A stretch of 64,000 bases of DNA from Streptomyces sp. SLBN-31 (GTDB lineage: Bacteria; Actinomycetota; Actinomycetes; Streptomycetales; Streptomycetaceae), in contig NZ_VFNC01000001.1 of the NCBI RefSeq assembly GCF_006715395.1, positions 2,852,001-2,916,000 on the forward strand. The letters run 5' to 3'. Shown one piece after another: positions 1 through 64,000 of this stretch. Under the pieces are notes generated by a model. It was not told the DNA's origin. It worked only from the letters and a program-made list of their open reading frames with translations, and made no database searches. The stretch's first letter is position 1; each line of letters opens with the position of its first letter. A program made the position numbers and the translations under genes.

Positions 1-2
1 GC

Positions 3-452
3 TATCGCCGCGCGATGGGAGCCAACCTCGACGGCGTGGTCTTCGGCACCCATGCGGTGCTGCCGGCGCTGCGGGCCCGCGGGGGAGGGGCCATCGTGGC
101 GACCGCATCCCTGGCGGGCCTGGCCGCCGTACCGCTCGATCCCCTGTACGCGGCCAACAAGCACGCGGTCGTAGGGCTTGCCCGCTCCCTGGGGCCGGCT
201 CTCGCGGCGGACAACGTGCGCTTCAACGCCGTCTGCCCCGGCTTCGCGGAGTCGCGGATCATCGATCCGCTGCGCGACATGCTCTCCAAGCAGGGGCTGT
301 CGGTCATTCCGGCCGAGGTCGTGGCGGACACCGTGCTGCGGATCCTCACCGGAGACGGCACGGGGGAGTGCTGGTTCATCCAGCCCGGCCGCGATCCGGA
401 GCCGTTCCGGTTCCGTACGGTCCCTGGTCCCGGCGAGCCTGTCGGCGTCTGA
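3..452 (+). CDS. SDR family oxidoreductase, 3' part only
   Basis: The gene starts left of the window and only its last 149 codons are visible. It is a classical short-chain dehydrogenase/reductase: the catalytic Ser lies in IVATASLAG (visible residue 36) and the Tyr-x-x-x-Lys pair in YAANK (residues 49-53), followed by the FNAVCPGF turn after the next strand. The NAD(P)-binding glycine motif is outside the window, so cofactor preference and substrate cannot be judged. No gene follows on this strand; a broken MarR-like gene lies just downstream on the other strand. Confidence 0.85.
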   Translation, partial: YRRAMGANLDGVVFGTHAVLPALRARGGGAIVATASLAGLAAVPLDPLYAANKHAVVGLARSLGPALAADNVRFNAVCPGFAESRIIDPLRDMLSKQGLSVIPAEVVADTVLRILTGDGTGECWFIQPGRDPEPFRFRTVPGPGEPVGV

Positions 453-460
453 GAAGACCG

Positions 461-712
461 TCAGGCGATGGTGGGCTGAGAGGCGAACGCGCGCTCGAGC
501 AGTGCGTACAGAGTGTCCTGCTCCTGCTCGCGAGTCTGCTCAGCCCGGCCAGCGTCTTGTTCGTCTTCCCGCGGATCACGTCGATGACCTGCTCGCCCTC
601 CTCGGTGAGCAGGACGTTCTTGACGCGCCGATCGGAGGGGCTCGGCTCGCGGCGCACCAGGCCGCGCTTCTCCAGCCGGTCGACGAAATCGTGTGGGCAC
701 TTCGATCACCGC
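461..712 (-). pseudogene. MarR-family regulator remnant, frameshifted
   Basis: On the minus strand one frame reads the typical MarR wing, VDRLEKRGLVRR followed by EPSPSDRRVKNVLLTEEG and VIDVIRGK. Near position 545 the MarR-like C-terminus continues in a different frame (REQEQDTLYALLERAF, stop at 461). Upstream, the recognition-helix side (AVIEVPT) is in yet another frame and a TGA stands in frame before the wing. No start codon or complete helix-turn-helix can be assembled. I infer a dead MarR gene with at least two frame disruptions. Sequencing errors could mimic this, but two separate shifts plus the missing N-terminus make decay more likely. Confidence 0.7.
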
Positions 713-1162
713 GACCGCGGATGCTCACACCCTTGAAAACGAACCCATCCCACGAACCAGGACAGCGGAAACGGCTACGACGGCGCGCCCCTGCCCGCTC
801 CGGAGCTGCCACCCCTGCCGCTGAAGCCCCGGGGGCGGGTGCGCTGCGTCAGATGTTCAGGATGCGAGCAGGTCGACGCTGCCAGGGGCGATCACACGCA
901 TGAAGACGATTCACGCAAACCGCTTACCGACTACAGCCTTGTAGACACCGTCTGAACTGTAGACGATCGAGGAGGGGCGTCCGTTCCCGTCCATGACCCG
1001 AACGGCGGACAGCTGAATCCCTGTCAGGTCCCGTGGCCGACGGACCCCCGGTCCTGCGGAACCTCGTGCCGCGGCTCGTCTCCCGCACGGCGCACTCGGC
1101 GGATCTCCGGTGGCCGTACGTACGCGGCCGGCGCCCAATGGGGGCGAGACAGGAGGTGGTCC
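713..1162. other. Intergenic stretch, no gene recognised
   Basis: About 450 bases lie between the broken MarR gene and the membrane protein gene at 1163. Reading both strands shows no convincing coding sequence, RNA gene, inverted repeat or tandem repeat. It may contain further decayed upstream sequence of the MarR gene and the promoter of the gene at 1163. Confidence 0.5.
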
Positions 1163-2935
1163 ATGGCTGACACCGACCGCGCCGGAACGAGCGTCGGGAT
1201 CCGGCGCCGTACCGCCACGGATCCGGTGGCGCCGCCCGCACCCCCGACCCGGACACGTGGAGTTCCGCAGGCCGCGCCCCGGCAACTGCACCGGGGCATG
1301 ACCCTCGTCGCCACGATCAGCTTGTTCATCGGCACCCGAGCGGCCTGGACCGACGCGATGCTCTCGCGCCCGCTCGTCGCCGGGGTCATCTCGGTCTGCT
1401 ACGCCTCGATCCTCCTCTGCGCCGTTCTCGGGCTGGTCGTGCGCACCCGCCACGGGCTCGTCCGGGTCGACGCGGCCGTCCTGGTCACCGCCGTCGTCCT
1501 GGTGACGTGCGGCTACCTGCTGGATCACATGGGCAGCGACGAGGGCGTACTGACCGCTCAGGCGGCGAACGAGCTCTTGCACGGCCACCCGGTGTACGGA
1601 CAGCCGTGGCCCTGGCTGTTCGGAACCCCGCGCGTCGGGATCACCAAGACCATGTCGGGCGGCGCGGACTACACGTACGGCTATCCGCCGCTGACGGCGC
1701 TGCTCGCGGCACCGGTGCACGCCGTCGTCCACGCGACGGCGGCCGCCACCCTGGTCACGACCTCCGCCCTCCTCCTCTCCTCCGTCCTGCTGTGGCTGCT
1801 GCTGCCGGCGCCGTGGCGCTCCGCCGCCACGGCCGTCTGCCTCGGCTTCGGGTTCCTGCCCCACTACGCCTATCTCGGCTACCCGGCCGTCACGGCCCTC
1901 GCGCTGCTCGTGCCGGTGGTGGTCCGCTGGCCCGACACGGGCCGGGACGGGCACCTGGGACCGGGAGGCGTGCTGCGCGCGGCCTGTCTGGGCGCGGCCG
2001 GCGCCGCCCAGCAACTCGCCTGGTTCCTGGCTCCGTTCCTGCTGATCGGTCTCTACGCCGTCCGGAGGGGCGAACTGGGCCCGCGGCGCGCCCTGGCGGT
2101 CACCGCCCGCTACGCCGCCACCGCCGCCCTCACCTGGTCCGCCCTCAACGCCTACTTCGCCGCCCAGGACTTCTCGGCCTGGCTGGACGGCATCCTCCTG
2201 CCGCTGCGGCAGAAGGCGATCCTGCACGGGCAGGGCGTGATGGGCGTCTCCTACTACTTCACCGACGGCAGCAGCCGCCTCGACTACTACTCCCACGGCA
2301 GCCAGCTGCTGCTGTTCGGCCTGCTCGCGGTCACTCTGCTGTTCGTCCGGCGACTGGGCCCGGCCATCACCGCCCTGCCCTGGCTGGCGTTCTACCTGGC
2401 CACGCGCTCCCAGGACGGCTACTTCCTGATGATGACCCCGCTGTGGCTGGCGGCCGTGGCCACGGTCCCCGCGGCCGCCTTCGCCACCGCCTGGCAGCCG
2501 CGTGTGCCGCGCCTCACCGGCCGGCGGGCGAAGGCCGCCCTGGCGGCCGGGCTGCTCACCCCGGCCTTCGTCTGCGTGCTGGTCGCCGCCGCGAGCCCTC
2601 CGCCCCTGCACATGAGCCTCACGCCCCGCTATGCCACGCACGGCTCACGCGTCGGCGTCACGGCCATCCGGCTGCGGGCCGTGAACACGACGGGCACGAC
2701 ACTCTCCCCGCACTTCGCCAGCCGCAGGGGTCAGGGCGCCTCCGACTGGTGGACCGTCGCGTCCGGCCCCGCCACTCTGGCGCCGCACGCCTCCGCCGAC
2801 TACGTCGTCGAGCCCCCTGGCGGCTTTGACCCCGTGCCGGGCGGGCGTTCGCGGACCTATCTGATCGCCGTCACCGGAACCCCGATGACGATCACCACCG
2901 CCGACATCCCGGCAGCCTCTCCCGCGACACGGTGA
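1163..2935 (+). CDS. Multi-pass membrane protein, GT-C-like glycosyltransferase candidate
   Basis: A 590-residue protein with a hydrophilic Pro/Arg-rich head (about 45 residues) followed by roughly ten hydrophobic segments. An Asp-Glu pair (residues 126-127, in MGSDEGV) sits in the loop after the early membrane segments, where GT-C glycosyltransferases place their catalytic acid. The last 100 or so residues after the final membrane segment look like a small beta-rich extracytoplasmic domain. This suggests transfer of sugar from a lipid-phosphate donor outside the membrane, but the acceptor is unknown. The ATG is preceded by an AGGAGG-type ribosome site (ACAGGAGGTGGTCC). It stands alone and faces the CGNR gene. 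Confidence 0.6.
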   Translation: MADTDRAGTSVGIRRRTATDPVAPPAPPTRTRGVPQAAPRQLHRGMTLVATISLFIGTRAAWTDAMLSRPLVAGVISVCYASILLCAVLGLVVRTRHGLVRVDAAVLVTAVVLVTCGYLLDHMGSDEGVLTAQAANELLHGHPVYGQPWPWLFGTPRVGITKTMSGGADYTYGYPPLTALLAAPVHAVVHATAAATLVTTSALLLSSVLLWLLLPAPWRSAATAVCLGFGFLPHYAYLGYPAVTALALLVPVVVRWPDTGRDGHLGPGGVLRAACLGAAGAAQQLAWFLAPFLLIGLYAVRRGELGPRRALAVTARYAATAALTWSALNAYFAAQDFSAWLDGILLPLRQKAILHGQGVMGVSYYFTDGSSRLDYYSHGSQLLLFGLLAVTLLFVRRLGPAITALPWLAFYLATRSQDGYFLMMTPLWLAAVATVPAAAFATAWQPRVPRLTGRRAKAALAAGLLTPAFVCVLVAAASPPPLHMSLTPRYATHGSRVGVTAIRLRAVNTTGTTLSPHFASRRGQGASDWWTVASGPATLAPHASADYVVEPPGGFDPVPGGRSRTYLIAVTGTPMTITTADIPAASPATR

Positions 2936-2966
2936 GGGCCGGACTCCCGAGGACCGTGGGTGTCCG

Positions 2967-3530
2967 TCAGCGGGCGGCCACGTCGGGCGCGGTCTTCTTC
3001 CGCGCGCGGTAGGCGGCGGCCTTGATCTTGTTGCCGCACGACTCCATGCCGCACCACTGGCGCCGCATGCCCCGGGAACGGTCGATGTAGACCCTGGTGC
3101 ACTCGGGGTTGCCGCACTCCTTCATCAGCGGCACGTCAGGGCCGCTGAGGAGCTCCACGGCCTGCCGGGCGACGGTGGCCAGCGCTTGTTCGGGCGTGGC
3201 TTCCGTGTGCCTGCCGGTCAGGGTGAGCTGAGGGGTGACGGGGGTCTTGCGTGCGGCGGCGTTGAGCACGGCGAGTGCCTGCCGGTCGAACTCCTCGCCG
3301 AGCCGGCGGTCGGTCACCAGTCGGTAGACGGCCTCGCGCACGGTGATCGCCGCCTGGACGTCGTCCTCCCCGCCGGGCGTGATCGTGTCCACGAGCCCGG
3401 ACTCCAGGTACCAGGCGTTCAGCCGGTCCGGTGTCACGAACATCTCGAAGCGGGTGGAGCGCCGGGCCCGCAGTGTGGCCGCGAGGTCGAGAGCCGGGTG
3501 CCCGCACACGAAGACATGATCAAGATTCAC
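2967..3530 (-). CDS. CGNR zinc-finger transcriptional regulator (ABATE domain)
   Basis: A 187-residue protein with an N-terminal ABATE-type domain (starting near CGHPALDLAATLR) and a C-terminal zinc finger CGNPECTRVYIDRSRG-x5-WCGMESCGNK, which gives four Cys ligands. The usual final CGNR motif reads CGNK here. CGNR proteins are putative DNA-binding regulators. I chose the GTG at 3530 because the family fold starts there and because a promoter with -35 TTGCAC, 18 bp, -10 CAAAAT ends exactly 6 nt before it, which implies a leaderless mRNA. A longer frame upstream reads through that promoter. The operator GTCACC-N9-GGTGAC covers the -10 region and start, so autoregulation is likely. The same operator recurs near 5.6 kb and 7.97 kb. 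Confidence 0.85.
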   Translation of the reverse strand: MNLDHVFVCGHPALDLAATLRARRSTRFEMFVTPDRLNAWYLESGLVDTITPGGEDDVQAAITVREAVYRLVTDRRLGEEFDRQALAVLNAAARKTPVTPQLTLTGRHTEATPEQALATVARQAVELLSGPDVPLMKECGNPECTRVYIDRSRGMRRQWCGMESCGNKIKAAAYRARKKTAPDVAAR

Positions 3531-3566
3531 GTCACCATTTTGACAGGTGACCAAAGGGTGGTGCAA
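3531..3566 (-). promoter_or_regulatory. Leaderless promoter and palindromic operator of the CGNR gene
   Basis: The operator is GTCACC (3531-3536), nine bases, GGTGAC (3546-3551). Read leftward, -10 CAAAAT (3542-3537) lies 6 nt before the GTG start and -35 TTGCAC (3566-3561) lies 18 bp further upstream. The operator therefore overlaps the -10 box and the predicted transcription start. Confidence 0.65.
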
Positions 3567-3707
3567 ACCGGCAGGCCGGACCAGAGCACCGTCAGGCACC
3601 CTGGTGAATGCGAGCGAGGCACTTTCACCGATACTTCAGCGGTGCGGCAGCCGACCGACCTCTCTCCTGCCCACGACAGAACCTGCCCCCAGGAAGGCTG
3701 AACCACG

Positions 3708-4544
3708 GTGACGACCGCCGCATACCAGGGTGAACCCGGATCCAACTCGGCGACCGCCGCGCGCGCCCTCTACCCCGACGCCGGGCACATGCCCTGCACG
3801 AGCTTCGAACAGGCCCTGGACGCCGTGACCCTGGGTGCCGCCGACGTCGCCGTCATCCCCGTCGACAACTCCGCGGCCGGCCGCGTCGCCGACGTACATC
3901 ACCTGCTGCCGGAGTCCGGCCTGTTCATCGTCGCCGAGCACTTCCTGGCCATCCGCTTCGATCTGATGGGCGCGCCCGGCGCCACCCTCGACCAGGTGGA
4001 GTGCGTACGCAGTCACGTGCACGCGCTCGGGCAGTGCCGCAAGGTGCTGCGGGAGGGCGGCTGGCGCACCCTCGTCAGCGACGACACGGCCGGTGCGGCA
4101 CGCGAGGTGGCCGAACTCGGCGACCCGCGGCACGCGGCGCTCGCCCCGCCGGCCGCGGCCGAGCTCTACGGTCTCGAGGTGCTGCGCGCCGAGGTCGAGG
4201 ACGACCCGGACAACACCACGCGGTTCGTCGTCCTCTCCAGGGAAGCCGCCCTGGCCCCGCACACCGGGCAGCCGACGATGACGAGCCTGTTCTTCAGCGT
4301 CCGCAACATCCCCAGCGCCCTGTACAAGGCGCTCGGCGGGTTCGCCACCAGCGGCGTGAACCTCACCAAGATCGAGAGCTACCAAATGGGCGCGGGGCTC
4401 AACGCCAGCCGCTTCTACGCCGAGATCGAGGGGCACCCCGACGACGAGCGCATCGCCCTCGCCCTGCACGAACTGCGCTTCTTCTCCACCGAGGTGCGCA
4501 TCCTCGGCGTGTACCCGGCGCACCCGCACCGGCTGGCCGACTGA
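3708..4544 (+). CDS. pheA: Prephenate dehydratase, alphaproteobacterial-type
   Basis: This 278-residue enzyme converts prephenate to phenylpyruvate (EC 4.2.1.51), a step of phenylalanine synthesis. The periplasmic-binding-like catalytic domain begins with YQGEPGSNS and carries the Thr-Arg-Phe motif in NTTRFVVLS (residues 169-176). A C-terminal ACT domain (about 189-278) would sense phenylalanine. The ACT region reads KIESYQMGAG and ends EVRILGVYPAHPHR, the signature of alphaproteobacterial PheA and not the ESRP form usual in actinobacteria. This suggests a transferred second copy, perhaps feeding specialised metabolism; that is inference. The GTG start follows AGGAAGG by about ten bases. It is monocistronic. 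Confidence 0.88.
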   Translation: MTTAAYQGEPGSNSATAARALYPDAGHMPCTSFEQALDAVTLGAADVAVIPVDNSAAGRVADVHHLLPESGLFIVAEHFLAIRFDLMGAPGATLDQVECVRSHVHALGQCRKVLREGGWRTLVSDDTAGAAREVAELGDPRHAALAPPAAAELYGLEVLRAEVEDDPDNTTRFVVLSREAALAPHTGQPTMTSLFFSVRNIPSALYKALGGFATSGVNLTKIESYQMGAGLNASRFYAEIEGHPDDERIALALHELRFFSTEVRILGVYPAHPHRLAD

Positions 4545-4810
4545 GCGCCCGGCCAATGGGTCGGTGCGGCCGAATCGGTGCGTAACGGAATGTGGCGGGG
4601 CCGCCGTTGGTTTCCCGGAGCACTCACCGACGGAAGACGCCTTGACCCACTCCGACCCCACCGACCAGCCGCCCCGACTCCGTCGCGTCCGTCTGCCCGG
4701 AACCGTGTCGCCGCCCCGTCAGGCTGCTGCCCGGCGCCCGGCGGGCGAGCAGGACACGCAGCAGACGTCCGGTGCGGAGGCGGCTCGGCAGAACATGGAA
4801 TGAACCTCAC

Positions 4811-4860
4811 CCGACGGCCCTCGGGGGCACCTGAGTTCAGGTGTTCCCGAGGGCCGTCGG
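4811..4860. terminator. Strong bidirectional hairpin terminator
   Basis: The arms run 4811-4834 and 4837-4860 and pair over almost their whole length (outer part CCGACGGCCCTCGGG against CCCGAGGGCCGTCGG; one G-T mismatch). It sits four bases beyond the stop of the leftward TetR gene and also closes the rightward pheA side. Confidence 0.85.
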
Positions 4861-4864
4861 CGTG

Positions 4865-5446
4865 TCAGGACGTCCCGAGGCCGTTGAGGAGGGTGTCGAC
4901 GACGACGTCCGCCGCCTGTCCCGGGCTCAGTTCGGGCAACTGCCGGGAGACCAGATGCATCAGCTGGGGCAGCATCGCGCTCGCCCAGCCCTGCGGGAGT
5001 CCTGGGCGCAGGAGGCCCTCGTCGGTGGCGCGTCGCAGGAAGGCGTCCATCTCCTCGATGGCCGCGTCACGGCGGGCGTGGACGCTTTCGTCGGCCAGCA
5101 TCCGGTTGAGGTCGACGGGCCAGGTGCGGTTCACGGCGATGATGTTCTCGACGTAGCGGTGCAGGGCGACGGCCACGGGTGCCTCACGCAACCGGGCGTC
5201 CTCGATGGCGAGTTCGATCGCCGTCAGGCGGGCTTCGTAGATGGCCGTGAGGAGGTCCTCGCGGGAGGCGAAGCGGCGGTAGACGGTGCGCCGGTCGACC
5301 CCCGCCTCGGCGGCGATGCTCGCGATGCTCGCGCCGGGGTCGGCGGCCAGCATGCGTGCGCCGGTGGTCAGGACCGCTTCCAGATTGCGCGCTGCGTCGG
5401 CTCTCACCGCACCGAGTCTAGTGGCGGGATGTGATGCCTGAGACAT
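4865..5446 (-). CDS. TetR/AcrR family regulator
   Basis: A 193-residue one-component repressor. The helix-turn-helix spans about residues 40-70 (SIASIAAEAGVDRRTVYRRF followed by SREDLLTAIYE); the rest is an all-helical ligand domain with no recognisable ligand specificity. The ATG used lies inside a perfect 17-bp palindrome (5440-5456), which is expected if the mRNA is leaderless or nearly so and the protein represses itself. A GTG some 13 codons downstream (before RADAARNLEAV) is an alternative start. No divergent enzyme gene lies immediately next to it, although TetR repressors usually have one. A strong terminator follows the stop. Confidence 0.85.
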   Translation of the reverse strand: MSQASHPATRLGAVRADAARNLEAVLTTGARMLAADPGASIASIAAEAGVDRRTVYRRFASREDLLTAIYEARLTAIELAIEDARLREAPVAVALHRYVENIIAVNRTWPVDLNRMLADESVHARRDAAIEEMDAFLRRATDEGLLRPGLPQGWASAMLPQLMHLVSRQLPELSPGQAADVVVDTLLNGLGTS

Positions 5447-5456
5447 CTAGTGTCTC
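5440..5456. promoter_or_regulatory. TetR-type palindromic operator
   Basis: GAGACA-TCTAG-TGTCTC is a perfect palindrome overlapping the ATG (5446-5444) of the TetR gene. It is the best candidate site for self-repression. Confidence 0.6.
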
Positions 5457-5600
5457 AAAAGAGATGAGGTATGGGTGGAAAATGCTACACGTATGTAACA
5501 GATCGCTGAAGGGTCTCCTCCTCACCCTCTCCTCGGAGCGAGACGTGAGCCTCTCAGGAATTTTCCTCGCCGCTCGCAGTGTTCTGTCTCTGCCGGCTTC

Positions 5601-5660
5601 ATCACCACTTCGACGGGTGACGAATCTGACGGCTTGATTATCACCTGTCGATATGGTGAC
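5601..5660. promoter_or_regulatory. Two CGNR-type operators upstream of msrA
   Basis: ATCACC-ACTTCGACG-GGTGAC (5601-5621) and, on the other strand, GTCACC-ATATCGACA-GGTGAT (5660-5640) have the same 6-9-6 layout and the same half-sites as the site overlapping the CGNR gene start. The remainder of 5457-5738 is relatively AT-rich and shows no gene. The two sites lie 78-138 bp before the msrA start. Confidence 0.5.
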
Positions 5661-5738
5661 GAGCGGGGAGCCGTTCGGGCCGCCGACGTGCGAGCCTGGA
5701 GCCCTGCGCGAACGACGTGAATGGAAAGGTGAGGTGCC

Positions 5739-6254
5739 ATGAGCGACGCCGAGGAGAGGGCGCTGCTGGCGGGTGGCTGCTTCTGGGGCATGCAGGAGCT
5801 GATCAGGGCGCTGCCCGGTGTGACCCGTACGCGGGTGGGCTACAGCGGCGACAACGACAAGCCCAACGCCACCTATCGCGACCACGGAAAGCACGCGGAG
5901 TCGATCGAGATCACCTTCGATCCCACGGTCACCGACTACCGCACGATCCTGGAGTACTTCTTCCAGATCCACGACCCGAGCACGCGGAACCGGCAGGGCA
6001 ACGACATCGGTCTCAGCTACCGCTCCGCGATCTTCTACTTCGACGAGGAGCAGCGCCGCGTCGCCGAGGACACCATCGCCGACGTCGACGCGTCCGGCCT
6101 GTGGCCGGGGCCGGTGGTGACGGAGGTGGTGCCGGCCGGTCCGTTCTGGGAGGCGGAGCCGGAACACCAGGACTACCTCCAGCGCTACCCGGACGGCTAC
6201 ACCTGCCACTTCCCGCGCCCGGGCTGGCGCCTGCCCAGGCGCGCCGAGGTCTGA
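5739..6254 (+). CDS. msrA: Peptide methionine (S)-S-oxide reductase
   Basis: A 171-residue MsrA that reduces the S epimer of methionine sulfoxide in oxidised proteins (EC 1.8.4.11). The catalytic Cys is in the family motif [10 protein letters not shown] close to the N-terminus; downstream family blocks include [15 protein letters not shown] and a YRSAIFY strand. The length is typical for an MsrA without a fused MsrB. The ATG has a good ribosome site (GGAAAGGTGAGG). It is followed at once by a hairpin terminator, so it is a single-gene unit. Two operator-like sites shared with the CGNR gene lie upstream, suggesting that the CGNR protein or its signal controls it. Confidence 0.95.
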
Positions 6255-6271
6255 CCACCCAATCGCTGAAC

Positions 6272-6302
6272 CGACCCCTGGGCTCCCTTCGCCCAGGGGT
6301 CG
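6272..6302 (+). terminator. Hairpin terminator after msrA
   Basis: CGACCCCTGGGC (6272-6283), seven-base loop, GCCCAGGGGTCG (6291-6302), perfect 12-bp stem, located 18 bases after the msrA stop. Confidence 0.85.
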
Positions 6303-6365
6303 ACTTGTCTCCGCTCTCATCCACCTCCCGGGGCGCGCCCGAGGGGAGCTAAAGAGAAGAAGTGC

Positions 6366-6393
6366 TACTCTGATGTGACAGTTAATGCTGTCA
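6366..6393 (+). promoter_or_regulatory. Promoter -10 and palindromic operator of the aldehyde dehydrogenase gene
   Basis: A -10 box TACTCT (6366-6371) is followed by TGACAG-TTAATG-CTGTCA (6376-6393), a perfect palindrome that would cover the transcription start. The cognate regulator is not obvious among the neighbours. Confidence 0.5.
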
Positions 6394-6434
6394 GTCGCAT
6401 GCATCGCATCGATGCACCGAAAGAGAGAAAGCAC

Positions 6435-7877
6435 ATGCTCATCTACGACAGGCTTTTCATCGGAGGTTCCTGGGCCGAGCCGACCAACCGGGAGCTGCTC
6501 GACATCGCCTCTCCGCACGACCGGTCGGTCATCGGTCGCGCCGCACAGGCGCAGCCGGCGGACATCGACCGGGCGCTCCAAGCGGCCCGCACGGCATTCG
6601 AGAAGGGCGAGTGGCGTCTGGCCCCACCGGAGCAACGCATCGCGGTCCTGAGGCGGTTCAGCGCACTGCGCGAGGAGAACGCGGAGAAGATCGCCCACCT
6701 GATCTCGCTGGAGAACGGATCGGCCGGCTGGTTCACGCGTGCCGGGCAGCCGGGTCTGACCCGGCAGGCGAACGCCTACCTGAAGGCGGCCGAGGAATTC
6801 GGCTGGGAGGAGACGCTCGTGCCCTCCGACCCCTCGTCCCCCGTACGCAGCGTGGTGCGCCGCGAGGCGGTCGGCGTCGTCGCCGCGGTGATCCCCTGGA
6901 ACTCACCCTTCTCCTCGGCCACCGCGAAGATCGTCCCCGCGCTGCTCGCGGGAAACTCCGTCGTGCTCAAGGTGTCCCCGGAGAACTCGCTGAGCATGGG
7001 CTTCCTCGCCGAACTGCTGGAGCGACTGGACCTGCCGGAGGGGGTGATCAGCGTGCTGCCCGCGGACCGGGAGACCAGTGAGTACCTGATCTCGCGCCGG
7101 GAGGTCGACAAGATCGCGTTCACCGGCTCGACACGGGCCGGCCGCCGCATCGCCTCGATCGCGGGCGAGCAGCTCAAGCGGGTCAGCCTGGAACTGGGCG
7201 GCAAGTCCGCCGCGATCATCCTTCCCGACGCGGACATCGAGAAGGCCGTCGCGGGCCTGAAGTTCGGCTCCCTGCTCAACAACGGCGAGTCGTGCATCGC
7301 GCAGACCCGCGTCCTCGCCCCGCGCAGCCGGTACGAGGAGGTCGTGGCCGCGCTGAAGGGGCTCGTGGAGTCGCTGAAGGTGGGGGCCCCGGACGACCCC
7401 GACACCTTCATCGGCCCGATGATCCGCCCCGACCAGCAGGAGCGAGTGCGCGGTTACATCCAGCTCGGCATCGACGAGGGTGCCCGACTGGTCACCGGCG
7501 GTCCGCAGATCCCCGAGGGTCTGGAGAAGGGCAACTACGTCACACCCACCGTCTTCGCCGACGTCGACAACTCCATGCGGATCGCGCAGGAGGAGATCTT
7601 CGGCCCGGTCCTGGTCGTCATCGCCTACGACGACGAGGACGACGCCGTCCGCATCGCCAACGACTCCGAATACGGCCTCTCCGGTGGCGTCTGGTCGGCC
7701 GACGAGGAGCGCGCCCTGGCGGTCGCCCGTCGCGTCCGCACCGGCACCGTCACCATCAACGGCGCCTCCATCGCCTTCGACGGCCCGTTCGGCGGCTACA
7801 AGGCGAGTGGTGTCGGCCGCGAGTACGGCGCCGTCGGGCTCGGCGCCTACACCGAGTACAAGACCATCACCGTCTGA
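6435..7877 (+). CDS. Aldehyde dehydrogenase, NAD(P)-dependent
   Basis: A 480-residue member of the ALDH superfamily that oxidises an aldehyde to the acid. The general base Glu253 lies in LELGGKS and the catalytic Cys287 in NNGESCIAQTR, with the canonical spacing of 34; other hallmarks are PWNSPF, the FTGSTRAG cofactor loop and EEIFGPVL. The substrate is not predictable from sequence. I start at the ATG at 6435, where the family begins (MLIYDRLFIGGSW). A GTG at 6375 would be in frame but falls in the promoter and operator. The gene is flanked by the msrA terminator and by the promoter for the next small gene, so it is probably monocistronic. Confidence 0.92.
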   Translation: MLIYDRLFIGGSWAEPTNRELLDIASPHDRSVIGRAAQAQPADIDRALQAARTAFEKGEWRLAPPEQRIAVLRRFSALREENAEKIAHLISLENGSAGWFTRAGQPGLTRQANAYLKAAEEFGWEETLVPSDPSSPVRSVVRREAVGVVAAVIPWNSPFSSATAKIVPALLAGNSVVLKVSPENSLSMGFLAELLERLDLPEGVISVLPADRETSEYLISRREVDKIAFTGSTRAGRRIASIAGEQLKRVSLELGGKSAAIILPDADIEKAVAGLKFGSLLNNGESCIAQTRVLAPRSRYEEVVAALKGLVESLKVGAPDDPDTFIGPMIRPDQQERVRGYIQLGIDEGARLVTGGPQIPEGLEKGNYVTPTVFADVDNSMRIAQEEIFGPVLVVIAYDDEDDAVRIANDSEYGLSGGVWSADEERALAVARRVRTGTVTINGASIAFDGPFGGYKASGVGREYGAVGLGAYTEYKTITV

Positions 7878-7956
7878 CCCTCCGCGTAACCCGTTCGAGC
7901 GGTGTTCTGTGACGCGTGAACGGTTCGACTCGAAGCGGTGGGACGGTAATGGATCT

Positions 7957-7998
7957 ATCCGTCACCGGCTTGACAGGTGACGGATGGTTGGGCATGCT
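7957..7998 (+). promoter_or_regulatory. Promoter overlapped by a CGNR-type operator
   Basis: A perfect inverted repeat ATCCGTCACC (7957-7966) / GGTGACGGAT (7976-7985) contains the GTCACC-N9-GGTGAC motif also seen at 3531. Its spacer provides -35 TTGACA (7970-7975); 17 bp on is a -10-like CATGCT (7993-7998). Binding here would block the promoter of the small gene at 8060 and probably the VOC gene. Confidence 0.6.
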
Positions 7999-8059
7999 GA
8001 TGAACGTCCGAGGCGACAAAGCCGGACGCCATCCACGAGCGACGAAGTGGAGCACGGTC

Positions 8060-8257
8060 ATGAGCAAGGGGCTCACCAAGGAAGCCGCCGAGGCGGCGGT
8101 ACGGCACGCGCGATTCGGCAGGCTTCCCGAGCGCATCCGCTTCGAGGACATGACCGAAGCGGTCGAGGCGGCTCCGTCCGGCGCGGCGAACGGGTCGTAC
8201 GACCCGGAGGCTTCGTGGAAGTACTACTCGTGCCTCGCCCTGGACCTGGGTCTGTAA
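8060..8257 (+). CDS. Small protein of unknown function (65 aa)
   Basis: A 65-residue protein that I do not recognise. It starts MSKGLTKEAAEAAVRHARFG, is charged and probably helical in the first half, and ends with an aromatic tail (YDPEASWKYYSCLALDLGL). GGAG seven bases before the ATG supports this start, and codon use matches the neighbours. A well-formed promoter with a CGNR-type operator lies 60-100 bases upstream, and the VOC gene follows 107 bases downstream, so both may answer to the same regulator. Confidence 0.65.
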   Translation: MSKGLTKEAAEAAVRHARFGRLPERIRFEDMTEAVEAAPSGAANGSYDPEASWKYYSCLALDLGL

Positions 8258-8364
8258 AACACCCCGCAGACCCGGGTCTGCACCCCCACCCACGCCGCCC
8301 GCTGTCGAGGGTCCTGAGTCCGCCGGCGTACGGGAAACGAATCATCGAAAGCGAGATCACGGCC

Positions 8365-8811
8365 ATGGACATGAAGCTCGAAGTCGTCATCCTTCCGGTC
8401 GGCGACGTGGACCGGGCCAAGGGCTTCTACGTGGAGCGGCTCGGCTGGCGCCTCGACGCCGACTTCCCGATCGACGACGGTTACCGGATCGTGCAGGTGA
8501 CCCCGCCGGGCTCCGAGTGCTCGATCATCTTCGGTGAGGGCCTCACCCAGCAGGAGGCGGGCACACTCCACGGTCTCCAGCTGACCGTGACGGACATCCT
8601 CAAGGCCCAGGAGGAGCTGGCCTCCCGCGGTGTGGAGGTGTCCGGTCCGTTCCGTGACGAGACCGGGGCCTTCCATCACGCCGGCGACACCCGCCGGGTG
8701 CCCGGCGTGCACCCCGAGCGGGCCAGCTACGGCACCTTCGCCGCCTTCAAGGACCTCGACGGCAACGAGTGGTTCCTGCAGGAGGTCACCGAGCGCGCCC
8801 CGGGCCGCTGA
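8365..8811 (+). CDS. VOC family (glyoxalase-like) protein
   Basis: A 148-residue protein of the vicinal oxygen chelate fold, with two beta-alpha-beta-beta-beta halves: VVILPVGDVDRAKGFYVERL at the start and LQLTVTDILKAQEELASRG in the middle, ending in FKDLDGNEWFLQEV. VOC proteins include glyoxalases, dioxygenases and drug-binding proteins; the substrate cannot be inferred. Its 3' end overlaps the end of the convergent XRE gene by 26 bp. It could be cotranscribed with the 65-codon gene upstream. Confidence 0.85.
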   Translation: MDMKLEVVILPVGDVDRAKGFYVERLGWRLDADFPIDDGYRIVQVTPPGSECSIIFGEGLTQQEAGTLHGLQLTVTDILKAQEELASRGVEVSGPFRDETGAFHHAGDTRRVPGVHPERASYGTFAAFKDLDGNEWFLQEVTERAPGR

Positions 8812-9709
8812 CACCCGTCGCGCCCCAGCCGACCGCGCCGGCCGTGCCGACCGCGCCGGCCGTGGCCCCGCCGTCCAGGGCGAACCTGAAGGCGGCCTCG
8901 TCCGGGCCGCCGGGTGCCGCGGACAGAATCACGATCTTCAGCTCGGAGTCGCCGTCGGTCAGGACGTCGCAGTCCACCTCCACGGCACCGGCCACGGGAT
9001 GCTCGACCCGCTTGCGGTCCTCGCGGTGGGCGGCCACCGTGCCGTTCGCCCACAACCGGGCGAACGTCTCGTTGCCGTCGATGAGCAGGCGGATCAGCTC
9101 GGCCAGCCGGGCGTCGTGCGGGAAGCGGCCGGCCGCGCGGCGCAGGTCGGACACGACCGCCAGGTCGGAGGTGTGGCCGTCGCGTACGAGCACCGGCCAC
9201 AGCGCGATCCGGACGGGGTCGGGGCCGACCGGGAACCGCTCCAGCGCGAAGTTGCGCAGCCCGGGCGGCGCGAGTGACGGGTCGCCGAGCAGCGCCGCCC
9301 ATCCGGCGTTCCACCGCAGCATCTGCCAGTCGGCCGCGAACACGGCCACCGCGACATCTCCGAGCCGGTCCAGCACGCGCCGGACCCCGGGCGGGATCGT
9401 GTCGGGGACGACGCCGGCGTCCGGAGGAGCCAGTCCCGCCAGACGGTGCAGGTGGTCGCGCTCGGCGGACGTCAGCTGCAACGCGTTCGCCAGGGACGCG
9501 ACCACCTGTGCGGAGGGCGTGGTCGCCCTCCCCTGCTCCAGCCGCACCACGTAGTCGACCGATACACCGGCGCGTTCGGCGAGTTCCTCGCGGCGCAGTC
9601 CCGCCGCACGGCGTCCGGGCCCGGAGGGCAGCCCCACCGAGGACGGCGACAGCCGCTCCCGCCAGGCGCGGATCGTCGTACCCAGTCCGACACCGTCTCT
9701 CGCCGTCAT
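8786..9709 (-). CDS. XRE family regulator with MmyB-like ligand domain
   Basis: A 307-residue protein with an N-terminal Cro/C1-type helix-turn-helix (LRREELAERAGVSVDYVVRLEQGR, about residues 35-60, described here as two adjoining helices) followed by an MmyB-like domain that in this family binds a fatty-acid-like ligand (ADWQMLRWNAGWAALLGD; PDARLAELI-type helix). The C-terminus carries a short low-complexity tail encoded by an imperfect 18-bp tandem repeat (about 8827-8866). I place the start at ATG 9709, with AGGATGG five bases upstream; an ATG three codons earlier (9718) is possible. It is divergent from the SDR at 9814, the common arrangement for this regulator class and its target. Confidence 0.85.
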   Translation of the reverse strand: MTARDGVGLGTTIRAWRERLSPSSVGLPSGPGRRAAGLRREELAERAGVSVDYVVRLEQGRATTPSAQVVASLANALQLTSAERDHLHRLAGLAPPDAGVVPDTIPPGVRRVLDRLGDVAVAVFAADWQMLRWNAGWAALLGDPSLAPPGLRNFALERFPVGPDPVRIALWPVLVRDGHTSDLAVVSDLRRAAGRFPHDARLAELIRLLIDGNETFARLWANGTVAAHREDRKRVEHPVAGAVEVDCDVLTDGDSELKIVILSAAPGGPDEAAFRFALDGGATAGAVGTAGAVGWGATGVSGPGRAR

Positions 9710-9813
9710 GCGATCCATCCTGCCCCGACGCCCTCCACGCGGTCCTGGTACTGCCTTTCCTACGGTCGAAGTCTCCCTGGCGCGGCGTGCGTCGACCACT
9801 GAACGATCGGGGC

Positions 9814-10512
9814 ATGACCACCACCTTCATCACCGGCGCCAACAAGGGGCTCGGCCACGAGACCGCACGCCGTCTCGTCGCACTCGGCCACACCGTGATC
9901 CTGGGCGCCCGCGATCCGGGGCGCGGGGCCGCTGCCGCCGACGCGCTGGGCGCGCGGTTCGTCCGCATCGACGTCACCGACGACGCCTCCGTCGCGGCCG
10001 CCGCCGCCGATGTCGCGGCACGCGAGGGCGTGGTCGACGTTTTGATCAACAACGCCGGCGTGCACGGCCCGTACGGCGACCCGGGTGAACTGACCGGCGC
10101 CGACGCGTGGAGCGTCTTCGACGTCAACGTCTTCGGCGTGATCCGGACGACCACCGCATTCCTTCCGCTGCTGCGCCGGTCCTCCGATCCGGTCGTCGTG
10201 AACGTCAGCAGCGGAATGGGTTCGCTCGCCATCACGCACGACCCGTCGAGAATCGAGTCCTCGGTGATCGCGCCCCTCTACACGGCCTCCAAAGCGGCCC
10301 AGACGATGCTGACCACTCAATACGCAAAGGCGTTCAAGGACATTCGCGTCAACGCCGCCGACCCCGGTTACACGGCGACCGACCTCAATGGCCACTCCGG
10401 TCCCCAGACCGTCACCGAGGGCACCGACGCGATCGTCCGCCTCGCCACCGAAAAACCCGGTGCCGGCACCGGACGTTTCATCGACCGCGACGGCCCTGTC
10501 GGCCGGTCCTGA
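9814..10512 (+). CDS. SDR family NAD(P)-dependent oxidoreductase
   Basis: A 232-residue short-chain dehydrogenase with the nucleotide-binding motif TGANKGLG near residue 8, the NNAG motif in LINNAGVHG, catalytic Ser in VNVSSGMGS and Tyr-x-x-x-Lys in YTASK. The NADP-binding loop and KGLGHE sequence resemble the carbonyl-reductase-like group. Its only obvious partner is the divergent XRE regulator, whose gene starts about 100 bp away, and this is probably its repressor. The substrate is unknown. Confidence 0.9.
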   Translation: MTTTFITGANKGLGHETARRLVALGHTVILGARDPGRGAAAADALGARFVRIDVTDDASVAAAAADVAAREGVVDVLINNAGVHGPYGDPGELTGADAWSVFDVNVFGVIRTTTAFLPLLRRSSDPVVVNVSSGMGSLAITHDPSRIESSVIAPLYTASKAAQTMLTTQYAKAFKDIRVNAADPGYTATDLNGHSGPQTVTEGTDAIVRLATEKPGAGTGRFIDRDGPVGRS

Positions 10513-10564
10513 AATCCGTGGGCGAAAGGCCTCCGGCCGCGACCGGAGTTGGCGCCGGGGCCGA

Positions 10565-10587
10565 TTGTCAGTGCCGCGTCCTACTCT
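10565..10587 (+). promoter_or_regulatory. DNA-damage-type (PafBC/RecA-NDp) promoter, leaderless
   Basis: TTGTCAGTG (10565-10573), eight bases, TACTCT (10582-10587), then six bases and the ATG at 10594. This matches the actinobacterial RecA-independent DNA-damage promoter, TTGTCAGTG-N8-TAnnnT. The same arrangement is repeated at 17457. Confidence 0.7.
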
Positions 10588-10593
10588 CGCAAT

Positions 10594-11949
10594 ATGACCT
10601 ACAGCGTCTGGCACAGGGGCCTCGGCATCACACTCGACCTGACCGAGGCCGATCTCGGGCATCCGGAATACCCTCGGCTGCTCGACGAGATCTACGGCAA
10701 TTACCAACCGGATCTTCTCTACTGCCTGGGAGCCCACGAGGACGAGGGGTTCATCTGCCCGGGCTTCATGACCATCCGCAAGGTCGACGGCCGTCCGCAC
10801 GCCATGCATGTGGCAAAAGGAGAACGCCCCGAGACGAAGGCCGAAAGCGATCTCCACAAGGCGCTGGGGGAATACACGGCGAAGGTCGCCGCGGGGGAGG
10901 GATTCCGCGTGACACGGCCGGAGGGGGACGGGCCCGAAAAGGGACGCGCGGATGTCACGGTCGAGGGCGCGGACAGCCATCGCCTCGCCTACGAAATCCA
11001 GCTCGCCGCGATAGCGGGCGGTTCCGTCGACGACCGAACCCGGAACGCGCGCCGGGCGGGGCTGACTCCGCTGTGGCTCGTCAACAACGAGAACGCGATA
11101 CCGATCGACCGCGCCCCCTGGGCCCGGCTGAACGTGCAGAGCTGGCGTGACGTCACCGACCGGGCCGCCCTCCCGGTCCGCGGCGGCGTCAAGCACCTGC
11201 ACATGTCCCGCTGCGACTGGGGCAACCCGGTGCCCTGCCCGCAGCAGGGCGCCGGCCGCTGCGGCGGCAGGCACGCGCTGTGGGAGCCGGTCCGGGGGCT
11301 GTACTACGACGACGTCATCCGGCGCACGGCGACGGGCGAACTGGTCTCGCTGTATCTGCCGCACCCGGCCGGCCGCCGCGGCTGGCACATGTGGGTCACC
11401 CCCACCGACAAGGATGAGTTCCTCGAAGGCCGGCCCGAGCCCGACCCGGGCGCGCCGGCGGCACGCCTGGCGGACGCGGCAGGCCGGACGGGGCGTTCCC
11501 GTGCCGGTGGAACGGAGGACGGTGTCCGGACCGAGCTGACCCGCGCGCGGGACGACGAACTGCCCATCGACGCCTCGCTGTGGCACACCGAACCCGGGCC
11601 GTCCGAGTTCTCCCGGCCCTTCGTCGTCGGCGAGTTCGTCATACCCGGGGACCTGGTGGCCGCCCGCCGCACCTTCACCCGGGCCCTGGAACACGCCGCG
11701 GACATCGCCGCGCATCTGCCCAGCGGCGCGGACATCGCGGCCGGCCGCGCCGAGATCACCGGCGGGCAGCGGGAGCGTCTGGCGGACGCGCGGGAGCGGT
11801 GCCGGCGCCTCGCCGAGGAGATGCACACCCACCCGTGGTGGGAGACGGTCGGCGACCGCCACGCCGCACGGGAGGCCCTGACGCACGCCGCGACCCACGA
11901 CAGCCTCTCGTCCTGGACTTTCCGTCCAGGCTTTGGACCGTTAGTCTAG
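10594..11949 (+). CDS. CoiA-like putative nuclease
   Basis: A 451-residue protein. Residues about 84-170 fit the CoiA competence-protein nuclease domain: ESDLHKALGEYTAKV, then Asp120 in GRADVTV and Glu134-x-Gln136 in AYEIQLA, the D...ExQ core of PD-(D/E)XK nucleases, and RNARRAGLTPLWLV. Cys/His residues before (C44, H48, C55, H69, H72) and after (MSRCDWG..PCPQQGAGRCGGRH) could bind metal. The C-terminal 150 residues are not recognised. The ATG is six bases after a DNA-damage-type promoter, so the mRNA is probably leaderless and damage-induced. The third-last codon is TTA, rare in Streptomyces and dependent on bldA tRNA. Its 3' end also contains the promoter of the next gene. Confidence 0.75.
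   Translation: MTYSVWHRGLGITLDLTEADLGHPEYPRLLDEIYGNYQPDLLYCLGAHEDEGFICPGFMTIRKVDGRPHAMHVAKGERPETKAESDLHKALGEYTAKVAAGEGFRVTRPEGDGPEKGRADVTVEGADSHRLAYEIQLAAIAGGSVDDRTRNARRAGLTPLWLVNNENAIPIDRAPWARLNVQSWRDVTDRAALPVRGGVKHLHMSRCDWGNPVPCPQQGAGRCGGRHALWEPVRGLYYDDVIRRTATGELVSLYLPHPAGRRGWHMWVTPTDKDEFLEGRPEPDPGAPAARLADAAGRTGRSRAGGTEDGVRTELTRARDDELPIDASLWHTEPGPSEFSRPFVVGEFVIPGDLVAARRTFTRALEHAADIAAHLPSGADIAAGRAEITGGQRERLADARERCRRLAEEMHTHPWWETVGDRHAAREALTHAATHDSLSSWTFRPGFGPLV
11912..11947 (+). promoter_or_regulatory. Promoter with two overlapping palindromes before the DauR-like gene
   Basis: CCTGGAC-TTTCC-GTCCAGG (11912-11930) and GTCCA-GGCTT-TGGAC (11924-11938) share a half-site, giving three alternating TGGAC/GTCCA half-sites. 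The -10 box TAGTCT (11942-11947) ends six bases before the GTG at 11954, so the mRNA is probably leaderless. All of it lies within the last codons of the CoiA-like gene. Confidence 0.6.
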
Positions 11950-11953
11950 GCGG

Positions 11954-12640
11954 GTGACCGATGAAGAGACCCTTGATGCGGAGAGGGACGCGATCCTCGC
12001 CGCGCTGCGTCCTGTCGCCGACGGGATCGCGGCGACGTTCGGGCCGGTCTGTGAGGCGGTCCTGCACGACTACCGGCACCCGGAGAACTCGGTCGTCGCC
12101 GTCGCCGGCTCGGTGACAGGCCGGGCCGTGGGCGGCGCGATGAGCGAGATCGGCATGCGGGTCCTGGCCCGCGGCGACCAGGCCGAGGACGAGCTGAACT
12201 ACGTCACCCGCACCCGGTCCGGCAAGCTGGTCAAGGCGTCCACCATGGTGCTGCGGGACTCCACGGGAGCGGTCTTCGGCGCCCTCTGCGTCAACGTCGA
12301 CGTCACCGCGGTCGGGGAGGCCCACGCCTTGCTCGGCGCCCTCGCCGGACTCACCGACGCCGGCGAAACCCCTGTCACCACCTTCGGCAACGACCTCGAC
12401 TCCGTCGTGGACACCATCCTCGACGCCCACCGGATCGGGCCGGACCGGCCCTGGGGCGGACTCGACCGCGCCCAGCGCCTCGACCTGTTCCGCGGCCTCG
12501 ACGAACACGGCGTCTTCGCCGTGCGGCGTGCCGTCGAGCAGGTCGCCGCCCGGCTCGGCATCTCCCGTGCCTCCGCCTACAGCTACCTCTCCCAGGCCCG
12601 CGCGGCCACCGACCCGACCCCCGCTGGAGGACAGGCGTGA
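11954..12640 (+). CDS. DauR/YheO-like PAS-HTH regulator
   Basis: A 228-residue regulator with an N-terminal YheO-type PAS domain (AATFGPVCEAVLHDYRHPENS; GALCVNVDVT) and a C-terminal helix-turn-helix (FAVRRAVEQVAARLGISRAS followed by AYSYLSQAR). DauR in this family represses D-arginine use, and other members govern amino-acid metabolism. The stop overlaps the GTG start of the next gene by 4 bp (GTGA), so regulator and PLP enzyme are cotranscribed and translationally coupled. The compound palindrome overlapping its promoter suggests autorepression released by an amino acid. Confidence 0.85.
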   Translation: MTDEETLDAERDAILAALRPVADGIAATFGPVCEAVLHDYRHPENSVVAVAGSVTGRAVGGAMSEIGMRVLARGDQAEDELNYVTRTRSGKLVKASTMVLRDSTGAVFGALCVNVDVTAVGEAHALLGALAGLTDAGETPVTTFGNDLDSVVDTILDAHRIGPDRPWGGLDRAQRLDLFRGLDEHGVFAVRRAVEQVAARLGISRASAYSYLSQARAATDPTPAGGQA

Positions 12641-13620
12641 CGACCACCACCCCGCCCGTGACCCTGGACGACGTCCGCGACGCCGCCGACCGGCTCAAGG
12701 GTGTCGCGCACCGCACCCCGGTGCTGCGTTCGCACACTCTGGACTCCCTCGTCGGCGCCGAGGTCTTCCTCAAGTGCGAGAACTTCCAGCGGGTGGGCGC
12801 CTTCAAGTTCCGCGGCGCCTACAACGCCGCCTCCCGGCTCACCCCCGAGCAACTGGCGAAGGGCATCGCCGCCTACTCCTCCGGCAACCACGCCCAGGCC
12901 GTCGCGCTGGCCGCCCGCGAACTGGGCAGCACTGCCGTCATCGTCATGCCCGAGGACGCCCCGACCTCCAAGCGGGAGGCCACCGAGGGCTACGGCGCCG
13001 AGATCGTCACGTACGACCGCTACACCGAGGATCGCGAGGCCGTCGCCCGAGCTCTCGCCGACGAGCGAGGACTCGCCCTCATCCCGCCCTACGAGCACCC
13101 GCACGTCATGGCCGGCCAGGGCACCGCCGCGCTCGAACTCCTCGAAGAAGTCGGCGAGTTGGACGAACTGCTCGTGCCCGTCGGCGGTGGCGGGCTGATC
13201 GCCGGGTCCGCCACGGCGGCCAAGGGACTGCACCCCGGGATCCGAGTCCTCGGCGTGGAGCCGGAGGCCGGGGACGACACCAAGCGGTCCCTGGAGGCGG
13301 GCGAGCGCGTCAGCGTCCCGGTGCCGCGCACCATCGCCGACGGACAGGCCCTGACCACGCCCGGCGAGCTGACCTTCTCCGTGAACCGCAGGCTGGTCGA
13401 CAAAATCGCTCTGGTCTCGGACGACGAGATCCGCGCCGCGATGCGCTTCGCGTTCGAGCGGCTGAAGATCGTCGTCGAGCCGAGCGGGGCTACCCCGCTG
13501 GCCGCGCTGCTCGCCGGGCGCGCGGGTTCCCTGCCACGCCGGGTCGGTGTCATTGTCTCCGGCGGCAATGTGGACGCGGACCGTTTCGCCCGGCTGTGCG
13601 GCCGGGCGACGCAGTCATGA
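12637..13620 (+). CDS. PLP-dependent threonine/serine dehydratase or hydroxyaspartate racemase-like enzyme
   Basis: A 327-residue fold-type II PLP enzyme. The Schiff-base Lys lies in FKFRGAYNA (around residue 58), with SSGNHAQAVA as the substrate loop, PVGGGGLIAG as the phosphate-binding glycine loop and IVSGGNVD at the end. It lacks the C-terminal ACT-like regulatory domain of biosynthetic threonine deaminase, so it belongs to the short catabolic group that includes threonine ammonia-lyase, serine racemase and threo-3-hydroxyaspartate dehydratase. Sequence alone does not decide among these. Cotranscription with the DauR-like regulator suggests breakdown or racemisation of an amino acid. Its end overlaps the convergent gene by 6 bp. 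Confidence 0.85.
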   Translation: MTTTTPPVTLDDVRDAADRLKGVAHRTPVLRSHTLDSLVGAEVFLKCENFQRVGAFKFRGAYNAASRLTPEQLAKGIAAYSSGNHAQAVALAARELGSTAVIVMPEDAPTSKREATEGYGAEIVTYDRYTEDREAVARALADERGLALIPPYEHPHVMAGQGTAALELLEEVGELDELLVPVGGGGLIAGSATAAKGLHPGIRVLGVEPEAGDDTKRSLEAGERVSVPVPRTIADGQALTTPGELTFSVNRRLVDKIALVSDDEIRAAMRFAFERLKIVVEPSGATPLAALLAGRAGSLPRRVGVIVSGGNVDADRFARLCGRATQS

Positions 13621-14010
13621 CCAGAACTCGTCGACCCTGTCGAGGTTCTCGACGCACTCGTCGAGATCGGTCGCCTTGTCCCCGACGATCCGGAAGACGA
13701 GGCAGCCGTCCTCGTCCATGCGCTTGTCCCCGCGCTGTGCGCTGACGTGCTGCATCGCGACGGCATGGCCGCGTCCGTCCACCAGGACACCGCGCAGCTC
13801 GACCTCGAAGGTTCCGGCCGTCTCCTCGAAGAGCCGGCGGTAGTAGTCGAGGATCGCGTCGATCCCCTTGCAGTCGCCGGACAGCGGATGACTGCCGGGC
13901 ACGTGGTGCGTGGCGTCGCTCGTCATCATCGAGCGCAGGGTGTCCATGTCGCCGCGTGAGAAGGCTTCGTAGCCCTTGCGGACGAGTTGTGCGTGGGGAT
14001 GCTCAGCCAC
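13615..14010 (-). CDS. SnoaL-like / nuclear transport factor 2 family protein
   Basis: A 131-residue cone-shaped alpha+beta-barrel protein: VRKGYEAFSRGDMDTLRSMM at the start, SDATHHVPGSHPLSGDCKG, and DGCLVFRIVGDKATDLDECVEN near the end. Family members are small isomerases, hydrolases or ligand binders; the activity cannot be stated. I prefer the GTG at 14010 because AGGTGG lies eight bases upstream; a GTG at 14022 would have its ribosome site too close. It is transcribed toward the PLP enzyme. Confidence 0.8.
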   Translation of the reverse strand: MAEHPHAQLVRKGYEAFSRGDMDTLRSMMTSDATHHVPGSHPLSGDCKGIDAILDYYRRLFEETAGTFEVELRGVLVDGRGHAVAMQHVSAQRGDKRMDEDGCLVFRIVGDKATDLDECVENLDRVDEFWS

Positions 14011-14142
14011 GGTGATCGCCACCTTTCCGGTCGTTCGGCGATTGCGGCCTCACGCGTCATTCTGCGCTCACCCGAATGGCGGTGTCGACCGGACGGGCGG
14101 ACGATGGTGACGTGGACGGGGCTCGCAATGGAGGGAGCCGTC

Positions 14143-14505
14143 ATGATCGAGATCAAGGCCGTCGAGAAGCCGGACGAACGGCGTGACTTCCCGCGTGGAC
14201 ACCTGGAAGCGGTCCATCTGACCGGGCTCGACTTCGCCGTGGGGACGTTCGAGCCGGGCTGGCGCTGGACGGAGTCCGTGGGGCCCATCGCCGGGACGAA
14301 GAGCTGCGAGGTCCATCACAACGGCTACTGCGTCCAGGGACGCATGCGGGTGCGCATGGACGACGGCGCCGAGCAGGAGGTCGGGCCGGGCGACGTGTTC
14401 GTGCTTCCGCCGGGACACGACGCCTGGGTGGTCGGCGAGGAACCGTGCGTGGTCTACGACTTCGCCGGCCAGATGGCGACGGACTACGCGAAGGCCAAGG
14501 AGTAG
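14143..14505 (+). CDS. Cupin-domain protein
   Basis: A 120-residue single-domain cupin: FAVGTFEPGWRWTESVGP, HHNGYCVQGRMRVRMDDG as the first beta motif and VGPGDVFVLPPGHDAWVVG as the second. His residues at the usual metal positions are partly conserved. Small cupins of this kind are of unknown or varied function. The ATG has GGAGGGAG upstream. The gene ends three bases before the stop of the convergent VWA gene. Confidence 0.8.
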   Translation: MIEIKAVEKPDERRDFPRGHLEAVHLTGLDFAVGTFEPGWRWTESVGPIAGTKSCEVHHNGYCVQGRMRVRMDDGAEQEVGPGDVFVLPPGHDAWVVGEEPCVVYDFAGQMATDYAKAKE

Positions 14506-14508
14506 CGG

Positions 14509-15864
14509 TCACACCGGCAGCAGCCGGGCGATCAACGCGCCGAGCTGGCGGGCGTTGCGGCACTCGTGCATCTCCACCAGCTCGGCGTACTCCGGTGCCG
14601 CGGAGTCGCCGGTGCCCCACTGCGGGCGCGGCTCGGGGTTCAACCAGTAGACCCGGCGGGCCCGTTCGGCGACCTGCCGGACCGCGGCCAGGTTCGGGTC
14701 GCTCATGTTCGTCCGGGCGTCACCGAGCACGAACAGCGTCGTACGAGGGCCGACCGCGTCACCGTAGCGCTCGGCGAACTCGCCCAGGGCGACGCCGTAG
14801 TCGCTGCTGCCGTGCCAGCCCGTAAGGGTGGCCTCCGCGCGGATCCGGGCGCCGAGCCCCTCCGGATCGGCCGTGCCGTGTTCCAGCAGACCGGTGACCT
14901 CGTCGATGCGATTGACGAAGGCGAACACCCGCACCTTGCTGAACTGGTCGTGCAGGGCCTGCACCAGCAGCATCGTGAAGTCCGAGAACCCGGACACCGA
15001 GCCCGACACATCACACAGCAGCACCAGTTCCGGGCGGAAGGGACGGCGCCGGCGCAGCACCGGCTTCATCGGCACCCCCCCCGTCGACAGCGAGCCGCGC
15101 AGGGTCCGCCGCAGGTCGATGCTGCCGCGGGCGGCACGGCGCCGGCGCGCCGCGAGCCGGGTGGCGAGCTTGCGGGCGAGCGGCTGAACCGTCCTGCGCA
15201 ACTCGGCCAGTTGGAGCTTGCCCGCGTAGAGGAAGTCGACGCGGTCGGGCGTCGTGGCGACCGCGCGCCGGGCCAGCTCGTCCCGGTCGCGCCGCTCGGC
15301 CACCCGGCGCCGCGCCTCCACGGCCACCATTGAACGGAACACCTCGATACGCCGCCGGAGCTCGTCCTCCAGCAGCCGGTCCGTGAACCCCGACGCGCCG
15401 TCCCGGGCCCGTACGCTCTCGCGGACGCGGGCCAGCAGCGTCTGCGGCCGCAGCCGCTCCAGCGCCTGGTACGACGACCACCCCTGCGCCTCGGGCGAGT
15501 TGCCGTAACCGCCGAAGCCGTCGACCGCCTCCGCCGCCAACTGCCCCAGCAGCGCCCGGTCGTCGGCGGCGAGGGCCGCCGCGAGCCGGTCGCGCAGGTC
15601 CTCCCGGCCGGCCGGCTCGGCCTCGGGCGCACCGATGCCGCGCGGGAAGTACAGGTCGAAGACCGGGTCGAACACCGGCCGTTGGGCCGGGCCGTGCAGC
15701 AGCGTCGCGGCGAGCCCCTCGCGCAGCAGTTCGCGGTCCGTGAGCCCCAGCGCCGCCATCGCCTGCGCCGCGTCCACGGTCTCACCGGTGCCGATCCGCA
15801 TGCCGTGCGCGCGCAGCGCGCCGACCAGCGAGGTCAGCCGCTCGGCGACGCCGGGCGCGGTCAC
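14509..15864 (-). CDS. VWA-domain protein, CoxE-like
   Basis: A 451-residue protein with a long helical N-terminal region and a C-terminal von Willebrand A domain whose metal site begins LCDVSGSVSGF (Asp-x-Ser-x-Ser) and continues with the THR-type region HGSSDYGVAL and FVLGDARTNMSDP. CoxE-type proteins work with a MoxR AAA ATPase in assembling or maturing metalloenzymes; here the partner is the gene just upstream, whose stop overlaps this GTG start by 4 bp. No carbon monoxide dehydrogenase genes are nearby, so the client is unknown. Open frame upstream of the GTG is only a shadow of the ATPase gene. Confidence 0.88.
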   Translation of the reverse strand: MTAPGVAERLTSLVGALRAHGMRIGTGETVDAAQAMAALGLTDRELLREGLAATLLHGPAQRPVFDPVFDLYFPRGIGAPEAEPAGREDLRDRLAAALAADDRALLGQLAAEAVDGFGGYGNSPEAQGWSSYQALERLRPQTLLARVRESVRARDGASGFTDRLLEDELRRRIEVFRSMVAVEARRRVAERRDRDELARRAVATTPDRVDFLYAGKLQLAELRRTVQPLARKLATRLAARRRRAARGSIDLRRTLRGSLSTGGVPMKPVLRRRRPFRPELVLLCDVSGSVSGFSDFTMLLVQALHDQFSKVRVFAFVNRIDEVTGLLEHGTADPEGLGARIRAEATLTGWHGSSDYGVALGEFAERYGDAVGPRTTLFVLGDARTNMSDPNLAAVRQVAERARRVYWLNPEPRPQWGTGDSAAPEYAELVEMHECRNARQLGALIARLLPV

Positions 15865-16718
15865 ACCGCGTCCAGGTCGAGCTTGGCCGTCGCCTTCAGG
15901 ACGTCGTCGTGGTGCTTGAGGAGCACGCCCAGGCTGTCGCGTACGACGGTCTCGTCCAGGGTGTCCGCGCCGAGCGCGAGAAGGGTGCGCGCCCAGTCGA
16001 TCGTCTCGGCGACCGAAGGGACCTTGCGCAGATCCATCGCCCGCAGCGCACCGACCACCCGGACCACGGATGTGGCCAGCGCCTCGTCCAGGTCCGGCAC
16101 CTTCAGCCGTACGATCCGGCGCTCCAGCTCCTCGTCCGGGAAGCCGATGTGGAGGAAGAGGCAGCGGCGGCGCAGGGCCTCGGACAGCTCGCGGCTGGCG
16201 TTGGAGGTGAGGACGACGAAAGGGCGCCGGGTCGCGGCGATCGTGCCGAGCTCGGGGACGGTCACCTGGAAGTCGCTGAGCACCTCCAGCAACAAACCCT
16301 CCACCTCGACGTCCGCCTTGTCGGTCTCGTCGATCAGCAGCACCTTGGGGTCGTCGCCGCGGATGGCCGTCAGCAGCGGACGCGTCAGCAGGAACTCCTC
16401 GCTGAAGATGTCCGTGCGCGCCTCGTCCCACGTCTCGTCGCGGCCGGCGCTGATGCGCAGCAGCTGCTTGGCGTGGTTCCACTCGTACAGCGCGCGCGAC
16501 TCGTCGACGCCCTCGTAGCACTGCAGCCGGACCAGCCGGGCGCCCGCCACTTCGGCTACGGCCTTGGCGAGCTCGGTCTTGCCGACGCCGGCGGGGCCCT
16601 CCACCAGCAGGGGCTTGCCCAGCCGGTCGGCGAGGAAGACGGTCGTGGCGACCGCGGGCGAGGCGAGGTAGCCGGTGGCGGCGAGACGTGCGGAGACGTC
16701 GTCGACGGACGTGAACAA
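15861..16718 (-). CDS. MoxR-family AAA+ ATPase, CoxD-like
   Basis: A 285-residue AAA+ ATPase with Walker A GPAGVGKT, Walker B VLLIDETDKAD, sensor 1 LTSNASRELS and an arginine-finger region EALRRRCLFLHIGFP. MoxR proteins act as chaperones with VWA-domain partners, and the VWA gene follows with a GTGA overlap. I start at TTG 16718 because a full AGGAGG lies five bases upstream and the family begins at FTSVDDVS; an in-frame GTG/TTG further upstream (to 16784) would read through the AAGCGCT palindrome. A TetR gene is divergent on the other side. Confidence 0.88.
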   Translation of the reverse strand: MFTSVDDVSARLAATGYLASPAVATTVFLADRLGKPLLVEGPAGVGKTELAKAVAEVAGARLVRLQCYEGVDESRALYEWNHAKQLLRISAGRDETWDEARTDIFSEEFLLTRPLLTAIRGDDPKVLLIDETDKADVEVEGLLLEVLSDFQVTVPELGTIAATRRPFVVLTSNASRELSEALRRRCLFLHIGFPDEELERRIVRLKVPDLDEALATSVVRVVGALRAMDLRKVPSVAETIDWARTLLALGADTLDETVVRDSLGVLLKHHDDVLKATAKLDLDAV

Positions 16719-16758
16719 CGGGGCCTCCTGGTGGGTGGCGATGCCAGGCCTACTATCT

Positions 16759-16777
16759 AAGCGCTTGTTCAGCGCTT
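16759..16777. promoter_or_regulatory. 19-bp palindrome upstream of the MoxR gene
   Basis: AAGCGCT-TGTTC-AGCGCTT is a perfect palindrome of TetR-operator size, 41 bp before the MoxR start. It differs from the site in front of the TetR gene at 16811, so the regulator may be another protein. Confidence 0.55.
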
Positions 16778-16810
16778 CTGTCACGGGGTATCCGCTGCTC
16801 CGCCAGGTAG

Positions 16811-16849
16811 ACCGATCGGTTTCCTGGGGGGCGGTGGCGGAGGTAACCT
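16811..16849 (+). promoter_or_regulatory. Operator and leaderless-type promoter of the TetR gene
   Basis: ACCGATCGGT (16811-16820, within TAGACCGATCGGTTT) is the kind of palindrome bound by YxaF/LmrA-like TetR proteins. A -10-like TAACCT (16844-16849) ends six bases before the ATG at 16856, and it overlaps the GGAGG that could otherwise act as ribosome site. Confidence 0.55.
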
Positions 16850-16855
16850 CGCGGT

Positions 16856-17446
16856 ATGGCCACTACAGAGAAGGCGTCCGCCACGGAAAAGGCGTCCACC
16901 AAGGACCGGCTGCTCGACGCGGCCGCCGAGCTGTTCTACCGCGACGGCGTCTCCATCGGCGTGGAGGCGCTGTGCAGGACGGCCGGTGTCTCGAAGCGGT
17001 CGATGTACCAGCTGTTCGAGAGCAAGGACGAGGTCCTCGCAGCGAGCCTGGAGCGCCGCGCCCCCGGATACTCCGCGCAGCTCATGCCCGGCCCCGAGGA
17101 CGCCGGCACCCCGCGCGAACGCATCCTGTACGTCTTCGAGCAGGTGGAGAAGGCCTCGGTCCGCCCCGAGTACCAGGGCTGCCCCTTCCTGGCCGCGCTC
17201 GTCGAGCTGAAGGACCCCGAGCACCCGGCGAGCCGCGTGGCCCGCGCCGCCAAGCAGTGGCTGCAGGACGCCTTCCGCATCCAGGCGGAGCTCGGCGGCG
17301 CGCACGACCCGGAATTCCTCGCCCGCCAGCTGATGCTGGTCTTCGACGGGGCCAGTGCCCGCGCCGGCGCCCGCATCGAGACGCTGGACGGCCTGGCCAC
17401 CGCGACCGTGAGGACGCTGCTGGACGCGGCGGGCGTCCTGGAGTGA
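16856..17446 (+). CDS. TetR/AcrR family regulator, YxaF/LmrA-like
   Basis: A 196-residue repressor. After a 15-residue Ala/Lys/Thr tail the helix-turn-helix runs VSIGVEALCRTAGVSKRSMY then QLFESKDEVL, the form with the tight TAGACCGNTCGGTCTA-like operator, and such a palindrome precedes the gene. The C-terminal domain keeps the block GCPFLAALVELKDPEHPASR typical of the YxaF-like group. It probably represses itself and possibly the divergent MoxR/VWA operon. Confidence 0.85.
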   Translation: MATTEKASATEKASTKDRLLDAAAELFYRDGVSIGVEALCRTAGVSKRSMYQLFESKDEVLAASLERRAPGYSAQLMPGPEDAGTPRERILYVFEQVEKASVRPEYQGCPFLAALVELKDPEHPASRVARAAKQWLQDAFRIQAELGGAHDPEFLARQLMLVFDGASARAGARIETLDGLATATVRTLLDAAGVLE

Positions 17447-17456
17447 GCCGGGCCGA

Positions 17457-17479
17457 TTGTCAGTGGCGGCCGGTACGTT
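17457..17479 (+). promoter_or_regulatory. Second DNA-damage-type (PafBC/RecA-NDp) promoter, leaderless
   Basis: TTGTCAGTG (17457-17465), eight bases, TACGTT (17474-17479), then six bases and the ATG at 17486. The geometry is identical to that at 10565. Confidence 0.7.
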
Positions 17480-17485
17480 GCGGGC

Positions 17486-18061
17486 ATGGGGATCTACCTG
17501 GTGAGTGTCGACGCGGGGGAATGGTTCGCCGACGACGAGGAGGGCGGCAAGGGGGCGGTCGCGGCCGGGCTCGGCGCGGAGTTGAAGCGGCGCGGCCTGC
17601 CGCCGTACGAGCCCGCTCCCGGGAGGGGTGCGGCCTCGTGGTTCGAGGAGAAGCTCAGCCCGCCCATGACCGGGTTCGCCGAGGTGTGCCGAGCGCACCT
17701 GACGCCCCAGGAGCAACGCGTGCTCGGCGACTGGTCGGTGCTGGTTCCGGTGTCGCTCGACGAGGCGACAGAGCTGCCGATCGGCTCCGCCTACACGGAC
17801 ACGACGCTGATAGCCGGGGCCCCGCAGGTGCTGGCCCTCGCGGAACGTCTGGCCGCGGTGATCGGCCTGCCGGCCGAGGTGCCGGACGCGTCCGAGAACC
17901 TCGCCCTGACGTTCTGGTTCCTCGAAGGGGAGGCCGAGGAACTGGCCGCCACCCGTCCCGGGCTGTGGAGCGAGGACCTGGACACGGCCTTCTACGTCGC
18001 CCTGTACCTGCGGGCCGCCCAGTTCTCACTGCGGTACGGCTGTCCCATGACCTACTGCTGA
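17486..18061 (+). CDS. Unknown protein under a DNA-damage-type promoter
   Basis: A 191-residue acidic soluble protein that I cannot assign to a function. It begins MGIYLVSVDAGEWFADDEE, contains LTPQEQRVLGDWSVLVPVSL and LTFWFLEGEAEELAATR, and ends RYGCPMTYC. There is no signal peptide or membrane segment and no catalytic motif I recognise. Transcription probably starts at the ATG from a TTGTCAGTG-N8-TACGTT promoter, so expression is expected to rise with DNA damage. It is not part of an operon. Confidence 0.8.
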   Translation: MGIYLVSVDAGEWFADDEEGGKGAVAAGLGAELKRRGLPPYEPAPGRGAASWFEEKLSPPMTGFAEVCRAHLTPQEQRVLGDWSVLVPVSLDEATELPIGSAYTDTTLIAGAPQVLALAERLAAVIGLPAEVPDASENLALTFWFLEGEAEELAATRPGLWSEDLDTAFYVALYLRAAQFSLRYGCPMTYC

Positions 18062-18169
18062 CGGAACACGCGCCGAGGGAAGAGGACGTCACGGCTCCGT
18101 GACGACGGTGACCGTACTGGTGCGGCGCGCCGGGTTTCCCTCACGCCCGCGCACCGGTACACCCGGTAC

Positions 18170-19135
18170 ATGGGGGACAGGCATGGGGGGCTCCGCCGCT
18201 GGCGGCGCCGGTACAGGGAAGTACTGGACGGGGCCGAGGCCGAGGCCAGGCCCAAAGGGCTGAGGGAACTGGTGCAGCCCGTCGACGAGGTGGCCTACAA
18301 GCTGTTCCGCGAGACCTACCCGGAACAACACCTGCATCTTCAGGTGGCCCTGGGCGCCGCGCAGCGTACCTTCGACCGCCGGACCCGTGTCTGCGTGCAG
18401 AACGCCCTGAGGTGCGTCGTACGGACGGTGCTGGAGGACCCTCGGCTCGCCGACAGGCCCGATCCGTACCTTGCCGCCTATCTCGACCAGGAGGTCGCCG
18501 AGATGCGCGGCTGGCTGCGGCAGGACAGCGTGACGGCCGTCAGCCGGGGACTGAACATCGGCCTGGCGATGGGTGCCGCCGCGGGCATGGCGCTGCTCGT
18601 CGCCCCGGTCCTGTGGGGCGTGCCGGTCCTGCGCGTCCTGGGCGTCACCCTCGACTGCGCCAACCGCTGGAGCCTGCTGGGCGCCTTCGTCGCCGGCGGC
18701 CTGGGCGCGCTCGGCGCCGTGCTCAGCGTCCTGGTCCGGCTGCGGCTCAGCGTCGAGCAACTGGCGTCCCGGCAGACCATCGGCAAGGAGCGCACCATCC
18801 CGCCGGGGCGGCAACTCGCCCGCAGTCTGCGGCACGAGGGCGTCTACCGGGTCTACGTCGGCTGGATCCTCGCCCTGGCGGTCTACTTCCTGCTCAGCGG
18901 GGGACTCGTCCCGGTCTTTGAACTGCCCGCCACGACCGCCCAGATCTGCCGGGCGGCACACCATGCGGGATCCGCCGCCAAGGGCACCGACTTCTGGGTC
19001 TTCTGGTGCGCGGTCGGATTCGTGTCCGGGTTCAACGAGCGCTGGGCCTTCGGCATCCTGGGCCGCGACGCCACGCACAGGAACACCAAGGCCGGTGCCT
19101 CTCAGGCGTCCGCGAGGGAGTCCGAGGACACCTGA
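18170..19135 (+). CDS. Four-segment membrane protein of unknown function
   Basis: A 321-residue protein with a charged cytoplasmic first half (about 125 residues, Arg-rich at the start) and four predicted membrane segments: LNIGLAMGAAAGMALLVAPV, a Gly-rich one beginning SLLGAFVAGG, GWILALAVYFLLSGG and FWVFWCAVGFVSGFNERWA. The last block (GFxSGFNER) recurs in a family of uncharacterised bacterial membrane proteins. It ends in a hydrophilic Ser/Glu tail. The ATG at 18170 lies directly behind GTACACCCGGTAC, an imperfect palindrome. No function can be assigned. Confidence 0.75.
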   Translation: MGDRHGGLRRWRRRYREVLDGAEAEARPKGLRELVQPVDEVAYKLFRETYPEQHLHLQVALGAAQRTFDRRTRVCVQNALRCVVRTVLEDPRLADRPDPYLAAYLDQEVAEMRGWLRQDSVTAVSRGLNIGLAMGAAAGMALLVAPVLWGVPVLRVLGVTLDCANRWSLLGAFVAGGLGALGAVLSVLVRLRLSVEQLASRQTIGKERTIPPGRQLARSLRHEGVYRVYVGWILALAVYFLLSGGLVPVFELPATTAQICRAAHHAGSAAKGTDFWVFWCAVGFVSGFNERWAFGILGRDATHRNTKAGASQASARESEDT

Positions 19136-19177
19136 CCGTGCCCACTCAGGGCTTCGCCGTGGCGCCGCCCGCCCACT

Positions 19178-19252
19178 CCAGCCCGTCCGGTGTTCGAGGA
19201 CGAGGCCCGTTCAGGGCCGAAGCGGGGGTCTGGGAGCCGCAGGCCCCCAGGA
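19178..19252. repeat. Dispersed Streptomyces intergenic repeat
   Basis: The stretch that begins CCAGCCCGTCCGGTGTTCGA, continues with GGACGAGGCCCGTTCAGGGC and ends with CAGGCCCCCAGG is a slightly diverged copy of a short element found between convergent genes in many Streptomyces genomes. It contains several inverted segments and lies between the ends of the membrane-protein and lutC genes, where it probably serves as a terminator. Confidence 0.6.
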
Positions 19253-19270
19253 CACGACGCCTGCGTGCGC

Positions 19271-19933
19271 TCAGCCGCGTGCCTCCGGCGGGCCGCTCAC
19301 CAGAACCACCTCCAGGGTCCGCGGACCATGCACCCCCTCGACCCGGTCCAGCTCGATGTCACTGGTCGCCGACGGGCCGGAGATCCACGTCAACGGGCGG
19401 GTCGGATCGAGGCGTTCGAGGGCCTGCGGCACGGACGGGACGACCTGCTCCGGGACGCGTACGACGCAGATGTGGTGATCGGGGACGAGGGTGATGCGGC
19501 GACGGCCCTGGTCGGGGGAGCCGTCGAGCACGATCGTGCCTGTCTCGGCGATGGCGACCGCGCAACCGGTGACGACGCTGTCCAGCGCGTCCAGCTCGCC
19601 CGGACTGCTCTCGGCCCGGTCCGCAACCCGCTCGGCGTCCGTGCCGCCGAGCCACCCCGCGTCCAGGCCCGACGGGACCAGCACGCTGTTCGAGCCGCGT
19701 TCGCTCAGCAACCGGCCGATCACATCGGCCAGTTCGTCCATGGTGGTGCGGTGCACGACCGCCCGGTAGTCCGCCAGGTTATCCGCCAGCAGGTCCACCG
19801 TCTCCTCGATGCTCCGCCCGCCGTGCTCGCGCAGATAGTCCCGCTGGACGGCCTGCTCGTACGGCACGTCGTCCGACGGCACGTCCGCCAGTGCGCGCCG
19901 CACCCGGCCCAGAATCCTGTCCCTGCTGCTCAC
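19271..19933 (-). CDS. lutC: LutC, LUD-domain L-lactate utilisation protein
   Basis: A 220-residue LUD-domain protein, the third subunit of the LutABC complex that oxidises L-lactate to pyruvate. It starts VSSRDRILGRVRRAL and has the LUD core SVLVPSGLDAGWL, CAVAIAETGTIVLDGS and WISGPSATSDIELDRVEGVHGP, described here in pieces. The GTG start overlaps the lutB stop by 4 bp (GTGA). It is the last gene of the leftward rhamnose operon and is followed by a dispersed repeat that can act as terminator. Confidence 0.92.
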   Translation of the reverse strand: MSSRDRILGRVRRALADVPSDDVPYEQAVQRDYLREHGGRSIEETVDLLADNLADYRAVVHRTTMDELADVIGRLLSERGSNSVLVPSGLDAGWLGGTDAERVADRAESSPGELDALDSVVTGCAVAIAETGTIVLDGSPDQGRRRITLVPDHHICVVRVPEQVVPSVPQALERLDPTRPLTWISGPSATSDIELDRVEGVHGPRTLEVVLVSGPPEARG

Positions 19934-21408
19934 TTGGCACCGCCCTTTCCGCCGCCGGTGCGCTGCCACCAGTCCCGGAACGGTTCCGCCGGCACCGTCG
20001 GCAGGTCCCGGCTGCCGCTCCACGCCCTGCCGGGCCCCGGCAGCGTGCGTGGATGGAGCCGGCGGGTGCGCGAGACCACCCGCTGGCCGGTGCGCAGGAC
20101 CCCGGGATGGCTGAAGGCCCAGCGCGCCGCCCGCATGGCGGCCCGCTCGGCGGCATGCCCCTTCGCCGGCTTCAGCACCACCTTGTTGCCCTCCCGCGTT
20201 GCCGGTCCGCCCTCCACGACCCGCTCCCGCAGATGCACCAGCACCTCGGGAATGTCGATGGCGACCGGACACACCTCGTAGCAGGCGCCGCACAGCGACG
20301 ACGCGTACGGCAGGGAAGCGTCGATCTCGCTTTCCGTGCCCCGGAGTTGGGGACTGAGGATGGCGCCGATGGGGCCCGGGTAGACCGAGCCGTAGGCGTG
20401 GCCGCCGGCCCGTTCGTACACCGGGCAGACGTTGAGGCAGGCCGAGCAGCGGATGCAGCGCAGCGCCTGGCGGCCGACCTCGTCGGCGAGGGTGTCGGTG
20501 CGGCCGTTGTCGAGCAGGACCAGGTGGAACGTCTGCGGACCGTCCCCGTCCGTCGTGCCCGTCCACATGCTCGTGTACGGGTTCATGCGCTCGGCCGTCG
20601 ACGAGCGGGGGAGGGTCTGCAGGAACACCTCCAGGTCCTGCCAGGTCGGCAGGATCTTCTCGATCCCCACGACCGAGATCAGCGTTTCGGGCAGGGTCAG
20701 GCACATCCGCCCGTTGCCCTCGGACTCCACGACGACGAGCGTGCCGGTCTCGGCGATCAAGAAGTTGGCGCCGGAGATGCCCACCTTGGCCCGCAGGAAC
20801 TTCTCCCGCAGGTGCAGCCGGGCCGCCTCGGCGAGTTCGGCGGGCGTGTCGGTGAGGCCCTCGGGGGCCGGGCGGCCCCACTCGCTCATCTCCCGGCGGA
20901 AGATGTCCCGGATCTCGCCGCGGTTGCGGTGGATGGCGGGGACGAGGATGTGCGAGGGGCGGTCCTTGCCCAACTGCACGATCAGCTCGGCGAGATCGGT
21001 TTCGTAGGCACGGATGCCCTCGGCCTCGAGGGCCTCGTTGAGCCCGATCTCCTGCGTGGCCATGGACTTGACCTTGACGACCTCCGACTCGCCGGTCGCC
21101 TTGACCAGTTCGGCCACGATCCGGTTGGCCTCCTCGGCGTCGGCGGCCCAGTGCACCGTGCCGCCGGCAGCCGTGACCGACGCCTCCAACTGCTCCAGGT
21201 AGCGGTCGAGATGACGGAGCGTATGGTCCTTGATCCGCTTGCCCGCCTCTCGCAGGAGCGCCCAGTCCGACACCTCGGCGACGGCCGCGGCCCGCTTGGC
21301 GCGGATCGTGTGAGTGGCGTGCCGGAGGTTGCCGCGCAGGGTCTCGTCCCGCACGGCCTCGTGCGCCGCCTTCGGAAAGGCCGGCATTCCCAGATACGTC
21401 CCGCTCAT
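19930..21408 (-). CDS. lutB: LutB, iron-sulfur subunit of L-lactate oxidation
   Basis: A 492-residue protein with an N-terminal LUD domain (ISGANFLIAETGTLVVVESE) and a C-terminal ferredoxin-like part with two cluster motifs: CIRCSACLNVCPVY and CGACYEVCPVAI. It passes electrons from lactate within LutABC. Start ATG 21408 overlaps the lutA stop by 4 bp (ATGA). Together with the rhamnose genes upstream it would take the L-lactate made from L-lactaldehyde on to pyruvate. Confidence 0.93.
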   Translation of the reverse strand: MSGTYLGMPAFPKAAHEAVRDETLRGNLRHATHTIRAKRAAAVAEVSDWALLREAGKRIKDHTLRHLDRYLEQLEASVTAAGGTVHWAADAEEANRIVAELVKATGESEVVKVKSMATQEIGLNEALEAEGIRAYETDLAELIVQLGKDRPSHILVPAIHRNRGEIRDIFRREMSEWGRPAPEGLTDTPAELAEAARLHLREKFLRAKVGISGANFLIAETGTLVVVESEGNGRMCLTLPETLISVVGIEKILPTWQDLEVFLQTLPRSSTAERMNPYTSMWTGTTDGDGPQTFHLVLLDNGRTDTLADEVGRQALRCIRCSACLNVCPVYERAGGHAYGSVYPGPIGAILSPQLRGTESEIDASLPYASSLCGACYEVCPVAIDIPEVLVHLRERVVEGGPATREGNKVVLKPAKGHAAERAAMRAARWAFSHPGVLRTGQRVVSRTRRLHPRTLPGPGRAWSGSRDLPTVPAEPFRDWWQRTGGGKGGAK

Positions 21409-22160
21409 GCCGCCGGCTCCTCCTCCGTGCTCGCCAGGATCTCCGCGATGTGCACCGGCCGCATGTCGCTGCTCAGCCGCGTCATCGTGCCGCCGATGTG
21501 CATCAGACAGGAGTTGTCGGCCGCGCACAGCACCTCCGCGCCCGTCGAGGCGGCGTTGCGCACCTTGTCGGCGCCCATGGCCGCCGAGACGTCCGCGTTC
21601 TTCAGCGCGAACGTCCCACCGAAACCGCAGCACTCCTCGGCACCCGGCAACTCGACCAGCTCCAGGCCCCGCACGGCCTGCAACAGCCGGCGCGGCCGGT
21701 CACCGAGCCCCAGCCCGCGCAGTCCGTGACAGGTCGGGTGATACGTCACCTTGTGCGGGTAGTACGCCCCGACGTCCGTCACCCCCAGCATGTCCACCAG
21801 GAACTCGGTCAGCTCGTACGTCTTCGGCACGACCGGCGCCAAAGTGGCCGCGAGAGCGTCCCCGCGGCCCTCGGCCCGCGCCCGCTCACCCATCCGCGGA
21901 TACAGCTCCCGCACCATCGCCCCGCACGATCCGGACGGCGTGACGATCGCCTCGTACTCCCCGAAGACATCGGAGAAATGCCGGGCCAGCGGCTCCGCCT
22001 CATGGCGGTAGCCGGTGTTGTAGTGCGCCTGTCCGCAGCAGGTCTGGGCCATCGGGAAGTCGACCTCGACGCCCAGCCTGGTCAGCAGTTTCACCACGGC
22101 GCGCCCGGTGTCCGGATAGAGCGTGTCGTTGACGCAGGTCAGGAACAGGGCGACACGCAT
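21405..22160 (-). CDS. lutA: LutA, CCG-domain subunit of L-lactate oxidation
   Basis: A 251-residue protein with two cysteine-rich CCG domains (AQTCCGQAHYNTGYR and GAEECCGFGGTFALK), the redox-active, heterodisulfide-reductase-like subunit of LutABC. Other Cys residues occur at LTCVND and YHPTCHGLRG. The ATG is preceded by AAGGAG. The gene begins 72 bp after the rhamnulokinase stop on the same strand, with no terminator between them, so it is probably in the same operon. Confidence 0.92.
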   Translation of the reverse strand: MRVALFLTCVNDTLYPDTGRAVVKLLTRLGVEVDFPMAQTCCGQAHYNTGYRHEAEPLARHFSDVFGEYEAIVTPSGSCGAMVRELYPRMGERARAEGRGDALAATLAPVVPKTYELTEFLVDMLGVTDVGAYYPHKVTYHPTCHGLRGLGLGDRPRRLLQAVRGLELVELPGAEECCGFGGTFALKNADVSAAMGADKVRNAASTGAEVLCAADNSCLMHIGGTMTRLSSDMRPVHIAEILASTEEEPAA

Positions 22161-22232
22161 CGCGGCTCCTTGTGTTCGATCATCGGATGAGTGCAGCGTA
22201 GTCCGGGGTGCGGGGTCTGCGGGAGACCCGGC

Positions 22233-23681
22233 TCACGCTCCGGCGAGCCGGGCCTGGGCCTCGCGCCAGCGCGCGGTGTCGCCCCGCGGCTCGTAGCGGG
22301 TGAGCGGATGGGTACGGGTGAGCAGCCGCCGCCCGCTCGCCAGGTCGCCCACCAGCCCGTGGGCCCGGGCCTGGACCAGGACGTTGCCGAGCGCGGCCGC
22401 CTCGGTCGGGCCGGCCACCACGGGCAGCCCGCACGCGTCGGCGGTCAGCTGGCACAGCAGGGCGTTGCGGGTGCCGCCACCCACCACGTGCACGACGTCC
22501 ACGGGGTGACCGGCCAGCCGCTGGGCGTCCTCGACGGCCTTGCGGTGCGCGAGGGCGAGCGAGTCGAGGATGCAGCGCGTGATCTCGGCGGGTGTTTCGG
22601 GCACCGGCTGCCCAGAGGCCCGGCACGCGTCGGCGATCCGCTCCGGCATACGGCCCGGCGCCAGGAACGCCGCGTCGCCCGCGTCCACCACCGACCGCAG
22701 CGCCGGCACCTTCGCCGCCGCCGGCAGCAGCGTGCCCAACTCCGGTTCGCCCCAGGCCCGTACGCACTCCTGGAGCAGCCACAGCCCCATGATGTTGCGC
22801 AGGTAGCGGACCGTGCCGTCCAGGCCGAGCTCGTTGGTGAAGTTGGCGGTTCGGCTCTCCTCACTCAGCACCGGCGCGTCCAGCTCCAGACCCGCCAGCG
22901 ACCAGGTGCCGGTGCAGATATAGGCGAACCGCTCCCCGTCGGCCGGCACGGCGGCCACGGCGGACGCCGTGTCGTGCGACCCGACCGCCGTCACGGGCAC
23001 CGGCCCGCGCAGCCCGGTCTCCTCCAGCACCTCCGGCCGCAGCACGCCCGCCGGATCGCCCGGCCGCCGCAGCGGCGCGAACAGCGCGAGGTCGATGCCC
23101 AGCCGGGAGGCGGTGTCGTACGACCACTCGCGGGTGCGCGGGTCGATCAGCTGGGTCGTCGAGGCGTTGGTCAGCTCAGTGCCCTGCTCGCCCGTCAGCC
23201 AGTACGAGAGCAGGTCGGGAATGAGCAACAGCCGCTTCGCGGCACCCAGTTGGGCCGAGTCCCGGGCGGCGACCAGCTGGTACAGGGTGTTGAAGGGCGC
23301 GTACTGCAACCCGGTCGCCGCGTACAACCGGTCGGCGGGCATGGTCGCCCACACCTTCTCCGCGACGCCCTCGGTGCGGGAGTCCCGGTAGTGCACGGGG
23401 TTGCCGAGCAGCGCCCCGTCGGCATCCAGCAGCCCGTAGTCCACCGCCCAGCTGTCGAGGCCGACCGAGTCGACCTGCCCCGCCGTCCGCAGTCCGTCCA
23501 GCACACCCCCGTACAGGGCGAGCACGTCCCAGCGCAGGCCCTCCGGAACGCGCACCGGCCGGTTCGCGAACCGGTGCGCCTCGGTGAGTTCCAGGCTGCC
23601 GGGGCCGACGCGGCCGACCATGACGCGTCCGCTGGACGCGCCGAGGTCGACCGCGGCGTACGACTTCACGAGCGCGCTCAC
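22233..23681 (-). CDS. rhaB: Rhamnulokinase
   Basis: A 482-residue FGGY-family sugar kinase that phosphorylates L-rhamnulose to rhamnulose-1-phosphate (EC 2.7.1.5). The N-terminus has the phosphate-1 motif AAVDLGASSGRVMVGRV; other blocks are GLDSWAVDYGLLD, GSHDTASAVAAVP with the catalytic Asp, YICTGTWSLAGLEL, and the adenosine motif HVVGGGTRNALLCQ. Ala-Ser-Ser-Gly in the first motif is typical of RhaB. Its GTG start overlaps the stop of the aldolase/dehydrogenase gene by 4 bp. Confidence 0.95.
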   Translation of the reverse strand: MSALVKSYAAVDLGASSGRVMVGRVGPGSLELTEAHRFANRPVRVPEGLRWDVLALYGGVLDGLRTAGQVDSVGLDSWAVDYGLLDADGALLGNPVHYRDSRTEGVAEKVWATMPADRLYAATGLQYAPFNTLYQLVAARDSAQLGAAKRLLLIPDLLSYWLTGEQGTELTNASTTQLIDPRTREWSYDTASRLGIDLALFAPLRRPGDPAGVLRPEVLEETGLRGPVPVTAVGSHDTASAVAAVPADGERFAYICTGTWSLAGLELDAPVLSEESRTANFTNELGLDGTVRYLRNIMGLWLLQECVRAWGEPELGTLLPAAAKVPALRSVVDAGDAAFLAPGRMPERIADACRASGQPVPETPAEITRCILDSLALAHRKAVEDAQRLAGHPVDVVHVVGGGTRNALLCQLTADACGLPVVAGPTEAAALGNVLVQARAHGLVGDLASGRRLLTRTHPLTRYEPRGDTARWREAQARLAGA

Positions 23682-25717
23682 CGCAGGAAGGCGGCCGCGA
23701 CGCCGGCGTCGACCGGGACGTGCAGCCCGGTGGTGTGGGTCAACTCCCCACCGGTCAGCGCGAACACGGCGTTGGCCACGTGCTCGGGCAGCACCTCGCG
23801 CTTGAGGATGGTCCGCTGCGCGTAGAACTCGCCCAGCTTCTCCTCCGGCACCCCGTACACGGCCGCGCGCTGTGCGCCCCAGCCGCCCGCGAAGATCCCC
23901 GAACCGCGCACCACACCGTCCGGGTTGACCCCGTTGACGCGGATGCCGTGCTCGCCCAACTCGGCTGCCAGCAGCCGTACTTGATGCGCCTGGTCGGCCT
24001 TGGTGGCGGAGTAGGCGATGTTGTTGGGCCCGGCGAACACGGCGTTCTTGGAAGCGATGTAGACGATGTCGCCGCCCAGCTCCTGCGCGGTCATCACCCG
24101 GGCCGCCTCCCGCGAGACCAGGAAGGAACCGCGGGCCATGATGTCGTGCTGCAGGTCCCAGTCCTTCGCCGACGTCTCCAGCAGCGGCTTGGAGATGGAG
24201 ATACCGGCGTTGTTGACGACCAGGTCGACCCCGCCGAAGGCGAGGACTGCCGCCTTGAACGCCTCGGCGATCTGCTCCTCGGACGTGACGTCGACGCTCA
24301 CGGCGACGGACTTGTCCGGCCCGCCCAGCTCCTCCGCCACCTGGGCGGCGTTGTCCACGTTCAGGTCCGCGACCACCACGCAGGCACCCTCGGCGACCAG
24401 CCGCTGCGCGATCGCCTTCCCGATGCCGCTGCCCGCGCCCGTCACCAGCGCCACCCGCGTCGCCAGCGGCTTCGGCGCGGGCATCCGCTGGAGCTTGGCC
24501 TCTTCCAACGCCCAGTACTCGATGCGGAACTTCTCCGACTCCTCGATGGGCGCGTACGTCGACACGGCCTCGGCCCCGCGCATCACGTTGATGGCGTTGA
24601 CGTAGAACTCACCGGCCACCCGGGCCGTCTGCTTGTCCTTGCCGAAGGAGAACATGCCGACCCCCGGCACCAGCACGATCGCCGGGTCCGCGCCGCGCAT
24701 GGCGGGGGAGTCGGGCAGGGCGTGCCGCCGGTAATAGGCGGCGTACTCCTCGCGGTACTCGGCGTGCAGCTCCTTCAGCCGGGCGACGGCCTCCTCCAGC
24801 GGGGCGGCCGGCGGCAGGTCGAGGACGAGCGGACGCACCTTGGTCCGCAGGAAGTGGTCCGGGCAGGAGGTGCCCAGCGCGGCCAGCCGCGGGTGCTCGG
24901 CGCGCGCCAGGAACTCCAGCACGGTCTCGGAGTCGTCGAAGTGCCCGACCTGCGGCTTGTCCTGGGAGGCGATGGCCCGGACGTACGGCGCGAGAGCCGC
25001 GGCCCGCTCACGACGCTCCGCGGGCTCCAACGCCGCGTATCCCTCGATCACCGGCCCGAAGGGCTCGGGCCTGCCCCTCTCCGCCAAGAACGCCTCGGCG
25101 GTGCGGATGATGTGCAGCGAGTTGCGCTCGCACGCCTCCGAGGTGTCGCCCCACGCCGTGATCCCATGCCCGCCCAGCACACAGCCGATGGCCTGCGGGT
25201 TCGCCTCCTTGACCGCTGCGATGTCCAGCCCCAGCTGGAAACCGGGCCGCCGCCACGGCACCCACACCACCGTGTCGCCGAAGCACTCGGCGGTCAGCTT
25301 CTCCCCGTCGGCGGCGCAGGCGAGCGCGATCCCGGAGTCGGGGTGCAGATGGTCGACGTGCGCGGCCTCCACGAGCCCGTGCATGGCCGTGTCGATGGAC
25401 GGGGCGGCCCCGCCCTTGCCGTGCAGGCAGTAGTCGAACGCGGCGACCATCTCGTCCTCGCGCTCCACGCCCGGGTAGACGCCCTTCAGCGCCCGCAGCC
25501 GGTCCAGCCGCAGGACAGCCAGTCCGGCCCCGGTGAGCGTGCCGAGGTCGCCACCGGACCCCTTGACCCACATCAGCTCGACGTCACCGCCGGTCACGGG
25601 GTCGGTGTCGGTGCCCTTGGCGGAGGCGTTGCCGCCGGCGTAGTTGGTGTTGCGGGGATCGGAGCCGAGCCGATGGGAGCGGGCCAGGAGGGCGGCGGCT
25701 TCGGGGTGCGGTGCCAT
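23678..25717 (-). CDS. Bifunctional rhamnulose-1-phosphate aldolase / L-lactaldehyde dehydrogenase
   Basis: A 679-residue fusion. The first 400 or so residues are a class II aldolase domain (NYAGGNASAKG; HVDHLHPDSGIALAC with zinc-ligand His; GGHGITAWGDT) that splits rhamnulose-1-phosphate into DHAP and L-lactaldehyde. The last 260 are an SDR domain (TGAGSGIGKAIAQRL, NNAGISIS, catalytic YSATKAD) that would oxidise lactaldehyde to L-lactate. The same fusion is called RhaEW in bacteria such as Bacillus subtilis. The operon position between rhaI and rhaB, with lutABC downstream, fits this path. Confidence 0.93.
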   Translation of the reverse strand: MAPHPEAAALLARSHRLGSDPRNTNYAGGNASAKGTDTDPVTGGDVELMWVKGSGGDLGTLTGAGLAVLRLDRLRALKGVYPGVEREDEMVAAFDYCLHGKGGAAPSIDTAMHGLVEAAHVDHLHPDSGIALACAADGEKLTAECFGDTVVWVPWRRPGFQLGLDIAAVKEANPQAIGCVLGGHGITAWGDTSEACERNSLHIIRTAEAFLAERGRPEPFGPVIEGYAALEPAERRERAAALAPYVRAIASQDKPQVGHFDDSETVLEFLARAEHPRLAALGTSCPDHFLRTKVRPLVLDLPPAAPLEEAVARLKELHAEYREEYAAYYRRHALPDSPAMRGADPAIVLVPGVGMFSFGKDKQTARVAGEFYVNAINVMRGAEAVSTYAPIEESEKFRIEYWALEEAKLQRMPAPKPLATRVALVTGAGSGIGKAIAQRLVAEGACVVVADLNVDNAAQVAEELGGPDKSVAVSVDVTSEEQIAEAFKAAVLAFGGVDLVVNNAGISISKPLLETSAKDWDLQHDIMARGSFLVSREAARVMTAQELGGDIVYIASKNAVFAGPNNIAYSATKADQAHQVRLLAAELGEHGIRVNGVNPDGVVRGSGIFAGGWGAQRAAVYGVPEEKLGEFYAQRTILKREVLPEHVANAVFALTGGELTHTTGLHVPVDAGVAAAFLR

Positions 25718-25771
25718 GAGCGGGTCTCTTCCTTGCGTCGTCGGGACGGTGCGGGTGTACGCGAGGCGGGG

Positions 25772-26932
25772 TCAGGCGCCCCAGCCGGCTTGGGTGCCGC
25801 CGACGCGCTCGGCGATGATCCGCTGCTGCCATCCGGAGCGGTGGTAGGCGGCGATGGGGTCGGGGTCGAGGCCCATTTCCTGGCGGGTGTCGGCGAGGAG
25901 GGGGCGGACGTCGGTGTTGTAGGCGTCCATGAGGACGGCGTTGGCGGCCAGGACGTCACCGTCGCGCTGGGCGGCGGCGAGGGCGTCGCGGTCGACGAGG
26001 AGTGCCTTGGCGGTGGCTTCCTGGACGTTCATCACGGAGCGGATGATGGCGGGGATCTTGGCTTCGATGTTGTGGCACTGGTCGAGCATGAAGGCCACGT
26101 CGGAGGTGTAGCCGCCGCCGCGGATGACCTCGTACATGATGCGGAAGAGCTGGAAGGGGTCGGCGGCGCCGACCATGAGGTCGTCGTCGGCGTAGAAGCG
26201 GGAGTTGAAGTCGAACCCGCCGAGCTTGTTCTCCCGCAGCAGGGTGGCGACGATGAACTCGATGTTGGTGCCCGGTGCGTGGTGTCCGGTGTCGACGACG
26301 ACCTGGGCCTTCTCGCCGAGCTTGAGGCAGTGGGCGTAGGCGGTGCCCCAGTCGGGGACGTCGGTGGTGTAAAAGGCCGGCTCGAAGAACTTGTACTCCA
26401 GCAGCATCCGCTGGTTCTCGCCGAGCCGCTGGTAGACCTCGGCCAAGCCTTCGGCGAGGCGGTCCTGGCGGGCGCGGATGTCGTCCTGGCCGGGATAGTT
26501 GGTGCCGTCGGCGAACCACAGTTTCAGGTCGTGTGAGCCGGTGGCGTCCATGATGTCGACGCATTCGAGCAGGTGATCCAGCGCCTTGCGGCGCACGGCG
26601 GCGTCGGGGTGGCAGATGCTGCCCAGTTTGTAGGCGTCGTCCTGGAAGGTGTTGGAGTTGATCGCCCCCAGTTTCACCCCGTGGTCCTGGGCGAACTTCG
26701 CCAGCGCGGCGTAGTCCTCGACCCTGTCCCACGGGATGTGCAACGCCACCGTCGGCGCCACACCCGTGACGGCATGCACCTGGGCCGCGTCGGCCAGCTT
26801 CTCCTGCGGCGTGCGGGGAACTCCCTGCTGGGCGAACACCTTGAAACGGGTCCCCGAGTTCCCGTACGCCCACGACGGCGTCTCGACTGCCTGGGTCTTC
26901 AGCGCGGTCTTCACCGCGGCGAGCTCGGTCAC
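25772..26932 (-). CDS. rhaI: L-rhamnose isomerase (Pseudomonas/actinobacterial type)
   Basis: A 386-residue TIM-barrel isomerase (EC 5.3.1.14) turning L-rhamnose into L-rhamnulose. It belongs to the RhaI type seen in Pseudomonas stutzeri, not the E. coli RhaA type: SNTFQDDAYKLGSICHPD, LKLWFADGTNYPGQDD, LLEYKFFEPAFYTTDVPDWG, VVDTGHHAPGTNIEF and LGGFDFNSRFYADDDLMVG carry the metal-binding Glu, Asp and His residues. It is the first gene of the leftward operon. A promoter and LacI-type operator lie 50-100 bp upstream. Confidence 0.95.
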   Translation of the reverse strand: MTELAAVKTALKTQAVETPSWAYGNSGTRFKVFAQQGVPRTPQEKLADAAQVHAVTGVAPTVALHIPWDRVEDYAALAKFAQDHGVKLGAINSNTFQDDAYKLGSICHPDAAVRRKALDHLLECVDIMDATGSHDLKLWFADGTNYPGQDDIRARQDRLAEGLAEVYQRLGENQRMLLEYKFFEPAFYTTDVPDWGTAYAHCLKLGEKAQVVVDTGHHAPGTNIEFIVATLLRENKLGGFDFNSRFYADDDLMVGAADPFQLFRIMYEVIRGGGYTSDVAFMLDQCHNIEAKIPAIIRSVMNVQEATAKALLVDRDALAAAQRDGDVLAANAVLMDAYNTDVRPLLADTRQEMGLDPDPIAAYHRSGWQQRIIAERVGGTQAGWGA

Positions 26933-26983
26933 TTCAGGGCTCCTGTGACGTCGGGCCGGAATGTCGTCCGTAAGGCTTCCGGA

Positions 26984-27031
26984 TGAATCGATTCAGGAAG
27001 CGAAGCTTAGAACGCCCCGTAGGGGTGTCAA
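26984..27031 (-). promoter_or_regulatory. rhaI operon promoter and LacI-type operator
   Basis: Leftward -35 TTGACA (27031-27026), 16 bp, -10 TAAGCT (27009-27004). TGAATCGATTCA (26984-26995), a perfect 12-bp palindrome, begins just downstream of the expected transcription start. The LacI protein at 33754 is the obvious candidate repressor. Confidence 0.7.
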
Positions 27032-27116
27032 GCGTTCTGGCGCACTCTGTTGCCCGTAGCCTGACCGTGACCTTTGGATCTCGAAGGGTTCTCGAAATTT
27101 TTTCGGGGCCCACCCA

Positions 27117-27172
27117 TTGACGTGACATGGCCCACGCGCCTAACGTCCCGGCAACCAAGTTGAAACCTTTCA
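27117..27172 (+). promoter_or_regulatory. Transport operon promoter and LacI-type operator
   Basis: Rightward -35 TTGACG (27117-27122), 18 bp, -10 TAACGT (27141-27146), and TGAAA-CC-TTTCA (27161-27172) just after the expected start. The position mirrors that of the operator on the rhaI side. Confidence 0.6.
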
Positions 27173-27215
27173 CGACGCCGCGAGGTGCTTCCCGGGCGTC
27201 GTCGAGGAGCCCCTC

Positions 27216-28733
27216 ATGACCCACCCGTCCGACACGGGTCCGGCCCCGGTGCTGGCGCTCGAGGACATTTCGAAGTCCTTCGGGGCCGTGCGTGCCCTGC
27301 GGGACGTGTCCCTGGAGCTGTTCCCCGGAGAGGTGCACGCCCTCGCCGGAGAGAACGGCGCGGGCAAGTCGACCCTGATCAAGACGCTCGCCGGCGTCCA
27401 CCGACCGGACGCCGGCCGGGTGCTGCTCGACGGTGAGCCCGTCGTCTTCCACGGACCCGGTGACGCACGCGACGCGGGCATCGCCGTCATCTACCAGGAG
27501 CCCACGCTCTTTCCCGACCTTTCGATCGCCGAGAACATCTTCATGGGCCGCCAGCCCCGGCGCGCCCTGGGCCGGATCGACCACAAGGCCACGCACACCG
27601 CGACGCTGCGGCTGATGAAGCGGCTCGGCGTCGAACTCGACCCCGACCGCCCAGCGCGCGGCCTGTCCATCGCCGACCAGCAGATCGTGGAGATCGCCAA
27701 GGCGCTCTCCTTCGACGCCCGCGTCCTGATCATGGACGAGCCGACGGCCGCCCTGACCGGCAGCGAGGTGGCCCGGCTCTTCGGCGTCGTGCGCACCCTG
27801 CGCGAACAGGGCGCCGCCGTGCTGTTCATCTCGCACCGGCTGGAGGAGATCTTCGAGATCTGCCAGCGGGTCACCACCCTGCGCGACGGCGCCTGGATCG
27901 CCAGCGAGCCGATCGAGGGGATGACGGAGGACGACCTCGTCCGGCGCATGGTCGGTCGCGACCTCGAGGAGCTGTACCCCAAGCAGGACGTCAAGCCCGG
28001 TCAAGTCGCGCTGAGCGTACGGCGGTTGACTCGGGAGGGTGTCTTCACCGACGTCTCCTTCGACGTCCGGCACGGCGAGATCGTCGGCCTCGCCGGACTC
28101 GTCGGCGCCGGCCGCACCGAGGTGGCCCGGGCCGTCTTCGGCATCGACCGCTGGGATGCCGGCGAGGTCGAGGTCCAGGGCCGCAGGCTCACCAACGGCG
28201 CCCCGTCCACCGCGATGGCCGCCGGGCTCGCCCTCGTCCCTGAGGACCGGCGCGCCCAGGGCCTGGTGATGGGCATGTCCATCGAGCGCAACATCGGCCT
28301 CACCGGACTCCGTACGACCGTCCGGGCCGGCCTGATGGACCGTGGCGCCGAACGCGACCGGTCCCTGGACTGGGCGGTCAAGCTCCAGGTGAAGTACGCC
28401 CGGATCGCCGACGCCGTCTCGACCCTGTCCGGCGGCAACCAGCAGAAGGTCGTCCTGGCCAAGTGGCTCGCCACCGGCCCCAAGGTACTGATCGTCGACG
28501 AGCCCACGCGGGGCATCGACGTCGGCACCAAGGCCGAGGTGCACCGGCTGCTCAGCCGGCTGGCCGCCGACGGCGTCGCCGTTCTGATGATCTCCTCCGA
28601 CCTGCCCGAGATCCTCGGCATGGCCGACCGCGTGCTCGTGATGCACGAGGGCCGGCTGACCGCCGAGATCCCACGCGCCGAAGCCACCGAGGAAACCGTG
28701 ATGGCCGCAGCCACCGGGAGGGCCGCCGCATGA
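27216..28733 (+). CDS. L-rhamnose ABC transporter, double ATPase
   Basis: A 505-residue sugar-type ABC ATPase with two nucleotide-binding halves. The first has a full Walker A ([10 protein letters not shown]) and Walker B ([10 protein letters not shown]); in the second, the P-loop is degenerate ([10 protein letters not shown]), as is normal in the RbsA/XylG/RhaT group, but the signature LSGGNQQK and Walker [12 protein letters not shown] are kept. It energises import through the two permeases that follow. ATG with GAGGAG upstream; the stop overlaps the next start by 4 bp (ATGA). Confidence 0.95.
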
Positions 28734-29770
28734 CGGTGACCACTCCCAACGAGACCCCCGTCGCCGAGGTGCCCAAGTCCAGCGGCACCCGGCTCGTCGA
28801 CCGCGTCTTCAAGATGCGCGAGCTCGCCATCCTCGTCGTCTTCCTGGTGATGATCGGCATCACCCAGGCCGGCAACAGCGAGTTCCTGTCCGAGCAGGGC
28901 ATCAAGGACCTGCTGCTGAACGCCACCATCCTGGTGCTGGTCGCCACCGGCCAGTCCCTGGTGGTGATCACGCGGAACGTCGACCTGTCCGTCGGCTCGA
29001 CCCTCGGCATCTGCGCCTTCGCGGCCGGCGACTACCTGCACGGCGGCGGCAGTTCGGTGATCGCGATCGGGCTGGCGGTCCTGATGGGCATCGGGTTCGG
29101 CCTGCTCAACGGCCTGCTCGTCAGCCTCGGCCAAGTGCCCGCGCTCGTCGTCACCCTCGGCACGCTGTACATCATCCGCGGCATCGACTCCATCTGGGTC
29201 GGCTCCCGCCAGATCACGGCGGCCGACCTGCCCGGCGGCTTCGTCGACTTCGGCTCCGGCGGCATCTCCGCGGTGCCGTACCTCGCGCTGATCGCGCTGG
29301 CCGTGCTGGTGGCGACGGCGTACTACCTCAAGCACTTCGGCAGCGGACGCGAGCTGTACGCGCTCGGCTCCAACCCGGAGGCGGCCCGGCTCGCCGGCAT
29401 CCCCGTCCGCAAGCGGATCCTGGCCGCGTACACCTTCTGCGGCGGACTCGCGGGCCTGGCCGGCGCCATGTACCTGGCCCGGTTCGGCAACGTCGACTCC
29501 GGGACCGGCACCGGCTACGAACTCACCGTCGTCAGCGCGGTCGTGGTCGGCGGCGTGGTCTTCACCGGAGGCTCCGGCAGCGTGTACGGGGCCGCGCTCG
29601 GCGCCCTGCTGCTGACCTCCATCAACAGCGTGCTGCCCGCCCTCGGCGTCAGCTCGGTCTGGGTGCTCGCGATCAACGGCATCCTGCTCATCCTCGCCAT
29701 CGCGGTCGACCGGATCGTCGCGCTGCGCGTGGCCTCCGCCCTGAAGAAGAGGAACGCCCGCAATGCCTGA
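28730..29770 (+). CDS. L-rhamnose ABC transporter permease 1
   Basis: A 346-residue BPD_transp_2-type permease with about nine membrane segments. Typical blocks are [35 protein letters not shown], the cytoplasmic EAA-like loop [17 protein letters not shown] and [15 protein letters not shown]. It has a 45-residue hydrophilic N-terminus. It overlaps the ATPase stop by 4 bp and the next permease start by 8 bp, so the three are translated as a unit. Confidence 0.93.
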
Positions 29771-30755
29771 GTCCCTGACGCGCGCGGTCCGCTGGGACAC
29801 GGTCGTCGGCGCGCTGCTCATCCTGCTGCTGCTGCTGTCGTTCGGCATCGTCGACGGGTTCGGCAACGCCCTCAACCTGTCGTTCCTGATCGGCAACACC
29901 CTGCCCATCGCGCTGATCGCCCTGCCGATGACCCTGCTGGTCGTCGCCGGCGAGATCGACCTGTCCGTCGCCTCCACCGCCGGCCTGTCCGGCGCGGTGA
30001 TGGGCAAGCTGTGGAACGACGGCATGGCGATCGAGACGATCATCCCGCTGTGCCTGCTGCTCGGTGTCGTGTGCGGGCTGATCAACGGCCTCCTTGTGAC
30101 CCGGCTCGGACTGCCCTCCCTCGCCGTCACCATCGGCACCCTCGCCGCCTACCGGGGCATCGCGCAGATCGTGCTCGGCTCCGACGCGGTGACCGACTTC
30201 CCCACGCAGTACCTGGACTTCGCGTCCGGACGGCTCGGGAACACCTTCCTCCCGCAGGCCTTCCTGCCCTTCCTCGTCCTGCTCGCCATCGCCGTCGTGG
30301 TGCTCCACGCCACGCCGTTCGGACGGTCGCTGTTCGCGATCGGCGCGAGCGAGGAGGCGGCGCGGTTCGCCGGCATCCGGGTCAAGCGGCACAAGCTGAT
30401 CCTGTTCACGGTGACCGGCCTGATGGCCTCGCTCACCGGGATCTTCTGGGCGCTGCACTACGCCAGCGCCCGTTACGACAACGCCACCGGACTCGAACTG
30501 TCCGTCGTCGCCGCGGTGCTGCTCGGCGGCATCGATTTCGACGGCGGCCGGGGCACGCTCGGCGGCGCGATCGCGGGGGTCTTCCTCCTCGGAGCGCTGC
30601 AGAACGTGATGAGCCTGCTGAACATCTCCGCCCAGTCGCAGATCGTCGTCACCGGCGTCCTGCTCGTCATCTCCGTGCTCGGCCCCCGGGTCGCACGGCA
30701 AATCTCCGTCGCGAGGGCGGGACGCAGAGCCGCCGCCTCGACTCCGACGTCGTAA
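29763..30755 (+). CDS. L-rhamnose ABC transporter permease 2
   Basis: A 330-residue permease of the same family: VVAGEIDLSVASTAGLSG, LAVTIGTLAAYRGIAQIVLG, the loop FAIGASEEAARFAGIRV, and VVAAVLLGGIDFDGGRGTLG. It forms the channel together with permease 1, matching the two-permease rhamnose systems of Rhizobium and Streptomyces. The binding-protein gene follows 29 bp later. Confidence 0.93.
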   Translation: MPESLTRAVRWDTVVGALLILLLLLSFGIVDGFGNALNLSFLIGNTLPIALIALPMTLLVVAGEIDLSVASTAGLSGAVMGKLWNDGMAIETIIPLCLLLGVVCGLINGLLVTRLGLPSLAVTIGTLAAYRGIAQIVLGSDAVTDFPTQYLDFASGRLGNTFLPQAFLPFLVLLAIAVVVLHATPFGRSLFAIGASEEAARFAGIRVKRHKLILFTVTGLMASLTGIFWALHYASARYDNATGLELSVVAAVLLGGIDFDGGRGTLGGAIAGVFLLGALQNVMSLLNISAQSQIVVTGVLLVISVLGPRVARQISVARAGRRAAASTPTS

Positions 30756-30784
30756 CTCCTCACCCTCGTAAAGGAAACCCCATC

Positions 30785-31864
30785 ATGCGCAAGTCATCCG
30801 TCCGTCGTACCTGCGCGGCCCTCGCCGCCGGCACCTCGCTCGCCCTCGCGCTGACCGCCTGCGGCGGCACCACCAAGAACAACTCCGGCAGCGACAACGC
30901 CTCCGCGTCCTCGACCGCGAAGGCCGACCCGAACGCCGCGCTGAAGAAGGGCCTGACCGTCGGCTTCCTGCCCAAGCAGGTCAACAACCCGTACTTCACC
31001 TCCGCCGACAAGGGCGGCGAGAAGGCGCTGACCGAACTCGGCAGCAAGTACAAGGAGGTCGGCCCCTCCAGCGCCACCGACACCGCCGGGCAGGTCTCCT
31101 ACGTCAACACGCTCACCCAGCAGCAGGTGAACGCGATGGCCGTCTCCGCTCAGGACCCGGGCGCCCTGTGCACCGCGCTGAAGCAGGCCATGAAGAACAA
31201 CATCAAGGTCGTCACCTACGACTCCGACACCAAGCCCGACTGCCGCAACGCCTTCGTCTCGCAGGCCTCCGCCGAGGACCTCGGCCGCACCGAGGTGCAG
31301 CTGCTCGCCCAGCAGATCGGCTACAAGGGCGAGATCGCGATCCTGTCCGCCGCCCAGACCGCCACGAACCAGAACACCTGGATCGGGTACATGAAGGACG
31401 AGCTGAAGGACCCGAAGTACAAGAACGTCAAGCTGGTGAAGATCGCCTACGGCAACGACGACGCCCAGGCCTCCTTCCAGCAGACCCAGGGCCTGCTCCA
31501 GCAGTACCCGAACCTGAAGGGGATCATCTCCCCGACCACCGTCGGCATCAAGGCCGCCGCCCAGTACCTCTCCGGCTCCAAGTACAAGGGCAAGGTCAAG
31601 CTGACCGGCCTGGGCACCCCCAACGACATGCGCAAGTACGTCAAGAACGGCACCGTCGAGGGCTTCGAGCTGTGGGACCCGGCCAAGCTCGGCGACCTGG
31701 CCGCCCGCACCGCCGTCGCGCTGTCCTCCGGCCAGATCACCGGCAAGGAGGGCGAGACCTTCAAGGCCGGCTCGACCACGTACACCATCGGCAAGGACGG
31801 CGTGATCACCCTCGGCAAGCCGACCGTGTTCACCGCCAAGAACATCGACCAGTTCAACTTCTGA
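30785..31864 (+). CDS. L-rhamnose-binding lipoprotein
   Basis: A 359-residue substrate-binding protein of the periplasmic-binding type 4 (RbsB-like) fold. It has a lipoprotein signal with lipobox LTAC and modified Cys26, followed by a Ser/Asn-rich tether. Core blocks are VGFLPKQVNNPYFTSADKGG, AMAVSAQDPGALCTALKQA and VTYDSDTKPDCRNAFVSQAS. It captures rhamnose at the outer face of the membrane for the permeases encoded just upstream. Its RBS AAAGGAAA lies before ATG 30785. Confidence 0.94.
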   Translation: MRKSSVRRTCAALAAGTSLALALTACGGTTKNNSGSDNASASSTAKADPNAALKKGLTVGFLPKQVNNPYFTSADKGGEKALTELGSKYKEVGPSSATDTAGQVSYVNTLTQQQVNAMAVSAQDPGALCTALKQAMKNNIKVVTYDSDTKPDCRNAFVSQASAEDLGRTEVQLLAQQIGYKGEIAILSAAQTATNQNTWIGYMKDELKDPKYKNVKLVKIAYGNDDAQASFQQTQGLLQQYPNLKGIISPTTVGIKAAAQYLSGSKYKGKVKLTGLGTPNDMRKYVKNGTVEGFELWDPAKLGDLAARTAVALSSGQITGKEGETFKAGSTTYTIGKDGVITLGKPTVFTAKNIDQFNF

Positions 31865-31897
31865 GTCCTGTCCACCCCCGCGGGAGCTGGTACTTCA

Positions 31898-32218
31898 ATG
31901 CAGCGCGTCTGTTTCCTCCTCAAGGTCCGTGAGGACCGGCTCGCCGAGTACCGCGAACGCCACGCCGCCGTGTGGCCGGAGATGCGCGAGGCGCTCTCCG
32001 CCACCGGCTGGCACAACTACTCCCTCTTCCTGCGCGACGACGGCCTGCTCGTCGGCTACCTGGAGACCGAGGACTTCGACGCCGCGCTCGCCGGCATGGA
32101 GGCCACCGAGGTCAACGCCCGCTGGCAGGCGGAGATGGGGCCGTTCTTCGAGTCGCTGGACGGCGCCCGGCCCGACGAGGCCATGAAACCGCTCACCGAA
32201 GTGTTCCACCTCGCCTGA
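31898..32218 (+). CDS. rhaM: L-rhamnose mutarotase
   Basis: A 106-residue dimeric alpha-beta barrel protein that interconverts the alpha and beta anomers of L-rhamnose (EC 5.1.3.32), supplying the anomer used by the isomerase. Family blocks are FLLKVREDRLAEYRERHAAV with the catalytic-region His, WPEMREAL, WHNYSLFLRDDGLLVGYLET and the MGPFFES turn. It lies 33 bp after the binding-protein gene in the transport operon. Confidence 0.95.
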   Translation: MQRVCFLLKVREDRLAEYRERHAAVWPEMREALSATGWHNYSLFLRDDGLLVGYLETEDFDAALAGMEATEVNARWQAEMGPFFESLDGARPDEAMKPLTEVFHLA

Positions 32219-32258
32219 CCCCTCCCCGCTGATCCTCCCCGCCCCGCTGGAGCCGTTC

Positions 32259-33671
32259 ATGAGAAGACGCACCGTGCTCGCGACCGCCATACTCGCGGCC
32301 GTGGCAACACCGGGCATCGCGCGGGCCGCCGACCCCGGCCCCGCCGTGAGCAAGAAGGGCACCACCCGACTCGACTCCCAGGCGATCTTCTTCGTCTCCT
32401 ACGACGGTCTGGTGAACAACAACTCGTTCCAGAAGAACGGCCTGTTGACGTACAAGGGCTACCAGTACGCCGTCTGGTACACCGCGACCGGCAACGCCGT
32501 GGTCGGCCGGCGGGCACTGAGCGCGAGCAGCTGGTCGACGGTCACGCTGTCCCACGTCCTCAAGAGCAGCGACTCGCACAACGTCATCTCCATGGGCGTC
32601 TCCAAGGTCGACGGCCGGCTGCACCTCAACATGGACTCGCACAGCGACGGCTACTTCTACGTGAAGTCCGTCGCCGGGCTGGTGGACAACCCCGCCACCA
32701 CCGCCTGGACCTCGTCCGTGTTCGGCGCCGTCCAGACGTCCATGGACGGCCTCGCCCTCACCTCGCAGTTCACCTACCCGCAGTTCGTCTCCACCCCCGA
32801 GGGCAGGCTCCAGCTCAGCTACCGGGTCGGCATCTCCGGCAACGGCCGCAACGCCATCGCCGAGTACGACGGTTCGAGTTGGAAAGCCCTGGGGGAGTGG
32901 TCGAGCTCCACGGGCACGTACACCAGCTCGCACGGCTCCTCCACCGCCCGCAACATGTACCTGCACGGCATCGACTACGACGCGGGCGGCCGGCTGCACT
33001 CCTTCTTCACCTGGCGCGAGCAGAACGCGGCGGTGATGTGCAACAGCGGCGGCATCACCAACCACGACACCGGTTACGTCTACTCGACCGACCGCGGCCG
33101 CACCTGGCGCAACGACGCGGGCGCACTGGTCGCCACCACCGGCACCTCGGACACCGTCGCCGTCACCGACGCCGGCCTGGTCGTCGACTCCCTCAACCCC
33201 GACCACTCCCTGATGAACCAGGAGAGCCAGTGGACGGACTCCACCGGCCTCCCGCACGCGATCATCAGCTACGTCCCCGGCCGCTTCGGCCAGTGCACCA
33301 CCAACTACGTCGCCGACCGCACCGCCAACGGCCGCGCCTTCCACGTCCGCAAGAACGCGTCGGGCACCTGGACCAAGACCGAGATCCCGGTCCCCCTGAA
33401 CTCCAGCCAGCGCACCAAGCTGGTCCTGGACAAGTACGACAACGCCTACGCGGTCTTCCCCTTCGGCCGGATCGCCGCCGCGTCGAAGGCCTCCGGGTAC
33501 ACCGACTGGACCCTGCTCTACGACGGCAGCGACCTGAACGCCTTCGGCGAGGTCGTCATCGACGAGACGCGGGTGAAGTACGACAACGTCCTGTCGTTCA
33601 TGTACCAGGAGAAGTCGAGCGGTACGACCCCCTCGGCACTCCATGTCGCCGACTTCGCACTGCCCGCGTGA
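32259..33671 (+). CDS. Secreted BNR-type beta-propeller protein, candidate rhamnoglycan lyase
   Basis: A 470-residue protein with a twin-arginine-like signal (MRRRTVLATAILAAVATPG, cleavage after ARA, residue 23) and then a BNR_4-type repeat domain expected to form a seven-bladed propeller. Conserved residues cluster in SDSHNVISMGVS (His107-Asn108) and LHLNMDSHSDGYFYVKS (His122, His128); the pattern of His residues recalls PL24/PL25/PL42 lyases, which cleave rhamnose-uronate polymers such as ulvan or gum arabic side chains. Location inside the rhamnose operon, 40 bp after the mutarotase, supports a role in releasing rhamnose-containing sugars. The lyase activity is inference; it may instead be a hydrolase or binding protein. 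Confidence 0.75.
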   Translation: MRRRTVLATAILAAVATPGIARAADPGPAVSKKGTTRLDSQAIFFVSYDGLVNNNSFQKNGLLTYKGYQYAVWYTATGNAVVGRRALSASSWSTVTLSHVLKSSDSHNVISMGVSKVDGRLHLNMDSHSDGYFYVKSVAGLVDNPATTAWTSSVFGAVQTSMDGLALTSQFTYPQFVSTPEGRLQLSYRVGISGNGRNAIAEYDGSSWKALGEWSSSTGTYTSSHGSSTARNMYLHGIDYDAGGRLHSFFTWREQNAAVMCNSGGITNHDTGYVYSTDRGRTWRNDAGALVATTGTSDTVAVTDAGLVVDSLNPDHSLMNQESQWTDSTGLPHAIISYVPGRFGQCTTNYVADRTANGRAFHVRKNASGTWTKTEIPVPLNSSQRTKLVLDKYDNAYAVFPFGRIAAASKASGYTDWTLLYDGSDLNAFGEVVIDETRVKYDNVLSFMYQEKSSGTTPSALHVADFALPA

Positions 33672-33753
33672 CCGGCGCCGATGTGCGGGGCGATGACGGT
33701 AATGTGAAGGTCTTCTTCCCGCCGCTCCGCGTTCCTCTGGAGGTCCCTGCCTG

Positions 33754-34779
33754 ATGGCCCAGTCGGTGGGTATCAAGGACGTCGCCCGTGCCGCCGGAGT
33801 CTCCGTCGGCACGGTGTCGAACGTGATCAACCGTCCGGACACGGTCGCCACGGAGACCCGGGCACGGGTGCAGTCCGCCATAGACCGGCTCGGCTACGTC
33901 CGCAGCGAGTCCGCGCGTCAGCTGCGCGCGGGCCGCAGCCGGATCATGGGGCTGCTCGTCCTCGACATGGGCAACCCGTTCTTCGTCGACGTCGCCCGCG
34001 GTGCCGAGCGCGCCGCGCGCGACGCCGGGCTCGGCGTGATGGTCTGCAACAGCGCGCAGAGCGCCGGCGAGGAGGCCGAGTACCTGTCGCTCTTCGCCGA
34101 GCAGCGGGTGCGGGGCGTGCTGCTGACCCCCGCCGACGCGACCGGCCGGAACATCGAGACCTTCCGGCGGCACAACATCCCCTTCGTCCTCGTCGACCGG
34201 GTCGCCGAGGGCACCACCGAGTGCTCGGTCTCCGTCGACGACGTGGCGGGCGGCGCCTTGGCCGTGCGCCACCTCGTCGACGCCGGGCACCGCTCCATCG
34301 CGTACGTCAGCGGCCCGCCCGGTCTCAACCAGGTCCGCGACCGCCGCACGGGCGCCCTGAACGCCCTCGCCGAGGCCGGTCTCGGCCCGGACAGTCTGCG
34401 CGAGCTGCCCACCGAGCGGCTCGACGTGGCCGCCGGCCGCGACGCGGGCGCCCGCCTGCTCGGCCTCGCCGACCGCCCCACCGCCGTCTTCTGCGCCAAC
34501 GACCTGCTCGCCCTCGGCGTCCTGCAGGCCATGTACGCGGCCGGCATAACCGTCCCCGACGACCTCGCCATCGTCGGCTACGACGACATCGAGTTCGCGG
34601 CCGCGGCGGCCGTCCCCCTCACCTCCGTACGGCAGCCCGCCGTCACCATGGGCGCCATGGCCGCGGAGCTGCTGCTGGAGGAGACGGAGGCCGAGACCGG
34701 CACGACCCGGCACGAACACCGACGGGTCGTGCTCCAGCCGGAGCTCGTGGTACGGCGCTCCAGCCTCTCGGCCCGCTGA
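33754..34779 (+). CDS. LacI family regulator of the rhamnose locus
   Basis: A 341-residue repressor: helix-turn-helix GIKDVARAAGVSVGTVSNVI at residues 6-25, hinge helix around residue 55 (SARQLRAGRS), then a sugar-binding domain (GLLVLDMGNPFFVDVARGAE; VFCANDLLALGVLQAM; IVGYDDIEFAAAAAVPLTSV). As the only regulator in the locus it probably binds TGAATCGATTCA before rhaI and TGAAACCTTTCA before the transporter, and is released by rhamnose or rhamnulose. An RBS (CTGGAGG) precedes ATG 33754. It lies 82 bp after the propeller gene, in the same direction. Confidence 0.9.
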   Translation: MAQSVGIKDVARAAGVSVGTVSNVINRPDTVATETRARVQSAIDRLGYVRSESARQLRAGRSRIMGLLVLDMGNPFFVDVARGAERAARDAGLGVMVCNSAQSAGEEAEYLSLFAEQRVRGVLLTPADATGRNIETFRRHNIPFVLVDRVAEGTTECSVSVDDVAGGALAVRHLVDAGHRSIAYVSGPPGLNQVRDRRTGALNALAEAGLGPDSLRELPTERLDVAAGRDAGARLLGLADRPTAVFCANDLLALGVLQAMYAAGITVPDDLAIVGYDDIEFAAAAAVPLTSVRQPAVTMGAMAAELLLEETEAETGTTRHEHRRVVLQPELVVRRSSLSAR

Positions 34780-34879
34780 TCGTCCGTTCAGTAAATTTCA
34801 TGATCCCGGAGGTCGGCACGGGCCCGGTCATGTGGTGAAGTGGGACGCGGCCAGAAGACCGTCCGTCCCGGGAGACCCG

Positions 34880-36181
34880 TTGACCGCCACGTACCGCCAG
34901 CCCGGCGTCGTCCTCACCGACCGCCGCTTCACCGTGCCCCTCGACCACGACGACCCGGCCGGGGAGACGATCGAGCTCTACGCCCGTGAGGTCGTCGCGA
35001 GCGAGAAGGCGGACCGGAACCTGCCGTGGCTGGTCTACCTCCAGGGCGGCCCGGGCTTCGGCGCCAACCGGTTCGTCGGCAGGCCCTCCTGGCTCGGCCG
35101 CGCCCTGAAGGAGTACCGCGTCCTCCTCCTCGACCAGCGCGGCACCGGACACTCCACCCCCGCCAACCGGCAGACCCTGCCGCTGCGCGGCGGCCCCGCG
35201 GAACAGGCCGCCTACCTCACCCACTTCCGCGCCGACTCGATCGTCCGCGACTGCGAGGCCATCCGCCCGGCGGTCACCGGCGGCGCCACCTGGACCGTGC
35301 TCGGCCAGAGCTTCGGCGGCTTCTGCGCCGTCAACTACCTCTCCCGCGCCCCCGAAGGTCTCACCGCGGCCCTGATCACCGGCGGCCTGCCCTCCCTCGA
35401 CGCGCACGCCGACGACGTCTACCGCGCCGCCTACCCCCGCGTCGAGCGCAAGGTCGCCGCGCACTACGCGCGCTATCCGCAGGACGTGGAGCGCGCCCGG
35501 CGCATCGCCGACCACCTCCTCACCCACGACGTGACCCTGCCCAACGGCTACCGGCTCACCGCCGAGGCCTTCCAGTCCCTCGGCATCCTCCTCGGCGGCG
35601 GCGAGGGCAGCCACCGCCTCCACCACCTCCTGGAGCACGCCTTCGTGCGCACCTCGCACGGCGCGGAACTCTCCGACGCCTTCCAGGAGGACGTACAGGC
35701 CCTGCTGTCGTACGCCGGTCACCCCCTCTACGCCCTCGTCCACGAGGCGTGCTACGCCCAGGACGAGCGCCCCACCGACTGGTCGGCCGAGCGCGTGCGC
35801 GGCGAGTTCCCGCAGTTCGACGCGGCCAAGGCGCTCGCCGGCGACGGCCCGCTGCTGTTCACCGGTGAGTCGATCCACCCCTGGATGTTCGACTGCGACC
35901 CGGCGCTGCGGCCCCTTCGGGAGACGGCCGACCTGCTCGCACGGCGCACGGACTGGCGCCCCCTGTACGACCCCGCCCGGCTCGCCGCCAACGAGGTGCC
36001 GGTCGCGGCCGCCGTCTACCACGACGACATGTACGTCGACACGGCCCACGCGCTTCGGACGGCCCGCACGATCCGGGGCCTGCGCACCTGGGTGACCGAC
36101 GAGTTCGAGCACGACGGCGTTCGCGCGGGCGGACAGCGCGTGCTGGACAGGCTCCTCGCCCTCGTCCGCGACGAGGCGTGA
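34880..36181 (+). CDS. Alpha/beta hydrolase, proline-iminopeptidase-like
   Basis: A 433-residue alpha/beta hydrolase of peptidase family S33. The oxyanion region reads YLQGGPGFGANRF, followed by LLLDQRGTGHSTP; the nucleophile Ser is in LGQSFGGFCAVNY, and an acid/His pair is plausible in FTGESIHPW and DEFEHDGVR. Such proteins release N-terminal Pro or similar residues from peptides, though some are esterases. I take TTG 34880, with GGGAGA five bases upstream and the family N-terminus (RFTVPLDHDD) shortly after; a GTG at 34832 is the alternative. It has no partner gene. Confidence 0.82.
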   Translation: MTATYRQPGVVLTDRRFTVPLDHDDPAGETIELYAREVVASEKADRNLPWLVYLQGGPGFGANRFVGRPSWLGRALKEYRVLLLDQRGTGHSTPANRQTLPLRGGPAEQAAYLTHFRADSIVRDCEAIRPAVTGGATWTVLGQSFGGFCAVNYLSRAPEGLTAALITGGLPSLDAHADDVYRAAYPRVERKVAAHYARYPQDVERARRIADHLLTHDVTLPNGYRLTAEAFQSLGILLGGGEGSHRLHHLLEHAFVRTSHGAELSDAFQEDVQALLSYAGHPLYALVHEACYAQDERPTDWSAERVRGEFPQFDAAKALAGDGPLLFTGESIHPWMFDCDPALRPLRETADLLARRTDWRPLYDPARLAANEVPVAAAVYHDDMYVDTAHALRTARTIRGLRTWVTDEFEHDGVRAGGQRVLDRLLALVRDEA

Positions 36182-36187
36182 CCCGGC

Positions 36188-36193
36188 TAGTCT
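36188..36193 (+). promoter_or_regulatory. -10 box of a leaderless promoter (PIG-L gene)
   Basis: TAGTCT six bases before ATG 36200 and directly after the stop of the previous gene. No clear -35 box is seen. Confidence 0.45.
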
Positions 36194-36199
36194 GCGCGC

Positions 36200-36943
36200 A
36201 TGACCGAGCCGATGATCACCCAGCTCCAGCCCCTGCCCGGCGACTGGCGGCGCGCGCTCGCCGTCGTGGCACACCCCGACGACCTCGAGTACGGCTGCTC
36301 CGCGGCGATCGCCGCCTGGACCGACGAGGGCCGTGAGGTCGCCTATGTGCTGGCGACCCGCGGCGAGGCGGGCATCGACACGCTGGCGCCCGCCGAGTGC
36401 GGGCCGCTGCGGGAACGCGAGCAGCGGGCGAGCGCCGCCCTCGTGGGGGTGTCGGAGGTGGAGTTCCTCGACCACCGGGACGGCGTGGTCGAGTACGGCG
36501 TCGCACTTCGCCGGGACATCGCCGCCGCGATCCGTCGGCACCGGCCCGAGCTGGTGATCACGCTCAACCACCGGGACACCTGGGGTGGCGTCGCCTGGAA
36601 CACCCCGGACCACGTGGCGGTCGGGCGGGCCACCCTGGACGCGGCCGCGGACGCCGGCAACCGGTGGATCTTCCCCGAGCTCACCGAGCGGGGACTGGAG
36701 CCCTGGGACGGCGTCCGCTGGGTCGCCGTCGCCGGTTCCGCCTCGCCCACGCACGCGGTCGACGCCACGGCCGGTCTGGAGCGGGCGGTGCGCTCACTGC
36801 TCGAACACCGCACCTACATCGAGGCGTTGACCGACGAGGACCCGGAGACGTACGCCCGCGCCTTCCTGACGGAGAACGCCGAGCGGATGGCCGAGCGCTT
36901 CGGTGGCAGGCCGGCGGTGGCGTTCGAGGTGTTCGCCCGCTAG
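36200..36943 (+). CDS. PIG-L family deacetylase
   Basis: A 247-residue zinc-dependent LmbE/PIG-L fold enzyme. The metal site is in VVAHPDDLEYGCSAAI (His-Pro-Asp-Asp) with the third ligand His in TPDHVAVG. The family removes acetyl from N-acetylglucosamine-type sugars, as in mycothiol synthesis (MshB) or on glycosylated antibiotics. This copy is shorter than typical MshB and is not next to mycothiol genes. A leaderless promoter is likely. It converges on the DUF5999 gene with a 17-bp gap. Confidence 0.9.
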   Translation: MTEPMITQLQPLPGDWRRALAVVAHPDDLEYGCSAAIAAWTDEGREVAYVLATRGEAGIDTLAPAECGPLREREQRASAALVGVSEVEFLDHRDGVVEYGVALRRDIAAAIRRHRPELVITLNHRDTWGGVAWNTPDHVAVGRATLDAAADAGNRWIFPELTERGLEPWDGVRWVAVAGSASPTHAVDATAGLERAVRSLLEHRTYIEALTDEDPETYARAFLTENAERMAERFGGRPAVAFEVFAR

Positions 36944-36960
36944 CCCGCCCCGGCCGTGGG

Positions 36961-37161
36961 TCAGGCCGCCACGGCCAGCGGGTCGAGGACGCGGTGCGGG
37001 TCGACGACCCGCCCGTCCGGCAGCAGCTCACCGGTGTCGTCGAACACGATCGTGCCGTTGCACAGCAGGCTCCACCCCTGTTCCGGGTGGGACGACACGA
37101 TCACGGCGCCGTGATGGAGCGGGCTGTCCGCGGTGGGGCACGGTGGCTGGTGGCTGCACAT
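36961..37161 (-). CDS. DUF5999 family small protein
   Basis: A 66-residue protein beginning MCSHQPPCPTADSPLHHGAV and continuing SSHPEQGWSLLCNGTIVFDDTGELLPDG (given here in two parts: SSHPEQGWSLLCNG and TIVFDDTGELLPDG). This matches the small actinobacterial DUF5999 family, of unknown function; the paired Cys/His near the start could bind metal. The ATG at 37161 has GAGGAG upstream. A longer frame to 37254 exists but lacks family similarity. Confidence 0.85.
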   Translation of the reverse strand: MCSHQPPCPTADSPLHHGAVIVSSHPEQGWSLLCNGTIVFDDTGELLPDGRVVDPHRVLDPLAVAA

Positions 37162-37350
37162 GATCCGACTCCTCGATCCGTCCGGCTCCCGCCCGAAGGG
37201 GGCTCGTATCCGTGGTACAGGAGCTTGTTTTCGGTTGTATGAGAGGACCCCCACAACGCCGGAAACTCATCGGTGAGGTTCGGTCGCGCGGCAGGAGGGG
37301 CGGGGATCAAATGAGGTGATCCGTACGGGGCGTTCGGCCACACTGTCGGG

Positions 37351-38130
37351 ATGCCGCACGCAGAGGAACAGCAGTTGACCGGCGGGAACGTCAGTGCCGG
37401 TGTGGTCCGTGTCGGCGACACCGTGCGCCGGCCCGCGGGACCCTGGACGCCGTCCGTGCACGCCCTGCTCACGCACCTGCACGAGGTCGGCTACCGGGCC
37501 GCGCCACGCCCGCTGGGGATCGACGAGCGTGGCCGCGAGGTGCTGAGCTTCGTACCGGGCGAGCTGGTCTGGCCGGACCGGTTCGCCCTGGTGGAGCCGG
37601 CGGTGGGGCTGGTCCGGGTGGCGCGCATGATCCGCGACTTCCACGACGCCGTACAGGACTTCACGCCGCCCGAGGACGCTCGCTGGCAGGTGCTCATGGC
37701 CGCCGAGGGCGACGACATCATCGCCCACCAGGACCTGGCGCCCTGGAACCTCGTCGCCGGCGAGGGCGGCTGGGCGTTCATCGACTGGGACACGGCGGCT
37801 CCCGGTTCCCGCCTGTGGGACGTCGCCTACGCCGTCCGCGGCTTCGTCCCGCTGTCCGCGCACCCCGACTGGCAGACCCCCGACGCCGCCGCCCGGCTGC
37901 GCCTGTTCGCCGACGCCTACGGGCTCGACGAGGCCGAACGGCGAGCCCTGGTACCGCTGTTGGGCCGCCGTACCCGCGCGATGCACGACTTCCTGCGGGA
38001 CCAGAACGAGCTGGGCAACCAGCCCTGGTCCCGGCTCTGGGCCGAAGGGCACGGCGACGCCTGGCGCGAGGACGCCGAGTACGTCGAGGCCCGCGAGGAG
38101 CGGTGGCTGAGCGCCCTGCTGACCGGCTGA
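37351..38130 (+). CDS. Aminoglycoside phosphotransferase-like (APH) family protein
   Basis: A 259-residue kinase-like protein. The catalytic loop reads IIAHQDLAPWNLVAGEGG and the metal-binding Asp is in WAFIDWDTAAPGSRLWDVAY. The N-terminal lobe is short (SAGVVRVGDTVRRPAG...). APH-fold enzymes phosphorylate small alcohols or amines including antibiotics; nothing here points to resistance. The gene is monocistronic, and CACACTGTCGGG immediately before ATG resembles a leaderless -10 region. Confidence 0.85.
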   Translation: MPHAEEQQLTGGNVSAGVVRVGDTVRRPAGPWTPSVHALLTHLHEVGYRAAPRPLGIDERGREVLSFVPGELVWPDRFALVEPAVGLVRVARMIRDFHDAVQDFTPPEDARWQVLMAAEGDDIIAHQDLAPWNLVAGEGGWAFIDWDTAAPGSRLWDVAYAVRGFVPLSAHPDWQTPDAAARLRLFADAYGLDEAERRALVPLLGRRTRAMHDFLRDQNELGNQPWSRLWAEGHGDAWREDAEYVEAREERWLSALLTG

Positions 38131-38192
38131 ACCACGGACCGTCGGCCGACGGGAAGGACCGAACCGCTTTCGCTTTCGATAGAGTGTGCGAT

Positions 38193-39023
38193 ATGCAAGA
38201 GGGGACCGTCGGCCGCGCCGACCTGCGCGGCGACTGCGCGAACTGCTTCGGACTGTGCTGTGTGGCCCTGCCCTTCGCGGCGTCCGCCGACTTCGCCCTC
38301 GACAAGCCGGCCGGCACCCCCTGCCCGAACCTCCGCGACGACCACCGCTGCGGCATCCACGCCCGCCTGCGCCAGGAGGGCTTCACCGGCTGCACGGTCT
38401 ACGACTGCTTCGGCGCCGGCCAGCAGGTCTCGCAGGTCACGTTCGGCGGCCGGGACTGGCGCACGGGCCCGCGGGAGCGTGCCCGGCGGATGTTCGACGT
38501 GTTCCCCGTCGTCCGGCAGCTGCACGAACTGCTCTGGTACCTCACCGAGGCCCTCGACCTGCCCGCCGCCCGCCCGGTCCACGCCGACCTGCGCCGGGCC
38601 CTGGAGCAGACGCGGGAGCTCACCCGCCTGACCCCCGAGGAGCTCGCCGGTCTTGACGTCGGCGCCCACCGGCAGCAGGTCAACGTGCTTCTGCTCAAGA
38701 CCAGCGAACTCGTCCGTGCGGGCGTCCGGGGCCGCAAGAAGGACCGCCGCGGGGCCGACCTCATGGGTGCCCGCCTCAAGGGCGCCGACCTGCGCGGTGC
38801 GAACCTGCGCGGCGCCTACCTCATCGCCGCCGACCTGACCGGCGCCGACCTGAGGTACGCGGACCTCATCGGCGCCGACCTGCGGGACGCCGACCTGTCC
38901 GACGCCGATCTGACCGGGGCGTTCTTCCTCACCCAGCCCCAGCTCACGGCGGCCCGGGGCAGCGAGGGCACCCGTCTGCCCGGCTCAGTCACGCGCCCCG
39001 TGCACTGGGCAACGCGGCTCTGA
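38193..39023 (+). CDS. Cys-cluster / pentapeptide-repeat fusion protein
   Basis: A 276-residue two-part protein. The N-terminal part has eight Cys: CANCFGLCC (C15, C18, C22, C23), CPNL (C44), RCGIH (C53), GCTVYDCFGAGQ (C67, C72), like a YkgJ-type zinc or iron-sulfur cluster domain. The C-terminal part (about residues 190-250) is a run of A(D/N)LxG pentapeptides forming a right-handed helix. Related Streptomyces proteins are annotated as pentapeptide-repeat proteins of unknown role. TAGAGT seven bases before the ATG suggests a leaderless mRNA. Its 3' end overlaps the convergent P450 gene by 39 bp. Confidence 0.82.
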   Translation: MQEGTVGRADLRGDCANCFGLCCVALPFAASADFALDKPAGTPCPNLRDDHRCGIHARLRQEGFTGCTVYDCFGAGQQVSQVTFGGRDWRTGPRERARRMFDVFPVVRQLHELLWYLTEALDLPAARPVHADLRRALEQTRELTRLTPEELAGLDVGAHRQQVNVLLLKTSELVRAGVRGRKKDRRGADLMGARLKGADLRGANLRGAYLIAADLTGADLRYADLIGADLRDADLSDADLTGAFFLTQPQLTAARGSEGTRLPGSVTRPVHWATRL

Positions 39024-40490
39024 CGGGGTCTCCTCGACGGCGGCCGTCGCACCGGCCGTGACCTGGGGCAGCTCCAGGTGCAGCCGCAGCCCGTCCGGCA
39101 TCAGCGTCAGCCGCTCGGTCACCCGCAGCCGGTAGCCGGGGTCGGGGACGAACGCGTACCGGCGCAGCAGCAGCCCGAGCACCAGCGTCGCCTCGTGCAG
39201 CGCGAACTGGCGCCCGATGCACGCCCGCGCCCCCGTGCCGAACGGCTTGAAGGTGTGCGCGGGGCGGGAGCGGACCGCCTTGGGATCGAAGCGGTCCGGG
39301 TCGAACCGCTCGGCGTCGGCGCCCCACGCGGCGGGATCGCGGTGCAGCATCGGCGTGAGCACCAGCGTCCAGGCGCCCCGGAGCATCGGGTGCCGCCCGG
39401 CCAGCACGGTGTCCTCCAGCGCCTCCCGGGCGTACGCCGGCGCGGTCGGCCACAGGCGCAGCGACTCGTCCAGGATCCGCCGCACATAGCGGAGCTTGGC
39501 CACCTGCTCGTAACCGGGCGCCGCGGTGTCACCCCAGACGCGGTCGACCTCGGCGCGGGCGCGGGCCGCGATCTCGGGGTGGCGGGCGAGGTAGTACAGG
39601 GCGAAGGAGAGCGCGCCCGAGGTGGTCTCGTGGCCCGCCACCAGGAAGGTGATGACCTGCCGGCGCACGTTCTCGGGCGACAGCCGCTCGCCCGTCTCGG
39701 GATGGGCCGTCTCCAGCATCCGGTCCAGCAGGTCGCCGTCCCCGCTCGCCGCGCGCCGGGCGCGGACCAGGTCGTCGACGGTGCGGTTGAGATAGGCGAT
39801 GTCGGCCTCGTTGCGCTGCGCGGCCCGCCGCAACAGGGCGGGAAAGGGAACGGAGTTGAGCCGCTGGGCGTAGCTGAGCGTGCCCACCATCGCGCTGACG
39901 AAGGGGTGCGGCCGGTCGCGTTCGAAGGAGCCGAAGTCATGGCCGAAGCCGGTCCGCGCGATGGTCTCCAGCGTCAGCTTGGTCATGTCGCCGGGCACGT
40001 CCACCGCCCGCCCCGCCGACCGCTCGCGGTCCCAGTGGTCGGTCAGCCGTCCGGCAACCTCCAGCATCATCGGGTGGTAGGCCGCCATGGCCTCCCGGCT
40101 GAACCCCGGGGCCAGCACATCGTGCGCGAGCTGCCAGTTCGGCTCGTGGTTGTACGCCGTGAACAGCCCGTCGCCGGCCACCGGCCGCAGGTTTGCCACC
40201 CCGAGACCCACGTGCTTGGCGAACCGCGACTCGTCCGCGAGGTCGGCCACCAGATCGGCGCCCCAGACGAACACGAACTCCCGGTTGAACGCCTTGCGCC
40301 GGTATATCGGCCCCAACTGGCGCGCGAAGCGCAGGGAGTCCTGGAGCGGAGTGGCCCGGTTGACGCCGAGCACGTCCCCGAGCAGCGGGATCCGGCGCGG
40401 CGGGTGCGGGATGCGGTGCAGCTCCGGCCAGCCCTCTTCGGCACTGCGGAAGCCGCCCGGCAGCGTCGGCCTCGTCGTGGTCTCCGCCAT
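38985..40490 (-). CDS. Cytochrome P450, CYP102 (BM3)-like heme domain without reductase
   Basis: A 501-residue P450. The oxygen-activation helix reads VAGHETTSGAL, the ExxR motif ESLRLWPT and the heme loop FGTGARACIG with the ligand Cys424. The first half follows P450-BM3 closely (DESRFAKH, GDGLFTAYNHEPNW, DMTKLTLETIARTGFGHDF), suggesting fatty-acid hydroxylation like the unfused CYP102B1 of S. coelicolor. The protein ends with no flavin domains, so electrons must come from elsewhere. Start ATG 40490 has GGGAGA seven bases upstream; the adjoining GTG (40493) is less likely. It is divergent from a TetR gene. Confidence 0.92.
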   Translation of the reverse strand: MAETTTRPTLPGGFRSAEEGWPELHRIPHPPRRIPLLGDVLGVNRATPLQDSLRFARQLGPIYRRKAFNREFVFVWGADLVADLADESRFAKHVGLGVANLRPVAGDGLFTAYNHEPNWQLAHDVLAPGFSREAMAAYHPMMLEVAGRLTDHWDRERSAGRAVDVPGDMTKLTLETIARTGFGHDFGSFERDRPHPFVSAMVGTLSYAQRLNSVPFPALLRRAAQRNEADIAYLNRTVDDLVRARRAASGDGDLLDRMLETAHPETGERLSPENVRRQVITFLVAGHETTSGALSFALYYLARHPEIAARARAEVDRVWGDTAAPGYEQVAKLRYVRRILDESLRLWPTAPAYAREALEDTVLAGRHPMLRGAWTLVLTPMLHRDPAAWGADAERFDPDRFDPKAVRSRPAHTFKPFGTGARACIGRQFALHEATLVLGLLLRRYAFVPDPGYRLRVTERLTLMPDGLRLHLELPQVTAGATAAVEETPSEPRCPVHGARD

Positions 40491-40597
40491 CACACGATCT
40501 CCCTCGATCCAGCGGCAGTCGAGCCAGTTGTACGTGGGTTCAATAGCGCGCCCCAGTCTGGTCCCGCTGTTGAATCGACGTCAAGTAAAGTGCGGGG

Positions 40598-41206
40598 ATG
40601 GCCGCGAACCCGGGCGGGCGCACACGCCGCCGACTGAGCACCGAGGAGCGCCGCGAACAGCTGCTCTCGGTGGGGGCGCGGCTGTTCTCCGAGAGCCCGT
40701 ACGACGACGTCTGGATCGAACAGGTCGCCGAGATCGCCGGGGTCTCCCGCGGACTGCTCTACCACTACTTCCCGACCAAGCGGGACTTCTTCCTCGCGGT
40801 CGTCGAGCGGGAGAGTGAGCGGATGCTGCAGATGACGGAGGCGGTGCCGGGGGTGCCGGCCCGCGAGCAGCTCACCGCGAACCTCGACATCTTCCTGGAG
40901 TACGTCCACACCCACGCGCACGGCTTCCGCGCCTTCCACCGCGCGGACGCGGCGGGGGACCAGGCCGTGCGACGGGTCTACCGGCGGGCGCTCGGGGCGC
41001 AGGAGCGGCAGATCCTGGCGGCACTGGCCCACGACCCGGAACTCGGCCCGATCGCCCAGGCGCGCCCGGACCTCCGGCTCGCCGTCCGTGGCTGGCTGGC
41101 CTTCACCACGGCGGTCTGCCTGGAGTGGCTGCGCGGCTCGGAACTGACGCGCGAGCAGGTACGCGACCTGTGCGCCCGGGCGCTGCTGGGCGTCATCGCG
41201 GCCTGA
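40598..41206 (+). CDS. TetR/AcrR family regulator next to the P450
   Basis: A 202-residue regulator with helix-turn-helix VWIEQVAEIAGVSRGLLYHY followed by FPTKRDFFLAVVERE. The ligand domain is not specific. The -10 box TAAAGT (40586-40591) ends six bases before the ATG, so the mRNA is probably leaderless. The 107 bp between it and the P450 start must hold the shared control region; TTGAATCGACGTCAA (40570-40584) is the best, though imperfect, palindrome. Divergence suggests control of the P450. Confidence 0.85.
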   Translation: MAANPGGRTRRRLSTEERREQLLSVGARLFSESPYDDVWIEQVAEIAGVSRGLLYHYFPTKRDFFLAVVERESERMLQMTEAVPGVPAREQLTANLDIFLEYVHTHAHGFRAFHRADAAGDQAVRRVYRRALGAQERQILAALAHDPELGPIAQARPDLRLAVRGWLAFTTAVCLEWLRGSELTREQVRDLCARALLGVIAA

Positions 41207-41262
41207 GGGGATCCCTTCCGGACGCGGAGGCGGTGTTGGCGTGCACCCCGATCTTCGATAGG

Positions 41263-41281
41263 TTAGGCAAGGCTTACCTAA
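41263..41281 (+). promoter_or_regulatory. Iron box (DmdR/DtxR-type operator)
   Basis: TTAGGCAAGGCTTACCTAA matches the 19-bp iron-box consensus TTAGGTTAGGCTCACCTAA at 15 or more positions and overlaps a -10-like TAGGTT. It lies directly before the AAGGAGG ribosome site of the gene at 41293, so that gene should be repressed by iron. Confidence 0.85.
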
Positions 41282-41292
41282 GGAGGTCTGGG

Positions 41293-42018
41293 ATGGGTGA
41301 CAGCCAGAGCTGGACGGCGGCGCCTGCCGCGGCGGAACGGGTCCGCTCGGTGATGGCCGCGGCGTGGTCCTGCGCGATCACCGCGGAGGGCGGCCGCGAG
41401 GAGTTCGTCGGCGCGCACACCGTGGCCGAGGACGGCCAGGTGCTGGTGAGCGTGCCCGAGGACAGCGCGCTGCTCGCGAGCGCGATCTTCGCACCCCGTG
41501 GGCAGCCGTCCGCCGTGCTGGAGTTCGCCGACGTCGCACCCGTCCCCGTACGCGACCGCATCCGGGCCAGGCTGTGGATGGCGGGGTCCTTCACCCCCGA
41601 GGGCGACCGCCTGGCGTTCCGGCCGACCCGGATCGTGCTGCGGCAGTCCTCCGGCGCGGTGGTCGTCGGCCTCGACGAGTTCGCCGTCGCCGCACCCGAT
41701 CCCCTGGCCCTGGCCGAGGCCCACCTGCTGACCCACCTCGCGGACTGCCACCCCGACGCCGTCGAGCGCCTGACGCGCCTCGTCGACCCCGGCAGCCTGC
41801 ACGGCGCCGTCCGCGTCCAGCCGCTCGCCGTCGACCGGCACGGACTGACGCTGCGCATCGAACGCGCCCGCGCCCACGGCGACGTACGCCTGCCGTTCCA
41901 CACGCCCGCCGACGACGTCGCGCAGTTCACCGAGCGCATGCACGTCCTGCTCGGACAGGCGAGTGCGGCCGCCTGCCCCCGAGCCCTACAGCGGCAGCGC
42001 ACAGACCGCGACCGGTGA
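41293..42018 (+). CDS. Iron-regulated DUF2470 / heme-utilisation-like protein
   Basis: A 241-residue protein. The N-terminal half resembles the pyridoxamine-oxidase-like split barrel of HugZ-type heme proteins, and the C-terminal half is a DUF2470 domain (LALAEAHLLTHLADCHPDAV; the His-x3-Asp/Asn stretch; RAHGDVRLPFHTPADD). DUF2470 commonly accompanies heme-degrading proteins. The strict iron box upstream makes a role in iron or heme acquisition likely. ATG 41293 with AAGGAGG seven bases ahead decides the start. It overlaps the convergent lactonase gene by 33 bp. Confidence 0.82.
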   Translation: MGDSQSWTAAPAAAERVRSVMAAAWSCAITAEGGREEFVGAHTVAEDGQVLVSVPEDSALLASAIFAPRGQPSAVLEFADVAPVPVRDRIRARLWMAGSFTPEGDRLAFRPTRIVLRQSSGAVVVGLDEFAVAAPDPLALAEAHLLTHLADCHPDAVERLTRLVDPGSLHGAVRVQPLAVDRHGLTLRIERARAHGDVRLPFHTPADDVAQFTERMHVLLGQASAAACPRALQRQRTDRDR

Positions 42019-43221
42019 GGCGAACGGCTTGCCCGCCAGCCGCAGTTCACCGCTGTCGTCGTCCACGTGGAAGACGCTGACGGTGCCCGACCGCTGGTTC
42101 GCCGCGAACAGCAGCGTGCCGTCCGGGGAGAAGGCGATCTGGCGGGGGAAGTCACCGGCCACCGGAACCGTGCCGAGCAGCCGCAGCCGGGCACCGTCCC
42201 GCTCGATCGCGTACCGCGCCAGGGTGTTGGCGCCGCGGTTGGCGAGGAACGCGTACGAACCGTTCGCGGTGACCAGGACCTGTGCCGGGTAGTTGGTGCC
42301 CGAACCGGAGCCCGTCGACTGCGGCTCGCCGATCGTCAGACGGCCGGTGGACGGCTCGTAGGCGCACACCGTGACCGTGTCGTCGACCTCGTTGGCCAGG
42401 TAGGCGTGGCGGCCGCCCGGGTGGAAGGTGAGGTGCCGCGGACCGGCACCCGGCTTCGCCGCGGCCCGCGCGACCTCGGTGAGCGTGCCGGTGCGTTCGT
42501 CGAGACGGTAGCTGTACACCGTGTCCGTGCCCAGGTCCACGGCGAGGACGTGGCCGCCGTCGGGGCTGGTGATGAACTGGTGGGCGTGCGGCCCCTGTTG
42601 ACCGGGGCCGGGGCCCGGGCTGGAGTGCGTGACCAGGTCGGTGCGCTCGCCGAGTCCGCCCGAACCGTTGATGGGGTGCACGGCCACGCTGCCCGAGCCG
42701 TAGTTGGCGCTCAGCAGCCAGCGGCCGCTCGGATGCACCGACAGATGGCACGGACCCGCCCCGCCGGTGCTCCGGCTGCCCAGGACCTCGCGGTCGGCCA
42801 GGCGCACGGCGGTCACCGCGCCGGCGTCCTGCTCGTCGACCGCGTAGAGCGTGTGCGCGTCCGGGTGCACGGCGAGGTAGGACGGATTGGCGATCCCGCT
42901 CACCGTGCCGGTGCCGGTGACGCGGCCGGTCTGCGGGTCGTAGGTGGCGAGGCCGATGCCCTTGCCGCCGCCCTCGACGCTCGTGTAGGTGCCCAGGAAG
43001 AGGGGGCGGGGGCCCGACGGCTTCGTCTTCGGGCTCGGGGTCGCCGCCGGCGCGCGGTGCGAGGACGCCGAGGACGCCGCGTGCCGTGACGCCGGGCTGC
43101 TCCCGGCATTCCCTGGCGGCGCGCAGGCCGGCAGCGCCGTCACCGCGCCGAGCCCGGCGAGCGCGCCGACGAAGCGGCGCCTGCTCCAGCCGCCGCTCGC
43201 CGCTCGTGTCCCACTGCCCAT
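41986..43221 (-). CDS. Lactonase family beta-propeller protein, Tat-exported
   Basis: A 411-residue protein with a twin-arginine signal (WSRRRFVGALAG) and possible lipobox LPAC, a Ser/Pro/Ala linker, then a seven-bladed propeller of the 6-phosphogluconolactonase (Pgl/YbhE) family: GTYTSVEGGGKGIGLATYD, GGAGPCHLSVHPSGRWLLSA, PHAHQFITSPDGGHVLAVD, GPRHLTFHPGGRHAYL and PRQIAFSPDGTLLFAANQ. An exported member is unlikely to act on cytosolic 6-phosphogluconolactone; its natural substrate is unknown. Start ATG 43221 is chosen for the signal peptide. Confidence 0.88.
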   Translation of the reverse strand: MGSGTRAASGGWSRRRFVGALAGLGAVTALPACAPPGNAGSSPASRHAASSASSHRAPAATPSPKTKPSGPRPLFLGTYTSVEGGGKGIGLATYDPQTGRVTGTGTVSGIANPSYLAVHPDAHTLYAVDEQDAGAVTAVRLADREVLGSRSTGGAGPCHLSVHPSGRWLLSANYGSGSVAVHPINGSGGLGERTDLVTHSSPGPGPGQQGPHAHQFITSPDGGHVLAVDLGTDTVYSYRLDERTGTLTEVARAAAKPGAGPRHLTFHPGGRHAYLANEVDDTVTVCAYEPSTGRLTIGEPQSTGSGSGTNYPAQVLVTANGSYAFLANRGANTLARYAIERDGARLRLLGTVPVAGDFPRQIAFSPDGTLLFAANQRSGTVSVFHVDDDSGELRLAGKPFASPVAVCALPL

Positions 43222-43848
43222 GCCCGCACCTCGCGTGGTCGCCCGCCTCTGCCTGACAAGCCACCTTGACGCGCAGGCCCCACCCTGCGCAAACAACGGG
43301 CCCACGTGTTGCACGCCGTGCAATGCCCGCGCACGGCTGCCGGCCACCTGCGCCGCGGACGGTCTGCGTGTCCACGAAGGACGTGCCGGGCGCGGCGAGT
43401 CCTGCCCGGTCCCGTGATCACGGCCGCCGACCACCGCCCGCCACCAGCGGTGGCCCTTCCCGCCCGGGAGCTGGTGCCGGGTACAGGCCGTGATGGCCCG
43501 TCCCGCCCGGACGTGCGCCGCCGCCGGCCGCAGGCTCGTCGTCGACAAGGCACCGGGGGACTCCCTGCCAGCCGACATCCGGCTCGCGCCCCCCGCATCA
43601 CCGTCCGGCTCGCGCCCTCCCGCATCCCGTCCGGGTCGCGCCCCCCGCATCCCGTCCGGGCCGGGACCTGCGCGTCATCGTCCGGGCCGGGTCCCGCGCG
43701 TCATCGTCCGGGCCGGGCCCCACGCGTCATCGTCTGGGCCGGGCCCCACGAGTTGCCGTCCCGGCCGGGCCCCACGAGTCGCCGTCCCGGCCGGGCCCCA
43801 CGAGTCACCGCCCGGGCCCGGCCCTGCCACTCACCGCCCCGCGCGGCC
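43222..43848. other. 627-bp intergenic region containing a minisatellite
   Basis: There is no gene recognisable on either strand between the lactonase and the gene ending at 43849. The first 370 bp show no structure I recognise; the rest is the 26-bp repeat array listed separately. Confidence 0.6.
43594..43826. repeat. 26-bp tandem repeat array (minisatellite)
   Basis: About nine imperfect units with the consensus CGCGTCATCGTCCGGGCCGG followed by GCCCCA. Units start at 43594, 43621, 43646, 43671, 43697, 43723, 43749, 43775 and 43801; the last five steps are exactly 26 bp, the earlier ones 25-27. The unit length is not a multiple of three and no conserved frame results, so it is not a protein repeat. 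It ends some 20 bp before the stop codon of the leftward gene. Confidence 0.85.
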
Positions 43849-44895
43849 CTACCAGTCCCCGTCCTCCACCGGCTTGCCCGGTGCGTCCTTCAGGGGTTTG
43901 ACCTGGGGCGGGGTGGGGGGCTGCCAGGGGTCGTGGTCGGCGCCGAGCCAGTCGCCGACCGGCTTCACGGCCTCCAGGGTGTCGGTGGGGGAGAGGTCCT
44001 GGGCGTCCTGGTCGTAGTAGTCGTACCAGGGCAGTCCCGCGCGGGTGTAGGCGGCGCGGTCGACCGGTGACGGCGGGGGTGCCTCGCCGGTGATGCGGCG
44101 CCACTCGGGCGGCGTCACGAGGTGCACGAAGACCCGGCCGGCGGGCTGCTCGGACCAGTCGTCGAGCGGCCGGTCGTCCCGGTAGACCTCCTGCCGCATG
44201 GAGCCGCCGACGCCGAGCCCCATGGCCGCCGGGGCCCGCGCGGCGGCGGGAGCGGGAGCCGCACCCGGAGCCGGTGCCGCCATGGGCATCGCGGCCATTC
44301 CGAAGCCGCCGCCCGGCGCGGCCGCCCGCGTCCGGGCGAGTTCCGCGCGGCGCCGCTCCGCCTCCCGCCACTCCGCCAGCTTCCGCTCACGCAGCGGGAA
44401 GGACTGCAGCTGTACGCCGCCCCAGACCTCCTCGCCGGTGACCTGGCCCTCGACGGTCGCCCCCAGACCCAGCGGCACCGCCACGAACTGGCGGACGGTG
44501 CCCTTGCCCGAGTTGATGCCATCCAGCCAGGGCTGACGCGGCAGTACGACGTAGTTCTGCGGCTTGCGCGAGAGCCGGTCGCTCCACGGCCTGCCCGAGA
44601 CCGCGCAGACCTTGCCCACCCCGACCTGGAGGGCGGCGGGCTCGACCGTGCCCGCGAAACTCAGCCACATCGCCTCGCGCAGGTACACCGGCAGCATCAC
44701 GCCGCCGCGCGCACGCCACGCCTCGGGCGCCGTGTCCGGATAGTCCGCCACCCGCCGGACCGGGAACTCGCCCAGCCCCGGCGGCAGCGGATGCGTCCCC
44801 GTCTCCGGCAGCCGCAGCGTGCGCACGAAGCGCACCGCCACCCCGCCCGGAAGCCGCAGAGTGTTCCCGTCGATCCGCACGCCGCTGTCGGCCAT
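43849..44895 (-). CDS. Unknown protein with Ala/Pro-rich linker
   Basis: A 348-residue protein that I do not recognise. The N-terminal 180 residues are a beta-rich domain (MADSGVRIDGNTLRLPGGVA; YPDTAPEAWRARGGVMLPVY; VCAVSGRPWSDRLSRKPQN). A charged helix (REAERRRAELARTRA) and a low-complexity Ala/Pro/Gly/Met linker (about residues 200-240) lead to a tryptophan-rich C-terminal part (GLPWYDYYDQDAQDL; DHDPWQPPTPPQV). No signal peptide or membrane segment. ATG 44895 has GAAGGGGG upstream. It lies downstream of the FUSC gene's stop on the same strand but separated by its own start region. Confidence 0.75.
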   Translation of the reverse strand: MADSGVRIDGNTLRLPGGVAVRFVRTLRLPETGTHPLPPGLGEFPVRRVADYPDTAPEAWRARGGVMLPVYLREAMWLSFAGTVEPAALQVGVGKVCAVSGRPWSDRLSRKPQNYVVLPRQPWLDGINSGKGTVRQFVAVPLGLGATVEGQVTGEEVWGGVQLQSFPLRERKLAEWREAERRRAELARTRAAAPGGGFGMAAMPMAAPAPGAAPAPAAARAPAAMGLGVGGSMRQEVYRDDRPLDDWSEQPAGRVFVHLVTPPEWRRITGEAPPPSPVDRAAYTRAGLPWYDYYDQDAQDLSPTDTLEAVKPVGDWLGADHDPWQPPTPPQVKPLKDAPGKPVEDGDW

Positions 44896-44953
44896 CGGCC
44901 CGCCCCCTTCGTTCCACGCTGCCGGGGAGACGTACGCCTCCCCGGTGACCACA

Positions 44954-46258
44954 TCACCTGGAACGACGCCGGGCACCCGCGCGGTTCCGGCGCAGCACCT
45001 CCGGAACGCGCAGCCGGCCGGAGTCGCGCAGGCTCTCCCGCAGCCGGGTCAGCCGCGGCATGCGCTCGCGCTGCTCGGCGGAGGCCCGGTCCAGCTCCTC
45101 CAGCAGCCGGCGCGAGCGGTGCTCGGTGTCCATCTCATCCAGGATGCGGTTGACCTCGGTCAGCACCGCGCCGTGCAGCTGCCAGCTGCGCGCGTCGCGC
45201 TGGACCTCCTCCAGCAGCAGCTGGGCCAGCTTGTCCCGGGTCGTCCCGGCCTGGCGCAGCTCCGCGGCCAGCCGTGCCTCGGCCGACTCGGCGCTGACGC
45301 TGACGCTGGTGGTGACGAGGACCGCGAAACTGACCACCGCGTCCGCGATCTCCGACAGCAGCCGCTCCACCGCGGCCCCCGTCTCGCGCGCGAACAGCGG
45401 CTCCGGATCGCGCTCCTTGGCGAGGTCGGTGAAGGTACGGGCGAGCACCCGCAGCACCACCGTGCAGATCTCCAGCGTGTCCAGCCCGGTGCGCAGCACG
45501 ACCCGGTGCAGCAGTCCCTCCCGCACGCGCGGATTGAGCCGCAGACTGTCCTCGGCCTGCCGCAGCGCCGCGTCCACCTCGACGATGTCGTGGTCGAGGC
45601 GGCGCGCCTCGTGCAGCCGCTCGGTCGCGTGCTCGACGGGCGTGCGCCCGGAGGCCTCCTCGCCCATGCGCAGCATCAGCTGCCGCACCCGCCGGGCGAG
45701 CCCCTCGATCGACTCACCCGCCTCGTCCACCCACACGGGCGGCGCGAGCAGCAGATTGCAGGCCATGCCGACGACCGCGCCGATCAGCGTCTCCACGATG
45801 CGGGCCCACGCGGTGTCGCCGACCGTCGTGACGCCGAGGACCAGCATGGCGCTGATCGCCACCTCGGGGACGTACTCCTCGACCCGTACCAGCCGCCCCA
45901 CCGCCAGCGCGGCCACGATCAGCAGCGCGAGGCTCCACCAGGTCAGACCGACCAGCTGGCTGAAGGCGATGGCGACCAGGACGCCGGCCACCACCGAGTT
46001 GACCCGGCGGATGCCGTTCGTGAGCGTGGCGTACAGGGTGACCTGGACGACCAGCAGCGCGGTGAGCGGCGCGGTCAGCGGGGCCGCCTCGGGACTCAGG
46101 CGCAGTGCGACGACGTAGGCCACCGTCGCCGCGACGGCCGACCGAAGCGTCTGCACCACCGCCGGGTCGCGTCGGCGCTTCACGTCCCGGACGAGGGACG
46201 CCCTCCACTCACGTACATCTGGCACTACGGGCTGTTCCCTTTCCACTGCCTCGAACAC
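44954..46258 (-). CDS. FUSC/aromatic-acid-exporter family membrane protein
   Basis: A 434-residue protein with about six membrane segments in residues 30-175 (TLRSAVAATVAYVVALRLSP; SLALLIVAALAVGRLV; AISAMLVLGVTTVG; LIGAVVGMACNLLLAPPVWV) followed by a long cytoplasmic helical domain (LLLEEVQRDARSWQLHGAVL; MDTEHRSRRLLEELDRASAE). This is the FUSC/ArAE layout, linked to export of aromatic acids in other bacteria. I use GTG 46258; it lacks a clear ribosome site, and an internal GTG (before PDVREW) is possible. The open frame far upstream of this is antisense shadow. Confidence 0.83.
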   Translation of the reverse strand: MFEAVEREQPVVPDVREWRASLVRDVKRRRDPAVVQTLRSAVAATVAYVVALRLSPEAAPLTAPLTALLVVQVTLYATLTNGIRRVNSVVAGVLVAIAFSQLVGLTWWSLALLIVAALAVGRLVRVEEYVPEVAISAMLVLGVTTVGDTAWARIVETLIGAVVGMACNLLLAPPVWVDEAGESIEGLARRVRQLMLRMGEEASGRTPVEHATERLHEARRLDHDIVEVDAALRQAEDSLRLNPRVREGLLHRVVLRTGLDTLEICTVVLRVLARTFTDLAKERDPEPLFARETGAAVERLLSEIADAVVSFAVLVTTSVSVSAESAEARLAAELRQAGTTRDKLAQLLLEEVQRDARSWQLHGAVLTEVNRILDEMDTEHRSRRLLEELDRASAEQRERMPRLTRLRESLRDSGRLRVPEVLRRNRAGARRRSR

Positions 46259-46348
46259 GTACGACGTTTCTGTTGAGGACCGTAACTGTCCGCAAGCACA
46301 CCTAGATTGCTGACGACGGCCGGTGGACGGCAAGAGGGGAGAACGGTG

Positions 46349-46933
46349 ATGGCGGACACCCGGGACTTCGAGGTTCTCACACGTGCGCACTCCCATCTCG
46401 GCGACGTGGTCGCCGCGGTGCCCGAGTCGGCGTGGGGAGCGCCGACTCCGTGCACCGAGTGGACCGCGCGTCAGGTCCTCAACCACGCCCGGATCGACCA
46501 GCAGGGCTACGGCCTCGCGCTCACCGGCGGCCGGCCGGACTCCGACCCCTTCCACCCGGCCGACGTGCTGGACGGGGACCCGGCGGCCGAGCTCGGCAAG
46601 GTGCTGAGCCGGGTCGCGGAGGCCTACGCCGCGCTGCCCGCGGACGCCGAGCAGGTGCCGACGCCGCTCGGCCCGCTGTCCCCGCGGCTCGCCGCGGCGG
46701 CGGCCGCCATGGACGCGGCCGTGCACGCCTGGGACATCGCGGTGGCCACCGGCCAGGACCGCCCGCTGGACGTGGAGCTGGCCGAGGGCATCTGGCCGGC
46801 GGCGGATCGGCTCGTGGACCACCTCCGGGACTCCTACCAGGTCTTCGCGCCCGCCAGGCGGCTCCCGTACGGCCATGACCGGGCCGAGGCCCTGCTGGCC
46901 TTCCTCGGCCGGGACCCGCACTGGACCCCGTGA
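46349..46933 (+). CDS. Mycothiol maleylpyruvate-isomerase N-domain (MDMPI/TIGR03086-like) protein
   Basis: A 194-residue DinB-like four-helix protein. The metal-site His occurs in TPCTEWTARQVLNHARIDQ, with further family blocks AAAMDAAVHAWDIAVATGQD and WPAADRLVDHLRDSYQVFAP; the HAWDIA motif is the usual second His site. Family members use mycothiol or bind divalent metals; the individual substrate is unknown. GGGGAG seven bases before ATG 46349 supports this start over GTG 46346. Confidence 0.85.
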   Translation: MADTRDFEVLTRAHSHLGDVVAAVPESAWGAPTPCTEWTARQVLNHARIDQQGYGLALTGGRPDSDPFHPADVLDGDPAAELGKVLSRVAEAYAALPADAEQVPTPLGPLSPRLAAAAAAMDAAVHAWDIAVATGQDRPLDVELAEGIWPAADRLVDHLRDSYQVFAPARRLPYGHDRAEALLAFLGRDPHWTP

Positions 46934-47029
46934 CCGACGGGGACACGGCCCTCCGGTAAATGAGTTGCGGTCGCCCTCGCCGATGAGTGATCTCTTGCGG
47001 TGGACGTCCGCACTCACCAGGGGGAGCCG

Positions 47030-47932
47030 ATGGAGCCGACACAGCCCGGTACGGCCCGGGCGCTGCGGGCGCTGCGGCACGTGGCCGCCCGCTCCTCCGG
47101 GCCTGCCGTCGGCCCCGGGCCGCGGATCACGCTGAACTTCCACCCCGACCGGGCGGCCGGCGGGCTGCCCATCCTGCGGGCCCTGGCCCAGGACGGCGCC
47201 TACCACTCGCAGTTCGTCACCGGCACCAGCAACGGCGGCCTCACCGCGCACCCCGGCGGCGACCGGTGGCGCTGGGAGAGCCGCATCTTCGGGGGCGCCT
47301 ACGACGACGCCGACCCGCACGAGCGGCCCGTGTACGGCGCGCTGAACTTCCGGCGTCAAGTCGTCGGCGCCGCCCCGCGGTTCGGCTCCTCGCACTTCCG
47401 GCTCACCGCCGACACCGTGGACCGGACCACCTTCTGCTATCCCGACAGCGCCGCCGAGCCGGCCGATTTCGGGGTCGCCGCAGGCATGTCGCTGATCGAG
47501 CTCGCCGAGGCCGACGAGCAGGACGCCCTCAACGACTACATCGAGGCGCAGGTCCACGGCGGGGTCCTGCTCGCCCGGCACGTCGAGGCGCTCGTCCTGG
47601 ACGCGAGCTACCGCGGCACCGCCGTCGAGGCCGAGGCCCGCCGGCTGCCCTGCCCTCTCGAATGGCACCCCGGTTACCGCCTGACGGTGGAAGAACTGCG
47701 CGAGCACGCGGACTACCGGGGGCCCGAGTACGCCGCCCTCGGCGCCCGGATCGCCGAGGACGGGCGGATCGACCCGCGGATCATCGGGGACGCCGCTCGC
47801 ACCGGCCGGTACGAGCCGCAGGACCTGAAGATGGTGTGGCACACCCTCGCCCGCTTCGGCGCCCCGGAGGGCGCGGGCACCGCCTACGCGTCCGGCGGCC
47901 ACACGCCAGGGGTGAGCACGCCGAGCGCGTAG
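47030..47932 (+). CDS. DUF3626 family protein
   Basis: A 300-residue member of the uncharacterised DUF3626 family, with the family's opening strand ITLNFHPDR, the block GTSNGGLTAHPGGDRWRWES, RPVYGALNFRRQVVGAAPRFG and ALNDYIEAQVHGGVLLARHVEALVLD (written here in pieces). The middle VHGGV stretch is well conserved in the family. No membrane segments or signal peptide. GGGGGAG precedes ATG 47030; a GTG ten codons earlier is possible. It is followed by decayed sequence. Confidence 0.82.
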   Translation: MEPTQPGTARALRALRHVAARSSGPAVGPGPRITLNFHPDRAAGGLPILRALAQDGAYHSQFVTGTSNGGLTAHPGGDRWRWESRIFGGAYDDADPHERPVYGALNFRRQVVGAAPRFGSSHFRLTADTVDRTTFCYPDSAAEPADFGVAAGMSLIELAEADEQDALNDYIEAQVHGGVLLARHVEALVLDASYRGTAVEAEARRLPCPLEWHPGYRLTVEELREHADYRGPEYAALGARIAEDGRIDPRIIGDAARTGRYEPQDLKMVWHTLARFGAPEGAGTAYASGGHTPGVSTPSA

Positions 47933-48136
47933 GCGCGCGCCACCGGCTCGGCGCGGTTCGAGGTGACGCCGTCCGCGGTCAGACCGGTCCCCCTGGCGGC
48001 CCGCGCGGTGGTCGCGCCCCCGGGCGAGCAGCGCCAGGAAGCGGGCCTCGACGGGCACCACGGGGACCGCTTCCCGGTGGAAGAGCGTCAGGGCGCGATT
48101 GCGCCACACCACGGCCTCACTACGGCCCTCTTCCAC
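47933..48136 (-). pseudogene. Possible decayed helix-turn-helix gene
   Basis: On the minus strand VVWRNRALTLFHREAVPVVP leads to VEARFLALLARG, after which the likely continuation (TGLTADGVTSNRAEPVARAY, ALGVLTPG) is in another frame. This resembles a LuxR/sigma-like helix-turn-helix that has been frameshifted. The similarity is weak, and the whole interval 47933-48290 otherwise shows nothing convincing. Confidence 0.25.
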
Positions 48137-48290
48137 CCGTCGCTCCCGTCACCCGGCGCGCCCGACGGCCGGATGGTCCCGCGGCGTCGTGCGAGGGCGG
48201 GGCGATCCTGCCCGCGGCATCGCGTGACGGCGGCGGGCCCGTCCCCCCCGGCGGCCTGCAACGCCAGGCGAACCAGCATGCCGCGCCGCG

Positions 48291-49928
48291 CTACACCGCC
48301 AGCCAGGCCGCGTGGTCGGGGGCCAGCACACCGTCCTCCACGGGGCCGCTCGCCAGCAGCAGCGACGTGTGCGCGGGCAGTCGGTAGGCCTCGGAGGAGA
48401 GGTTGACCGCGCACACGAACCCGGGCTCGCGAGCGAACACGAGCACGCCGGCCGGGGCGTCGAGCCACGTCAGGTCGCCGTCGCCGAGCGCGGGATGCTC
48501 GCGGCGCAGCCGCAGGGCGGCCCGGTACAGCTCCAGCATCGAGTGCTCGTCGCCGCGCTGCTCGTCGGCCCCGCGGCCGGCCCAGGCAGCGGGCTGCGGC
48601 AGCCAGGGCTCGGCCTGCGCGCCGTCCGGGCTGAAGCCGTACGGCGGGTTCGACCCCGACCACGGGATCGGCACCCGGCAGCCGTCCCGCCCGCGGTCGG
48701 TGTGCCCGGAGCGCTCCCAGACCGGGTCCTGCAGCACGGACTCCGGCAGGTCCTCGACCTCCGGCAGGCCCAGCTCCTCGCCCTGGTAGACGTAGGCGCC
48801 GCCGGGCAGGGCGAGCATCAGCAGGGCGGCCGCGCGGGCCCGGAGCGTGCCCAGCTCCAGGTCCAGGGGGCCCTCGGGCCGGTAGGGCTCGTTCACCGTC
48901 CACCGCCTGGCGGCCTTGCGGCCGTAGCGGCTGGGATGGCGTACGACGTCGTGGTTGGACAGCACCCAGGTGGCCGGCGCGCCCACCGCGCCGAGCATGG
49001 CGAGGGAGTCGTCGATGACGGCCCGCAGGTCCTTGGCGTCCCAACTGGACATCAGGAAGTCGAAGTTGAACGCCGTGTGCAGGCCGTCGGCGCGGACGTA
49101 GGCGGCGAGCCGTTCGGGGGTGTCCGCCCAGGCCTCCGCGACGAACGACCGGTCGCCCGGGAACTCGTCGGCCACCCGGCGCCAGGACCGGTAGATGTCG
49201 TGCACCTCGTCACGGTCCCAGTGCGGGTGGTCCAGATGCCGCCGCGGCCCCCGCTCCTCGACGGGCGGCGGCAGGTCGGGCAGTTCGGGGTGCTTGATGA
49301 GCCCGTGCGCGACGTCGATCCGGAAGCCGTCCACGCCCCGGCCGAACCAGAAGCGGAGGATCGACTCGAACTCGGCGCGGACCTCCGGGTGCTGCCAGTT
49401 GAGGTCGGGCTGCTCGGGGGCGAACAGATGCAGGTACCACTCGCCGTCGGGCAGCCGGGTCCAGGCCGGGCCGCCGAAGCAGGAGGCCCAGTCGTTGGGC
49501 GGTTCAGCGCCGTCGGGCCCACGGCCCGGCCGGAAGACGTAGCGCTCCCGCTCCGGGCTGCCCGGTCCGGCCGCCAGCGCGGCCCGGAACCACGCGTGCC
49601 GGTCGGAGGTGTGGTTGGGCACGATGTCGGGGATGACGCGGATGCCGTGCCGGTGTGCTTCCTCGATGAGCAGCTCGGCTTCCTCCAGCGTGCCGAACAG
49701 CGGGTCGATCTCCCGGTAGTCGGCGACGTCGTAGCCGTGGTCGGCCATCGGGGACCGGTACCACGGGTTGATCCAGACGGCGTCGACGCCGAGCCACTTC
49801 AGATACGGCAGCCGGGAGCGGAGGCCGGCGATGTCGCCGACACCGTCGCCGTTCCCGTCGGCGAAGCTGCGGATGTAGACCTGGTAGATGACGGCATCGC
49901 GCCACCAAGGTACGGCGGAGGTGGACAT
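48291..49928 (-). CDS. GH13 alpha-glucosidase
   Basis: A 545-residue cytoplasmic enzyme of glycoside hydrolase family 13, oligo-1,6-/alpha-glucosidase-like. Conserved regions: DIVPNHTSD, GFRIDVAHGL with the nucleophile Asp, FVAEAWAD with the acid/base Glu and VLSNHDVVRHPSR with the transition-state Asp. WWRDAVIYQVYIRSFADGNG at the start is typical. It would split alpha-glucosides such as maltose or maltooligosaccharides to glucose. No sugar transporter is next to it; the divergent LacI gene is the likely repressor. ATG 49928 is preceded by GAGGAG at ten bases; longer N-termini are unlikely. Confidence 0.92.
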   Translation of the reverse strand: MSTSAVPWWRDAVIYQVYIRSFADGNGDGVGDIAGLRSRLPYLKWLGVDAVWINPWYRSPMADHGYDVADYREIDPLFGTLEEAELLIEEAHRHGIRVIPDIVPNHTSDRHAWFRAALAAGPGSPERERYVFRPGRGPDGAEPPNDWASCFGGPAWTRLPDGEWYLHLFAPEQPDLNWQHPEVRAEFESILRFWFGRGVDGFRIDVAHGLIKHPELPDLPPPVEERGPRRHLDHPHWDRDEVHDIYRSWRRVADEFPGDRSFVAEAWADTPERLAAYVRADGLHTAFNFDFLMSSWDAKDLRAVIDDSLAMLGAVGAPATWVLSNHDVVRHPSRYGRKAARRWTVNEPYRPEGPLDLELGTLRARAAALLMLALPGGAYVYQGEELGLPEVEDLPESVLQDPVWERSGHTDRGRDGCRVPIPWSGSNPPYGFSPDGAQAEPWLPQPAAWAGRGADEQRGDEHSMLELYRAALRLRREHPALGDGDLTWLDAPAGVLVFAREPGFVCAVNLSSEAYRLPAHTSLLLASGPVEDGVLAPDHAAWLAV

Positions 49929-49956
49929 TCGGTGCGTGCTCCTCGGTCGTGACAAC

Positions 49957-49966
49957 GCTTGCAAGC
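49957..49966. promoter_or_regulatory. LacI-type operator before the GH13 gene
   Basis: GCTTGCAAGC is a perfect palindrome with the CTTGCA half-sites of the MalR/AglR type, 29 bp before the GH13 start. Confidence 0.6.
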
Positions 49967-50019
49967 CTGAACCGTCCCGGCGGGGACCGTCAATGCGTTA
50001 CGGGTCAGTAATGCCCTGG

Positions 50020-50056
50020 CAGCGCTGTCATGAACCGCGCACACCTGTGCTAGCGT
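50020..50056 (+). promoter_or_regulatory. Leaderless promoter of the LacI gene with CAGCGCTG palindrome
   Basis: CAGCGCTG (50020-50027), -35-like TGTCAT (50027-50032), 18 bp, -10 TAGCGT (50051-50056), then six bases to ATG 50063. Confidence 0.55.
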
Positions 50057-50062
50057 CCGCCC

Positions 50063-51100
50063 ATGCCGCCCGCCCGACGGCACCCCACGATGGCCGACGT
50101 CGCCGAACGCGCCGGGGTCTCCGTCTCCACCGTCTCGCGCACCCTGCGCGGGCTGTCGAACGTCTCGCCCGACGTCCGCGCCCGCGTCGAGAAGGCCGCC
50201 CACGCGCTGAACTTCGCCGTCTCCCGGCACGCCTCCAGCCTGGTGACCGGCCGGACGGGGGTCGTGGCGGCCCTCGTGCCCACTCTGGACTCGTGGTTCA
50301 TGGGCTCGGCCCTGTCCGCGCTCGGCCCCCTGCTGCGGGCCGCGGACCTGGAACTGACCGTCTATGTCACGCCAGACCTGGCCGAACGCGCCGCGTTCTT
50401 CGAGCGGTTGCCTGCCCGGCGCAATGCCGACGCCCTGCTGGTGTTCTGCTTCGACCTCACCGACGAGGAGAGCGCGCGCCTGGACGACCTCGGCATGCCC
50501 GTCGTCTACGTCAGCCAGCACGCCGACGGGCGGCCGAGCGTGTACGTCGACGACGGCGCCGCGGCCCGGGCCGGCACCCGGCACCTGCTCAACCTCGGGC
50601 ACCGCCGTATCGCCTTCATGCAGAGCGCGGGCCCCACCGGCTTCTCCTTCAGCTCGCACGAACGGCTCCTCGGCCACCGGCGGGCACTCACCGAGGCGGG
50701 CGTCCCCGTGGACGACTCCCTCGTGGTGGCCGCACCGGCCGCGGACCGGCGCGCCGTCGCCGAGGCCCTGGGGGACCTGCTCGGCCTGCGCGAGCCGCCC
50801 ACCGCCGTCTTCGCCGAGCAGGACGAGCTCGCCGTCTCACTGATCTGGACCCTGCGCCGGTCAAGGATCGAGGTGCCCGAGCGGATGTCCGTCCTCGGCT
50901 TCGACGACCAGCCGGTCGCCGAGCTGTTCGACCTGACGACGGTGGCACAGTCGCCCTCCGACATGGGCCGACAGGCCGGTGAACTGGTCCTGAGCCTGAT
51001 CGCCGACCCCGACGCCGATCCCGCCCGGCACGTCCTGCTGCCCACCCGCCTCATCCCCCGCGGCAGCACCGCCCCGGTACCCGGCGCCGACCCCGACTGA
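50063..51100 (+). CDS. LacI family regulator, alpha-glucosidase-linked
   Basis: A 345-residue LacI repressor: helix-turn-helix TMADVAERAGVSVSTVSRTL at residues 9-28, hinge near VSRHASSLV, then a sugar-binding domain (GVVAALVPTLDSWFMGSALS; AVFAEQDELAVSLIWTL; VLGFDDQPVAELFDLTTV). Divergence from the GH13 alpha-glucosidase and the CTTGCA palindrome suggest it represses that gene and is induced by a maltose- or trehalose-type sugar. Its mRNA is probably leaderless. Confidence 0.9.
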   Translation: MPPARRHPTMADVAERAGVSVSTVSRTLRGLSNVSPDVRARVEKAAHALNFAVSRHASSLVTGRTGVVAALVPTLDSWFMGSALSALGPLLRAADLELTVYVTPDLAERAAFFERLPARRNADALLVFCFDLTDEESARLDDLGMPVVYVSQHADGRPSVYVDDGAAARAGTRHLLNLGHRRIAFMQSAGPTGFSFSSHERLLGHRRALTEAGVPVDDSLVVAAPAADRRAVAEALGDLLGLREPPTAVFAEQDELAVSLIWTLRRSRIEVPERMSVLGFDDQPVAELFDLTTVAQSPSDMGRQAGELVLSLIADPDADPARHVLLPTRLIPRGSTAPVPGADPD

Positions 51101-51141
51101 CGTCCCGCGCAAGGCCTCTGGCGAGGTCTTGAACGGACCTC

Positions 51142-51517
51142 ATGGCCTCCCTGCTCGAAGGTCCCGCACACCCCGGCAACGGTCTCCACCGCGGCACCGG
51201 CCACCTCGCCTCCGTGCGGCCCGGAGACCGCGTACGCCCGCGTCCGGCCCTGCCGGGAGGCCTTCCGGATCGATCAGCATCGCGGGCACCGTCGTGCAGC
51301 ACCGCGTCGCCGTCGAGGCCGGCGAGGTCTGGGAGCTGCTCGGCAGCCGGCGCCCGGGTGTACGTCTGCGGAGACGGTTCGAAAATGGCGCCCGGGGTGC
51401 GGAGGCGTTCCGTACGCTGTACCGGCACAACGTGCCGGGTGCGGCCGTGGAGTGGCTCGACGCGCTGATGGTGGACGGCCGTCACGCCGATGACGTGTAC
51501 GCGGCCGGCCGACCGAG
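51142..51517 (+). pseudogene. Decayed C-terminal end of a CYP102-type P450 reductase
   Basis: Pieces of the FAD/NADPH reductase of self-sufficient P450s are in order but in alternating frames: GTGHLASVRPGDRVR and PCREAFRID; then VQHRVAVEAGEVWELLG; then a shift to GARVYVCGDGSKMAPGVR (the NADPH-site motif) and a shift back to AEAFRTLYRHN and WLDALMVDGRHADDVYA, ending like the BM3 C-terminus. The gap between the first two parts is shortened. At least two frame changes and the missing N-terminus make it a pseudogene. It might be the lost partner of a BM3-like heme domain such as that at 38985. Confidence 0.8.
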
Positions 51518-51535
51518 GGGAGAGGTGGGCGCACG

Positions 51536-52501
51536 GTGGTGGACTCCTGGGAACGCGCCCGGCGCATCCTGCGGGACGCGGGCATCCCTCCCGGGCGGCT
51601 GGCCCGCCTGCGCCCCCTGAGCGGCGGCACTTACAACACCGTCGAAGAACTCACCCTCACCGACGGTGGCCGCCACGTGCTCAAGGCCGCGCCGGACGCC
51701 CCGGGACTCAGCCACGAGAAACGGCTCCTGGTCGCCGAGGCGGAGTTCTACCGCGGCGCCGGGAAGGCCGGGGTGCCATCGCCCCGCCTGCTCGCGCTGG
51801 ACGAGGCCGGCGGCGTACTGCTGATGACGGCATCGCCCGGCGGCCCCTGGGACGCCTCGCTCACCGAAGCCGAAAAGGCCACCCTGCGAAGGGAGTTGGG
51901 GCGGCACGTGGCCGCCCTGCACCGGGTCACGGGCCCCGCCTTCGGGTATCCCTCCGGCGCGCTCGGCCCCCTGGCCGCGGACTGGCGGACCGCCTTCACG
52001 GGGATGCTCGACGCCGTCCTCGACGACGCCCGCCGCTTCGGCGCCCGGTTGCCCAGGCCCGTCGACGAGGTGGCCCGCACACTGGAGTCCGCCCACGGCG
52101 CGCTCGACGAGGTCACCGTCCCCGCCCTCGTCCACTTCGACCTGTGGGACGGCAACATCATGGTGGACGGCTCGGCCGGCTCGGTGCGCGTCGGCGGTCT
52201 CATCGACGGGGAGCGCATGTTCTGGGGCGACCCCCTGGCAGAGTTCGTCTCCCTGGCGCTGCTCGGCGACATCAGGAAGGACGAGGCGTTCCTCGCGGGC
52301 TACCGGGAGGCCGGCGGACGCGCCGAGTTCGACACCCGCGCGCTGCTCCGCCTCGCCCTCTACCGTGCCTATCTCTACCTGATCATGCTGGTGGAGACCG
52401 TGCCGCGGGCGATGGGGGAGGAGCAGGTCCGGTGGCGGGAGGAGACGGTCGCGCCGGAGCTCGTCGCGGCCCTGGAGGAGGTTCAGGAACACGCCTCTTA
52501 G
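51536..52501 (+). CDS. Phosphotransferase (APH/choline-kinase-like) family protein
   Basis: A 321-residue kinase-fold protein. N-lobe: LSGGTYNTVEELTLTDGG and VLKAAPDA with the nucleotide-binding Lys; catalytic loop LVHFDLWDGNIMVDGS; metal site LIDGERMFWGDPLAEFVSL. This matches the fructosamine-kinase/APH superfamily; the substrate is unknown. The adjoining GTG-GTG (51536, 51539) gives two equivalent starts. Its stop codon region contains the operator of the downstream ROK gene. Confidence 0.85.
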   Translation: MVDSWERARRILRDAGIPPGRLARLRPLSGGTYNTVEELTLTDGGRHVLKAAPDAPGLSHEKRLLVAEAEFYRGAGKAGVPSPRLLALDEAGGVLLMTASPGGPWDASLTEAEKATLRRELGRHVAALHRVTGPAFGYPSGALGPLAADWRTAFTGMLDAVLDDARRFGARLPRPVDEVARTLESAHGALDEVTVPALVHFDLWDGNIMVDGSAGSVRVGGLIDGERMFWGDPLAEFVSLALLGDIRKDEAFLAGYREAGGRAEFDTRALLRLALYRAYLYLIMLVETVPRAMGEEQVRWREETVAPELVAALEEVQEHAS

Positions 52502-52519
52502 CTCACATCGTGAACTAAG
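52497..52519. promoter_or_regulatory. Palindromic operator of the ROK gene
   Basis: CTTAGCTCAC-ATC-GTGAACTAAG, arms matching at nine of ten positions, overlapping the stop codon of the upstream gene and 73 bp before the ROK start. It resembles the TTAGTTCA-type sites of XylR/NagC-like ROK proteins. Confidence 0.65.
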
Positions 52520-52591
52520 GGTTGGAGGAATGTCGCGCCGAACCCGCCCGCAGAGGTATGTTGCAGGTCGGCAGGGTTCGGAAGGAGCCAT

Positions 52592-53881
52592 ATGGCGGGG
52601 CGGAACGGGCGCACCGTGCGCGACCTCAGGCGGGCGAACCGCACGGCGGTGCTGCAACGGCTCTACTTCGACGGACCCCTCAGCCGCTTCGAGCTCGGCC
52701 CGGCGACGGGGCTGAGCTCCGGCTCGGTCAGCAATGTCGTCGCCGACCTCGTCGCCGACGGACTGGTCGAGGAGGCCGGCAGCGTCGACTCCGACGGCGG
52801 CCGCCCCCGCACCCTGCTGCGGGTGGCCCCCGGCGCGGGCCACATGATCGGCGTCGACGTCGGCGAGACCCGCGTCCGCGTCGAGCTGTTCGACCTCACC
52901 CTCACCGAACTCGCCCGCGCCGAACGGCCCCTGGAGCAGCAGCGGTACGAGGTCGAGGTCATCGTCGGCCACATCCGCGACGGGATCGCCGAAGTCCTGG
53001 ACGAGGCCGGCATCCCGCCCGAACAGCTCCTCGGCGTCGGCATCGGCGTCCCCGGCATCGTCGAACGCACCCCGGACCGCGGCGCCGTCGTGCACGGCCA
53101 GACCATCGGCTGGGACGCGGTCCCGCTGGAGTCCCTGCTGCGGACCACCTCCCGGCTGCCGGACTCCGTCCGCTACTTCATCGACAACGGCGCCAAGACC
53201 CTCGGCCAGGCCGAGATGTGGTTCGGCGCCGGGCGCGGGGCTCGCAACGCGATCGTGGTGCTCTTCGGCTCCGGCGTCGGCGCCTGCCTGGTCACCCCCG
53301 AGGTGGAACACGGGCGCGCGGTCGAGTGGGGGCATCTGACCGTGCGGGTCAGGGGGCGCCGCTGCCGGTGCGGTGCGCTCGGCTGCCTGGAGGCGTACGC
53401 GGGTGCGGAGTCCCTGCTGGAGCGCTGGCGCGAAGAGGGCGGACGGCCGCCGGAGGGCGCCGACGAGGAGACGGCGCTGTCCGCGATGCTGGCCGCCGCG
53501 TATCCCTCCGGGGGCGGGACGGCCGACCCCGTCGCGCTCGGCGTGCTGGAGGAGACCGCCGAGTACCTGGGCGCCGGGCTCTCCGATCTGATCAACCTCT
53601 TCCAGCCCGAGCGGATCCTGATCGGCGGCTGGGGCGGGCTTCAACTCGGTGCCCGGTTCCTGCCCGCCGTGCGGCGGTACGCGACCTCGTACGCCCTGCG
53701 CCACCCGGCCGAGAAGGTCGCGATCGAGCTGGGGCGGCTGGGGCCGGACGCGGTGACCGTGGGCGCGGCGATCCTGCCACTGGCCGACTTCTTCGGCCGG
53801 GGCGGGCGCCGGCTGGAACCGGCCGCCGAAGGGCCTGTGCCGGCGTGGCAGACGGCTCTGGAGGAGCGGGCCCCGCGGTAA
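52592..53881 (+). CDS. ROK family transcriptional regulator
   Basis: A 429-residue ROK protein with an N-terminal winged helix (LRRANRTAVLQRLYFDGPLS; ELGPATGLSSGSVSNVVADL) and a sugar-kinase-like domain: IGVDVGETRVRVEL, GVGIGVPGIVE, and the ROK zinc site CRCGALGCLEAYAG. The kinase catalytic region (around DNGAKTLGQAE) differs from true glucokinases, where an Asp follows the Asn. It likely represses sugar-use genes and itself through the palindrome at 52497. No transporter or enzyme is in the immediate operon. Confidence 0.9.
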   Translation: MAGRNGRTVRDLRRANRTAVLQRLYFDGPLSRFELGPATGLSSGSVSNVVADLVADGLVEEAGSVDSDGGRPRTLLRVAPGAGHMIGVDVGETRVRVELFDLTLTELARAERPLEQQRYEVEVIVGHIRDGIAEVLDEAGIPPEQLLGVGIGVPGIVERTPDRGAVVHGQTIGWDAVPLESLLRTTSRLPDSVRYFIDNGAKTLGQAEMWFGAGRGARNAIVVLFGSGVGACLVTPEVEHGRAVEWGHLTVRVRGRRCRCGALGCLEAYAGAESLLERWREEGGRPPEGADEETALSAMLAAAYPSGGGTADPVALGVLEETAEYLGAGLSDLINLFQPERILIGGWGGLQLGARFLPAVRRYATSYALRHPAEKVAIELGRLGPDAVTVGAAILPLADFFGRGGRRLEPAAEGPVPAWQTALEERAPR

Positions 53882-53906
53882 GGGGAGGGCTGGGGGTCGT
53901 TCAGCC

Positions 53907-53962
53907 GCTGCGGCCGTGTTGTGCCTGGCCGCGCCGTTCCCCGCGCCCCTTGCGGGGCGCCC
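53907..53962. repeat. Dispersed Streptomyces repeat with terminator hairpin
   Basis: The stretch GGCCGCGCCGTTCCCCGCGC and following CCCTTGCGGGGCGCC is a copy of a short element repeated at many gene ends in Streptomyces. GCGCCCC-TTGC-GGGGCGC (53943-53960, arms of seven) forms the hairpin. It follows the ROK gene. Confidence 0.6.
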
Positions 53963-54034
53963 CACGGCCCCATGTTTCGCCGGTCACCGCCGGAGGTACT
54001 CGCGTCTCGCTCGACGACGCGAAAGGAGTGCGCC

Positions 54035-54268
54035 GTGGCGGATCGACACCGTACGGGACAGGACGGCGAACCCGTGCCCAGGGACCTGCCGGACCAGCAG
54101 GTCACCGAGGGCGAGGACCCACTGGACGTGCCCATGCCCGCCGCGGACGGCGATCAGTCCGGCTCCGGTCTGCCCGACACCGACGAGGCCGGCACCGGCC
54201 GTCAGGGCGAACACCGGTCCGACACCGTGCATCCCGAGCACCCCGAACCGGACGAGTCCTCCGCCTGA
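54035..54268 (+). CDS. Small acidic hydrophilic protein upstream of formate dehydrogenase
   Basis: A 77-residue, strongly hydrophilic protein rich in Asp, Glu, Gly and Pro with no predicted fold (PRDLPDQQVTEGEDPLDVPM; DTVHPEHPEPDESSA). AAAGGAG six bases before GTG 54035 is a perfect ribosome site, and the gene ends 12 bp before the large formate dehydrogenase subunit, so it is the first gene of that operon. I do not recognise a family; a role in enzyme assembly is only a guess. Confidence 0.7.
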   Translation: MADRHRTGQDGEPVPRDLPDQQVTEGEDPLDVPMPAADGDQSGSGLPDTDEAGTGRQGEHRSDTVHPEHPEPDESSA

Positions 54269-54280
54269 CAGGGAGCCACC

Positions 54281-57200
54281 ATGGGTATCGGCGACCGGGT
54301 CCGCTCCTGGCCCGTCTACCGTCAGCTCGGCGGAACCGACCGTACGGCCCGCGGGAGCGCCGCGAAATCGCCGTACACCGACAAGCTGCGCCCGCGCACC
54401 GACAGCGCGGACCGCGTCGTGCAGTCCGTCTGCCCGTACTGCGCGGTCGGCTGCGGGCAGCAGGTCTACGTCAAGGACGAGAAGGTCGTCCAGATCGAGG
54501 GCGACCCCGCCTCCCCGGTGAGCCGCGGCCGACTGTGCCCGAAGGGCTCGGCGAGCCTCCAGCTGACCACCGGGCCGGCCCGCGAACACCAGGTCCTCTA
54601 CCGGCGCCCGTACAGCTCCGCCTGGGAGCCGCTCGACCTGGAGACCGCCATGGACATGGTGGCCGAACGGGTGATCCGCACCCGGCGGGAGACCTGGGAG
54701 TGGGAGTACGAGGGCATGCGCACCGCCCGCACCATGGGCATCGCCAGCCTCGGCGGCGCGACCCTCGACAACGAGGAGAACTACCTCATCAAGAAACTGC
54801 TGACCGGCCTCGGCGTGGTCCAGGTGGAGAACCAGGCCCGCGTCTGCCACAGCGCCACCGTGGCCGGCCTCGGCACCTCCTTCGGGCGCGGCGGCGCCAC
54901 CACCTTCATGCAGGACCTGCAGCACTCCGACTGCATCGTCATCGAGGGCTCCAACTTCGCCGAGTGCCACCCGGTCGGCTTCCAGTGGGTGATGGAGGCC
55001 AAGAAGCGCGGCGCGCTCATCATCGACGTCGACCCCCGCTTCAACCGCACCAGCGCGCTCTCCGACCTGTACGTGCCGATCCGCGCGGGCACCGACATCG
55101 CCTTCCTCGGCGGGATCATCAACCACGTCCTCACCGAGGAGAAGGACTTCCGCGAGTACGTCCTGCGCTACACCAACGCCTCCACTCTGGTCGGCGAGGA
55201 CTTCCGCGACACCGAGGACCTCGACGGCGTCTTCTCCGGACTCGACGAGGAGAAGACTCACTACGACCCCACCACCTGGCAGTACGAGGGCGTGGAGATC
55301 CAGCAGCCCGCGGGCGAGGCCGACGAGCTGTACGAGGAGCGCACCCGCAAGACGGCCGGCGCCGAGGCGCACGGTTCCGGCGGCGCCCGCACCGGACACC
55401 GCGCCCCCACCGACGAGACGCTCCAGCACCCGCGCTGCGTGTACCAGGTCCTCAAGCGCCACTACGCCCGCTACACCGCCGAGATGGTCGAGGAGGTCTG
55501 CGGCATCCCCCGCGAGACCTTCCGGCGGGTGTGCGACGCTCTGACCGCCAACTCCGGCCCCGACCGCACCAGCGCCTTCTGCTACGCCGTCGGCTGGACC
55601 CAGCACACCACCGGCTCGCAGTTCATCCGCGCCGCGAGCGTCCTGCAGTTGCTGCTCGGCAACATCGGCCGCACCGGCGGCGGCATTCAGGCGCTGCGCG
55701 GCCACGCCTCCATCCAGGGCTCCAGCGACATCCCCACGCTGTACAACCTGCTGCCCGGCTACATCCCGATGCCACACGCGCACGAGAACATGAACCTCGA
55801 CAACCACGTCGAGACGACCCGCACGGTCAAGGGCTTCTGGTCGAACATGCGGGCCTACATCGTCAGCCTGCTGAAGGCCTACTACGGCGACGCCGCCACC
55901 GCCGACAACGACTTCTGCTTCGACCACCTGCCGCGCCTGACCGGCTCCCACTCCACCTACGACACCGTCATGGCCCAGCTCGACGGCGACTGCAAGGGCT
56001 ACTTCCTGCTGGGCGAGAACCCGGCCGTCGGCTCGGCCAACACGCGCCTGCAGCGCCTCGGCATGGCCAACCTGGAGTGGCTGGTGGTGCGGGACTTCTC
56101 CCTCATCGAGTCGGCGACCTGGTGGAAGGACGGCCCCGAGATCGAGACCGGCGAGCTGCGCACCGAGGACATCGGCACCGAGGTGTTCTTCTTCCCCGCC
56201 GCCGCCCACACGGAGAAGTCCGGCTCCTTCACGAACACCAACCGCTGGGTGCAGTGGCATTACGCGGCCGTGGAACCCGAGGGCGACGCGCGCAGCGACC
56301 TGTGGTTCATGTACCACCTGGGCCGCCGGATCAAGGAGCGGCTGGCCGCCTCCACCGACCCCATGGACCGCCCCATCCAGGACCTGACCTGGGACTACCC
56401 GGTCACCGGCGAGCTGGACGAGCCCGTCGCCGACGCCGTCCTCGCCGAGATCAGCGGCCATGGCCCCGACGACTCCCCGCTCAGCGCCTACACCGAGCTC
56501 AAGGACGACGGCTCGACCCGCTGCGGCTGCTGGATCTACTGCGGCGTCTACGCCGACGGCGTCAACCAGGCCGCCCGCAAGAAGCCCCAGTGGGAACAGG
56601 ACTGGGTGGCCGCCGAATGGGCCTGGGCCTGGCCCGCCAACCGCCGCATCCTCTACAACCGCGCCTCGGCCGCCCCCGACGGCACCCCCTGGAGCGAACG
56701 CAAGAAATACGTCTGGTGGGACCCGGAGCAGGGCAAGTGGACCGGGCACGACGTCCCGGACTTCGTACCCGACCGAGCCCCCGACTACGTACCCGACGAG
56801 GACGCCGTCGGGCCCGACGCGCTGCGCGGCGACGACCCGTTCATCATGCAGGCCGACGGCAAGGGCTGGCTGTTCACGCCGGCCGGCCTGGAGGACGGGC
56901 CCATGCCCACCCACTACGAGCCCCAGGACTCCCCGTTCCCCAACGCCCTGTACCCCTCCACCCCGCGCAGTCCCGTGCGCCAGCTCCTGCCGCGCGAGGG
57001 CAACCGTTACCACCCGAGCGGTGACGAGAAGGGCGCCGAGGTCTTCCCGTACATCGTCACCACCCACCGCCTCACCGAGCACTTCACGGCGGGCGGCATG
57101 AGCCGCTGGTCGGAGTATCTGTCCGAGCTGCAGCCGGAGTTCTTCTGCGAGGTCTCGCCCGAACTGGCCCGGGAACGGGGCCTGGAGAACGGCGGCTGGG

Positions 57201-57526
57201 CGACCGTCGTCACCGCCCGCAACGCCGTCGAGGCGCGGGTGCTGGTGACCGAGCGCATGCGGCCGCTGCGGGTGCAGGGCCGGGTCGTCCACCAGATCGG
57301 CCTGCCCTTCCACTGGGGGCCCAACGGCGTCGTGACCGGCGACGCGGCCAACGAGCTGACGGCCATCGCCCTCGACCCCAACGCCCACATCCAGGAGGAC
57401 AAGGCGCTGACCGCCGACATCCGCCCGGGCCGCCGGCCGCGCGGACCGGAACTGTCGAGGCTGGTCGCCGACTACCGCAGGCGGGCCGGCATCACCTCGG
57501 ACACCGGAACGGAGACACGCAAGTGA
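54281..57526 (+). CDS. Formate dehydrogenase, molybdopterin catalytic subunit (Cys form)
   Basis: A 1081-residue bis-MGD oxidoreductase that oxidises formate to CO2. The N-terminal [4Fe-4S] motif is CPYCAVGCGQ...LCPKG (residues about 50-90). The active site reads NQARVCHSATVAGLG: Cys189 stands where E. coli FdnG/FdhF have selenocysteine, so no Sec machinery is needed. The C-terminal domain includes HRLTEHFTAGGMSRW and the molybdopterin-binding GLPFHWGPNGVVTGDAAN. Without a Tat signal at the N-terminus (MGIGDRVRSWPVYRQL) it is probably cytoplasmic-facing. Its stop overlaps the next GTG by 4 bp. Confidence 0.93.
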   Translation: MGIGDRVRSWPVYRQLGGTDRTARGSAAKSPYTDKLRPRTDSADRVVQSVCPYCAVGCGQQVYVKDEKVVQIEGDPASPVSRGRLCPKGSASLQLTTGPAREHQVLYRRPYSSAWEPLDLETAMDMVAERVIRTRRETWEWEYEGMRTARTMGIASLGGATLDNEENYLIKKLLTGLGVVQVENQARVCHSATVAGLGTSFGRGGATTFMQDLQHSDCIVIEGSNFAECHPVGFQWVMEAKKRGALIIDVDPRFNRTSALSDLYVPIRAGTDIAFLGGIINHVLTEEKDFREYVLRYTNASTLVGEDFRDTEDLDGVFSGLDEEKTHYDPTTWQYEGVEIQQPAGEADELYEERTRKTAGAEAHGSGGARTGHRAPTDETLQHPRCVYQVLKRHYARYTAEMVEEVCGIPRETFRRVCDALTANSGPDRTSAFCYAVGWTQHTTGSQFIRAASVLQLLLGNIGRTGGGIQALRGHASIQGSSDIPTLYNLLPGYIPMPHAHENMNLDNHVETTRTVKGFWSNMRAYIVSLLKAYYGDAATADNDFCFDHLPRLTGSHSTYDTVMAQLDGDCKGYFLLGENPAVGSANTRLQRLGMANLEWLVVRDFSLIESATWWKDGPEIETGELRTEDIGTEVFFFPAAAHTEKSGSFTNTNRWVQWHYAAVEPEGDARSDLWFMYHLGRRIKERLAASTDPMDRPIQDLTWDYPVTGELDEPVADAVLAEISGHGPDDSPLSAYTELKDDGSTRCGCWIYCGVYADGVNQAARKKPQWEQDWVAAEWAWAWPANRRILYNRASAAPDGTPWSERKKYVWWDPEQGKWTGHDVPDFVPDRAPDYVPDEDAVGPDALRGDDPFIMQADGKGWLFTPAGLEDGPMPTHYEPQDSPFPNALYPSTPRSPVRQLLPREGNRYHPSGDEKGAEVFPYIVTTHRLTEHFTAGGMSRWSEYLSELQPEFFCEVSPELARERGLENGGWATVVTARNAVEARVLVTERMRPLRVQGRVVHQIGLPFHWGPNGVVTGDAANELTAIALDPNAHIQEDKALTADIRPGRRPRGPELSRLVADYRRRAGITSDTGTETRK

Positions 57527-58368
57527 GCGAGGAACGCGTCGGGTTCTTCACCGACACCTCCGTGTGCATCGGCTGCAAGGCCTGCGAGGTTGCCTGCAAG
57601 GAGTGGAACGCCATCCCCGAGGACGGCCTGTCCCTGACCGCCATGTCCTACGACAACACGCAGGCCCTCGGCGCCTCCACCTGGCGGCACGTCGCCTTCA
57701 TCGAGCAGCCCCGGCCGGACGGCCGTACGCAACTCCCCGTCGTGGAAGGCGGATCGACCGCCCAGGAGACGGCCGTCGGCGGTGACGGCGAGCTGCGCTG
57801 GCTGATGTCCTCCGACGTGTGCAAGCACTGCACGCACGCCGCCTGCCTCGACGTCTGTCCCACCGGTTCGCTCTTCCGCACCGAGTTCGGCACAGTCGTC
57901 GTCCAGGAGGACATCTGCAACGGCTGCGGCTACTGCGTGCCCGCCTGCCCCTACGGCGTCATCGAGCAACGGCCGCACGACGGACGCGCGTTCAAATGCA
58001 CGATGTGCTACGACCGCCTTGGCGCAGGACAGGAACCGGCCTGCGCCAAGGCCTGCCCCACGGAGTCCATCCAATTCGGGCCGCTCGACGAACTGCGCGA
58101 GCGGGCCGCCCTCCGGGTCGACCAGCTGCACGAGGCGGGCGTCCCCGAGGCCCGGCTGTACGGCCACGACCCGGACGACGGCGTGGGCGGCGACGGCGCG
58201 TTCTTCCTGCTGCTGGACGAGCCCGAGGTGTACGGGCTGCCGCCGGACCCCGTGGTCACCACCCGGGACCTGCCGGCCATGTGGAAGCACGCGGGCGCCG
58301 CCGCCCTGTCACTGCTGGGCGGCGTCGCGGCCTGCTTCGTGGCGACGACGGGAAGGGGCCGACGATGA
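57523..58368 (+). CDS. Formate dehydrogenase iron-sulfur subunit
   Basis: A 281-residue electron-transfer subunit with four ferredoxin-type cluster motifs: CIGCKACEVACKEWN, CKHCTHAACLDVCPTGS, CNGCGYCVPACPYG and CTMCYDR paired with CAKACPTES. It has a C-terminal hydrophobic segment (AAALSLLGGVAACFVATTG), like FdnH/HybA-type subunits, anchoring it to the membrane next to NrfD. GTGA overlap with the catalytic subunit and ATGA overlap with the next gene show tight coupling. Confidence 0.94.
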   Translation: MSEERVGFFTDTSVCIGCKACEVACKEWNAIPEDGLSLTAMSYDNTQALGASTWRHVAFIEQPRPDGRTQLPVVEGGSTAQETAVGGDGELRWLMSSDVCKHCTHAACLDVCPTGSLFRTEFGTVVVQEDICNGCGYCVPACPYGVIEQRPHDGRAFKCTMCYDRLGAGQEPACAKACPTESIQFGPLDELRERAALRVDQLHEAGVPEARLYGHDPDDGVGGDGAFFLLLDEPEVYGLPPDPVVTTRDLPAMWKHAGAAALSLLGGVAACFVATTGRGRR

Positions 58369-59336
58369 GCGTGATCCAGAACGCGCGGCGCGGCCGGCGT
58401 CGGCGCGGCGAGCAACCGGTCGTCCCGCGGGCCGAGTTCCGTTCCTACTACGGCCGTCCAGTCATCAAGAAGCCCTCCTGGGAAGCCACCGACATCGCCG
58501 GGTACTTCTTCCTCGGCGGGCTCGCGGGCGCGGGTTCCGTGCTCGCGGCGGGGGCGCACCTGACGGGACGTACCAGCACCGCGACGGCACTGAAGGTGTC
58601 CTCGCTCACCGCCGTCTCCCTCTCGGCCGCCGCCCTCATCCACGACCTGGGCAAACCCAGCCGCTTCGCGAACATGCTGCGTGTGTTCAAGCCGACCTCG
58701 CCGATGAGCATGGGCTCCTGGCTGCTCGGCGCCTACGGCCCCGCCGCGGGGGCGGCTGCCGCGAGCGCGGTGACCGGCCGGTTGCCGCGTCTGGGGGGCG
58801 TGGCAACCGGCGCCGCCGCGCTGCTCGGCCCCGCCGTCGCCACCTACACCGGGGTACTGGCCGCGGACACCGCCGTACCGGCCTGGCACGGCGCCCATCG
58901 CGAACTGCCCTACCTGTTCGCGGCGTCCGCGACGGCCGCCGCCTCCGGCATGGCGCTGATGGCCGGACCGGCCGGCGAGAACCTGCCCGCCCGCTGCGCC
59001 GCCGGGCTGGCCGCCGTGGCCGACACGGCGATGGAGAAGGCCGCGGAACGGCGGCTGGGCATGGTCGCCGAGACCTGGAAGGAAGGCCGGGCGGGCACGC
59101 TGCTGCGCTCGGCCCGCGCGCTCACCATCGGCGGCGCGGTCGCGGGAGCCCTCTTCGGCGACCGCCGTCCGGCCGCGGTCGCCTCCGGCCTCGCCCTGCT
59201 CGCCGGCTCCGCCTGCACCCGCTTCGGCATCTTCGCAGCGGGCGTCGCCTCCGCCGAGGACCCGAAGTACACGGTGATGCCACAGCGGGAGCGGCTGGAC
59301 GCGGCGACGCCCGAGGGGTCTTCGGGGTCTTCGTAG
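58365..59336 (+). CDS. NrfD/PsrC-type membrane anchor of formate dehydrogenase
   Basis: A 323-residue protein of the polysulfide-reductase NrfD family with several membrane segments after a hydrophilic head: WEATDIAGYFFLGGLAGAGS, VSSLTAVSLSAAALIHDLGK followed by PSRFANMLRVFKPTSPMSMG, GPAVATYTGVLAADTAVPAW and PYLFAASATAAASGMALMAG. It would pass electrons from the iron-sulfur subunit to menaquinone. It is shorter in its C-terminal half than classical NrfD. It is the last gene of the four-gene operon; no FdhD/FdhE or cofactor genes follow. Confidence 0.9.
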   Translation: MSVIQNARRGRRRRGEQPVVPRAEFRSYYGRPVIKKPSWEATDIAGYFFLGGLAGAGSVLAAGAHLTGRTSTATALKVSSLTAVSLSAAALIHDLGKPSRFANMLRVFKPTSPMSMGSWLLGAYGPAAGAAAASAVTGRLPRLGGVATGAAALLGPAVATYTGVLAADTAVPAWHGAHRELPYLFAASATAAASGMALMAGPAGENLPARCAAGLAAVADTAMEKAAERRLGMVAETWKEGRAGTLLRSARALTIGGAVAGALFGDRRPAAVASGLALLAGSACTRFGIFAAGVASAEDPKYTVMPQRERLDAATPEGSSGSS

Positions 59337-59492
59337 CGGGGCTCAGCCGACCCTGCGTCTCCTCGGGGCGCCGCGTCTTCCTCTGCGTCCCCTCGGCGTC
59401 TTCCTCTGAGTCCCCTCGGGGCGCCGCCTCTTCGCTCTGGTGCGGGGCGGCGCCCGAGGGTGCCGTAGCCGGGGCTCAGCCGACCTTGCGTC
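59333..59492. repeat. Imperfect direct repeat between convergent genes
   Basis: GTAGCGGGGCTCAGCCGACC plus CTGCGTC (59333-59359) recurs at 59465-59492 with two differences. The second copy contains the last codons and stop of the leftward epimerase gene; the first overlaps the stop of the NrfD gene. Between them is C/G-rich sequence with degenerate GTCCCCTCGGGGCGCCGC copies. Confidence 0.6.
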
Positions 59493-60504
59493 CCCGCAGC
59501 GGTTCCGTGGGGGCGCCCTCGCCCTGCTGGAGGCCGTGCAGGAACTCCCGGAGGACCTCGGTGGCCGAGTGCCGCGGCGCCCAGCCCAGTTCCGTACGCG
59601 CGCGCGTGCAGTCCATCAGGGGCAGGCGCAGCACCGCGTCGAACAGGTGCGGCGAGGCGGGCAGCAGGTGCAGGTTCCAGGCCGCGGCGATCGCCGAGCG
59701 GGCCGCGGCGCGGGGGAGGCGGACCGGGCGGGTGTCCAGCATCTCGGCCAGCAGCTCCGCGTCGACCCACGGCTCGGCGGCCAGGTTGAAGGCACCGCGG
59801 GCCTCCGTGCCCAGCGCCGCGACGTACGCCCTGGCCGCGTCGTCGGTGTGCAGCGCCTGCACCCGCAGGCCGGGGACGTCGGGCAGGAACGGCAGCAGCT
59901 CGGGGCGGGCCAGCGAGCCCGGCAGGAAGCGGCCGCCGAAGATCCGGCGCTGCTCGCTGGCCGACTCCCGCTTGAACAGGAACGCCGGCCGCATCCGCAC
60001 CACCCGCACCTCGGGATGTTCGCGCTCGAACGTGTCCAGCGCACGCTCCAGATACGCCTTCTCCCGGCAGTACGCGGCGTCCGGCCAGCCGTGCGTCGGC
60101 CACGACTCGTCCACCGGGCGGTCCTTCGGCCCCGGAGAGTAGGCGCCCACCGACGAGGCGTGCACCAGCGTCGGCACCCCGGCCGCCGCCACCGCCTCGA
60201 ACACCCGGATGGAGCCGAGGACGTTCGTGCGCCAGGTGGTCGCCGGGTCGTGCGTCGGCTGGAACGCCCACGCCAGATGGATCACCGCGTCGGCGTCCGC
60301 GAACTCCTTGACCAGGTCCGCTCCTTCGGACGCCAGGTCGACCGCGGACCAGTCCGTCCGGGGCGGCGACCAGTCGGGGATGCGCCGGGCCAGCCCCAGG
60401 ACGGAACCGACGTCCGAGTCCTCCGAGAGCGCGCGCACCACGCTGGTGCCGACATTGCCGGTGGCGCCCGTGACCACGATCCTGCTGCCCGCTGTGCTGC
60501 TCAC
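59476..60504 (-). CDS. NAD-dependent epimerase/dehydratase family protein
   Basis: A 342-residue extended SDR with the nucleotide-binding motif VVTGATGNVGTSVVRAL, the DAVIHLAWAFQ strand, catalytic Ser in VHASSVGAYSPG and Tyr-x-x-x-Lys in YCREK (a shifted Tyr context). AWAFQPTHD replaces the usual loop. It could act on nucleotide sugars or other cofactors; the target is unknown. AAGGAG six bases before GTG 60504 fixes the start; an upstream open frame lacks family similarity. The divergent hydrolase begins 160 bp away. Confidence 0.87.
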   Translation of the reverse strand: MSSTAGSRIVVTGATGNVGTSVVRALSEDSDVGSVLGLARRIPDWSPPRTDWSAVDLASEGADLVKEFADADAVIHLAWAFQPTHDPATTWRTNVLGSIRVFEAVAAAGVPTLVHASSVGAYSPGPKDRPVDESWPTHGWPDAAYCREKAYLERALDTFEREHPEVRVVRMRPAFLFKRESASEQRRIFGGRFLPGSLARPELLPFLPDVPGLRVQALHTDDAARAYVAALGTEARGAFNLAAEPWVDAELLAEMLDTRPVRLPRAAARSAIAAAWNLHLLPASPHLFDAVLRLPLMDCTRARTELGWAPRHSATEVLREFLHGLQQGEGAPTEPLRGRKVG

Positions 60505-60664
60505 CTTCGGCTCCTTCGCTCGCTCGCTCGACGAGCCGACCGAGTACCCGTGCGGCGCGGATTCACCTGCCGCCCGGCATGACCCCGGAGGTAATCGACC
60601 CCGGCGGCGGCTGCCGGAACCATGGGGGGCGTACCCACCGCACCGGACCGCAGGAGGTCGTCCC

Positions 60665-61495
60665 ATGCCGTACTTCACCAGCCCCGCCGACGGTACGCGG
60701 CTGCACTACGTCGACTACGGACCGGCCGACGGACCGGTGGCCGCCTTCATCAACAGCGCCTACCTGGGCTCCGAGATGTGGGAGTTCCAGATGCCGGCGC
60801 TGGCCGCGGCGGGCCACCGCTGCGTGAGCCTGGACCGCCGGGGGCACGGCCGCTCCGACGACGTCTGGAACGGCTTCGACCTCGACACCCTCGCCGACGA
60901 CCTGTACGGGCTCCTCGACCACCTCGACCTGCGCGAGGTCACGCTGATCGGTCACTCGATGGGCTCGGTCGAGATCACCCGCTGTCTCACCCGGCACGGT
61001 GCCGACCGGGTGGCCCGGGTCGCCTTCGTCGCCGGCATCGCGCCGGGCGTGGTGCGCACCGCCGACAACCCGGACGGTCTGGACCCCGACGTCGTGCGCG
61101 CCGCCAACGAGGTGTGCCGCCGGGACCGGCCGGCGTTCTTCCAGGACGGCATCGCCGGCTTCTTCGCCGTGGACCGCCCGGGCAACGAGGTGTCCGAGGC
61201 GTTCATGCAGTACCTCGTCCAGCGCGCCCAGCTCTCCTCGCCGCACTCCACGGCCGCGGTCCAGGAACTCGTCGCCACCGTGGACGTCGCACCCGAACTC
61301 CCCAAGATCGACCTGCCGGTCCTCGTCTTCCACGGCACCCACGACACCTCGGCCCCCCTGGAGACGACCGCCCACCGCGCCACCCGCCTCCTCCCCGACG
61401 CCACCCTCAGGACCTACGCCGACGCCGGCCACGGCCTGTTCGTCACCCACGCCGACCAACTGACGTCGGACCTGCGGGAGTTCATGGCGGACTGA
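60665..61495 (+). CDS. Alpha/beta hydrolase
   Basis: A 276-residue alpha/beta hydrolase. Nucleophile Ser in LIGHSMGSVEI, oxyanion/early strand VSLDRRGHGRSD, acid Asp in VFHGTHDTSAP and His in YADAGHGLFVTH. This is the haloperoxidase/esterase-like group, which includes non-heme chloroperoxidases (perhydrolases); substrate unknown. AGGAGG eight bases before ATG 60665. It has no obvious operon partners, though the dipeptidase gene follows 36 bp later in the same direction and may be cotranscribed. Confidence 0.9.
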   Translation: MPYFTSPADGTRLHYVDYGPADGPVAAFINSAYLGSEMWEFQMPALAAAGHRCVSLDRRGHGRSDDVWNGFDLDTLADDLYGLLDHLDLREVTLIGHSMGSVEITRCLTRHGADRVARVAFVAGIAPGVVRTADNPDGLDPDVVRAANEVCRRDRPAFFQDGIAGFFAVDRPGNEVSEAFMQYLVQRAQLSSPHSTAAVQELVATVDVAPELPKIDLPVLVFHGTHDTSAPLETTAHRATRLLPDATLRTYADAGHGLFVTHADQLTSDLREFMAD

Positions 61496-61531
61496 GCCCG
61501 GCGGTGCGAGGGGCCGGGGGATGATCGGGGC

Positions 61532-62188
61532 ATGAGCGAGATCATCCTGATGGCCGACGCCCGGGTCGCCGCCGTCCCCGTCGAGGACAACGGCGAACCC
61601 CTCGTCGACGTACGCGAGGCACTGCTGGTCGACGACCGCAAACACGAGGACTCCCGCGGTGCCGAGGTCCATCTGCGCCGCGGCGTCCTCGAACGCCTCC
61701 TCACGGCGCAGGCCCTGCTGCCCGACGGTCTGCGACTGCTCTTCGTGGAGGGGTACCGGCCGCCGCCCCTCCAGCGCCTCTACTTCGAGCGTTACGCCGA
61801 CGAACTGCGAGCCACCCACCCGGACTGGCCGGCCGACCGGGTGCACAGCGCCGCGAGCCGCTACGTGTCCCCACCCGATCTCGCGCCGCACAGCGCCGGA
61901 GCGGCGGTCGACCTGACCCTCGCCGACGCGGACGGCCGTGAACTGGACCTGGGGACACCGATGAACGCCGGCCCCGAGCAGAGCGACGGCGCCTGCTACA
62001 CCGGAGCCGGGAACATCACCGCCGAGGCCCGGGCCCACCGTGCCGTACTGGGCGAGGCGATGGGCGCCGCCGGGCTGGTCAACTACCCGACCGAGTGGTG
62101 GCACTGGTCGTACGGCGACCGCTACTGGGCCCTGGCGACGGGAGCACCCGCCGCCCTGTACGGACCCCGGGATTCGGTCCGCGGCTAG
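61532..62188 (+). CDS. M15D D-alanyl-D-alanine dipeptidase (VanX/DdpX-like)
   Basis: A 218-residue zinc peptidase. The metal ligands and base are in PHSAGAAVDL (His120, Asp127) and TEWWHWS (Glu188 base, His191), matching the SxHxxGxAxD and ExxWH motifs of VanX. VEGYRPPPLQRLYF is the substrate-side loop. It cleaves D-Ala-D-Ala dipeptide; members serve in vancomycin resistance or in use of cell-wall dipeptides. No vanHA, vanS or vanR genes are in the window, so a nutrient-recycling role is more likely. Convergent 4-bp overlap with the SDR gene. Confidence 0.9.
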   Translation: MSEIILMADARVAAVPVEDNGEPLVDVREALLVDDRKHEDSRGAEVHLRRGVLERLLTAQALLPDGLRLLFVEGYRPPPLQRLYFERYADELRATHPDWPADRVHSAASRYVSPPDLAPHSAGAAVDLTLADADGRELDLGTPMNAGPEQSDGACYTGAGNITAEARAHRAVLGEAMGAAGLVNYPTEWWHWSYGDRYWALATGAPAALYGPRDSVRG

Positions 62189-63144
62189 CCCGCGAAGGCG
62201 TTCACGCCCGTCAGTTGTGCTGACAGGTCCCACAGGCGGGACGCCTGCGCGGGGTCGGTCGCCCAGGGCTTGACGCCGGAGGTGGCGTCGCCCGTGGCGG
62301 GTTCGGCGATGTCGCAGTCCTCCAGGTAGACGCCGCCGAGACCGTCCAGCTGGGGTGAGGTCGCCGCCCAGACCTGGGTGGCCGCGCCCTGCTGGGGGGT
62401 CTTGAAGCCCTCGGGGTTGAGGATGTTGCCGTCCGCGTCGATCCACCCGCGCTCCATCATCTCCTCCCGCGGGATGTGCCGCTGCAGCGGCGTGAGGATG
62501 CCGCCGGGGTGGAGCGAGAAGGCGCGGACGCCCGAGTCGCGGCCGAGCCGGTCGAGGTGGACGGCGAACAAGACGTTGGCGGTCTTGGCCTGGCCGTAGG
62601 CCTGCCACTTGTCGTAGCCCTGCTGCCAGTTGACGTCGTCCCAGCGGATGCCGGAGAAGTGGTGGGCGCGGGAGGAGACGGAGACGACCCGGGCGCCGCC
62701 CGGCGCGATCGCCGGCCAGAGGCGGTTGACCAGGGCGAAGTGGCCGAGGTGGTTGGTCGCGAACTGCGCCTCCCAGCCGGGCCCCACGCGCGTCTCGGGG
62801 CAGGCCATGATCCCGGCGTTGTCGATGACGATGTCGAGGACGCGGCTGGTGGCGAGGAACCGCTCGGCGAAGGACCGCACACTGTCCAGGTCGCCGAGGT
62901 CCAGTTCGTCCACCTCGACGCCGTCGAGACCGGCGAGCGCCTCCTCGGCCGTCGCCCGGCGCCGGGCCGGGACGACCACCTGGGCGCCCGCCTCGGTGAG
63001 GGCGCGGGTCGTCTCCAGGCCGAGTCCGGAGTAGCCGCCGGTGACGAGGGCCAGCTTCCCGGTGAGGTCCAGGCCCCGCAGGACGTCGTCCGCGGTGCTG
63101 GTCGCGCCGAAGCCGGATCCGATCTTGTGCTGTGGAGTGCTCAT
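62185..63144 (-). CDS. SDR family oxidoreductase, retinol-dehydrogenase-like
   Basis: A 319-residue SDR with cofactor motif VTGGYSGLGLETTRAL, NNAG in IDNAGIMACPE, catalytic Ser in VSVSSRAHHFSG and Tyr-x-x-x-Lys in YGQAK. The WDDVNWQQGYDKWQAYGQAK block is typical of the retinol dehydrogenase/WW-domain oxidoreductase-like group (substrate broad). A leaderless-type promoter precedes it: -35 TTGACT, 19 bp, -10 TAGCGT, seven bases to ATG. The gene has no evident regulator nearby. Confidence 0.9.
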   Translation of the reverse strand: MSTPQHKIGSGFGATSTADDVLRGLDLTGKLALVTGGYSGLGLETTRALTEAGAQVVVPARRRATAEEALAGLDGVEVDELDLGDLDSVRSFAERFLATSRVLDIVIDNAGIMACPETRVGPGWEAQFATNHLGHFALVNRLWPAIAPGGARVVSVSSRAHHFSGIRWDDVNWQQGYDKWQAYGQAKTANVLFAVHLDRLGRDSGVRAFSLHPGGILTPLQRHIPREEMMERGWIDADGNILNPEGFKTPQQGAATQVWAATSPQLDGLGGVYLEDCDIAEPATGDATSGVKPWATDPAQASRLWDLSAQLTGVNAFAG

Positions 63145-63151
63145 GCCGGGA

Positions 63152-63182
63152 ACGCTACGGATTGGAGTGCTCTCGAAGTCAA
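63152..63182 (-). promoter_or_regulatory. Promoter of the SDR gene
   Basis: Read leftward: -35 TTGACT (63182-63177), 19 bp, -10 TAGCGT (63157-63152), seven bases to ATG 63144, consistent with a leaderless or nearly leaderless mRNA. Confidence 0.5.
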
Positions 63183-63209
63183 GTGCGGCCGAGCCGCAGG
63201 AAGAGAGAA

Positions 63210-63242
63210 GCCCCGACCGGACGGGGGGATGCCGGTCGGGGC
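63210..63242 (-). terminator. Hairpin terminator downstream of the FUSC-like gene
   Basis: GCCCCGACCGG (63210-63220), 11-base loop, CCGGTCGGGGC (63232-63242), perfect 11-bp stem. It lies 147 bp past the stop of the leftward gene at 63389. Confidence 0.8.
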
Positions 63243-63388
63243 AGTCGAGGTGTGGGTGCGCACGGTGGTCGCCTCTCGGCGAAAGGCTCCACAGGGCTTC
63301 AGCCGAACGATCGTCCCTGTGGGCGGAAGGTGAGGCCCGGGGACACTGTCCCGTCCACACCCACGCCGTGTTCAACGGTCAACCACCC

Positions 63389-64000
63389 TCAGGTGTTCCG
63401 CTGTTCGGCCTCTTCGACGGTGATCTGGGTCACCTGCGCGGCGGCGGGAACGGAGTCCACCCACAGGTTCTCCGCCTGCAGCACCAGCGAGCCGAGCACG
63501 GTCGTCCGGTCCGCCCTGCCGGACGCCTGCTCCCGCAGTTCCTCCTGCAGCCGCCGGTGCAGGGCCTGCCGGGCCTCCTCACCCCGGCCGTCCGCCCCCT
63601 CGACCCCGCGAGCGTCGAGCAGCCGTACCCCCTCCGCGGCGCACGCCTCGGCGATCAGCTCCAGCAGCCGCGCGTACGTCCGCAGCACCCGCGCCTCCGG
63701 CAGGGCCGGCGTGCGCCCGTCCTCGGCCGCGACCACGAGGGTCCGCACCAGACTCCCCACATGCCCGGTGACCCTGCTGAAGCGCTCGTCCTCCGACTCC
63801 TCGGGCACCGCCGCGGGGACCCGGTGCAGGGCGCGCAACGGCCGGCTCGTCAGCCGCAGGCTCTCCCGGCTCCAGCGGCGCGCCGAGCGCAGCGCCTCCA
63901 GCCGGTGCTCCAGCCGCGCCGTGGCGTGCGACCAGCCGGCCGTGGTCCGCGCGTCCCAGCGCTCGTGCCGCAGGTCGTCCGCGACCGTCCGCAGCACGTC
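63389..64000 (-). CDS. FUSC/aromatic-acid-exporter family protein, C-terminal part
   Basis: The visible 203 codons end at 63389 and the gene begins beyond the right edge. The text is a helical cytoplasmic domain: DDLRHERWDARTTAGWSHAT, LEHRLEALRSARRWSRESLR, VTGHVGSLVRTLVVAAEDG and SLVLQAENLWVDSVP. It resembles the C-terminal region of FUSC/ArAE exporters, in which the membrane part comes first, so the membrane segments should lie outside the window. It shares its family with the gene at 44954. Confidence 0.7.
   Translation of the reverse strand, partial: DVLRTVADDLRHERWDARTTAGWSHATARLEHRLEALRSARRWSRESLRLTSRPLRALHRVPAAVPEESEDERFSRVTGHVGSLVRTLVVAAEDGRTPALPEARVLRTYARLLELIAEACAAEGVRLLDARGVEGADGRGEEARQALHRRLQEELREQASGRADRTTVLGSLVLQAENLWVDSVPAAAQVTQITVEEAEQRNT

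Follow-up and report, generated by a model that had tools for sequence, protein, structure and literature searches.

The window, the whole stretch of 64,000 nucleotides from Streptomyces sp. SLBN-31 that was analysed, contains a full rhamnose locus. The catabolic genes lie on the minus strand and encode the L-rhamnose isomerase RhaI (25772..26932; TIGR02635, 676.2 bits, cut-off 531.35), a bifunctional rhamnulose-1-phosphate aldolase/short-chain dehydrogenase (23678..25717; TIGR02632, 1112.9 bits, cut-off 567.75) and a rhamnulokinase or rhamnulokinase-like protein (22233..23681), which scored 471.6 bits with TIGR02627, below the cut-off of 527.95. The divergent operon on the plus strand starts with the ATPase of a sugar ABC importer (27216..28733; best NCBIfam models RbsA/AraG, below cut-off) and two permeases (28730..29770, PF02653 with NCBIfam matches below cut-off, and 29763..30755, AraH-like in NCBIfam and below cut-off). 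These are followed by the rhamnose-binding protein RhaS of the importer (30785..31864, start chosen by hand; TIGR02637, 469.5 bits, cut-off 342.25) and the L-rhamnose mutarotase gene rhaM (31898..32218; PF05336 over cut-off, TIGR02625 below it with 65.1 of 99.6). The operon continues through a gene for a propeller protein, which has rhaM directly on its 5' side and a gene for a LacI-family regulator, the candidate RhaR, directly on its 3' side (33754..34779, plus strand; PF00356 and PF13377). A search for promoters and terminators gave 0 promoters with 0.3 expected and 3 terminators with 2.5 expected. Two further genes at 34832-36943, after the LacI gene, are kept in various relatives; they were labelled by eye as alpha/beta-hydrolase-like and PIG-L-like, and NCBIfam gave nothing for them at 1e-20.

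The propeller gene (32259..33671, plus strand) is an open reading frame for 470 amino acids with an ATG start and matches the Pfam family BNR_4 (PF15892) with an E value of 9.5e-79 and 265 bits at a cut-off of 27.3. Its N-terminus, MRRRTVLATAILAAVATPGIARA-AD, looks by eye like an export signal. The putative signal covers residues 1-23 (32259..32327, plus strand) with a Tat-like RR start and an Ala-Arg-Ala cleavage motif, and some close homologues are titled 'Tat pathway signal sequence domain protein'. Homologues with up to 96% identity are Streptomyces proteins. The preliminary description of a secreted BNR propeller within a rhamnose operon, placed between the mutarotase and the LacI gene, was thus borne out. 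A sialidase, as implied by names like 'putative BNR repeat neuraminidase', was considered and rejected; the profile meets solved sialidases over about 35 residues only, with E values of 0.03 or worse.

The nearest solved relative by sequence, by profile and by the fold of an AlphaFold2 model was FoRham1, the founder of family PL42, an L-rhamnose-alpha-1,4-D-glucuronate lyase of Fusarium oxysporum (7esk, 7esl, 7esn and further entries). The two proteins are 34% identical (129 of 376 aligned residues). Among the solved structures the profile matched PL42 at 6e-47 and PL24 at 4.5e-10, whereas the sequence search found PL24 only at an E value of 0.11; PL25 was absent from the matches at an E value of 1 in both searches. 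The model was closest to FoRham1, a seven-bladed propeller, in a match made by fold with the blades of the model uncounted. The Z scores of PL24 and PL25 were both below that of PL42, and the propeller lectins ranked after the lyases. The ulvan lyases of PL24 (LOR_107, Uly1) and PL25 (PLSV_3936) have the propeller fold and the His-His-Asp motif in common with our protein. The former GH145 enzymes that now belong to PL42 (BT3686, BACINT_00347, BACCELL_00856) are less similar to it than FoRham1 is. The activity of FoRham1 also occurs in another family, PL27, three members of which have 3-5% identity to FoRham1 according to a passage of PMC8377490. Judged by sequence and modelled fold, the propeller protein is a member of the known family PL42 rather than of a new lyase class. 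The earlier assignment to a rhamnose-uronate lyase of the PL24/PL25/PL42 group therefore held for the fold, the histidine cluster and PL42, while PL24 and PL25 proved to be further off; the structural comparison that had been proposed with these three families placed FoRham1 closest, and the suggestion of a new rhamnoglycan lyase was not supported. What is new is an actinobacterial PL42 clade with two cysteine-bearing insertions and its wiring into the rha operon.

The active site was then compared residue by residue. The chain numbers in the FoRham1 PDB entries are those of the paper plus two, and with this offset 15 of 15 residues checked agreed with the paper. The propeller protein shares 12 of the 13 site residues of FoRham1, against a general background of 121 identities in 418 positions (P 2e-6 by the hypergeometric test); the mismatch is Tyr26, and Pro223 was excluded from the count. 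Among 83 actinobacterial rows of the alignment, 10 of the 12 kept residues are identical in all 83 and the other two in 82. In FoRham1, His85 acts as base and acid, Asp83 bridges both histidines, and Arg166, His105 and Tyr150 neutralise the carboxylate, as described in parts of PMC10951650. These correspond to H107, D105, R189, H128 and Y173 here. The His-His-Asp motif with the arginine neutraliser (D105, H107, H128, R189) is kept in 83 of 83 rows, and its placement on the anterior face was taken from the alignment. Subsite +1 comprises R189, H128 and Y173 together with Y234 (Tyr202) and R253 (Arg220). In the rhamnose subsite −1, N320 (Asn275), Q321 (Gln276), R385 (Arg331) and E431 (Glu381), which holds R385, are identical, so that four of its five residues are shared; the fifth, Tyr26, which binds O3 of rhamnose, is replaced by F57. 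This position is Phe in 74 and Tyr in 9 of the 83 rows. S193 (Ser170) is also identical, but not every kept residue is telling, since S170 mutants of FoRham1 retained 1.4-89% activity. Pro223, which makes a main-chain contact at +1, is lost; it falls on Asn256 in one alignment and on a gap in another.

The residues His107-Asn108, His122 and His128, which had been compared with the motifs of rhamnose-uronate lyases, are found exactly at these positions, and all four are invariant across the 83 actinobacterial rows and shared with FoRham1. Only H107 and H128 of the named histidines map to catalytic residues of FoRham1 (H85 and H105); the literature passages that were compared do not list H122 as a site residue. 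At residue 65, the position of the catalytic His48 of BT3686, 24 of the 83 rows have a histidine, and some members might hold both sites.

Compared with FoRham1, the actinobacterial proteins contain two insertions bearing Cys261 (78 of 83 rows) and Cys346 (80 of 83 rows). The first follows R253-E254, of which R253 is a +1 residue, and the second lies 25 residues past Gln321. A disulphide between Cys261 and Cys346 that ties the insertions together near the aglycone side is plausible; the AlphaFold2 model is of low confidence in both loops, with a mean pLDDT of 52-59 in 251-270 and 341-350. The pLDDT is also below 50 at residues 45-56, adjoining F57. Since the insertions lie near the +1 side and the model is poor there and beside F57, the aglycone may differ from that of FoRham1. 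Three more distant actinobacterial relatives, about 35% identical, are without either cysteine. A distant PL42-like actinobacterial protein of about 35% identity was also seen in a cluster with an oligopeptide-type ABC importer and a LysR regulator (L102:3331-12073).

To what extent the gene is shared within the genus was seen in 199 Streptomyces genomes. A lyase match at an E value of 1e-20 was present in 70 of them, our own included, and thus in 69 of 198 others, some as fragments. All 69 carry the same type of rhaM, which was counted from strong hits only (108 of the other 112 genomes that had any hit), leaving out four genomes with weak hits only and weak second copies. At 67 of 71 places outside the window, two fragments of one broken copy included, a rhaM on the same strand lies directly upstream of the lyase at a coordinate distance of 5 to 325; one of the four exceptions is at a contig end and three are elsewhere. 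In all 29 foreign loci that were examined (L003-L031) the binding protein, rhaM, lyase and LacI gene follow one another in this order, with the LacI gene next to the lyase. A further 39 genomes have this type of rhaM but no lyase match, and short lyase remnants were found in 2 (L112, L113) of 12 examined among them. Because of these rhaM-only genomes and remnants, the lyase gene looks like an optional, repeatedly lost member of a conserved operon. Broken or remnant copies persist in the rha locus of several Streptomyces (G169:C15, G111:C17, L112, L113). In two loci (L044:6158-7603 and L045:6340-7785), a gene for about 481 amino acids lies between lyase and LacI gene; it has a match below cut-off to PF11762, the C-terminal domain of L-arabinose isomerase, and NCBIfam gave nothing for the L044 copy at 1e-20. 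Open reading frames in the fetched loci came from a crude gene caller, and those without a label are not annotations. Carriage of the lyase on plasmids was considered and dismissed, with 10 records, 2 of them from Streptomyces.

A scan of named genomes gave 271 relatives, the best 80 of which were analysed; the search patterns favour the actinobacterial clade and the loci are not independent samples. Among these best 80, 23 loci are rha operons, 12 from Streptomyces with the rhaM-lyase order and 11 others (initially 24, before L213 with only a 31% rhaD hit was moved out). In the 11 others, from Prauserella, Saccharomonospora, Kibdelosporangium, Actinophytocola, Actinomadura, Rhodococcus and a metagenome bin, the lyase follows rhaI. 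There, rhaD lies at most 300 bases after the lyase in 6 of 11 loci and some 3.3 kb after it in 2; in the other 3 the stretch examined does not contain it. On a quick tree of 86 rows, 6 changes are required to explain the rha label, of which well-supported branches force at least 3; shuffles required 22.7.

Another 29 of the best 80 loci have candidate arabinogalactan enzymes no more than 5 kb away; they include L186 (a 27% GH43 match), L167, L171 and L179, from which search references were taken, and L194, whose contig equals in length that of G099, from which the GH30 reference came. A GH30 is present in 21 of the 29, seven of them 63-100% identical to the reference and the rest about 30%. 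The reference GH30 matched the solved 'secreted endo-beta-1,6-galactanase' 24td with an E value of 4.4e-217, and the one GH30 of about 30% identity that was checked also had 24td as its best match (E 4e-39). In G099 the GH30 and lyase open reading frames overlap by 4 bases in our own gene calls. The other eight loci have GH5-ricin, GH43-ricin or GH59 proteins or, in one case, a weak GH43 match only. The best solved match of the GH43-ricin protein is 3vsf, and it also matches the galactan 1,3-beta-galactosidase 7bys and the exo-beta-1,3-galactanase 5flw. For the GH5-ricin protein cellulases were the only solved matches (E 4e-6), which makes it a candidate galactanase at most; some GH5 enzymes (GH5_16) are endo-beta-1,6-galactanases according to a part of PMC12751061. 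The remaining 28 of the best 80 have neither context, with neighbours that are partly annotated. Type II arabinogalactan is thus pointed to by other copies of the lyase, which adjoin relatives of a solved endo-beta-1,6-galactanase. Our own genome has a GH30_2 near a solute-binding protein, a permease-like open reading frame and a GH2 (C2:1112000-1124000, L150), away from the lyase and with no exact operator of the kind described below.

Two candidate RhaR operators of the LacI type were found. Both lie in the divergent promoter region between rhaI and the ABC importer genes, TGAATCGATTCA on the rhaI side (26984..26995, no strand assigned) and TGAAACCTTTCA shortly 5' of the ABC-rhaM-lyase operon (27161..27172, plus strand). 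Both genes are contained in 16 of 20 other stretches, and a site of each kind is kept in 16 of these 16, two of which come from genomes without the lyase. In the 9.47 Mb of the genome there are just 6 copies of the pattern TGAAWCSWTTCA and none of a reversed control pattern. Apart from the rha promoter, the pattern is seen at four sites: two are at rhamnosidase genes, one for a GH106 and one for a GH78-type enzyme, and the other two at the genes for a solute-binding protein and for a class II aldolase whose role is unclear. The solute-binding protein is followed 2.6 kb on by a same-strand PcRGLX, a rhamnogalacturonan exolyase (PDB match E 3e-272). The aldolase-domain gene (PF00596; L148:4955-5779) has a perfect TGAAACGTTTCA just upstream (C1:3245795) and may be a further regulon member or a chance find. 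A second GH78 (L120) is without an exact operator in the 4 kb examined. In five other complete genomes, picked by hand from those already under study, 13 operator loci outside the rha genes were found, namely 6 with GH78, 1 with GH106 (L254, confirmed in frame by Pfam), 5 with a transporter/PcRGLX cluster and a last one, L256, that has no such gene. A rhamnose regulon fits 12 of these 13 and 3 of the 4 in our own genome; no clear fit was seen for the aldolase site and for L256, which has a GH18 match below cut-off and an acyltransferase. A LacI-type RhaR of Actinomycetales was predicted in 2013 to control rhamnose uptake, catabolism and rhamnosidases (PMC3870299). The LacI gene in the rha locus and the palindromic site at rha and rhamnosidase promoters are both present here. 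The LacI regulator and the rhamnosidases are common to that regulon, as described in the parts compared, and to our locus, and the lyase is an addition: 'BNR' is absent from the main text of that paper and a PL42-type lyase is not named in the parts compared.

We consider it probable that the locus encodes a secreted PL42-type exo-lyase that decaps Rha-alpha-1,4-GlcA tips, feeds RhaS-type import and is under RhaR control. The lyase would bind the terminal alpha-L-rhamnose at subsite −1 with N320, Q321 and R385, held by E431, and the 1,4-linked D-glucuronate at subsite +1 with R189, H128, Y173, Y234 and R253. The carboxylate would be neutralised by R189, H128 and Y173, and H107, tuned via D105, would abstract the C5 proton and give a proton back to the leaving O4 in a beta-elimination. 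This would set L-rhamnose free and leave delta-4,5-GlcA at the end of the side chain; since the reaction breaks the C4-O4 bond of the glucuronate, we infer that rhamnose should leave as the alpha anomer. It would be taken up by the RhaS-type importer, its anomers interconverted by RhaM, and degraded by RhaI, the rhamnulokinase and the aldolase/dehydrogenase. The adjacent LacI protein RhaR may repress the divergent promoter via the two TGAAWCSWTTCA operators until rhamnose appears, and may also keep in check the GH78 and GH106 rhamnosidases and the rhamnogalacturonan-exolyase/transporter cluster elsewhere. The tips of gum arabic and of other type II arabinogalactan side chains are the presumed substrate, and a terminal-rhamnose-removing lyase acting on plant gum or arabinogalactan side chains is the most likely role of a secreted propeller in the rha operon of a soil bacterium.

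PL42 as characterised is exo-acting and decapping: it frees terminal L-rhamnose and leaves the unsaturated uronate behind, so the locus would serve rhamnose harvesting and not polysaccharide depolymerisation. A system that cleaves a polysaccharide outside, imports and degrades it, as the preliminary description had it, is for this reason probably wrong; the importer is of the RhaS type. The family PF07470, which we take to cover both GH88 and GH105, gave no match over cut-off in our own genome, while three control genomes gave matches. A GH88/105 partner was rejected, as the single PF07470 hit did not reach the cut-off and came from a protein that GH76 matches better. This result fits the harvest of the cap sugar alone. 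A GH79-type domain was not found in our genome, and the control genomes gave no match either, so that its absence is not established.

The same chemistry on another terminal rhamnose-uronate, be it in a pectic side chain or bacterial exopolysaccharide or, in place of intact arabinogalactan, in the disaccharide Rha-GlcA once released, is unlikely but is the alternative to be taken most seriously. The cysteine-bearing insertions beside +1 residues, F57 in place of Tyr26 and the lost Pro223 are in its favour, as are the rhamnogalacturonan exolyase within the predicted regulon and, in a part of PMC11475409, a Streptomyces genome table that puts PL42 under pectin. The published passages on FoRham1 (PMC8377490) bear on both sides. 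FoRham1 prefers the free disaccharide, shows only trace activity on ulvan and larch arabinogalactan, and had no detectable activity on RG-I oligosaccharides. The relatives that adjoin the GH30 nearest to a solved endo-beta-1,6-galactanase and the GH43 with exo-beta-1,3-galactanase matches also argue for arabinogalactan. An endo-acting ulvan or rhamnan lyase like those of PL24 and PL25, which share the fold and motif, is very improbable, given the weaker sequence and fold match, the RhaS-type importer and the PF07470 result.

The BT3686 branch of PL42 was reported as a hydrolase that uses the posterior His48, and a retaining alpha-L-rhamnosidase of this type would be compatible with the shared family, with the histidine seen at the equivalent position in 24 relatives and with NF052497, the BT3686 model, as the sole NCBIfam match. 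However, this match scored 101.6 with a cut-off of 700, the residue is Tyr65 here as it is Tyr34 in FoRham1, and the anterior lyase residues are complete except for Tyr26, which makes a rhamnosidase highly improbable. We give just as little weight to a non-catalytic rhamnose-binding propeller, a lectin or sensor: in the fold comparison the lyases are followed by propeller lectins, but the near-invariance of the kept site residues in the 83 rows speaks against it.

The predicted decapping lyase differs in its setting from FoRham1, which is fungal, while the propeller protein is bacterial and encoded within a rha operon. We tentatively propose, at somewhat less than even confidence, that PL42 was recruited into actinomycete rha operons more than once and at two places, after rhaM in Streptomyces and after rhaI elsewhere. 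The lyase would there be part of a single-sugar regulon that takes the cap sugar and leaves the remaining glycan, whereas sister copies in galactanase clusters would decap to open arabinogalactan. Two Cys-linked loops may remodel the +1 pocket, so that the clade may constitute a subfamily of PL42 that has an aglycone of its own.

The literature searched, with subscription journals mostly outside its coverage, contained no test of a Streptomyces PL42 protein. It gave nothing on Streptomyces with gum arabic, rhamnose and glucuronate lyase, nor on arabinogalactan, Streptomyces, BNR and rhamnose together, and PL42 is unmentioned in the parts compared of a review of arabinogalactan degradation (PMC8424115). 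What was found on FoRham1 concerns that one fungal lyase throughout. The clade, present in 70 of 199 sampled Streptomyces genomes, would give many bacterial enzymes that decap gum arabic and plant arabinogalactan-proteins, and a testable function would supersede uninformative names such as 'BNR repeat-containing protein' and 'putative BNR repeat neuraminidase'. In conclusion, the operators join the lyase with GH78, GH106 and a rhamnogalacturonan exolyase as members of a single predicted regulon for rhamnose scavenging.
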